Shown here: one piece after another, positions 1 through 33,518 of the stretch
How positions within the stretch are numbered: position 1 is the stretch's first letter
Layout of the letters: every line of letters begins with the position of its first letter
NCBI GenBank assembly: GCA_945870155.1
Contig: CAMBSB010000038.1
Coordinates: forward strand, 1-33,518
Length of the DNA: 33,518 nt
Origin: Paludibacter jiangxiensis
GTDB lineage: Bacteria; Bacteroidota; Bacteroidia; Bacteroidales; Paludibacteraceae
Direction of reading: 5' to 3'
The notes under the pieces: generated by a model
The model's database searches: none
The model's input: the letters and a program-made list of their open reading frames with translations, nothing else
Told to the model about the DNA's origin: nothing
Made by a program: the position numbers and the translations under genes

Positions 1-145
1 TTTAACGTGGTGCATAGTGCAGTTGTTTTGTTTAACTGCATAAAGATAAGCATTTTAAGTCAAATACACAAGCAATATGCTGATATTTTTCCGAAAACTT
101 TATAATATTAATTTATACGAATATATGGATGTTTTTGCGCAGTCT
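1..145. other. Foreign-looking sequence at the broken GH31 end; possible edge of a mobile element
   Basis: GH31 similarity stops near 145. To its left the sequence is AT-rich with stops in all three minus frames (113, 100 and 108) and no GH31-like translation. On the minus strand it holds a promoter-like pair (41-71) and an ATG at 15 reading MHHVK off the window. This fits the entry of an insertion sequence or other element, but no terminal repeat or transposase can be verified within the window. Confidence 0.35.
41..71 (-). promoter_or_regulatory. Candidate Bacteroidota promoter reading out of the left edge
   Basis: On the minus strand TTG (69-71), a 20-nt spacer and TATCTTTA (41-48) match the TTG-N17-23-TAnnTTTG layout with one mismatch in the -7 box. 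It points to a gene starting at or beyond the left edge (an ATG at 15-13 lies ~26 nt downstream). It is a pattern match only. Confidence 0.35.
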
Positions 146-2035
146 GACGCGTTGCAACGGACAGAAAGTGGCGTATTGAAACCAACGCAGAAAACGTTCG
201 TGATAAGTAGTGTCGGTGTACTGATTTGCCGGACGGAAAAAACCACCACAATCGGTTGTCCAGTAAGGTAATCCTGTAATAACATAGTTCAGACCAGCTG
301 GAATTTGACGACGAAGCGTTTCCCAATCATGCCCGATATCACCACTCCAGGTAGCTGAAGCATAGCGTTGTAGGCCTGAAAATGCACTACGGGTAAGTAT
401 GCACACGCGTTTTTCGGGCACATCATTGCGCGAACCTTCGTAAACCGTTTTAGTCACAAACAGCGGATAGATATTGCGTAATTTTTCACCGGGGGTGCTG
501 CCATTAATAACCTTACGACCTACCAAATCATCGTTTTCAGGCTCAGTAGCATCCTGCCACCAAGCATCAATTTTATAGGGCTTCAACAGGCGCGAACTGA
601 AGTTTTTCCAATAGCAAGCTGCTGCATCCGGATTCATAAAATCAATCCATTGCGTGTTGGGAATATAAAAGTTTTTAGCCGTCATTTCCTTACCCACTTC
701 GCATTTCGGATCCACTTTCGACCACACAGAAACCATCAACTTCGTGTTCAGCGTGTGGAGACTGTCCACCATTTTTGCGGGGTCGGGATAATCTTTTTCG
801 TCGAACTGCATGGCGTTCCAACCATATTTTCCCCAATACTGCCAATCCTGGACAATTAAATCCATGGGTAGTTTACGGTTGCGGAATTCATTGGTGTTTT
901 GCAAAATCTCATCTTGCGTCCGAAAACGCTCACGACAATGAATATATCCCAACGACCAGATGGGCATTAGCGGTGCAGCTCCTGACAATTGACGATACGA
1001 TGCAATGGCTTCGTCGGCCTTTCCGGCAAAAACCACGTAGTCGATACCTTCTGAAACTGGCGATTGAAAAACAGTTTCGTTGCTTGTAAGGCGTATGAAA
1101 AAGGTAGGTTTATCATTTTTATCACCGTTAATCAGCACGGTATGTTCTCCGGCTTCCAAATCGACAAAGGTACTTGCCGTAGGAGGTAACCAATAATTAG
1201 CAAAGCTTATAATCTCTTTATTATCAATAATCACACTGTGTTTTCGCGCCATTTTCTGTCCAACATCCAATAAAACTGCATAACGACCAGCCTTTTCCAC
1301 CTTAAACGTTCCGCCAAAACCAGCTTGCTGGCGAACTTCTTTTTTAGTTCCCTCGGTAGTGGTAATTTCTACTGTAATACTTTCGCCGCTAGATGAAACT
1401 GGCGATAATTCCACTTTGGTGTTGGCCGGATTAAAATCGGTAAGTCCGTAATTATGCCAAAGCAAACCGTAACCCTTGCTGGAATAAATAAATGGGATGG
1501 ATATCTGTGTATTCACCTGCGTCAATCGGCGTGTGAGGCCTTTAATATTCATGTATCCGTCCTGAAACTGCCCAGTGCCGAAAATAAATTCATCGGTAGG
1601 CGATGCAAAATGCTGTCGAGCAATCACAGTAGGTTCACCTTGCACTGTTGATGGAACAAGCGAGCGACCACCAGCTTCTTCGGCGAGCAGCAATTTGCCC
1701 TGTGCATCCAAAAACTTCAGTGCGCCAGTAGTACGGTTAACAACTACAGACATTTTTGCGGTAGCGAGTGTCAATTCCGAATCGGACTCATTAACGGTAA
1801 AGGCAGGAGTTGCCACCTTTTCGGTAAAAACCAAACTTGCATTTTCGTCAATAACGGATAACGAAAATTGCACCCGAATGACATTTTTACCCATCGGTTT
1901 CAGCACCAGTAAACCTTTCGCTAAATAAATTTCTAAACGGTCGGTTTTCTTTTCAAAACTAATCACTTGCGCCTTTGAAAAGTTGGAAAGAAAAAGTGAA
2001 ATTATCAGTAATAACTGGACTTTATATGTTTTCAT
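113..2035 (-). CDS. GH31 alpha-glycosidase (alpha-xylosidase-like), C-terminally truncated, probably non-functional
   Basis: I place the start at 2035, where MKTYKVQLLL opens a good signal peptide; the frame is open to an ATG at 2056 but those seven residues add nothing signal-like. From the 2035 start, a GH31 N-terminal beta-domain is followed by a PA14-like insert (~240-320; AGRYAVLLDVGQK, AGEHTVLINGD), as in CjXyl31A/BoGH31A-type alpha-xylosidases. The barrel has LIVQDWQYWGKYGW, DAWWQDATEPE (nucleophile D495) and SATWSGDIGHDWETLRRQIP (acid/base D566). After GLPYWTTDCGGFF and RWFQYATFCPLQRV the GH31 pattern ends, and a short unrelated tail (RLRKNIHIFV) meets a stop. The last barrel strand and the C-terminal beta-domains (a few hundred residues) are missing, so the product is probably inactive. 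Confidence 0.85.
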   Translation of the reverse strand: MKTYKVQLLLIISLFLSNFSKAQVISFEKKTDRLEIYLAKGLLVLKPMGKNVIRVQFSLSVIDENASLVFTEKVATPAFTVNESDSELTLATAKMSVVVNRTTGALKFLDAQGKLLLAEEAGGRSLVPSTVQGEPTVIARQHFASPTDEFIFGTGQFQDGYMNIKGLTRRLTQVNTQISIPFIYSSKGYGLLWHNYGLTDFNPANTKVELSPVSSSGESITVEITTTEGTKKEVRQQAGFGGTFKVEKAGRYAVLLDVGQKMARKHSVIIDNKEIISFANYWLPPTASTFVDLEAGEHTVLINGDKNDKPTFFIRLTSNETVFQSPVSEGIDYVVFAGKADEAIASYRQLSGAAPLMPIWSLGYIHCRERFRTQDEILQNTNEFRNRKLPMDLIVQDWQYWGKYGWNAMQFDEKDYPDPAKMVDSLHTLNTKLMVSVWSKVDPKCEVGKEMTAKNFYIPNTQWIDFMNPDAAACYWKNFSSRLLKPYKIDAWWQDATEPENDDLVGRKVINGSTPGEKLRNIYPLFVTKTVYEGSRNDVPEKRVCILTRSAFSGLQRYASATWSGDIGHDWETLRRQIPAGLNYVITGLPYWTTDCGGFFRPANQYTDTTYHERFLRWFQYATFCPLQRVRLRKNIHIFV

Positions 2036-2063
2036 AAAAATTGATTTATCGCACATCTGGTAT

Positions 2064-4619
2064 TTATATCACCACCGAATATGTCATACCCCAATCGCTT
2101 TGCACTTCGTATTGGTGCACAGTACACATTCTGAAATAGTACTTTACGCCCGCTTTTAAATTTGGCACAAAACAAGCTCCTTTGGTAGGCGTTTGAATAA
2201 TGTGTGTGTTGCTCGTAAAATCTTGACTAGTAGAATACTGAACTTTGTAAAGATACTCGTTAGGATCGCTGGCATAACCAATGCTAAGCCCACCCATAAA
2301 CGATTTAAAGCCCTTAACAACAGGAGGTAACACCCAGTTTTTAACTATCTTTTGAACTGCAATATCCGAGGCTGTTTCGCCAAATGCATTAACAGCTACC
2401 AATTTCACCGAATAGGTTTTGCCTATGCTCGATTCTTTTGATAACTTATCTGTTTCAATCCAGTTGTCGATAGTTTCGGGGGTTGATATATTCAACTCGG
2501 TTTCGCCATACTGCAATTTATACGAACTTGCCAAAGCAACAGGTTCAAATTGCACACGAATTTTTTCGCCATTGTTTTCGATAAACTTAATGATGGGTTT
2601 TTCGGGTGCCCGGTAGTTAATTACAGTGTCCATTTGAGCGTATCCGGTAGGTGTAAAAATCGAAATACGGCGCGCCTGAACTGCACTGTTTTTGGATACA
2701 ATTTGCTGTACAAAAGTGGAATCGCCGGGTTTTACGTCGGGCAAAGTTAAATCAGCACATTTCACCCATTGGTTGTTGGCTGTTAGTTCTTCGCACACCA
2801 ATCGGTATGAGCGCAGCGTAAATGCAGGCAAGTCAAGTTTGGCGCGCGGTTGCAATTTCACTTCCAATTTATTGGTTTTGTCAGTTACCACCATTGTTTT
2901 GAAAGGCGCATGCTCTTTGCGAATAGCATAAAAGGCGCGTTTTATATTGCCATAACCATCGACCAATCCCCAATCGCGGTTTTGCGAAACTTTGGTATCC
3001 CATGTTGGATTGTTGGAACGGTGAAAGCTTCGATAATCGTTGTAAGTCCAGAGCGAAGCACCAAACACATAATCGCGGTTGCGTATTTGTTTTAATATTT
3101 TCCCAAAATCAAGATTAGCCGTATTAATATCCTCGCCAATAAGATTTTGACCATATTCAGTCATAAAAACGGCTTTGGTTGGTTGAAAGGTACGTACGCG
3201 ATCGAGCTCCCAGCCCCATCCACCATAAGTATTTATTGGCACAAAATCGCTAAACTTCGAAGGGTCGTCGGACTGATGTGCTGCTGAGTGCGACACCATG
3301 ACCACGAGGCGCGATTTATCCAAACTATCTTTTACAAATTGAATAGATTTTTCGACATATTTCATTACTTCTGGGTTATGTTTTACGTAGCCAATTTCGT
3401 TGCCTACACACCAACCTACAATGGAAGGATGATTAAAGCTACTGTTAACCATTTTTTTAAGCCAAATAAATGGGATTGGATTATTGGGTTCGGCAAGCGT
3501 TGTAACGCCCCAAAGTGGTACTTCGGCAATAATCATCATGCCTTTTTCGTCGAGATATTCGTAAATTTCTTTGGTGAGTGGCACATGCGACAAACGACTT
3601 AGGTTAACACCAAGTTTTTTCATATTGTCAATTTCGCGCTTAAACATATCTGCTGGAAGTGTATTTCCGGTCAAACGATTGTCGGCCACCCAGTTGAGTC
3701 CCATAGCACGAATTTCTTCGCCGTTGAGCAAAAATTTCTTATCGCGAATTTCAACTTTGCGAATACCAAAACGCTCGCTTATTTCGTGCATCGGGTTATT
3801 TTCGGCCACCAGCTTAATTTTGATACTATACAAATGCGGCAAATCGAAATGCCACAGTTTCACTTCTTTTTTGGCCAATGCAATACTAAAATTAACTTGT
3901 TGCGCGCTACTCCCTGTAAATTGAAAATTTTGTTTTGCTTTGCGAATTGTTTTTCCACCAAACAAGAGTTCGTATTCCAACACACCATTTTTAGCCGAAG
4001 CTGATGGATTTTGAATGTTAGCAAGTACCGCAATATCGGCCGTTCCTTTTTTCAAATCGGGGGTAGCAAGAATATGAGCTGTTTCGATGTAAATTGGATT
4101 ATTTTCAATCAGTTGCACCGGTCTGCGAATACCTCCCCAGCTCCAATAAGCACCGCTGCGGAAGGTATTGTCGGCACATACAGCCAACACATTTTTTTGC
4201 CCCGCTTTCAGTTTAGTCCCAATATTGATATAATTAGGGAAATAACCACCAGTAATGTCGCTCACAAGTTCACCATTGAGCCACACTTTGTAATCGAGAC
4301 CTACCGCTTCAAACAGCAATCGAACCACCTTCGAGTTAGCATCTTGCGGCGTTACAAACGAAGTGCGATACCATCCTTTGCCCGTATATTGTGCATACTC
4401 GTTGCGAATATCCCAATTGCCTGGAACTTGCATTTTATCCCAGCCAGCATCGTTTGTATTGGTCGCAAACCACTGTTCATCAACACCTACCGAATAGTAA
4501 TCGGCTTTAAAATTCCAAACTCCATTGAGCGAAATAGTTTGCTCTAAACTATTTGCCTTTACGGTATAACTCACCAGCAGAAATAGAAAAAAAATCTGCA
4601 AAAAATTGTTTTTAATCAT
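2064..4619 (-). CDS. GH2 beta-glycosidase (beta-galactosidase-like) with C-terminal fibronectin-like domains
   Basis: This 851-residue protein has a signal peptide (~1-22). GH2 sugar-binding domain: ISLNGVWNFKADYY (29-42), VPGNWDIRN (65-73), GKGWYRTSF (80-88) and SWGGIRRPV (160-168). An immunoglobulin-like middle domain (~175-290, ending FGIRKVEI) follows. TIM barrel (~291-570): FLLNGEEIRAMGLNWV, GWCVGNEIGY with acid/base E408, and FMTEYGQN with nucleophile E488. Two fibronectin type III-like domains (~668-760 and ~765-851) take the place of the usual C-terminal GH2 domains. Known reaction: retaining exo-hydrolysis of terminal beta-linked galactose, glucuronate, mannose or related sugars. Beta-galactosidase is the most likely here by context. 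It is probably periplasmic. The GH31 gene follows within 28 bp. Confidence 0.9.
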   Translation of the reverse strand: MIKNNFLQIFFLFLLVSYTVKANSLEQTISLNGVWNFKADYYSVGVDEQWFATNTNDAGWDKMQVPGNWDIRNEYAQYTGKGWYRTSFVTPQDANSKVVRLLFEAVGLDYKVWLNGELVSDITGGYFPNYINIGTKLKAGQKNVLAVCADNTFRSGAYWSWGGIRRPVQLIENNPIYIETAHILATPDLKKGTADIAVLANIQNPSASAKNGVLEYELLFGGKTIRKAKQNFQFTGSSAQQVNFSIALAKKEVKLWHFDLPHLYSIKIKLVAENNPMHEISERFGIRKVEIRDKKFLLNGEEIRAMGLNWVADNRLTGNTLPADMFKREIDNMKKLGVNLSRLSHVPLTKEIYEYLDEKGMMIIAEVPLWGVTTLAEPNNPIPFIWLKKMVNSSFNHPSIVGWCVGNEIGYVKHNPEVMKYVEKSIQFVKDSLDKSRLVVMVSHSAAHQSDDPSKFSDFVPINTYGGWGWELDRVRTFQPTKAVFMTEYGQNLIGEDINTANLDFGKILKQIRNRDYVFGASLWTYNDYRSFHRSNNPTWDTKVSQNRDWGLVDGYGNIKRAFYAIRKEHAPFKTMVVTDKTNKLEVKLQPRAKLDLPAFTLRSYRLVCEELTANNQWVKCADLTLPDVKPGDSTFVQQIVSKNSAVQARRISIFTPTGYAQMDTVINYRAPEKPIIKFIENNGEKIRVQFEPVALASSYKLQYGETELNISTPETIDNWIETDKLSKESSIGKTYSVKLVAVNAFGETASDIAVQKIVKNWVLPPVVKGFKSFMGGLSIGYASDPNEYLYKVQYSTSQDFTSNTHIIQTPTKGACFVPNLKAGVKYYFRMCTVHQYEVQSDWGMTYSVVI

Positions 4620-4666
4620 TTTATAAATTATTTACGTGTTATTTTTTTTATAAATTGAATTATCTA

Positions 4667-7030
4667 TTACAAATAAGCAAAAGATATGGCATTAATTGCA
4701 ATGTCGAAATTTGGATTAATAACAATATCCATTCGTCTATTTTCGGGTGTAACTTTAAGCCGCACTATCTTGGCATTCTTCACGCTTGCTTCAATTATTG
4801 TTTGCTCCGGTGCATGAAGTTTAAAATCGACATCCCACTTTGTAGGCCATGCCGGCAATAGGTATATTTTACCATCGCCATAAGGATTGGCAGCCATAAG
4901 CATCTCCTGCAAACCCACCATACCCGACCCACCCCAGTTATGGTCGGGCACCCAATCGTGACCAGGGCCAAAAAATGCAGGAAAACGCGCTTGTGGATTG
5001 AAATTACCGAGTTTAGCAACAATACGTTTTGCGGCTTCTTCGGTATTACCCATTGCAGCCATATTCACCACTACAGGCATCCAAGAGTAGTCGCGGTTCA
5101 CTTTTTCGAAACGCCGTGTAGGCAAAAGCTCCCAAGTATTTGTCAATAATTGTTCGGTGCCCGGGTGCGATACGCCTTTCAGGCGATAAGGCCATGCTAC
5201 ATAAAACTCGGGCAATTCCCATAGGTTATATTCATTTTTCCAACTTAGTGCTGGTTTTAAAATGGTTTTACCCTCTTTTTGTTCCATTGGCAAATCGGGC
5301 AAAATACGAATAAGATGTGCAAAATATTTTTTCTCTTCGGTCGAAACAAGTGTTTCGGGCAGTTGGGTTAATGCATCCGTTATTCGCATTAATCCAGCCA
5401 CCACTTCGGTAGGATTTTTTGCATCGATGAGCAGCTCGATGGCATTGGCCGGATATATGCTTAATCGTCCATCCATATCCAATTCCTGTCCCGTGAGTCG
5501 CATTGTTTCGTTGCGATAATATGTATCAAAAAATCGCACAGTACCTTTAATCCATTCCATATCAGAACTTATATCTTTGCCCAATGTTGTGTGGCCATTC
5601 AAAGTCATCCATGCATTTTCGAGCATCATTGCAAACGCGAATTTGAGATGTGGTGCGCTACATTGTCCAGTAGCAGTGGGCCAAAGCGAAAGCCTCCACA
5701 CATTGATAGGCTCGGGAAAAACAACCCCCTTTGCGCTTAGTACACGAGCACGAGCAGCCCCCGATGCCGCATGGTTGCGATAAAATGCATTGGAAGCTTC
5801 GAGCAAATCGGTGTCGCCAGCAGCAATGGTTGGCCAACCTAGCCAACGCTGGTTTTGTGCCATGAAATTACAAAATAGCCAATGGCGTAGATCGGGCGTT
5901 GATGGCTGAGCCGATTTACGTGACAACTCATCGTTGTTGTTACCCTTAATTTTGTCAAAATTATCAACTGTAAAAATGCCTCCATTGAATAGCAATGGTA
6001 ATTTCCCATTTTGATTGGTAGCTAACATATAGCGAAATAGTTGATAGTTGCGCCCCACTACCCAAGCCGAATCACTCTCATTTTTATGTTTATTAATAAA
6101 AATATACGATCGATTCCAATAGTCATCCCAGCGCAATTGTTCGTTTTTTGCTGCCGCCTTTAAAATTTTGTTATTTAAAAAAGCTTTAGCTTCGGTTTGC
6201 CATTGCTCGGGATTTAAGTTTTGACCAGCACGCAACGCTGCAACAATAGTATGCGCTTTGCTTTCGGCAGTTTGCACACTCCATGCCGAGCCTGACCATC
6301 GTTGCCAATCGACTTTTGTTTTCGACATTGGCGTGAGTGGCATATTGCATACAATAGCGCCGCCAAATACATTGTTTTCGGTAGGATTGTAAATACTACC
6401 AACAGCAAAGTGTTGTACTTTTAACTCACTTGGCAACAACGATTCGTATTTATTATTATGATGTGCCCACACAATGCCATTACTCGTCATCGATACATCG
6501 TCGGGGTTGAGCCAATACTTATGATTAAATAAATCGAGGTGCAAACCATCACGACGCACATCGCGCCATGAGCCAAAACTTATTTCGAATGAAGTTTTGC
6601 TACTAGATTTTGATTCAATAATTAGATTTTCTCCTGCAAACCACAATTTTAGTTGAAGCGAAACGCCATTTTTTGATACAGCATTAATTTTAATTGAACC
6701 CGACTGGATATCAAGATTTTGTGAAAAAGAAACCAAATTATTTAATGTATAATTGACAGGGGTAATGCGCAAAGCACCTAATTTGAGCAGTTTCGCTCCC
6801 TCGTCATAAGCCATATTATGCGCTAAATAGAGCCACAAAGCACCATCCTGCACCCATACATTGGCACCTGCACCATAGCGCCCCGACAAGGGCATCGACT
6901 CCCATGCATCGGGCGAGGGCGTTGTCCAGTTAACATTATAACTTTCGAGCGAATTTATTTTTTTAGAAAAAACCATTTCGGCATTACTAAAAATTAGTGC
7001 ACAAAGAAAAAAAAGCAATTTATTATTCAT
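4667..7030 (-). CDS. DUF5703-type, GH95-like six-hairpin glycosidase
   Basis: This 787-residue protein has a signal peptide (~1-22). Residues ~31-285 match the DUF5703 N-terminal beta-sandwich: YNVNWTTPSPDAWESMPLSG, GAGANVWVQDGALWLYLAHN and LLKLGALRI. The corresponding GH95 opening is a LPIGNGxLGAMVFG motif. Residues ~295-720 are helical and (alpha/alpha)6-like, with PLLFNGGIFTVDN, STPDLRHWLFCNF, QNQRWLGWPTIAAGD and NWGGSGMVGLQEML. The end is a small beta-domain (LLPAWPTKWDVDFKLHAPE). GH95 members are alpha-L-fucosidases or alpha-L-galactosidases. DUF5703 proteins are related by fold, but as far as I know their activity is not established, so this is a candidate exo-glycosidase. No T9SS signal is seen. 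It opens the last gene block, 47 bp before the GH2 gene. Confidence 0.74.
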   Translation of the reverse strand: MNNKLLFFLCALIFSNAEMVFSKKINSLESYNVNWTTPSPDAWESMPLSGRYGAGANVWVQDGALWLYLAHNMAYDEGAKLLKLGALRITPVNYTLNNLVSFSQNLDIQSGSIKINAVSKNGVSLQLKLWFAGENLIIESKSSSKTSFEISFGSWRDVRRDGLHLDLFNHKYWLNPDDVSMTSNGIVWAHHNNKYESLLPSELKVQHFAVGSIYNPTENNVFGGAIVCNMPLTPMSKTKVDWQRWSGSAWSVQTAESKAHTIVAALRAGQNLNPEQWQTEAKAFLNNKILKAAAKNEQLRWDDYWNRSYIFINKHKNESDSAWVVGRNYQLFRYMLATNQNGKLPLLFNGGIFTVDNFDKIKGNNNDELSRKSAQPSTPDLRHWLFCNFMAQNQRWLGWPTIAAGDTDLLEASNAFYRNHAASGAARARVLSAKGVVFPEPINVWRLSLWPTATGQCSAPHLKFAFAMMLENAWMTLNGHTTLGKDISSDMEWIKGTVRFFDTYYRNETMRLTGQELDMDGRLSIYPANAIELLIDAKNPTEVVAGLMRITDALTQLPETLVSTEEKKYFAHLIRILPDLPMEQKEGKTILKPALSWKNEYNLWELPEFYVAWPYRLKGVSHPGTEQLLTNTWELLPTRRFEKVNRDYSWMPVVVNMAAMGNTEEAAKRIVAKLGNFNPQARFPAFFGPGHDWVPDHNWGGSGMVGLQEMLMAANPYGDGKIYLLPAWPTKWDVDFKLHAPEQTIIEASVKNAKIVRLKVTPENRRMDIVINPNFDIAINAISFAYL

Positions 7031-7688
7031 AAAATTAAAAAATATTGAATCACGAAAAATAAAATAAATACACTATTATTTTAAACAATTAATGACGCAC
7101 ACAAAAATCACGAAGCTATATCTGCTCATGATTTTTTAAATTCACTATCAAACAAAACGCTCTGAACGAAACAACTAATGCTACGTGCAATATTTTAAGT
7201 ATTAAATCTTTATTGCTAAAACCTTAGATAAACCTCCTAAATTGCTCAAATTCTACGATTGGGCTTTGGCCTGCAATAGAGAATCGAGCATTGATTGTGT
7301 AAAGTTTTTTCTTACACATTCCTTTGTCGGAGGCAAATTCTGTTTTTTGCATAATCACACATACCGTTCTGGCTGATAATCAACAACATTAAAAGGAATC
7401 TACACATTATATTTATTAAAACACTTCCATTTGACAACAGAATATAGAATATGATATTTTCAAACTTTCACTTTATTCCTTTATTGAATTTGCACATCAA
7501 TAAACACAAAGGCTCTCACAAAGTCGTTTTCATAATGATCAACGCGACTAACCGAACGAGAAATGCAATATTATTAAAATGCTAAATAATTAAAACATTA
7601 TACCCCATACCCCAATAGGGACAGGAGAATGAATATATCACTATTATTTAAAATCTTAGGTAATCGAAACAAAAGTCAATGAGCAAAT
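7031..7688. other. 658-bp gap without a recognisable gene; probable regulatory region for the DUF5703-GH2-GH31 genes
   Basis: This is by far the longest gap in the window. It separates the GH29 gene from the DUF5703 gene. I see no strong terminator hairpin and no convincing promoter. It contains a tandem GGGGTATGGGGTAT on the minus strand near 7600-7614, a twice-repeated AATCACGAA on the plus strand (near 7058 and 7106), and a 42-codon ORF at 7224-7352. A frame ending near 7500 reads RVDHYENDFVRAFVFIDVQ on the minus strand, which looks coding-like but has no start. It could hold a promoter, leader RNA or remnants of lost genes. Confidence 0.5.
7224..7352 (-). CDS. Possible 42-residue ORF, unknown
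   Basis: An ATG-started frame encodes 42 residues (start MQKTEFASDKGMCKKKLYT, end VEFEQFRRFI) in the long gap between the GH29 and DUF5703 genes. It has balanced composition and three Cys/Lys-rich positions, but no signal peptide, membrane segment or family that I recognise. The opposite strand is also open across the same bases without a start codon, so coding is unproven. It may be a small gene, a remnant or chance. Confidence 0.2.
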   Translation of the reverse strand: MQKTEFASDKGMCKKKLYTINARFSIAGQSPIVEFEQFRRFI

Positions 7689-9041
7689 TTATCGAATAAT
7701 CAACTTCACCACATCCACATTATTGGTTCGTTGATTTTCAGGTATATTCAATTTCAATGTTCCGCTTTCGTAGGTAAAAGCAACGGTTTTTTTTGATTTT
7801 AGCAAGAAAGCTTTAACAGGTTTTGGGGCATTTCTCCATACAACTTCGGCTTTTTCTCCTGGCAAAAAATGCACATAAGCAACACCTGTATTGGTAGTTA
7901 CCGGTGTGTTTACATCTGCAGGCCAAGGCCCTGCATTGGCACTAATCACGGCTTCTCTGCTGTGTTTCATCCATTTTTCCATCTCTTTCCATGCTGTTAA
8001 TGCCTGCTGCGGTACTTCGCCCGAGGCTTTAGGTCCTACATTGGCCAATAAATTGCCACCCCATGCCCGTAGCTTCACAAGCGAAGTAATAACTTCGGCA
8101 GCCGTATCCCATCCAGCATCTTCGGTATATGCCCACTTACGGCTTGGCCAGCAGGTTTCGCAAGTTTCGAACCAACCTGTGAAACGCTTTTGCGGTAAAG
8201 CACCTTCGGTGTCGCCATAATCGCCACCCTCAGCGCCATTACGACGGTTTATAACAATGCCGGGTTGAAGTGAACGTACCAATTTATTGGGTATTTCGCC
8301 CTTGCCACCATCAAACCACATCAAATCAATTTTACCATAGTTACTGAGTAGTTCGGTCACTTGGTTTTTCAGGTGCTCGTGGCGTTCACGTTCATATTCG
8401 GGTGTTTTTTCGGGCAAAACCGTAGGTTTATGGTCCATATCAAACGTACCATTTCGGTAGGCAAAATTTTTATACTTGCGCTCGTAATACCAATCGGGAG
8501 GCGAAAAATAAAGTCCAATGCGTAATCCGTTTTTGCGACAAGCCGCCACAAATTCTTTCACAAAATCGCGCCCTCCAAAGTGTGTTTTGGTGCCTATTTC
8601 GCCATATTGCGAGGGCCAAAGTGTGAATCCATCATGATGGCGCGTAACAAAAACAGCATAAGTAAAACCTGCTGCTTTGGCAGCTTTTAGCATTTTATCG
8701 AAATCAATTTTATCGGCTACCCAATTATCGAGTTGTTTGTAATAATTGTTTGGCGTAATGGTGGCATCTTTCCACGGTTTATTGGCAAGCATGTTCCACG
8801 ATAGGTCGCCGGTAGCATTTACAGCAGTCATGCCCCAATGTATAAAAAGCCCCAAACCCGCTTTGGGAAACCACTGAGCATCGGGATGCATGTTAGCGCC
8901 GCCCGCGTTTCTGGCTATTTGTTGCAGTTGCTGTGCCTGAAAAATAGCTGCAGAGTCGGGCATATTGCTTGTTTGCTGTGCTATAGCCTGAGTTAAACTT
9001 ATGTTTAAGGCAATAACTAACATGAATAGTCGATTTTTCAT
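7689..9041 (-). CDS. GH29 alpha-L-fucosidase (or alpha-L-galactosidase)
   Basis: This 450-residue protein has a signal peptide (~1-21, ending in AIAQ) and no sorting domain, so it is predicted periplasmic. It is a classical GH29: FPKAGLGLFIHWGMTAV (H68), the FVTRHHDGFTLWPSQYG motif (H135, H136), LYFSPPDWYY, DLMWFDGGKGE with D244 as likely nucleophile, FETCETCW with a candidate acid/base Glu at 292 or 295, and GGNLLANVGPKASGEVP. A short C-terminal beta-domain follows, as usual. Known reaction: retaining hydrolysis of terminal alpha-L-fucosyl residues; some members take alpha-L-galactose. It lies 69 bp after the 880-residue enzyme and is the last gene before the 658-bp gap. Confidence 0.92.
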   Translation of the reverse strand: MKNRLFMLVIALNISLTQAIAQQTSNMPDSAAIFQAQQLQQIARNAGGANMHPDAQWFPKAGLGLFIHWGMTAVNATGDLSWNMLANKPWKDATITPNNYYKQLDNWVADKIDFDKMLKAAKAAGFTYAVFVTRHHDGFTLWPSQYGEIGTKTHFGGRDFVKEFVAACRKNGLRIGLYFSPPDWYYERKYKNFAYRNGTFDMDHKPTVLPEKTPEYERERHEHLKNQVTELLSNYGKIDLMWFDGGKGEIPNKLVRSLQPGIVINRRNGAEGGDYGDTEGALPQKRFTGWFETCETCWPSRKWAYTEDAGWDTAAEVITSLVKLRAWGGNLLANVGPKASGEVPQQALTAWKEMEKWMKHSREAVISANAGPWPADVNTPVTTNTGVAYVHFLPGEKAEVVWRNAPKPVKAFLLKSKKTVAFTYESGTLKLNIPENQRTNNVDVVKLIIR

Positions 9042-9110
9042 TTTAATGATAATTCTCGTTTTTGAAATGTATTTTATAAACTATTGTATCCTGTAATTCC
9101 CCTTAATCAT

Positions 9111-11753
9111 TTATTGAATCATAATTTTGTCCGAGAAGCTACCATTTGCATCCCTTAAACAGAAAACGAATAAGCCTTTGCGATTAAATAAAAAGGAGTT
9201 TTCACCCACAACTACATTACGCGACAAAAGTTTAGCTCCATCAATACTAAACACATCCAAGTGCTGAACCGAATCGCTTGAAATCAATAATTTGCTATCA
9301 ACAACCCGCACTGCACTTACTTTCTCCAAAGTGTTTTTTGACGATGTAAAGTTTAATCGTTCCAGACGAATAACCGTATTTATAGCATCCCAATTTTTGC
9401 TATCAGGTAATGTAATATCGTAGCCAGTAGCTGTTTTTGCGCAACCAATTGTTTGTTTCGAATTAAGTAAAATTGCAGTATTTGCAAAACTACTATTATC
9501 GGCAGGAGCAGCAATAGAAAGCAATTTGCCAGCGGGCGGTTTCACTACATGCAGATACACATATTTGTTGTCGGCCGACTCGGTAGAAACGCCCCATTGG
9601 TATTGGTCTAACCACGAGCAAGCACTCGAGTTTGAAGGGTACGCTTTGCCGGCATTGGTATTTTTTATCGATTCCGCTATGGGTTTTATATAATCGTTCA
9701 CGGCTTTTAGCGTGGCATAAATATTGCCTTCAGCGCCTGTACCATCCCAAATATTCCCATTGGCATAGTCGGACGCTTTTCCGGCATAGACACCCGTAGA
9801 GTAAAGCATTCCACCCGATTTATTGAGCGAAGCCATTAGTATGTTGTACAAATAGAGGTCTTTGGCGGTGTATGGCGTTGTGTTAGCACCTGCTTTTGCC
9901 CACCATCCGTTACCCACCACAAAAGCCACTTGGGGCAAAAATGTCGGCCATGTTTTGGCATCAGTTTGCACAACATTTGGATTGGCAGTTAAAAAACTCA
10001 AGGTGCCCGTTCTAATACTGTTAACTTCCCAAGCATTGTGGTCGGCCATGCCAGTAATTCCGGGCGTTGAAACCGAAGCACTCCTATTTCCACCTACATT
10101 TTCAACAATCATAGCATTAGGGTTGTAGGACCGCAATGTTTTTCGCAACCGCGCAACATCAATACGGTTAGCGCCGCCATCAATCCAAAACCCTTTTACG
10201 CCGGTTCCATAACGCTCACAAACTTCGTTGAGCAATTCGTTAATATATTGATTCCAATAAGCATAATTATTTGCAGCATCGGTATATCCGGTAAGTGCCT
10301 GATCCTGTAAGATATTGTCATTCAAACCACGATCGGTAAAGTCATGTCCATCGGTAGGATGAATATAAAGATGCAAATCAATGTTTTTTGCGTTTAATGC
10401 AGTTATCAAATCGGCAATCACATCGCGGTCGGAATAGGATTGCATTTGTGGGATGGTGCGTCGGTCGTCGCGCCATTTTTTACTTACTTTGCTGGGGAAC
10501 AATGGCAACATGCGTGCGTGCCAAGCGGTAAATACCACATATTCAACACCAAAATCGGCAGCATCCTGCGCAAACTGTATAGCATCAAAATCGTTGGCCA
10601 ACACATTTATATCGTAGATAACAGCAGTTTTACCAGCCGTTAAAAAAGGAACGTAATGCACAAAAAAGCCTACTTTTTTGCGACTGAAATTGGCCTGAGC
10701 ATCTGCCAAATTGGCTTGTGGTGCAACAAAAGTAGGCGTAACTTTTAGCTGTAAAGTTTTGGTGGCAATATCAGCAGCATTGGTTTTGTTTTGAACCTGA
10801 ACCGTAACATCAACAAAAGTAGTAGTTGCAGGGCGCGAAATGACAGTGCCGTCGGTTTTTATTATTCCTGAAGGCGAAGTGGAGATAATTGTTGCTGAGT
10901 ATTTAGCATCAATGGTAGGAACAACAGAGAAACTGCTGGCCGCATCACGGATGGGCTCAAACAAAACCATTTTGTTAACCACCGTTTGTGCCGAAAGTGA
11001 AGATTCTACTAATGGTGCTTGATAAATTCGAATATCATCCATAAAAAATGGCCCAGCAATGTATAAACGTTGCAATGCAAATGCCGAAGCACTTGTTTGA
11101 TATGCAATTGGCGTTGCTGTAATAAGCGTCGTTGGTTCGGTTGCACCATAATACATATCCCATTTTCCGGCATTAATACCTGTAATGTAGTAAACTACTT
11201 TTATGTAGTACCATGTAGCAGGCGCAAGGCCGCTAACCAAAACCTGCGTGCTATTGGTATGCGAAATGGTTGTAGAGCCAGAGGCTGTAGTATTAAAATA
11301 AATAAGATTTGCTCGCCCAATTGCATTTATACTTGTAGCACTTGGGTCATTGTCTATCGAAATAAAACCGCTACTGCCGGTTGTTGCGGGCGTTTTTACC
11401 CTAACTTCCAATTCCACGGTACCCGAAGTTTGAGCTGCAAACAGCGAACTCAAACGATCGTTGGTGGACGTGATATAGTTCGAAGGATTTGCCCCAGAAG
11501 CGTCTTTGGCAATAAAAACCTGATTCGAATAAAACTTATTCCAGGTACTATTGGTCCCGGTACCTATGGATTCATCGTAGGTCCATTTTGCATTTGTAAA
11601 AGTTACAGTGCCATTTACCGACACTCCAGACGTTGTTCCAAAGATAATTTCATCAAAATTATGACTCAACAAATCGCTAATCTGAGATGTTTTGGCTATA
11701 GTCCACTGATTTGACCACACAATAAGTATTAAAATGAATGCCAACTTTTTCAT
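9111..11753 (-). CDS. T9SS-secreted GH29-like (alpha-L-fucosidase-type) multidomain enzyme
   Basis: This 880-residue protein has a signal peptide (~1-20). Residues ~30-247 form a ConA/LamG-like jelly roll (ATWYYIKVVYYITG ... GPFFMDDIRIYQAP). Residues ~255-340 are an Ig-like linker domain. Residues ~350-690 are a GH29-type TIM barrel: VGFFVHYVPF (361-370), DFGVEYVVFTAWHARMLP and GTGVKGFWIDGG with D525 at the position of the GH29 nucleophile. The end (~805-880; LDVFSIDGAKLLSRNVVVGE, then KGLFVFCLRDANG) is a T9SS type A sorting domain. Known GH29 enzymes remove alpha-L-fucose or alpha-L-galactose. Here the paired-His substrate motif is altered (WHAR instead of HHDG), so specificity may differ. 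Surface location is predicted, unlike the neighbouring short GH29. Confidence 0.8.
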   Translation of the reverse strand: MKKLAFILILIVWSNQWTIAKTSQISDLLSHNFDEIIFGTTSGVSVNGTVTFTNAKWTYDESIGTGTNSTWNKFYSNQVFIAKDASGANPSNYITSTNDRLSSLFAAQTSGTVELEVRVKTPATTGSSGFISIDNDPSATSINAIGRANLIYFNTTASGSTTISHTNSTQVLVSGLAPATWYYIKVVYYITGINAGKWDMYYGATEPTTLITATPIAYQTSASAFALQRLYIAGPFFMDDIRIYQAPLVESSLSAQTVVNKMVLFEPIRDAASSFSVVPTIDAKYSATIISTSPSGIIKTDGTVISRPATTTFVDVTVQVQNKTNAADIATKTLQLKVTPTFVAPQANLADAQANFSRKKVGFFVHYVPFLTAGKTAVIYDINVLANDFDAIQFAQDAADFGVEYVVFTAWHARMLPLFPSKVSKKWRDDRRTIPQMQSYSDRDVIADLITALNAKNIDLHLYIHPTDGHDFTDRGLNDNILQDQALTGYTDAANNYAYWNQYINELLNEVCERYGTGVKGFWIDGGANRIDVARLRKTLRSYNPNAMIVENVGGNRSASVSTPGITGMADHNAWEVNSIRTGTLSFLTANPNVVQTDAKTWPTFLPQVAFVVGNGWWAKAGANTTPYTAKDLYLYNILMASLNKSGGMLYSTGVYAGKASDYANGNIWDGTGAEGNIYATLKAVNDYIKPIAESIKNTNAGKAYPSNSSACSWLDQYQWGVSTESADNKYVYLHVVKPPAGKLLSIAAPADNSSFANTAILLNSKQTIGCAKTATGYDITLPDSKNWDAINTVIRLERLNFTSSKNTLEKVSAVRVVDSKLLISSDSVQHLDVFSIDGAKLLSRNVVVGENSFLFNRKGLFVFCLRDANGSFSDKIMIQ

Positions 11754-11776
11754 GGAAAAATTATTATTGTTTTATA

Positions 11777-11878
11777 TTAAAAATCCATTGCATAATCTAC
11801 GTCAATAAAAGCACCATCCATATATATTACAGTGTTAATTTGGAATAAGATATTAAATAAACCTATTTCCTGATTCAT
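11777..11878 (-). CDS. Possible 33-residue ORF in intergenic gap
   Basis: An ATG-started frame (33 codons plus TAA) occupies most of the 130-bp gap between the propeller gene and the 880-residue enzyme gene. It starts five bases after the propeller stop. The second half (MDGAFIDVDYAMDF) has protein-like composition, but nothing recognisable is encoded. It may be a chance ORF or the remnant tail of a lost gene. Confidence 0.15.
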   Translation of the reverse strand: MNQEIGLFNILFQINTVIYMDGAFIDVDYAMDF

Positions 11879-11883
11879 TAAAA

Positions 11884-13053
11884 CTACTTAAAGTTTAATG
11901 GAATATGCGCATTAAAAGTGTGTTTTACATTACCATCCTCCAAACTATCGCAAGCCACAAAAAGCGCACGTGGTATTCCTTTTTCGATAAGAAGTTGTGG
12001 GCGTTCCATGTGCGTAAGTTTTATTTGCTTTCCATTTTTCATTGTAAAACCGAGAGTTGATACCAATGCATGTTTAGCCGGCTTCCAGTCGAATCCATCC
12101 ACCGAATAAAACAACACCAACGAGCGGCCGGCTTTTGTAAACTCACCATGCATATCTTTGGCAATGGCATAGTAGCAATTGTCCTGATACCAGATATAGG
12201 GATCTTCGGCAGGAAACATAGAACCCGGAACTGTAAAAATTGGCTTATTCATTTTTTCGAACGGACCATCGGGCCGTGAAGCCACAGCGCACAAATGCAC
12301 TACAGGTCCACCAAATGGCATTGGTTTGCGTTTGGCCACCGCTTTATATACCATCAAATACTTACCATCCTGCATGCGCGTAACCGATGGATTGGCCATC
12401 ATCAAAGCATCATGCGCATCGGGGTCGGGCGACACATCAATCAGCGGTTTATCAAAGCGTTTCCACGGACCATAAGGCGATTCGGCAACCGCCACACCTA
12501 TACGCTGATTGTTGCGGTGGGTCATATTCAAGCCGTTTTTCACATTTACACCATCGCCATAATTGCCGGCATAATACAAATAGTACTTTCCTTCAAAAAA
12601 ATGAATGGTAGGATTGTGGGTATAATGTCCGTCCCAAAAAGCGGGTCCACGAGCAGGTAATGTAACATCCGAAAATTTGTATGGACCTAAGGCTTTGTTG
12701 GAAACAGCATGGGCAATTTCGGAATGCGTTACCCAGGCATTGAAAGAATACTTTTTGTGCCAACGGGAATAAAAAATATGGTATTTTCCGTCCTTACATT
12801 TGATGGGCGACGACCCCCAAGTAAAGAGTGAATCATTTTCGAAAATGGAATAATCGGCCACTTTCCCGAAAGCTTTCCCCATATTGAGCTCACCTACCGG
12901 TGCAAGTGCTTTTTTGGCGAACTTACATTTCTGTGCGGATATATGCTTAGACGAAAGCAGATCAGGGCTTAAGAACAAGAACAACAAAATTAGAAATGGC
13001 AAAGCCGAACAAAGCAGTTTTTTTAACAAATTAGGTCTTTTCATCTCAATCAT
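11884..13053 (-). CDS. GH43-like five-bladed beta-propeller glycosidase
   Basis: This 389-residue protein has a hydrophobic N-terminus (~1-40; a Met4 start is also possible) acting as signal peptide or anchor. Propeller-blade repeats are visible: WGSSPIKCKDGKYHIFYSRW (~79-98), a HNPTIHFFEGKYYLYYAGN blade (146-164), NPSVTRMQDGKYLMVYKAV (221-239), AEDPYIWYQDNCYYAIAKD (282-300) and MERPQLLIEKGIPRALFVA (349-367). Intervening SPYGPWKRF and RPDGPFEKM turns are typical of clan GH-F/GH117/GH130-type propellers. Members remove arabinose, xylose, galactose or anhydro-galactose units. The GH43 'DP' general-base motif is not present in the first blade (SSPI instead), so the family is uncertain. No T9SS domain is seen, suggesting the periplasm. 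It starts 23 bp after the GH16 B stop. Confidence 0.72.
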   Translation of the reverse strand: MIEMKRPNLLKKLLCSALPFLILLFLFLSPDLLSSKHISAQKCKFAKKALAPVGELNMGKAFGKVADYSIFENDSLFTWGSSPIKCKDGKYHIFYSRWHKKYSFNAWVTHSEIAHAVSNKALGPYKFSDVTLPARGPAFWDGHYTHNPTIHFFEGKYYLYYAGNYGDGVNVKNGLNMTHRNNQRIGVAVAESPYGPWKRFDKPLIDVSPDPDAHDALMMANPSVTRMQDGKYLMVYKAVAKRKPMPFGGPVVHLCAVASRPDGPFEKMNKPIFTVPGSMFPAEDPYIWYQDNCYYAIAKDMHGEFTKAGRSLVLFYSVDGFDWKPAKHALVSTLGFTMKNGKQIKLTHMERPQLLIEKGIPRALFVACDSLEDGNVKHTFNAHIPLNFK

Positions 13054-13076
13054 AGAATATGTTATTTAATCAAATT

Positions 13077-15089
13077 TTAATTGTCAAAACCTACGTGTAT
13101 TTTTTTTGTAACAACTCCATCATTATTACGTAAGCGAACTATATAAATACCATTTCTTTTAAGTGTGAGTGAGCTTTCTCCTGTACTTACTTGCGTTGAA
13201 ACAAGCATTGCACCATCCATATTAAAGATTTCCACTTGTTGGTTGGTTTCAGATTTGACCATCAAATTATTCCCTGTTGTGTACACATGTGCATTGTTAA
13301 GCACCACAGGGCGAATAGCCGAAATGGAAGCATCGCCAAGACGGATAAGCGATATACTATCCATGTCAAATGTTCCCGCATTTCCAAAACCAAAGGTTAA
13401 TTTGCCCGAATAATCTTGTTTTAAATTCAGCTTATAACTATATGAACTCCAGGCAGATGTGGGTATTACAACTCGTGGAGTGACATCATCCATAAACATG
13501 GAATTATCGTTATACATATTACTGAATTTAAACAAAAATTTATTGTTCTCGGGCGTTACCTCGCTCGAACGTGCTTTGAAACGGAACAAATACTCACCTT
13601 CTTCGAGAACCACTTTTTGTCCCAAAATGGCCCCAAAAGGATTTGTACTTGCTTCAGATTTTATACGCAAAGATACTAACTTATCAGCTGGGTCAGTTCG
13701 GAGCCATGAGTAGGCAGTATAGTTAAGTACTTCGCGTGTCATATCCCAATTGATTGATCCGGCTGCAGTAACTTCAAAACCACCATTTTTAATATATTCG
13801 TAAGGTGTATCAGATGAAACAACCGGGTCGTAAACACGTACATAATCCACCTCCATTTGAGTGCCATGTATGGCATCGGTTACTGCACCTGCCCACGTGA
13901 TTATTGCTTCGCTGAGGTAAATGGGAGCAGCACTGTAACAAAAAGTGTTTTTTTCGGAACGCATTAATTTACCATCACAATAAAATTTTAACGAATCTGC
14001 TGTCCATTCTAAGCCAAAGTAATGATAATCGCGTCCAAAATTCACTCCCGCACCGGTAGAAACAACACTTTGAATATCAACCCATTCGGAGCCATTAAAA
14101 TACTGAACCTTATAATCGTCGAGAATACTCATATAGGTTGAACCACTCAACCAACCACTCACAAACTGAATGCAACCAATTGTTTTAGCAGCTGCAAATT
14201 CAAATTCAAGCCATTTGGAACCGGCAGTTTGCGAAACCCAATGAGTACTGAGTGAACCATCGGCAGCTTTCGGAATTTCCCATCCCAATCCATAAACACC
14301 ACTAGCAGTAATTTGTGTTTGCGCATCACGGGCAAAGTTCACCAATCCGGCTTTGTCGGTATCGGCAGTAGCCGACATGGCAGATGGGTATCCTGCTGTA
14401 TTTACATTGTAAATTCTGAATTCCTGAATATGAAAATGGGACGCGTAATTAGATGTTAAACGGATTTTAGTAGTGGTTACCGGTATTTCAAGCTGAATAG
14501 TAACATCAGGATCAGAATTAAAACTATATGATTTGCTTGAACTTGGATGCGATTGAGCACCGGTTGTAGGATTAGTTATAATGTCAGTCCAGTTATGAAT
14601 ATTTGTATTCATTTCTGATGGAAAATGACCCTCATTTATGTCAATTTCGAATTTTTTACCTACAGTCGGAGCCGTTTGACTCATCAACCAAAATGAATTA
14701 TTGGTACCTGTAGCAGCAGCATACTTATAGCGGCACTCGTAATAGCCATATTTAAACTGTTGTTTTGTCCAAATACTTCCCGAAGTCCAGTTTTGACCAC
14801 CACGAGTTTCTTTTCGGTTCTGAAGTTTCAAGCTACCATTGCTCACCACCGCATTCTCGCGCCAGCGACTGCAAAGAATATGCGTATTGGGACCATTCTG
14901 TGAATACCAACCATTGTCTAGCAACGCGTCGGGATAATCAAATTCGTCGTTCCACACCAATCGCCATTTGTCGTTACCTCCCGGCAAAATAGGCTTGGGA
15001 GCATCGGCAGCCTGAATATGATTTGCAATAATTAAGAAGAAAATAACAGATTGAAATAATCTATTAAAACAATTTGAATGGTGTTTCAT
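13077..15089 (-). CDS. T9SS-secreted GH16 endo-glycanase with a discoidin-like domain inserted in the catalytic fold (GH16 B)
   Basis: This 670-residue protein has a signal peptide (~1-27). The GH16 fold begins at WRLVWNDEFDYPDALL (~42-57) and has GYYECRYKYA and the catalytic motif EIDINE at 148-153 (E148, D150, E153), then MNTNIHNW. The fold is then interrupted by ~170 residues of discoidin-like sequence (~185-352) and resumes at YHYFGLEWTADSLKFYCDGK, ending MEVDYVRVYDP (~421). A CBM-like module (NGGFEVTAAGSINWDMTR, ~432-590) and a T9SS type A sorting domain (~600-670, with NGIYIVRLRNNDG) follow. Both C-terminal modules closely match those of the neighbouring GH16. It should be a surface endo-enzyme. 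Gaps to its neighbours are 37 and 23 bp. The activity is retaining endo-hydrolysis; the substrate is unassigned. Confidence 0.87.
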   Translation of the reverse strand: MKHHSNCFNRLFQSVIFFLIIANHIQAADAPKPILPGGNDKWRLVWNDEFDYPDALLDNGWYSQNGPNTHILCSRWRENAVVSNGSLKLQNRKETRGGQNWTSGSIWTKQQFKYGYYECRYKYAAATGTNNSFWLMSQTAPTVGKKFEIDINEGHFPSEMNTNIHNWTDIITNPTTGAQSHPSSSKSYSFNSDPDVTIQLEIPVTTTKIRLTSNYASHFHIQEFRIYNVNTAGYPSAMSATADTDKAGLVNFARDAQTQITASGVYGLGWEIPKAADGSLSTHWVSQTAGSKWLEFEFAAAKTIGCIQFVSGWLSGSTYMSILDDYKVQYFNGSEWVDIQSVVSTGAGVNFGRDYHYFGLEWTADSLKFYCDGKLMRSEKNTFCYSAAPIYLSEAIITWAGAVTDAIHGTQMEVDYVRVYDPVVSSDTPYEYIKNGGFEVTAAGSINWDMTREVLNYTAYSWLRTDPADKLVSLRIKSEASTNPFGAILGQKVVLEEGEYLFRFKARSSEVTPENNKFLFKFSNMYNDNSMFMDDVTPRVVIPTSAWSSYSYKLNLKQDYSGKLTFGFGNAGTFDMDSISLIRLGDASISAIRPVVLNNAHVYTTGNNLMVKSETNQQVEIFNMDGAMLVSTQVSTGESSLTLKRNGIYIVRLRNNDGVVTKKIHVGFDN

Positions 15090-15126
15090 TTGAATAAATG
15101 TATTATAAATAAGTAAGTTGTTTTTA

Positions 15127-17658
15127 TCAACTAATAAAAAACTTCTTTGTTAGTACAGAATTATCATTCCAAAGTCGAACGACACATAAGCCTTTTTGTT
15201 GAAGTACAACTATAGTATTTTCGCCGGCAGGTATTCGTTTAGAAACAAAGAGAAGTCCCGCAAGCGAAAAAATTTGGAGATACTGAGCAGTTGTTGATGT
15301 TACAATTAGCTTACCATCAATCACTCTCATGTTTGCATCGTTATGATAATTTGTTGGTAAACCCGAAACCACATTCCCCATTCGAACAAGAGATATGCTA
15401 TCCATATCGAAAGCACCTGAATTTGAAAAACCAAAATTCAGACGAGCACTAAAATCTTCGTTCAGATCCACTACATAGCTGTACGATTGCCATGCTGTAC
15501 CGGGAGTAACTATTCGAGGCGTTGTATCGTTTAGCATGATGGTCTGCGCAGAATTATAATCAGTAAACTTAAATCGAAAAGTAGTAACCGACATTGTAGT
15601 ATTGGTGGCTCGTGCTTTAAATCTCAAAAGGTATCTACCCCTACTAACAGCAATTTTTTGCGATAGGCTTGCACCAAAAGGATTGGCACTTTGCTCAGCT
15701 ACAACCCGCAAAGATACGAGCTTTTCGGCTGGGTCGGTTTTGAGCCATGTAAAAGCAGAGAAATTTAGCATATCGCGGGTCATTTCCCAATTTGTTTGTC
15801 CTACAGTGGTTGTTTCGAACCCTCCATTTTTGATATAATCAGAACCAGGATCGCCCATAATGGCAATGTTATAGACACGGAGATTCTGTATTGAACCTTT
15901 GAAGTTCTTCATGGTTGTGTTGGTGTTCACTATGGACGAATCGGGCAAAACCACATCGCCCACAGCAGAATAAGCCGAACCTACTGCACCAAGCCTTCCC
16001 GCGGCTGTATCATCTTTTGTGAGCTGTGTTATTCCTGTAACTTTTGTAACAAGGTTTCCGTTGATAAATATAAAAGCAGTTCCATTATTAAAAACACAAC
16101 AAACATTCACCGACTGACCCGCTGTGTAAACTTTGGGTGCCAATACATCGGTATGATTAGCCACACTACCAATTCTGAAAATCAAACTTCCGTCTTCATT
16201 CAGTTGCACAGCCCAACCTGAATTTCCGGTCTTTGGTATTCGGGCAATAGGGGTCATATTAGCCATCATATCGGCAGTTAATGTAAACGATACTGACATG
16301 GCATCGCCATAGCCAACATTGCGTGCGAAAAAGTAAAATTTATCATCGCCTATAAATTTAATTGGTTCTTTTTCGGCCAATTTCCACATGGGTTCTCCTA
16401 AGGTTTCAAAAGGTTGTTGTGCAGGTATTTCCTGACCTGCCAACACAGGTTTCATAAAGTTAATATCATCAATTTCCAACCATTGTCCGGCAGCTCCCGA
16501 GGCTACAATATCAAAATTAACTTTGTTGTTAGTCACATGAATGCGAGGGATGCTTATTTTTGTCCAGGTGGAACCGGCAAATATGTCGGCAAATACTTCT
16601 GCACCACCAAAACCGTTTGCCTTCAACCTTGCTTCGGCATGACCACCCGACGAGCGCACCATAGCCGTGATCGTATAATCGCCATTCATAATATAACTAA
16701 GATTCTGTGAAAGTATAGTTTGATAAGCAGCAGTTTTGGATATTCGAAGTTTGTAATTGTCACGCGACGCACCTCCCTTTACAACACTCACTGCATCGGC
16801 AGTTCCTCCTACAATCCATGAAACAGGTTTAGAAGCTGTTATTTTATCCTGATTGAATTCGAAATTTCCATTTGGCAACAAGTTGTAGCCGGGATAGTCT
16901 TTGGCATAATACCTGAAATACTTAAACAGTGTTTCGCCCGGCAGGTTTGCCGCATCTACAGTGCCTACGCCATTGAGTGCAGTGAGCCATACCATTTGCG
17001 TTGCATTGAGCTCGTCCCATTCAGCTTTGGCTACAATATTGCCATTATCATAAAAAATAACACCTTCGGGCGTTCGTTCGTAAGCATCCAAAAACCAACC
17101 GTCGGCATTGAATTTGAAAGGTATATTGGCTCTGTGAGGCCATGGATATTCCGAATAAGCAGCCGGACAAATCAAATAATACAAATTATTTGTTGCCATA
17201 GAGTATTTGGAATCAATCTCATACGAATCGATTTCGAAAACTGTTTTGTTGGGAACTAGACTGCCCCGTTGCCAAAAAGCGGAGTGAACGCCTCTGCCTG
17301 CCATAAAAGGCTTCGAAAGACATTCGTAATAACCGTAACCAAAATCATCTTTAGTAATGATGCCACCACCTGTATTTTCGCTAACTCCGTTAATTTTTTC
17401 GTATTTTGCTACTACATGCAGCATGCCATCCTTAACATATACATTTTCTTTCAGATTTAACCCGTTTATACCTGTGCCTGTTCGTGGCCCTATGCGATAA
17501 TACCAATTGTTGGTATTGAGTGTATCGGCTATGAATGATTCATCAAATAGCAACACGTAACCTTTATTGGCAGGTGGGTCTGCGTTTACAGTTGTTGTAA
17601 AAAACAACCAAAAAAGCATACTAAAAAATAGAGTTATGGAGAAAAACGAATTTTTCAT
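15127..17658 (-). CDS. T9SS-secreted multidomain GH16 endo-glycanase (GH16 A)
   Basis: This 843-residue protein has a signal peptide (~1-26). Residues ~30-255 are a GH16 jelly roll: LLFDESF start, GYGYYECLSKP, and the catalytic motif EIDSYE at 142-147 (nucleophile E142, D144, acid/base E147) in the beta-bulge ExDxxE form. Residues ~258-402 form a CBM4/9-like module (LLPNGNFEF... LEIDDINF). Residues ~405-605 are LamG/ConA-like. A second CBM-like module (NGGFETTTVGQTNWEMTR, ~607-760) precedes the T9SS type A sorting domain (~770-843). GH16 enzymes are retaining endo-hydrolases of beta-glucans, xyloglucan or galactans. The sorting domain places it at the cell surface, where it would make oligosaccharides for the SusCD pairs. 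The neighbouring genes lie 13 bp upstream and 37 bp downstream. The GH16 subfamily cannot be assigned by eye. Confidence 0.86.
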   Translation of the reverse strand: MKNSFFSITLFFSMLFWLFFTTTVNADPPANKGYVLLFDESFIADTLNTNNWYYRIGPRTGTGINGLNLKENVYVKDGMLHVVAKYEKINGVSENTGGGIITKDDFGYGYYECLSKPFMAGRGVHSAFWQRGSLVPNKTVFEIDSYEIDSKYSMATNNLYYLICPAAYSEYPWPHRANIPFKFNADGWFLDAYERTPEGVIFYDNGNIVAKAEWDELNATQMVWLTALNGVGTVDAANLPGETLFKYFRYYAKDYPGYNLLPNGNFEFNQDKITASKPVSWIVGGTADAVSVVKGGASRDNYKLRISKTAAYQTILSQNLSYIMNGDYTITAMVRSSGGHAEARLKANGFGGAEVFADIFAGSTWTKISIPRIHVTNNKVNFDIVASGAAGQWLEIDDINFMKPVLAGQEIPAQQPFETLGEPMWKLAEKEPIKFIGDDKFYFFARNVGYGDAMSVSFTLTADMMANMTPIARIPKTGNSGWAVQLNEDGSLIFRIGSVANHTDVLAPKVYTAGQSVNVCCVFNNGTAFIFINGNLVTKVTGITQLTKDDTAAGRLGAVGSAYSAVGDVVLPDSSIVNTNTTMKNFKGSIQNLRVYNIAIMGDPGSDYIKNGGFETTTVGQTNWEMTRDMLNFSAFTWLKTDPAEKLVSLRVVAEQSANPFGASLSQKIAVSRGRYLLRFKARATNTTMSVTTFRFKFTDYNSAQTIMLNDTTPRIVTPGTAWQSYSYVVDLNEDFSARLNFGFSNSGAFDMDSISLVRMGNVVSGLPTNYHNDANMRVIDGKLIVTSTTAQYLQIFSLAGLLFVSKRIPAGENTIVVLQQKGLCVVRLWNDNSVLTKKFFIS

Positions 17659-17671
17659 TTTGAATTATTAA

Positions 17672-19972
17672 TTAACGGTCACCAATAGTAATTCCTTTTT
17701 TGAAATAATCCAGACCGTACGATATAGTAACCGGTTTGGAAGGGGTTTTCAGGGTAACACTAAAATATGGTGAATTTGTCGACTCTTCCACAAGCGTAAG
17801 TTTTGTAACACGCCCTTTTTTGTCGGTCATATCAACAGTAATTGTTTCAACCTTGTTATAATCAAAGTTCTGAGGCACCTGTAGTCGGACTAATGTTTTT
17901 CTTTTTTGCTTTTGCTTTTCGAACTTAGTATCGTAAGCCGCCAAATATGCTAAGCTCAGGTTGTAAGCCACGTTGAACGACACCCAGCCTTCTGTCCAAC
18001 CTATATCTCCACGCTCGGGATGATAAGGGTAATGTGCATTTTTTGGTGAACCTTCGAGAACGAATCGTGCGTTTTCGAGTTGTCCAATTCCTCCGGGATG
18101 CTGGTGATACCATCCTAAATCAACACCTTCAATTTCGGCAACAGCATCGTAAGAGCAATGTCGACCACAAGGGTTACGTCCAAAAGAATTATCGAGCTGT
18201 GCAAAAGCTATTTGCAACAGTCGTTCTGCTTTGGGTTTATTATCCACAAAATTTATCATAGACAATACAGCAGCAGGGAAGCCCACTATATTTCCTACTT
18301 CGTTCCAATGTTGAGGCAAGTTTCCTGTAGGGCACCACTGATCCTTATCGTCGAGCTTTCGAAAGTCCCACATATTATCCGAGCGCCGAATAACCACATC
18401 TGCCCATGCATCAATTTTTGCTTTTAATCCGGCTGGCGCTCTGTCGGGATATTGTTTCAGCATATAAGCCAAACTTGTCATGGTAATAAATTCGCTCATG
18501 CGTTGTCCTTTAGTGGTCATAGGGTCGTTCCAATCGAGCTTTTGAACCATCCATTCCACTTGCTTATAAGCTGCATCGAAATAGATGGTCGCGTCATTCA
18601 TACCATCGCGTTTAGCCACTTCGTACATCATCAAATTAGGAATGATCGATGCACCCGGAGGCAAGGCGCCTTTGGTACTCCCAATTCTTGTTTTAAGTGA
18701 CAGCATATTGTGTCCGGGACTTTCTTCGTAGGCATACACACGGTCTACTTTATCTATTTGCCAAATACTCAATGCATAAGCTTTTACACGATCATAATTT
18801 TGTTGTGGCAACCATTGTTTGATATAAGGCCATGCATAAAGAAAATAGGCCAATTGTCCTTTGAAATGCTCGTGCGCTAGTTTTTGAGACACAATTACAT
18901 CGGCTCCCCAATGAATAAGTTTTACAATATCAGGTGCGCTTTCGTCGTAAGGTTTTAGAGAGCCCCATAGTGTAGTATCGGTTGGAGCCTGGTATTTAAC
19001 TTGCTTGTTCATACGCACATAAGCTTCGGGATGCGAAAGGTATTGCGGCACTAAGGTATGTAGCTCCCACCCAAAATGCGAGTCATCGCGCCAACTATAG
19101 GTGCCCTGACATTTTTTTGTGTAATTACCCACGTAATGACGACTGTCAATCATAAAATCCATAGCATCCTGATACGTAACGCGCTCAATCCACCAATGCC
19201 CAATGCGAAATGGAAAAGACTTAAACGTATCGGCTACTATTACATATTCTTTATTGCTAACTGGCTCAAAAGCAGTAAAATCACCAATCTTATGACGAAT
19301 AACGCCCGTATACAATGCTTCGGATTGTCCTTTTTCTACAATTTTAAAAGCGGTACCCTCATCAACTAAGGGTGCCGTAAAACGTTTGGGTTTTCCTATA
19401 TTGAAACCACTCTGATTAATATAAATTTTGGGCACATGCGGTTCTTTTTCACCCACATAACCCGTAACACTGGTGCCCAATGCCGGAATGCCCAAGCGAT
19501 ACACAGACCACAAACTCAACTCACGTACCATAAATTGATCGTGTTTTGTTTTTGTGAATGTAATTTTTAAACTATCAGTAATTACATCAATAGTCGCATC
19601 GAAAGCCAATGCTACAGCGCCAAATTTGTTACCTTTCACATTGGCTGACGGTATGTTTTGCCAGACTCCATTGTTGGCAAATTCAACATTAAACTCTTCC
19701 ACAGGCATGTTAGCCGGGTTACCAAAATAAATGTGAATTCCACCTAAAGTTGTTTTTTTTGAAAACGAAACTACAATCCATGCAGGTTTATCAGCAGATG
19801 TTGCCCACTGCGACTGTTCGTTGACTAAGCCGTCGGTCAGAAACTTAGCTCCGGACACAGCACCCTTCAGTTCGGAGCTTACTGTAATTTTTTGGCTAAC
19901 TGCCAGACTTTCCTGAGCAAACAATGTGTATCCCAACATGAGAATACAAACTAATAATGCAATTCGTTTCAT
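17672..19972 (-). CDS. GH9-like glycoside hydrolase with N-terminal discoidin and cellulase Ig-like domains
   Basis: This 766-residue protein has a signal peptide (~1-20, ending in LFAQ) and no T9SS domain or lipobox, so it is probably periplasmic. Residues ~22-157 are an F5/8 type C (discoidin, CBM32-like) domain in normal strand order, ending DQFMVRELSLWSV. Residues ~180-258 match the CelD N-terminal Ig-like domain (IYINQSGFNIGKPKRFTAP). Residues ~260-680 look like an (alpha/alpha)6 GH9-type barrel: TYSWRDDSHFGWE (D296/D297) at the position of the GH9 Asp pair, SFGRNPCGRHCSYDA near 596-610 and a terminal WTEGWVSFNVAYNLSLAYL (E661) like the GH9 acid-bearing helix. A C-terminal beta-domain follows. 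GH9 enzymes cleave beta-glucans, including xyloglucan. The family call is fairly firm; the substrate is open. The start lies just past the terminator hairpin. Confidence 0.75.
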   Translation of the reverse strand: MKRIALLVCILMLGYTLFAQESLAVSQKITVSSELKGAVSGAKFLTDGLVNEQSQWATSADKPAWIVVSFSKKTTLGGIHIYFGNPANMPVEEFNVEFANNGVWQNIPSANVKGNKFGAVALAFDATIDVITDSLKITFTKTKHDQFMVRELSLWSVYRLGIPALGTSVTGYVGEKEPHVPKIYINQSGFNIGKPKRFTAPLVDEGTAFKIVEKGQSEALYTGVIRHKIGDFTAFEPVSNKEYVIVADTFKSFPFRIGHWWIERVTYQDAMDFMIDSRHYVGNYTKKCQGTYSWRDDSHFGWELHTLVPQYLSHPEAYVRMNKQVKYQAPTDTTLWGSLKPYDESAPDIVKLIHWGADVIVSQKLAHEHFKGQLAYFLYAWPYIKQWLPQQNYDRVKAYALSIWQIDKVDRVYAYEESPGHNMLSLKTRIGSTKGALPPGASIIPNLMMYEVAKRDGMNDATIYFDAAYKQVEWMVQKLDWNDPMTTKGQRMSEFITMTSLAYMLKQYPDRAPAGLKAKIDAWADVVIRRSDNMWDFRKLDDKDQWCPTGNLPQHWNEVGNIVGFPAAVLSMINFVDNKPKAERLLQIAFAQLDNSFGRNPCGRHCSYDAVAEIEGVDLGWYHQHPGGIGQLENARFVLEGSPKNAHYPYHPERGDIGWTEGWVSFNVAYNLSLAYLAAYDTKFEKQKQKRKTLVRLQVPQNFDYNKVETITVDMTDKKGRVTKLTLVEESTNSPYFSVTLKTPSKPVTISYGLDYFKKGITIGDR

Positions 19973-19990
19973 TTTTCAAATATTTGTTAG

Positions 19991-20026
19991 TAAAAAGAAG
20001 CTATCTTTGTTTTGGATAGCTTCTTT
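19991..20026 (-). terminator. Intrinsic terminator or attenuator between transport and enzyme blocks
   Basis: On the minus strand a perfect 12-bp inverted repeat (GATAGCTTCTTT at 20015-20026 on the plus strand pairs with 19994-20005) encloses a 9-nt loop. It is followed directly by a T run (TTTTTA) as expected for a Rho-independent terminator reading leftward. It begins ~20 bp after the beta-helix stop and ends only ~18 bp before the GH9-like start. There is therefore no room for a separate promoter, and partial read-through or transcript-end stabilisation is the likely role. Confidence 0.85.
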
Positions 20027-20046
20027 CTATTTCAAAACATGTTTAT

Positions 20047-21789
20047 TTATTTTACAATCACTTTAGCAATTTTATTGTCAACTTTTACAAGGTAAAAACC
20101 AGCAGACATTGAAATGCTTTCATTTGTCGACATTAATTTCACATCTTTGATTAATTGACCTGAAACGCTATATACCGAAGCATTTCTACCTTCGGAATCT
20201 TTAACCACAATAGCTCCTTTTACCGAATAAGCATTTAGCTCACCCATTTTCACAGTGCTTAAACCAGTTGCAGCAGTATACTGATAAGCGCCCAATGTTC
20301 TCGTTATACCAGCTCCAGTACGGTCAATACCCATAAGGTCTTTTGTTAAGAGTGCAGTATTAACGATAGGAATAGCTACATCTGAAGTGTAAGTTGCAGG
20401 CAATACAGATAATGAAAGAGTAGTTGCAGCAATAGAAGTTGCATTTGCAATTTTGAAGTTTGCTTTTCGAATTTCATTATAACTAACCAAATCAAAGAAA
20501 GCTCCATCCGAACTTCCAATAGCTCCGGTAAATGTAGTTGCTCTAACAAAGCCTAAATCTGCAATTGCCTTACCGGGAACCATATCAGTTCCAGGACTTG
20601 CAGCCACTCCGTTTATTGTTCCAACAATATTACTTGCAGAGAAGTTTTTAGCACTGTGTAATCTAAGTTCGTCTTTGTCATCATCCAATACAATACTATT
20701 TACAATAAGTCCTCCATTTATCAATTCTACCGAAGCCACACCAAGTCCGTTTGTGGAATTGTTGACCATTGTACAATTTACTATCTGAATACCACGTTTA
20801 CCTGTTACATGATCACTACGAATGGCACCACCCCAGTTAGCAGCTGTATTGTTGTAAATCAAACAATTTTCAACAATAGCATTACATTGGGCGGGAGCAA
20901 GCGAAGAATATGTAATTGAATAAATTGCACCACCACGACCAGCATTACTTCCTACTTGTTTTGCTTCATTGTTACGAAGTACTGAATTTTGTACACGACC
21001 ACCAAATGAATTCATAAATATTGCACCACCACCTAAATTAGGAGTAAGTCCTTCGGTTGAGCATTCTTCGAACAAACAGTTATCAATGACTGAATACTGA
21101 TTGGTCATCATGATTGGACCCGCACCTCCTGCTTTAATCTTGCGAACAGTACAAAAAATCATTTTTGCTCCATTTGCAGGTATATCACTAGCCACTTGAG
21201 GACTGGAACTAACTACACCAAGAATAATGGCTCCGGAATAAGCAGCAGCAACAGGTACTAAATCGCCAAAATAATAAAAATCGAAGAAAGTAACACCGTT
21301 TACTTCACCACCTGTTACGGTTAACATACGAAGTGATGAACCACTGATATCGCTTGCAGGAACGGCACCTCTCAAAACAGTTTCGTTTTTAAACTCCCAA
21401 GGCTCTACAATTCCATTTAAGTCTTTGTCTTCCAATTCGCGAGTAGCTAAATTAATACTGGCTTCGGTACCACTAAAGCCACCATAAATTTTACCTGTAG
21501 TTAGTTTGGGTGCAATTTGAACAGGCAAAGTTGTTACTGGATCGATTGCCGATGCGGTTAACACATAAGTACCTTTAGCAAAATAATATGTGCTAATGGT
21601 ATCAATTGCCGGAGCATTAGAAGTGATGATTTGGTCTGGGGTTATACCTGCTAAACCTGACCATGATGTGGTATTACCTGCAGGGCGAACGTAAAACGTA
21701 CCGGCAGTAATTGAAGTACTAATTCCTACTAAAAGCAAGAATACAAAAAGTTTTGCTCCACTAAGGAGAAGTTGAGTTGAGTTTTTCAT
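20047..21789 (-). CDS. T9SS-secreted right-handed beta-helix protein
   Basis: This 580-residue protein has a signal peptide (~1-29). Residues ~31-48 read TFYVRPAGNTTSWSGLAG, the start typical of 'choice-of-anchor Q' beta-helix proteins. Parallel beta-helix rungs are clearest at ~230-370, as repeated I-x-N-C-x-x-x-N-N patterns (VIDNCLFEEC, AIVENCLIYNN, IQIVNCTMVNN). A closing DRTGAGITRTLGAYQY occurs at ~489-504. The last ~70 residues form a T9SS type A sorting domain (SVYSVSGQLIKDVKL, then SAGFYLVKV and a basic end), so it is secreted and probably attached to the surface. No polysaccharide-lyase catalytic residues are recognisable. It could be a lyase- or hydrolase-like beta-helix enzyme or a glycan-binding protein. 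It ends the transport block, and a strong terminator follows the stop within about 20 bp. Confidence 0.82.
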   Translation of the reverse strand: MKNSTQLLLSGAKLFVFLLLVGISTSITAGTFYVRPAGNTTSWSGLAGITPDQIITSNAPAIDTISTYYFAKGTYVLTASAIDPVTTLPVQIAPKLTTGKIYGGFSGTEASINLATRELEDKDLNGIVEPWEFKNETVLRGAVPASDISGSSLRMLTVTGGEVNGVTFFDFYYFGDLVPVAAAYSGAIILGVVSSSPQVASDIPANGAKMIFCTVRKIKAGGAGPIMMTNQYSVIDNCLFEECSTEGLTPNLGGGAIFMNSFGGRVQNSVLRNNEAKQVGSNAGRGGAIYSITYSSLAPAQCNAIVENCLIYNNTAANWGGAIRSDHVTGKRGIQIVNCTMVNNSTNGLGVASVELINGGLIVNSIVLDDDKDELRLHSAKNFSASNIVGTINGVAASPGTDMVPGKAIADLGFVRATTFTGAIGSSDGAFFDLVSYNEIRKANFKIANATSIAATTLSLSVLPATYTSDVAIPIVNTALLTKDLMGIDRTGAGITRTLGAYQYTAATGLSTVKMGELNAYSVKGAIVVKDSEGRNASVYSVSGQLIKDVKLMSTNESISMSAGFYLVKVDNKIAKVIVK

Positions 21790-21818
21790 GAGATTTTTTT
21801 AATTATTATTTAGTTTTA

Positions 21819-21845
21819 GAAAGATAATCAAATAAATAACAGCAA
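21819..21845 (-). promoter_or_regulatory. Candidate Bacteroidota-type promoter for the beta-helix gene
   Basis: On the minus strand a TTG (21843-21845) is followed after 16 nt by TATCTTTC (21819-21826). This resembles the Bacteroidota consensus TTG...TAnnTTTG, with the last base of the -7 box mismatched and the spacing slightly short. It sits ~30 bp upstream of the beta-helix start, inside a 127-bp gap that is long for this locus. This is a pattern match only; such AT-rich boxes also occur by chance. Confidence 0.3.
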
Positions 21846-21916
21846 GATATGTAAGACAAGTATCATATGCCAAATATAACATGTTGTAAAAAATTGAATT
21901 CCCTATTCATGAAATC

Positions 21917-22549
21917 CTATTTCAGATTTCCAATTTTGAGAATCTGAAAGTAATATCTATTTTGTTTCTGTAATATCGGCTGACTTGTAGTGGCAGTTAT
22001 CTTTATAGGCAAAACAAGTTTTTTGTCTTTAGGAACGGTTGTACTTGCTAAATCGGCTGTGTTGTAATTGAATTTTGCGTTGTCGTACAATTTTAGGCGC
22101 GAACGTTTGATAAGAATTGGTACAGTAACTCTTCTATCTCCCTGAGGTATAATTACTTTGTCGGGAATTGAAAAATAGCTTCCACCCAATGCTTTCGAGT
22201 TTTTATACGCTGTCATTAAATTGGTCATTTGTGTAGGCAGAGCATTTTGTGATGCAGTAATCACAGAATCTAAATAAGCACTATCAATAGCAATAGAAAC
22301 AGTTATTTCCTCCAAGTTGTCGACTACACCACTTCTATAAACACTTGTAATATTATAAACGGTATCGGCTTCGGCTTTAATTTTATCAAGATTCAGGGTA
22401 TCTAACCCTTTGAATGTCATAATTGAAGTTATACTCGAAAAGTATACATTCGAATTGCCAAATTCGGTAGGCAACTTTTCTTCACAAGCCGTAAAGAGTA
22501 GAAATGACAAAGCAACTAATACTGCAGAATTAAAATATGTAAGTTTCAT
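21917..22549 (-). CDS. Small surface lipoprotein, DUF1735-like
   Basis: This 210-residue protein has a lipoprotein signal ending in FLLFTAC (Cys22). The next residues, EEKLP, are acidic, as in surface-export signals of Bacteroidota lipoproteins. The mature part is beta-rich, with a VYFSSITSI start and a later FSIPDKVIIPQGDRRVTVPI stretch, which resemble the DUF1735 N-terminal domain of PUL lipoproteins (often followed there by a carbohydrate-binding or LamG domain). Here the protein stops after one domain. Its place right after a SusCD pair (21-bp gap) is where a surface glycan-binding protein is expected. A 127-bp gap then separates it from the beta-helix gene. Glycan binding is inferred from position and family resemblance; no binding residues can be named. 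Confidence 0.72.
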   Translation of the reverse strand: MKLTYFNSAVLVALSFLLFTACEEKLPTEFGNSNVYFSSITSIMTFKGLDTLNLDKIKAEADTVYNITSVYRSGVVDNLEEITVSIAIDSAYLDSVITASQNALPTQMTNLMTAYKNSKALGGSYFSIPDKVIIPQGDRRVTVPILIKRSRLKLYDNAKFNYNTADLASTTVPKDKKLVLPIKITATTSQPILQKQNRYYFQILKIGNLK

Positions 22550-22570
22550 AATTGTTCTTTTTTAAAGAGT

Positions 22571-24367
22571 TTACCAATTGGGATTTTGTTTCAACACGCC
22601 ACCAGATTTGTTTATTTCGTTTTGAGGGATAGGATGCAGATACATTTTGGTGGCATCGAACACTCGGGTTTCCACTTTTACATTTGGAGTATAGGTAAAA
22701 GATTCGTCGGCATTTTTCACAATTGAAACACCGTGAATTTCGCCGCTCAAGTAATTTTCTGCAACTTTCCACCGTCTCAAATCCCAAAAACGAACATCTT
22801 CAAAGGCAAGTTCCACTCTTCTTTCGTGTCGGATTTTGGCCGTAAATGCATCGCGATTTAAGCCCGATGCAATTGCAGGCATACCCACACCTGGTCTTGT
22901 ACGTACTGCATTCAGTGCTTGCAAAGCAGTCATACCATACCCTTCAGGATCCGATTCTGGCCCATAAGCTTCGTTCATTGCTTCGGCAAAGAATAAATAA
23001 AATTCGCTCAAACGCATTACCGACCAAATTTTGGGTGCTGTTTTATTATTATTTAAATCAAGTGTCTGATTGATATATTTCTTTAAATAATAACCCGTTT
23101 TTGATGCGTGAAAAATGCCTGGCCCTGCGTTACCACCTACCCAAGATTGTAAGGCAATGGCGTTATTGAATTTTTCATTGTTCGTAAAAATTGTTTTCGA
23201 AAGTCGTGGATCTCTTCCAGAGTATGGATTTGAAGCATGTGCGGGGTTGCTCCAATTGAAAGGAGTACCGTCGGCCATTTCGTAAGCATCAACCAGCTCA
23301 GCTGTAGGGCAGTTACCCGTTTTACCTCCCTGAAGTGAAATGGGGAAATTTGCTGCATCGAAAGTGTTGAAAGCACCAAACTTGCGTGCAAATAAATATT
23401 CATTGTCCCACACACCCCAAGTAGAAGGTTGAAAAATTCCTTCGTAAGTGGCGCTGAGTTTATAATAGCTCGGATAGGTAGCGATTAAATTTATCACATC
23501 TTTACAGGCTTTAGCAGCCAACTTCCACTTTTCAGTATTATTAGTTGTGTTAAATTGCTTACTTGCTGCATAAACTAACGCTTTGGCTTTCAACGCCAAA
23601 ACCGAACCCAAGGTAGCTCTGCCCTGACGCGAGGCATAGGTTCCTGTTGTAGGATAATACACCGATACAGTATCACGATAGGGACTTGGAAGAACTTTAT
23701 TGTTGTATTTCAATAAGGTATCACGCTGTGCCGTGCTCAAAGCATATTTGCCTGTTCTGGAAGCTATTTCGCATTCGTTTACAATAAACTTAACTATGGT
23801 ATCCACATCAACCTGAGGATATTGCGAAATATCCAGATTTTCAAGATTCACTTTAACCTTCAACAAAGGAACACTGCCATAACGTTTGAATAATTCAAAG
23901 TAAAACATTGCACGAAGAAAATGCATTTCGCCACGGTTTCGGGTGAGCTCTATCATACGATTTGTATATTCGGTGGGGTTCGAATATCTTATACCAATCC
24001 AGGTTAAGGTATCGGTGCCTTGCAAATAATTGTTGGCAATACGTATACCTTTGTACGCATCTGCCCAAATATCATCGGGATTATTGTATTTATTCCAGGT
24101 TCCATTGTTGAACAATTGAATTGCTTCCATATCGTCAACCTCTTCTGATTCATCTGATGCTGCCGTCATATACGAGTTGCCGATATTATTGAACCCTTTT
24201 GGCAAATAGCTGTATGCCGTATTAGGCATAGCATTCAGATAAGAAGTCAGCTCAAAAGCTTTATCCTCTGTTGCTAAGGTATATTCCCATGGATCAAGAT
24301 AATCGGTACACGAAGTGAGTGTAAAAGTGGCAAAAACAATAATGCCTATATTTTTAATTAGTTTCAT
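22571..24367 (-). CDS. susD: SusD/RagB-family surface glycan-binding lipoprotein (pair 2)
   Basis: This 598-residue protein has a lipoprotein signal ending in TFTLTSC (Cys20), followed by TDYLDP, a typical SusD start. Family landmarks in order are HFLRAMFYFELFKRYGSVPLL (split at ~150-170), a TLGSVLALKAKALVYAASK central segment, the MRLSEFYLFFAEAMNEAYG block, then RRVELAFEDVRFWDLRRWK and the terminal GVLKQNPNW. These are the conserved SusD N-terminal, TPR and C-terminal signatures. The gene lies 13 bp after the second susC and 21 bp before the small lipoprotein gene. It should cap the second SusC and recruit glycan. It is only distantly similar to the first SusD, so the pairs are not a recent duplication. 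Confidence 0.95.
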   Translation of the reverse strand: MKLIKNIGIIVFATFTLTSCTDYLDPWEYTLATEDKAFELTSYLNAMPNTAYSYLPKGFNNIGNSYMTAASDESEEVDDMEAIQLFNNGTWNKYNNPDDIWADAYKGIRIANNYLQGTDTLTWIGIRYSNPTEYTNRMIELTRNRGEMHFLRAMFYFELFKRYGSVPLLKVKVNLENLDISQYPQVDVDTIVKFIVNECEIASRTGKYALSTAQRDTLLKYNNKVLPSPYRDTVSVYYPTTGTYASRQGRATLGSVLALKAKALVYAASKQFNTTNNTEKWKLAAKACKDVINLIATYPSYYKLSATYEGIFQPSTWGVWDNEYLFARKFGAFNTFDAANFPISLQGGKTGNCPTAELVDAYEMADGTPFNWSNPAHASNPYSGRDPRLSKTIFTNNEKFNNAIALQSWVGGNAGPGIFHASKTGYYLKKYINQTLDLNNNKTAPKIWSVMRLSEFYLFFAEAMNEAYGPESDPEGYGMTALQALNAVRTRPGVGMPAIASGLNRDAFTAKIRHERRVELAFEDVRFWDLRRWKVAENYLSGEIHGVSIVKNADESFTYTPNVKVETRVFDATKMYLHPIPQNEINKSGGVLKQNPNW

Positions 24368-24380
24368 AATTTTTATCGAA

Positions 24381-27353
24381 TTAGAATTTTACATTAAGGC
24401 CTATATGATATGATTTTGTAACAGGATAACCCTCCATTACTTCGGGGTCGAAATATTTAATGTGATCGAGTGTAAGCAGGTTCATGCCTCTCAAATAAAT
24501 ATTTACCTTGTTCAATTTCAATAAACTTACCATGTGCTTCGGCAAGTTATAGCCCAACTCCAACGATCGCAAACGCAAGAAATCGCCATTGCGCAACCAA
24601 TATGAAGAGCTTACAAAATTGTTGGCAGCGTTTTCGATTGATAGCGAGGGGTAATCGGCCGTAGCAGACGTTTCGGATGTCCATGGGTTTTTCACATAAG
24701 TCGATACATTTCTGTCGCCATATAGCGGTGCAATAGAATACATAGCACCTTCACTATCGCTACGCATATTTACTTCGCGACCTATAGCTGCCTGTAAATT
24801 GGCATCAACATAAAATCCGCTGTATTCAAAACCCACATTGAAACCCAACGACAATGTAGGTACAGTGGCATCTTTTCCAATGGCAACGTAGTCGTCAGAA
24901 TTAATTACACCATCATTGTTCATATCTTTATATTTTATACTACCTGGAATTACTTTGCCAAAAGTTTGAACAGGAGCATTATCAATTTCATCCTGACTTT
25001 GGAACAGTCCTTCAGCCACGAGCCCGAAACGTTGTCCAACCGGATTTCCTTGCAAGTATAAATAATCCCATTGGCGGGTAACTTCTTGCATGCGAACTAC
25101 TTCGTTGGCAATATAAGTAGCATTCAAACCGGCATGATACCCCCAATTTGTGAATTTTTTCTCCGTAGAAATGGTAATCTCTAAACCGTTTGATTTTACC
25201 TGACCGTAGTTGGAATAGCCAAAACTATTGCCAAAATAACTTGGAGTCAACGAAGAGCCTGAGTTAAGAATATCATCGCGGAACTCATGAAAATAAGTCA
25301 GATTTACATCTATATCTTTCCACAAAGTAGCATCAACGCCAATGTCGGTTTTATAAGCTTTTTCCCAAGTTAAATATGGATTCCCTAGTTGTTGTTCTGA
25401 CCCATTGGTATTATATAATGTGTTGTATCCAAAGCGTGTTCCTCCAACATTCTGATTACCTACTAAGCCTGTTGATGCTCTAAACTTCAGAAACGAAAGA
25501 GCGGCTATATTTTTCATAAAACTTTCTTCCGAAGCTATCCATGCACCGGATACAGCAGGGAAAAAACCAAATCTTCTTCCTTTCACGAAATTTTCGGTTG
25601 CTCCATATTGTGCTGCTAGGTTTACAATGTACTTATTGTTATATCCGTAGGATAGTTTTCCTGAAACACTTAATCGCCTGTCGGGGAAGTCGGTACTGGT
25701 AACATATTCATCCTGATGAAATAGGATTATAGCACCTACTTTGTTTTTTTCGAATGTTCTGTTGTATTCTGTAAAAACTTCGTAATTATTTGAACGCAAC
25801 TCACTTTCGTTAGTGGTTCCGGTGTTCTGAAGGTTACTATTTGTGCCCAAAATTGTTCCTGTAGAATCAACAACTGCAAAGGTTTTTTTAAAACCATCTG
25901 TTACTGAATAAAAATTATCCAGCGATGCTTTAATGCCAATTTGTAAACCCTGAACCAAATCAGTCAGATCGTATTTTGCTACAATATTTGATTGAAAATA
26001 GCGTCGATGCGTGTCGGTATAACCTTGTTCGTTTAAATAAGCCAACGGATTATTCCGATATGAGTTTGATCCGCCATAAACACCCGGGCTGACATAAACG
26101 GGAGAAACGTTAGGATGAAAACTATACAAATTATTAAAAATGGCATAAGTAGAGGTTGTTGGCGAATTAACACTTTCGAGACGGCCAGCTAAATCAAGTC
26201 GGATATTAAATCTTTTGGTAACATTAACATCGATGTTTGACCTGAAATTGATACGTTGTAAATTCCTGTTCGTACTATATGCAGTTCCTGTTTCGTCGAC
26301 AAATGTATGCTCGGTGTTTTTAAAAATTCCCTCGGCATTCTCTAGGCCTACATTTACATAGTACTTTGCAACTTCGTTTCCACCTCTAAAATCCACAATG
26401 TATTTTTTGAGAGGTGCTTTCTCCCTGATGATTTCGTTTACCCAATCCACATTCGGAAAAAGCTTTTGATCCTGATTCAAACGATAACCCTCTAATTGAG
26501 CATCCGAATACAAGAAAGTAGTTTTTCCATCATTTTTTTGTGCCTGATTATAGAATCGCGCATAATCGTACGAACCATAAAAACGTGGAATACGAGTTGG
26601 CATACCATCGCCCATTTCCACTTTTAAGCCCACTTCTGTTTTGCCGGCTATTCCTCTTTTGGTGGTTACAAGCACTATTCCGTTTGCTCCATCCATACCA
26701 TACAATGCTGTTGAAGCAGCATCTTTGAGTACCGACACTGACTCCACTTCATCAACACTTAGTGTATTCAGTTCACGTTCAAAACCATCCACCAACACCA
26801 TGGGTTTATTATCACCTGTAAAACTATGCTTACCCCTAATGAGCATGGCAGGGTAATCATTTCCTGGCTCGCCATCGGCCTGACTTAAATTCAAACCCGT
26901 TAGTTTTCCATACAAGGCATTACCAAATGCCAAAACCGAGTTGTTCAATAATTTTTGGCTATTGACAGTTGAAATGGATGAACTAACATCGCCCATTGCT
27001 AATGTTTCATAAACAGAAGCAACTTGGGCATAGCGTGACTTAATGGCCAATTTGACCAGTACAGCTGTTTTTGCCTTAATGGTTTGAGTTTTGTAGCCTA
27101 ACTTAGCTACTTTAAGTAAATCGTTCTTTTTTACTTTCATGCTAAACTTGCCAAACTTATTTGTTAGCGTAGTATTGTTATCTATTGTAATAACAGCATT
27201 TTCGATTAAGCTTCCCTGTTGATCTTCAACCACACCATTTACTGTAATATCCTGTGCATTTGCTTTTACAACTATAGTGAATACCAAACCCAGAAGAATT
27301 ACAAGCTTTCTGAATGTATTCAGCTTTCTGTATTTTGAAATTGTCATATTCAT
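24381..27353 (-). CDS. susC: SusC-like TonB-dependent outer membrane transporter (pair 2), divergent TonB-box region
   Basis: This 990-residue protein has a signal peptide (~1-34, ending in KANAQ), a carboxypeptidase-regulatory-like domain (~35-105, with VVEDQQGSLIENAVITIDNN and VAKLGYKTQTIK), a plug (~120-238, with MVLVDGFERE and SVLKDAASTALYGMDGANGI) and a C-terminal barrel ending in GLNVKF. It belongs to the same superfamily as the first SusC but is clearly a different lineage. The usual VVVGYG-type motif before the plug is absent: the region reads ASVYETLAMGDVSSSISTV. Its SusD partner starts 13 bp downstream. It presumably imports a second glycan fragment type, or differently decorated oligosaccharides of the same glycan. 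A start at Met3 is equally possible. Confidence 0.94.
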   Translation of the reverse strand: MNMTISKYRKLNTFRKLVILLGLVFTIVVKANAQDITVNGVVEDQQGSLIENAVITIDNNTTLTNKFGKFSMKVKKNDLLKVAKLGYKTQTIKAKTAVLVKLAIKSRYAQVASVYETLAMGDVSSSISTVNSQKLLNNSVLAFGNALYGKLTGLNLSQADGEPGNDYPAMLIRGKHSFTGDNKPMVLVDGFERELNTLSVDEVESVSVLKDAASTALYGMDGANGIVLVTTKRGIAGKTEVGLKVEMGDGMPTRIPRFYGSYDYARFYNQAQKNDGKTTFLYSDAQLEGYRLNQDQKLFPNVDWVNEIIREKAPLKKYIVDFRGGNEVAKYYVNVGLENAEGIFKNTEHTFVDETGTAYSTNRNLQRINFRSNIDVNVTKRFNIRLDLAGRLESVNSPTTSTYAIFNNLYSFHPNVSPVYVSPGVYGGSNSYRNNPLAYLNEQGYTDTHRRYFQSNIVAKYDLTDLVQGLQIGIKASLDNFYSVTDGFKKTFAVVDSTGTILGTNSNLQNTGTTNESELRSNNYEVFTEYNRTFEKNKVGAIILFHQDEYVTSTDFPDRRLSVSGKLSYGYNNKYIVNLAAQYGATENFVKGRRFGFFPAVSGAWIASEESFMKNIAALSFLKFRASTGLVGNQNVGGTRFGYNTLYNTNGSEQQLGNPYLTWEKAYKTDIGVDATLWKDIDVNLTYFHEFRDDILNSGSSLTPSYFGNSFGYSNYGQVKSNGLEITISTEKKFTNWGYHAGLNATYIANEVVRMQEVTRQWDYLYLQGNPVGQRFGLVAEGLFQSQDEIDNAPVQTFGKVIPGSIKYKDMNNDGVINSDDYVAIGKDATVPTLSLGFNVGFEYSGFYVDANLQAAIGREVNMRSDSEGAMYSIAPLYGDRNVSTYVKNPWTSETSATADYPSLSIENAANNFVSSSYWLRNGDFLRLRSLELGYNLPKHMVSLLKLNKVNIYLRGMNLLTLDHIKYFDPEVMEGYPVTKSYHIGLNVKF

Positions 27354-27386
27354 AATATTTTATTTTTTCCTTCGTATAAATTTGTT

Positions 27387-29339
27387 TTACCAGCCCGGGT
27401 TTTGAATTAAGCCATAAGCTTTGTTCACCTCTTGTGTAGGAAAAGGATTCATATACCAATGGTTATACCAAACGCGGGTGTTATAATATGACTTTTCGTA
27501 AGTAATTTTATAAGGCCATGGACTGTTTGTTTTTGCAAACCACTTTTTAATTTCAACTTTATAAATAGCAACCGGAATTAATTTTTCGGATTGCAATGTG
27601 CGACGTAAATCGAACCAACGTTGGTCTTCGTAGAAAAGCTCAATATTCCGTTCGTGTGCAATAGTCTCACGCATTTCCAATTGCGATTGACCGACAACAA
27701 CCGGCGGCATACCCGACCGTGCTCTGATAAGATTCAAATCAGATTCAACCTGTGCCTGCCCTCCACCATATTCGTTGAGCGCCTCGGCACGTATCAAGTA
27801 AAGCTCCGCTAAACGCATATAAATATTAATTGGGTTCATAGTGCTTTCTCTAAATTCATAACCACGACTAAACTTACGCACATAATGAAGTACTGTTGTA
27901 CGCTGTTTTCCGAAGGAAAACGTGCCATGTAAATTGGGGTATATTGCACCTCCGGAGCTTGTATTAACCCATGCATCAGCCATATCAACAAAAGGCTGCG
28001 TACCATAATCGGCAACACCATTGTAGGCTATTGATGCATAGAAACGAGGATCTAAACCTTCGTAAGCTTTACGAGCTACAGCAGCAACTAACTTACCTCC
28101 ATCGTTTGCCGAAGTGCCGGATGGTATCGTTGGCACATCCAAGCTTATTTTGTTGTCCCACGTCTTATAATGTCCCGACACTGTTGTATCTTTCTCATAT
28201 CTTGCAATTTGATTGAGTGGAACAAGATTTGGAGCATAGCCATAAGGATTAGCCAAGCCACGCAAAATTGTGTAATACTGCCAATTAAGTCCATTTGGAG
28301 ATTGCAACACACCCCAAATCGACTCTGTATTTCCTTTGTTGGGATAATAAATATTGGCAGCGGTGTAGTTCATTCCATTCTTTTGATTGGCAGAATTATT
28401 TATAATTGCATATCCTTTTGAATTACAATAGTCAATAGCAGCTGTGGCTGCATCGGCTGCTTTTTTCCAACGTTCTTTGCTGTAATTCATAAAACATATC
28501 AAATTGGAGTTAGCACCCAATTCTTTCGAATAAGGATTATCGGTATTGAATAGCGGACTTGCAGCATAGAGTTCTACCTTGGCTTTCAAACCGTAAGCCA
28601 ACGCCATAGGAAAACGGCCATATTCTGTCGATTCGGTTACTTTAGCCGGTAAAATACCCTCGTAATTAGTCATTACATCGTCCAAAAGACCATTAATAAA
28701 CTCATAGGTCTGCTGTAAAGTGGCTCTTCCTTTCTTAAAAGTGGTAAAATCATCGGCTGCCACATATTCTCTAGTCAAAATAGGCACACCGCCATATCGT
28801 TTCCACATTTCAAAATAAACCAAAGCAACCATCAGTTTTGCTTCTGCTTTTATTCTTTCCTTCTGAATTTTTGGTTCGATATTCTGATTTGTTGGGAAAG
28901 TTGCATCAGGAACCCTATCGATATTATTAAGAATAATATAGGCTTTTCGAATGGTTCTCCATTTTACGGCATAATCATCCTCTCCTTTGAAATCGCTGCT
29001 CCACGAAGCACAGGTGGATGCTTCCACATTGCCCGTATAATAACGTTGAACCTGATAACCCTGCTGTACATCAAATGATTGACCCTCATCGGTCAAAGCA
29101 CTCGCAAACGTTCCACCACCCATTCGGGTTCCCCAAGTGCCAAATGCACGGGTGTCGAAATTCAGTGGTATGGGATAACTATACATATCGGCAAGCAAGC
29201 GCTCAGCATTACTATATTTCGAAAAGACCGAATCAATATTAAAGTTAGCCACAGGCGGAAACTCCATAAAGTCGCTGCAGGAACTGAACGTTAAAGTTAA
29301 TAATGCAATTATTTGTACACTTATGTTTTTCATTTTCAT
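27387..29339 (-). CDS. susD: SusD/RagB-family surface glycan-binding lipoprotein (pair 1)
   Basis: This 650-residue protein starts with a lipoprotein signal ending in LTFSSC (Cys ~21), followed by SDFMEFPP, so it is lipidated and probably surface-exposed. The SusD hallmarks are visible: a long N-terminal helical region with VYFEMWKRYGGVPIL (~175-190), ALAYGLKAKVELYAASPLF in the central TPR-like part, and the C-terminal block with RLAELYLIRAEALNEYGG, then RNIELFYEDQRWFDLRR and the terminal GLIQNPGW. Known role: the lid and glycan-binding partner of the adjacent SusC. It lies 16 bp after susC 1 and 33 bp before the second susC, consistent with one operon. At 650 residues it is longer than the classic ~550-residue SusD. 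Binding specificity is not deducible. Confidence 0.95.
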   Translation of the reverse strand: MKMKNISVQIIALLTLTFSSCSDFMEFPPVANFNIDSVFSKYSNAERLLADMYSYPIPLNFDTRAFGTWGTRMGGGTFASALTDEGQSFDVQQGYQVQRYYTGNVEASTCASWSSDFKGEDDYAVKWRTIRKAYIILNNIDRVPDATFPTNQNIEPKIQKERIKAEAKLMVALVYFEMWKRYGGVPILTREYVAADDFTTFKKGRATLQQTYEFINGLLDDVMTNYEGILPAKVTESTEYGRFPMALAYGLKAKVELYAASPLFNTDNPYSKELGANSNLICFMNYSKERWKKAADAATAAIDYCNSKGYAIINNSANQKNGMNYTAANIYYPNKGNTESIWGVLQSPNGLNWQYYTILRGLANPYGYAPNLVPLNQIARYEKDTTVSGHYKTWDNKISLDVPTIPSGTSANDGGKLVAAVARKAYEGLDPRFYASIAYNGVADYGTQPFVDMADAWVNTSSGGAIYPNLHGTFSFGKQRTTVLHYVRKFSRGYEFRESTMNPINIYMRLAELYLIRAEALNEYGGGQAQVESDLNLIRARSGMPPVVVGQSQLEMRETIAHERNIELFYEDQRWFDLRRTLQSEKLIPVAIYKVEIKKWFAKTNSPWPYKITYEKSYYNTRVWYNHWYMNPFPTQEVNKAYGLIQNPGW

Positions 29340-29355
29340 TAAATTATTTATAAGA

Positions 29356-32300
29356 TTAAAAATCTACCTTCACACCAACATTATAAACTTTCAATTGGGG
29401 GTATTTCCAGCTATCAGCCATATTACCTTCGGGGTCAATTACTTTCAATTTATCCCAAGTAAATAAATTTTGCCCGTTGGCATAAACCCGCAAACCATTT
29501 ATTCCCAGCACTTTTTTCAATATCGCCTGTTTAAACCGATAGGATAATTCTACATTACGCAATCGAAGATACGAACCATCTCTCATCCACATGGTGGAAG
29601 GCAGATAATCGTTTGGATTGGCATAATTCAACGTTAAGCGAGGGCGAATTGCGTTTTCTATATTATCAGGCGCCCATCTTTCGTCTACCGCAAATTCCAT
29701 CATACCACCATTTACATCAAAGGGCTTTTGAAATTTACCCGACATAATTTTTGTGGTATTGGTAGCGCCCTGAAATAATACAGATAAATCGAAACCTTTA
29801 TAAGATGCCCCAAAATTGAACCCGTAATTAACTTCAGGAAATTCCGGATTGTCCAATGGAACCATATCTTTAACCGTGATGACACCATCGCCATTTACAT
29901 CTACATATCGTGCATTACCAATACCCGGATTTCCAATTACGGGGCCTCTCGCAACCTCATCGGCACTATTAAAGAAACCATCGGCCACTAAACCGAAATT
30001 TTCTCCAATTCTTCGTCCGGTAGTCCACAATTGAGGATTCAAAGGGTCTTTTACTTCGTCGCGTTCAATCCACTTGTTACGCGCAAAGGAATAATTACCA
30101 CCAATGTAGTACGAAAAATTACCAAAATCCTGACGCCATTTGCTTTCGAGCTCAAATCCATGATTTTTAACCTGACCAATATTATAATAATCGGTTGTAC
30201 CTTGCATTACTACATGTATAGGAATGGAGTTTACATTCATTAAAATGCCTTTTCTGTCACTTCTAAACACATCGGCATTTAATGTGAATTTGCTTTTGAA
30301 CATAGACAATTCAACGCCAAGATTTTGTTTGGTTGCCGTTTCCCAGGTTACTGTACTATTACCTGTTTTATCTTCGCGGTAACCGGTTTTTGTGGTTTGA
30401 GTTAAATCGCCAAACATGGCACCACCGCCCGAAATATAACCGCTACTCAAGTATAAAAATCGAGAATTTTGTGTTCCATCATTTCCCACAATACCATGTG
30501 AAGCTCTGATTTTCAGTTTGTCTAAAATTTTATCGCTTACTATGTTTTTAATAAATTGCTCTTCAGCCACATTCCAACCTGCCGAAACAGCAGGAAACCA
30601 GGCAAAACGTTTGTCGGCAGGGAAAGCCTCTGAACCATTATAACCCATGTTAAATTCAACCAGGTATTTCGATCTATAATCGTAAGTCAACCTATTAACA
30701 ATACCATTGTATGTTACCGGTATATAATGATACACATCTTTTGATGCATCGGTCGCATACCATTTTTTATCAAGCGTGGCTAAAATTATTCCACCAATAT
30801 TGTGGTCGCCAAACGAACGTTTATATTCCAAAGCACCCTCGGCATGAATTTTTCGGTTGCCTCCAAAGTCGCTTGAAGGGTTCGTAGCTAAGTATTTTTC
30901 ACCCGAAGGTTGTAGTTGTCTTACTACATCACCAATGGCATTGGGCAAATAATCAACCCTGTATGTTATATAGCCTTGTCCTTGAGTTACCTTGTTTTCA
31001 TAATAACTATCGTACGAAACCAGTCCGCGTGCCAACAAGCCTTTGGTTACAAAGTCGAGCTTTTGTTTAAAATTCAAGGTGAGTGCAATAGTATTCGCAT
31101 TTTTTTGCGACAAACTTGTTCCTACAGCCGACATCAATGGGCTTCCTGCAAAGTTTATGGTGCTGGTCACAATTTTATCATCGTAAATAATTGGATAACT
31201 GATAGGTGTTGACGATATTAATGTCGTCCAATTAAAACCCGGATCATTTGTTTTTGATATGATACCACTTATCATTACGCCAATTTCTGTTGTGGGTGTT
31301 ACATCAATGTCAATGTTTGATCTTAAATTAAAACGGTCGTATCTATAATTGTTATTCAACGAACGGTCTAATTGTTTTGAATAATCGCGCATCAAACCAT
31401 CTTGTGTTAAGTAACCTACCGAAGTATAGTATTTCGCAAGTTTTGTTCCGCCACTTATGGTAACATTATGTTGTTGTTGCAATGCATTGGATTTGAGCAT
31501 TAAATCAAACCAATCATTGTTAGGATATTCGAGCATATTTTCTTTGTCGGCATATTTTTTAATATCCTCCTCGGTAAATCGCGGAATTGCTGAAGGCACA
31601 TCGTTTAATTGTGCTTCATTGTACATTCTTAAAAATGTTTCAGCACCAATCATTTTAGGAATACGGGTAGGTTGCTGCACCGAGAAATTGGAAGTTATAC
31701 TTACTTTTGCCGGACCGACTTCGCCTTTTTTAGTCGTTACAATTATTACTCCATTGGCACCACGCACACCAAAAACAGCAGTGGAAGCAGCATCTTTTAG
31801 TACAGATACGCTTTCAATTTCATTGGGGTCAAGTTGCGTAAAATCACGCTCTACCCCATCTACCAATATCAAAGGGTTCGAACCATTTACAGTTTCGATA
31901 CCACGAATTCTCATCGTTATTCCATCAGCACCAGGCTGTCCGCTACTTTGATAAGTGGTTAACCCCGGAGTACGACCTATCAAGGCTGTAGCAATGTTTG
32001 CAGTAGGTGTTTTTAATAAGTCTTTGGAACTTACCGAAACTACTGAACCTGTCATTGTTGCTTTCTTTTGGGAGCCATAGCCAACAACAACAATTTCAGA
32101 TATCATTTTTGCATCCTCTTTCAGTTGAATATTTAAGCTGCGTTTTGCCCCAACTTTAACCTCAACAGATTGATAACCAATGTATGAAAAAGTAACAGTC
32201 GAATTTTCGACAGGTACCGAAATTGTAAACTCTCCATTAATATCTGTAATTGAGCCGGTACTTGACTTATCAACTACTACATTCACACCAATTAATGGTT

Positions 32301-32427
32301 CAAGTTTTTCATCTGTTATTTTTCCTTTGATGATTATACCCTTTTGAGCAGATACAATCAGTGGCAACAGCAATACTAGCGAAATAAGAAACGCTCTAAT
32401 GCCATAATTTTTAATTGATTTTTTCAT
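29356..32427 (-). CDS. susC: SusC/RagA-family TonB-linked outer membrane transporter (pair 1)
   Basis: This 1023-residue protein has the full SusC layout. Residues 1-28 are a signal peptide ending in VSAQ. Residues ~31-105 form a carboxypeptidase-regulatory-like beta-sandwich (GKITDEKLEPLIGVNV, then the SYIGYQSVEV signature). A TonB-box region, SEIVVVGYGSQKK, follows at ~110-122. The plug spans ~125-235 with LILVDGVERD and SVLKDAASTAVFGVRGANGV. The rest is a beta-barrel ending in an aromatic residue (VGVKVDF). Known role: TonB-driven import of oligosaccharides through a barrel lidded by its SusD partner. The susD partner begins 16 bp downstream, and the oxidoreductase ends 31 bp upstream. Length and motifs are normal for the family. 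The substrate cannot be read from the sequence. Confidence 0.96.
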   Translation of the reverse strand: MKKSIKNYGIRAFLISLVLLLPLIVSAQKGIIIKGKITDEKLEPLIGVNVVVDKSSTGSITDINGEFTISVPVENSTVTFSYIGYQSVEVKVGAKRSLNIQLKEDAKMISEIVVVGYGSQKKATMTGSVVSVSSKDLLKTPTANIATALIGRTPGLTTYQSSGQPGADGITMRIRGIETVNGSNPLILVDGVERDFTQLDPNEIESVSVLKDAASTAVFGVRGANGVIIVTTKKGEVGPAKVSITSNFSVQQPTRIPKMIGAETFLRMYNEAQLNDVPSAIPRFTEEDIKKYADKENMLEYPNNDWFDLMLKSNALQQQHNVTISGGTKLAKYYTSVGYLTQDGLMRDYSKQLDRSLNNNYRYDRFNLRSNIDIDVTPTTEIGVMISGIISKTNDPGFNWTTLISSTPISYPIIYDDKIVTSTINFAGSPLMSAVGTSLSQKNANTIALTLNFKQKLDFVTKGLLARGLVSYDSYYENKVTQGQGYITYRVDYLPNAIGDVVRQLQPSGEKYLATNPSSDFGGNRKIHAEGALEYKRSFGDHNIGGIILATLDKKWYATDASKDVYHYIPVTYNGIVNRLTYDYRSKYLVEFNMGYNGSEAFPADKRFAWFPAVSAGWNVAEEQFIKNIVSDKILDKLKIRASHGIVGNDGTQNSRFLYLSSGYISGGGAMFGDLTQTTKTGYREDKTGNSTVTWETATKQNLGVELSMFKSKFTLNADVFRSDRKGILMNVNSIPIHVVMQGTTDYYNIGQVKNHGFELESKWRQDFGNFSYYIGGNYSFARNKWIERDEVKDPLNPQLWTTGRRIGENFGLVADGFFNSADEVARGPVIGNPGIGNARYVDVNGDGVITVKDMVPLDNPEFPEVNYGFNFGASYKGFDLSVLFQGATNTTKIMSGKFQKPFDVNGGMMEFAVDERWAPDNIENAIRPRLTLNYANPNDYLPSTMWMRDGSYLRLRNVELSYRFKQAILKKVLGINGLRVYANGQNLFTWDKLKVIDPEGNMADSWKYPQLKVYNVGVKVDF

Positions 32428-32458
32428 TCAATTTTATATAAAAGGTTATTGAAATTAG

Positions 32459-33518
32459 TTACATAATAATTAGTCCAAATAAACTTGCAGGGGTCTGCTC
32501 ACTTGGATGTTTAAATCGTAAAGTCAATGCTTTTGTTTTAATTGTATCTTTCAACACAATACTATTCACCGTTTGGTGATTTGTGGTAGTGCTATAAATT
32601 ATATTTTCAGTATCATCTAAAATTTCATATTCCTTCACGCAAAACGGCATAGCCGAATCGAAGTGTCCCATTTGCACATTTTCCATTGCATGGTCGAAGT
32701 CGGTATCAAAAAACAAGCGAATTTCACTTATGCTTTGATACTCATCCCAGCTAAGCGTTAAAGTTGGATTTTCATCTTCAAAACTGGCTACCCAAGCATT
32801 GGTGCCAACTACCGGACGGAGTAACTCCGTTTTGAGGTTGCTCATTTCAAAAGCCTCTAAGGTAGGTGTAAACTTTAATGCAAAATTTTTACCTTTTGGT
32901 CGACGCAATGGGCACCAAAGTTCAAATTTCTCCACACCAATATTATCCGGCGGAACCTGAATACCATAGTTAGAAACAGCAGGGTTTTGATAGTTAAACA
33001 CCGACATTAGTCCTGTTATCAACTGGTCGCTTTCGGCAATTTCGATAAGCTCATTTTTCATGAAACAAATAAAATAGTAGCCACGCTCCACACCAAGAAG
33101 ACTAAAATCTATATCAACATGCTGTGTGCCTTCATCTATATTATATTCGTCTTTAAATAAAATAACATCCGGGGTAAAATTCTCCTTTTTTATAGAAGTA
33201 CGAATCTCTACCTTCAAGGTAGTTGCTTCTTTGCATTTTACTTCTACCTGTATAATTTGCACCCGTCCCTTTAAAGGTAAAAGCATTGCAGCCGGATAAT
33301 CGAGTTTAAAATAATTATTATTTGGTTTCAGTTGGCTTATTGATAATTCGCTAGACACACTAATGGAAGCATTTTTTATTAAACCTCCAAATTCGTTCAG
33401 TTTTATTTCGGGTAAGTATTGCCCTGTAGCAATTAGTTTACGCTGTAAGTCTTTGATTTTTGCTGGTTGAATATAATCTACCGGTTTTTGATTTTTAGCA
33501 ATACACAATGCTGCTGCC
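32459..33518 (-). CDS. FAD-dependent oxidoreductase, C-terminal part (5' end cut by window edge)
   Basis: The frame is open to the right edge of the window, so the gene starts outside it. The first visible residues read AAALCIAKNQKPVDY, followed by a KIKDLQRKLIATGQYLP stretch. This is the conserved end of the FAD-binding domain in PF12831-type oxidoreductases of PULs (an AAALC helix, then a helix ending in a GxYLP-like motif). The remaining ~310 residues are beta-rich and have no motif I can name. The TTG that could be taken as a start at 33508 is an internal Leu codon, because the frame continues upstream of it. The Rossmann nucleotide-binding end is not visible, so the cofactor is inferred from family resemblance. 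The substrate is unknown; such genes are common in Bacteroidota and Planctomycetota glycan loci. The stop lies only 31 bp before the first susC, which suggests a shared transcript. Confidence 0.72.
   Translation of the reverse strand, partial: AAALCIAKNQKPVDYIQPAKIKDLQRKLIATGQYLPEIKLNEFGGLIKNASISVSSELSISQLKPNNNYFKLDYPAAMLLPLKGRVQIIQVEVKCKEATTLKVEIRTSIKKENFTPDVILFKDEYNIDEGTQHVDIDFSLLGVERGYYFICFMKNELIEIAESDQLITGLMSVFNYQNPAVSNYGIQVPPDNIGVEKFELWCPLRRPKGKNFALKFTPTLEAFEMSNLKTELLRPVVGTNAWVASFEDENPTLTLSWDEYQSISEIRLFFDTDFDHAMENVQMGHFDSAMPFCVKEYEILDDTENIIYSTTTNHQTVNSIVLKDTIKTKALTLRFKHPSEQTPASLFGLIIM

Follow-up and report, generated by a model that had tools for sequence, protein, structure and literature searches.

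The 33,518-nucleotide stretch of Paludibacter jiangxiensis DNA analysed here (the window) encodes a predicted GH16 enzyme whose catalytic domain is interrupted by a stretch resembling a discoidin (F5/8 type C) domain with its two parts in reversed order. The locus raises the question of whether this stretch is one domain or the remains of two, and what it would do within the enzyme. The reading that we favour, with a probability of roughly 0.8, is that the gene encodes a presumably exported PUL GH16 enzyme with one complete, permuted discoidin domain in the loop before YHYFGLEW, most likely acting as a tethered accessory CBM (Table 1).

The 670-residue protein is assigned to GH16 by its Pfam match, its motif and its predicted fold, and a glycosidase or transglycosylase activity is predicted. 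Pfam Glyco_hydro_16 matches two separate stretches of it (55 bits, cut-off 22; best stretch at residues 76–166), and the domain breaks off after EIDINE...HNW and picks up at YHYFGLEW, with residues 185–352 intervening. The initial annotation had proposed this split from the letters of the DNA, and the coordinates that it gave for the insert (14034–14537, minus strand) do correspond to these residues. E148, D150 and E153 lie within KFEIDINEGHF and make up an E-x-D-x-x-E motif; the form E-x-D-x-N-E is present in all 32 insert-bearing alignment rows that span the motif and in three of three insert-less relatives. Both sides of the split domain match laminarinases of solved structure, with the match to 4crq at residues 42–145. 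Prediction of the structure of residues 30–425, which had been put forward as a check, gave a confident AlphaFold2 model (26 sequences; mean pLDDT 89.3, pTM 0.79) with a predicted beta-jelly-roll for the GH16 part and, in Foldseek, matches to GH16 structures such as laminarinases (best E 1.8e-14). There are 131 Foldseek matches at E 0.001 or better, and the 50 listed are all, to judge by title or known family, GH16 proteins: laminarinases, carrageenases, agarases, porphyranases and others.

Table 1. Features of the split GH16 gene and its surroundings (window coordinates; residues are those of the 670-aa protein).
Feature	Residues	Coordinates	Strand	Basis or remark
Split GH16 enzyme gene with nested permuted discoidin	670 aa	13077..15089	-	
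GH16 N-terminal part	41-184	14538..14969	-	Pfam stretch, 4crq match, homologue alignment
GH16 catalytic motif E148-I-D-I-N-E153		14631..14648	-	Kept across homologue rows
Nested insert	185-352	14034..14537	-	Pfam, alignment; missing in siblings L126 and L127
Half A, predicted discoidin C-terminal strands, placed first	188-228	14406..14528	-	Profile matches of half A alone
Linker (old C-end to old N-end)	229-256	14322..14405	-	Cut-scan plateau 231-255; tandem-discoidin linker position
Half B, predicted discoidin N-terminal strands, placed second	about 257-346	14052..14321	-	Profile from position 5 to 88-89
GH16 C-terminal part	353-424	13818..14033	-	Second GH16 stretch; alignment
C-terminal region	425-607	13269..13817	-	Common to neighbouring GH16-like protein
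Type IX secretion C-terminal sorting domain	609-666	13092..13265	-	TIGR04183
GH43/GH117-like enzyme gene		11884..13053	-	Recurrent neighbour of insert-bearing GH16
Ordinary-order F5/8C domain in GH9-like protein		19541..19891	-	Internal control

The sorting domain is recognized by TIGR04183 (NCBIfam; 38.8 bits, cut-off 23), and the Pfam counterpart PF18962 scores 24.6 bits, under its cut-off of 27. The enzyme is presumably exported and would then be released or held at the surface through this domain. The region at residues 425–607 has no Pfam match at E 1, and residues 413–666 are 45% identical to the product of 15133–15894. The latter lies in an adjacent second GH16-type gene (15127–17658), and the two genes, both on the minus strand, share the Pfam-less region before the sorting domain; the second gene has a GH16 match under the Pfam cut-off together with Laminin_G_3.

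That the insert is related to discoidins, as the initial annotation suggested, is borne out by Pfam. PF00754 (F5_F8_type_C) scores 29.2 bits (cut-off 28.2) on the whole protein, where it matches residues 259–369 (profile 1–110 of 127), and 34.9 bits on the insert alone in native order, a match confined to the insert's second part (profile 1–82). When residues 250–352 are moved ahead of residues 185–249 the score rises to 39.9 bits and the match extends over profile 1–114. Rotated versions score above native ones in all nine family members, and the match reaches profile position 112–117 of 127 in eight of them. The GH9-like protein of the window (17672–19972) does carry an F5/8C domain in the normal order, as had been noted (residues 28–144, profile 1–118), and rotation of this control lowers its Pfam score from 44.6 to 39.4. 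Because Pfam detects mainly the second half in native order, similar nested permuted domains may be overlooked by it.

The order of the two halves was resolved further with two discoidin models. The first was made from 63 stretches in 46 ORFs, including duplicates and three matches from insert-holding loci, and the cleaned model from 46 ordinary domains, with duplicates and all insert-holding loci left out; many of the ordinary domains behind the model came from loci found by the insert profile. Under the cleaned model, rotation lifts the window insert from 64.5 bits (native order, profile 5–88 of 130) to 75.7 bits (5–130), a value that none of 100 first-half shuffles equalled. Half A alone matches positions 90–130 of 130 (89–129 of 129 in the first model), at the C-terminal end of the profile although it comes first in the protein, which is the order that the initial annotation had described. 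The first model gave 60.4 bits for the native window insert and 76.5 for the rotated one, and in a cut scan with this model the best cut is a plateau at residues 231–255, i.e. the linker between the halves.

The same behaviour extends to the 33 inserts of the family. In every one of them half A alone maps to the C-terminal third of the cleaned profile, where 16 of 660 shuffles land, and in 27 it scores above 7.1 bits, the best of the 660. Rotation raises the score in 30 of 33 inserts and by at least 2 bits in 26 (median gain 5.7); coverage then comes to within five positions of the profile end in 25, and the rotated score is unmatched by any of 100 shuffles in 18. All 46 ordinary domains drop when rotated (median −39.6 bits). 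The corresponding figures with the first model are a gain in 29 of 33 (median 11.0), coverage as far as position 125 or beyond (of 129) in 27, 23 inserts whose rotated score none of 100 shuffles attained, and 50 of 50 ordinary domains lowered (median −42); the median gain is thus smaller after cleaning (11.0 to 5.7), and the effect persists. The gain is below 2 bits with the cleaned model in seven of 33 inserts (L017, L099 and L102–L106), largely the divergent ones, and half A alone is no better than the best shuffles in six (L158, L099 and L103–L106). A profile search of the PDB gave no real difference between the rotated and native versions (best 24.9 and 24.3 bits). Judged by its profile matches, then, the insert is one complete F5/8C domain in circularly permuted order: it covers positions 5–130 of 130 after rotation and departs from the canonical linear order.

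A profile of the insert in native order behaves as a permuted unit should on other proteins. On L109, a single discoidin of the ordinary kind whose protein recurs in L175, the half B match precedes the half A match, and in ten of 11 tandem-discoidin proteins the profile runs from the last part of one domain across the linker into the first part of its neighbour, the linker of the insert coinciding in position with the inter-domain linker. This bridging would also be expected if the insert were made of the tail of one discoidin and the head of a following one, each incomplete and not packed against the other. We consider such an arrangement very improbable, since the halves are complementary on the cleaned profile without overlap (5–88 and 90–130), the counterparts of positions 190 and 345 are separated by 152–163 residues in all 33 rows, and both AlphaFold2 models are high in mean confidence; the complementarity of the halves in particular disfavours two separate incomplete domains.

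The second of these models, of the insert alone (nine sequences), has a mean pLDDT of 82.5 and a pTM of 0.82, with the ends (1–7 and 161–168) at pLDDT below 50. No Foldseek match to the isolated insert reaches E 0.001. Ranked by E-value, weak matches to the CBM-like domains found in acetyl xylan esterases lead (0.04–0.05), and a discoidin (5y4m) and two CBM32 structures (4a3z and 4a6o) follow at weak E-values of 0.25–0.44, with probabilities of 0.63, 0.60 and 0.47, respectively. Foldseek aligns along the sequence order, and a permuted domain is therefore expected to match poorly. The discoidin fold of the insert is at this stage a prediction from models.

A search for other GH16 proteins with the same insertion, as the initial annotation had advised, found the architecture in 25 genomes of the Bacteroidota and Verrucomicrobiota, from which 33 proteins were aligned. 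The insert is in open frame in all 33 (one of which is cut by a contig end), which rules out an assembly or frame artefact. Scanning GTDB species genomes yielded 51 loci, six of which (L013–L018) hold full split-domain relatives with 47–65% identity, among them Lutibacter citreus, a Flavicella bin and Pelagicoccus mobilis. In whole-genome samples, three of 295 genomes of the window's order have a match at E 1e-20, its own genome counted, and the one matching genome among 395 of its phylum is its own. Strong matches occur in seven of 397 genomes in the family of L016 (centre counted), where six further genomes have weak matches (23–26 bits) resembling ordinary discoidins, and 13 of 337 genomes in the phylum of L017 (centre counted) have matches at E 3.1e-15 or better that start in the first half of the profile. 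The row counts omit L010 (identical to L013), L108 (cut by a contig end), L094 and L095 (a copy with an internal stop) and the loci repeating the same genes (L065–L073 and L128–L155); L014:1-1065, cut by a contig end, enters the profile counts and is excluded from the identity counts and from the tree. The copy in L094 and L095 (G692:C12:156796-157291) is an extra insert-bearing one broken by the stop.

Position alone would allow the insert to be part of the GH16 substrate cleft, required for specificity or catalysis, a strong form of the binding platform near the cleft that the initial annotation had considered: it is nested soon after the catalytic motif, and the CBM-like domain of FjoAcXE-like esterases is described as supplying substrate-binding residues (PMC9105624). 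Its conservation and history speak otherwise. Mean pairwise identity is 0.37 for the insert as against 0.59 and 0.55 for the N- and C-terminal parts of the core, and the insert is the more similar part in one of 496 pairs and not above the core in the other 495, so it is ruled out as a best-conserved, catalytic-like part. In a tree restricted to the GH16 core (39 rows, 218 columns, four outgroup rows), L126 and L127, which have no insert and keep the catalytic motif, nest within the insert-bearing clade with support of 99/98; each adjoins an insert-bearing paralogue, in two genomes, the natural pairs being L126 with L012:2022-3305 and L127:1510-2292 with L127:2339-3709. A third insert-less relative, L156, sits on a long branch without placement. 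The simplest reading is one gain of the insert followed by at least two losses; that this permuted domain entered the same site several times seems less likely. Lower conservation and apparent loss both speak for an accessory module rather than a cleft-building role, and we regard the latter as unlikely.

How the permuted unit arose may be glimpsed in the tandem arrays. It could have been excised across two tandem discoidins, taking the closing part of one together with the linker and the opening part of its neighbour, or have come from an internal duplication followed by trimming; the bridging of neighbouring domains by the native profile suggests, at the level of sequence, how such a unit could form. 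The tandem-discoidin matches to A-linker-B come from Verrucomicrobiota proteins, and both of the two scanned with Pfam have a Glyco_hydro_cc domain. They do not single out a donor of the insert: any tandem array with a similar linker length is expected to match, and half B scores higher on the single discoidin of L109 (47.2 bits) than on the first domain of L110 (41.9 bits), so no donor is named. L166, L167 and similar proteins of the Verrucomicrobiota sample are ~1150–1750 residues long with two tandem discoidins, some of the ORFs being cut by the locus end; the two scanned have a ricin-type lectin domain, a Glyco_hydro_cc core and a MAM domain (just under cut-off in L167).

With an accessory CBM as the preferred reading, the nested CBM32-like discoidin would bind polymer next to the catalytic domain, outside the catalytic machinery. 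Many discoidin domains bind proteins or lipids, and a structural or protein–protein docking module that binds no sugar would agree with the alignment, in which no ligand site was identified: the residues kept in at least 30 of 33 rows look, in our judgement, mainly fold-typical. The setting of the gene makes such a docking role rather improbable, as the locus has two SusD-like proteins and several glycosidases, and CBM32-type discoidins are often carried by the enzymes of such loci.

The window holds two SusC/SusD pairs (the SusC proteins assigned by reading the sequence) and genes for GH31, GH2, two GH29-like, DUF5703, GH43/GH117-like, GH16, GH16-like and GH9-like proteins. Several of the best structural matches of the GH43/GH117-like protein are anhydro-alpha-L-galactosidases (GH117), each over partial length. 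Near insert-bearing genes in 24 other genomes, within the flanks retrieved, a homologue of this protein is found in ten, GH2 in nine and GH29 in five; G1349 is left out of this count, and the adjoining gene in G692 is the interrupted insert-bearing copy. The set resembles the agarose locus of a Bacteroides uniformis strain, which has GH2, GH16, GH117, GH29 and GH86 enzymes and sulfatases (PMC5849685), and galactan is on this analogy a plausible but tentative candidate for the substrate. The 14 window proteins include no Pfam match to a sulfatase or GH86, the GH31 and GH9-like genes would fit other polymers too, and neighbouring genes are only a suggestive clue to the substrate.

Three other genes of the window merit description. 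The GH31 gene (113–2056, minus strand) has a match that stops at profile position 289 of 328, where the frame is nearly at its end and the contig end is close, and is possibly truncated or frameshifted. The DUF5703 protein (4667–7030, minus strand) has solved relatives (9hyq and 9hmb), and the term DUF5703 was not found in open-licence PubMed Central papers. The GH9-like protein (minus strand) has a CelD_N match under the cut-off in addition to its F5/8C domain and no Glyco_hydro_9 match at E 1 or better, and its presumed catalytic part has no convincing match among solved structures.

Several known systems share parts of this architecture. The window enzyme is like GH16 laminarinases, carrageenases and agarases in its predicted jelly-roll, its E-x-D-x-x-E motif and its sequence and Foldseek matches (to laminarinases and kappa-carrageenases), and differs from them in having about 160 extra residues in the loop before YHYFGLEW; the main text of the GH16 subfamily roadmap contains neither 'insert' nor 'permut' (PMC6827312). 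Like F5/8 type C, discoidin and CBM32 domains, the insert is near-complete on the profile once rotated, whereas its linear order is permuted and it is nested in the catalytic domain rather than appended to it. Carbohydrate-binding modules within catalytic domains are described for Bacteroidetes loci, in GH10 xylanases with two inserted CBM4 modules (Xyn10C-like, Pm25) and in SusG with CBM58 in GH13, and an independent share in binding is argued for them (PMC7848910); the catalytic and CBM families are different from ours, and the descriptions given there do not present the modules as permuted. The engineered permutation of RoCBM21 (CP90) indicates that a CBM can tolerate permutation, with altered binding (PMC3511584), although that domain is laboratory-made, of another CBM family and not nested. 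BoPDA combines a CBM and a catalytic domain in nested fashion as the window GH16 does, with the difference that there the CE4 catalytic domain is the insert, within the CBM (PMC11713874). Titles and abstracts in open-licence PubMed Central yielded no natural permuted discoidin within a glycoside hydrolase. Nested CBMs and engineered CBM permutation are thus already known, and a natural permuted discoidin nested in GH16, as read from the profiles, appears to be new within that literature.

A wider scenario may be sketched tentatively, in which a permuted discoidin CBM derived from a tandem array was nested in GH16 once and then passed between Verrucomicrobiota and Bacteroidota, with later loss from some tandem paralogues, and in which it tunes the site or target of the enzyme. 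Because a paralogue with the insert stands beside one without it in two genomes, the role of the nested module is testable on natural pairs, which provide a ready test of what such a domain contributes to the enzyme.
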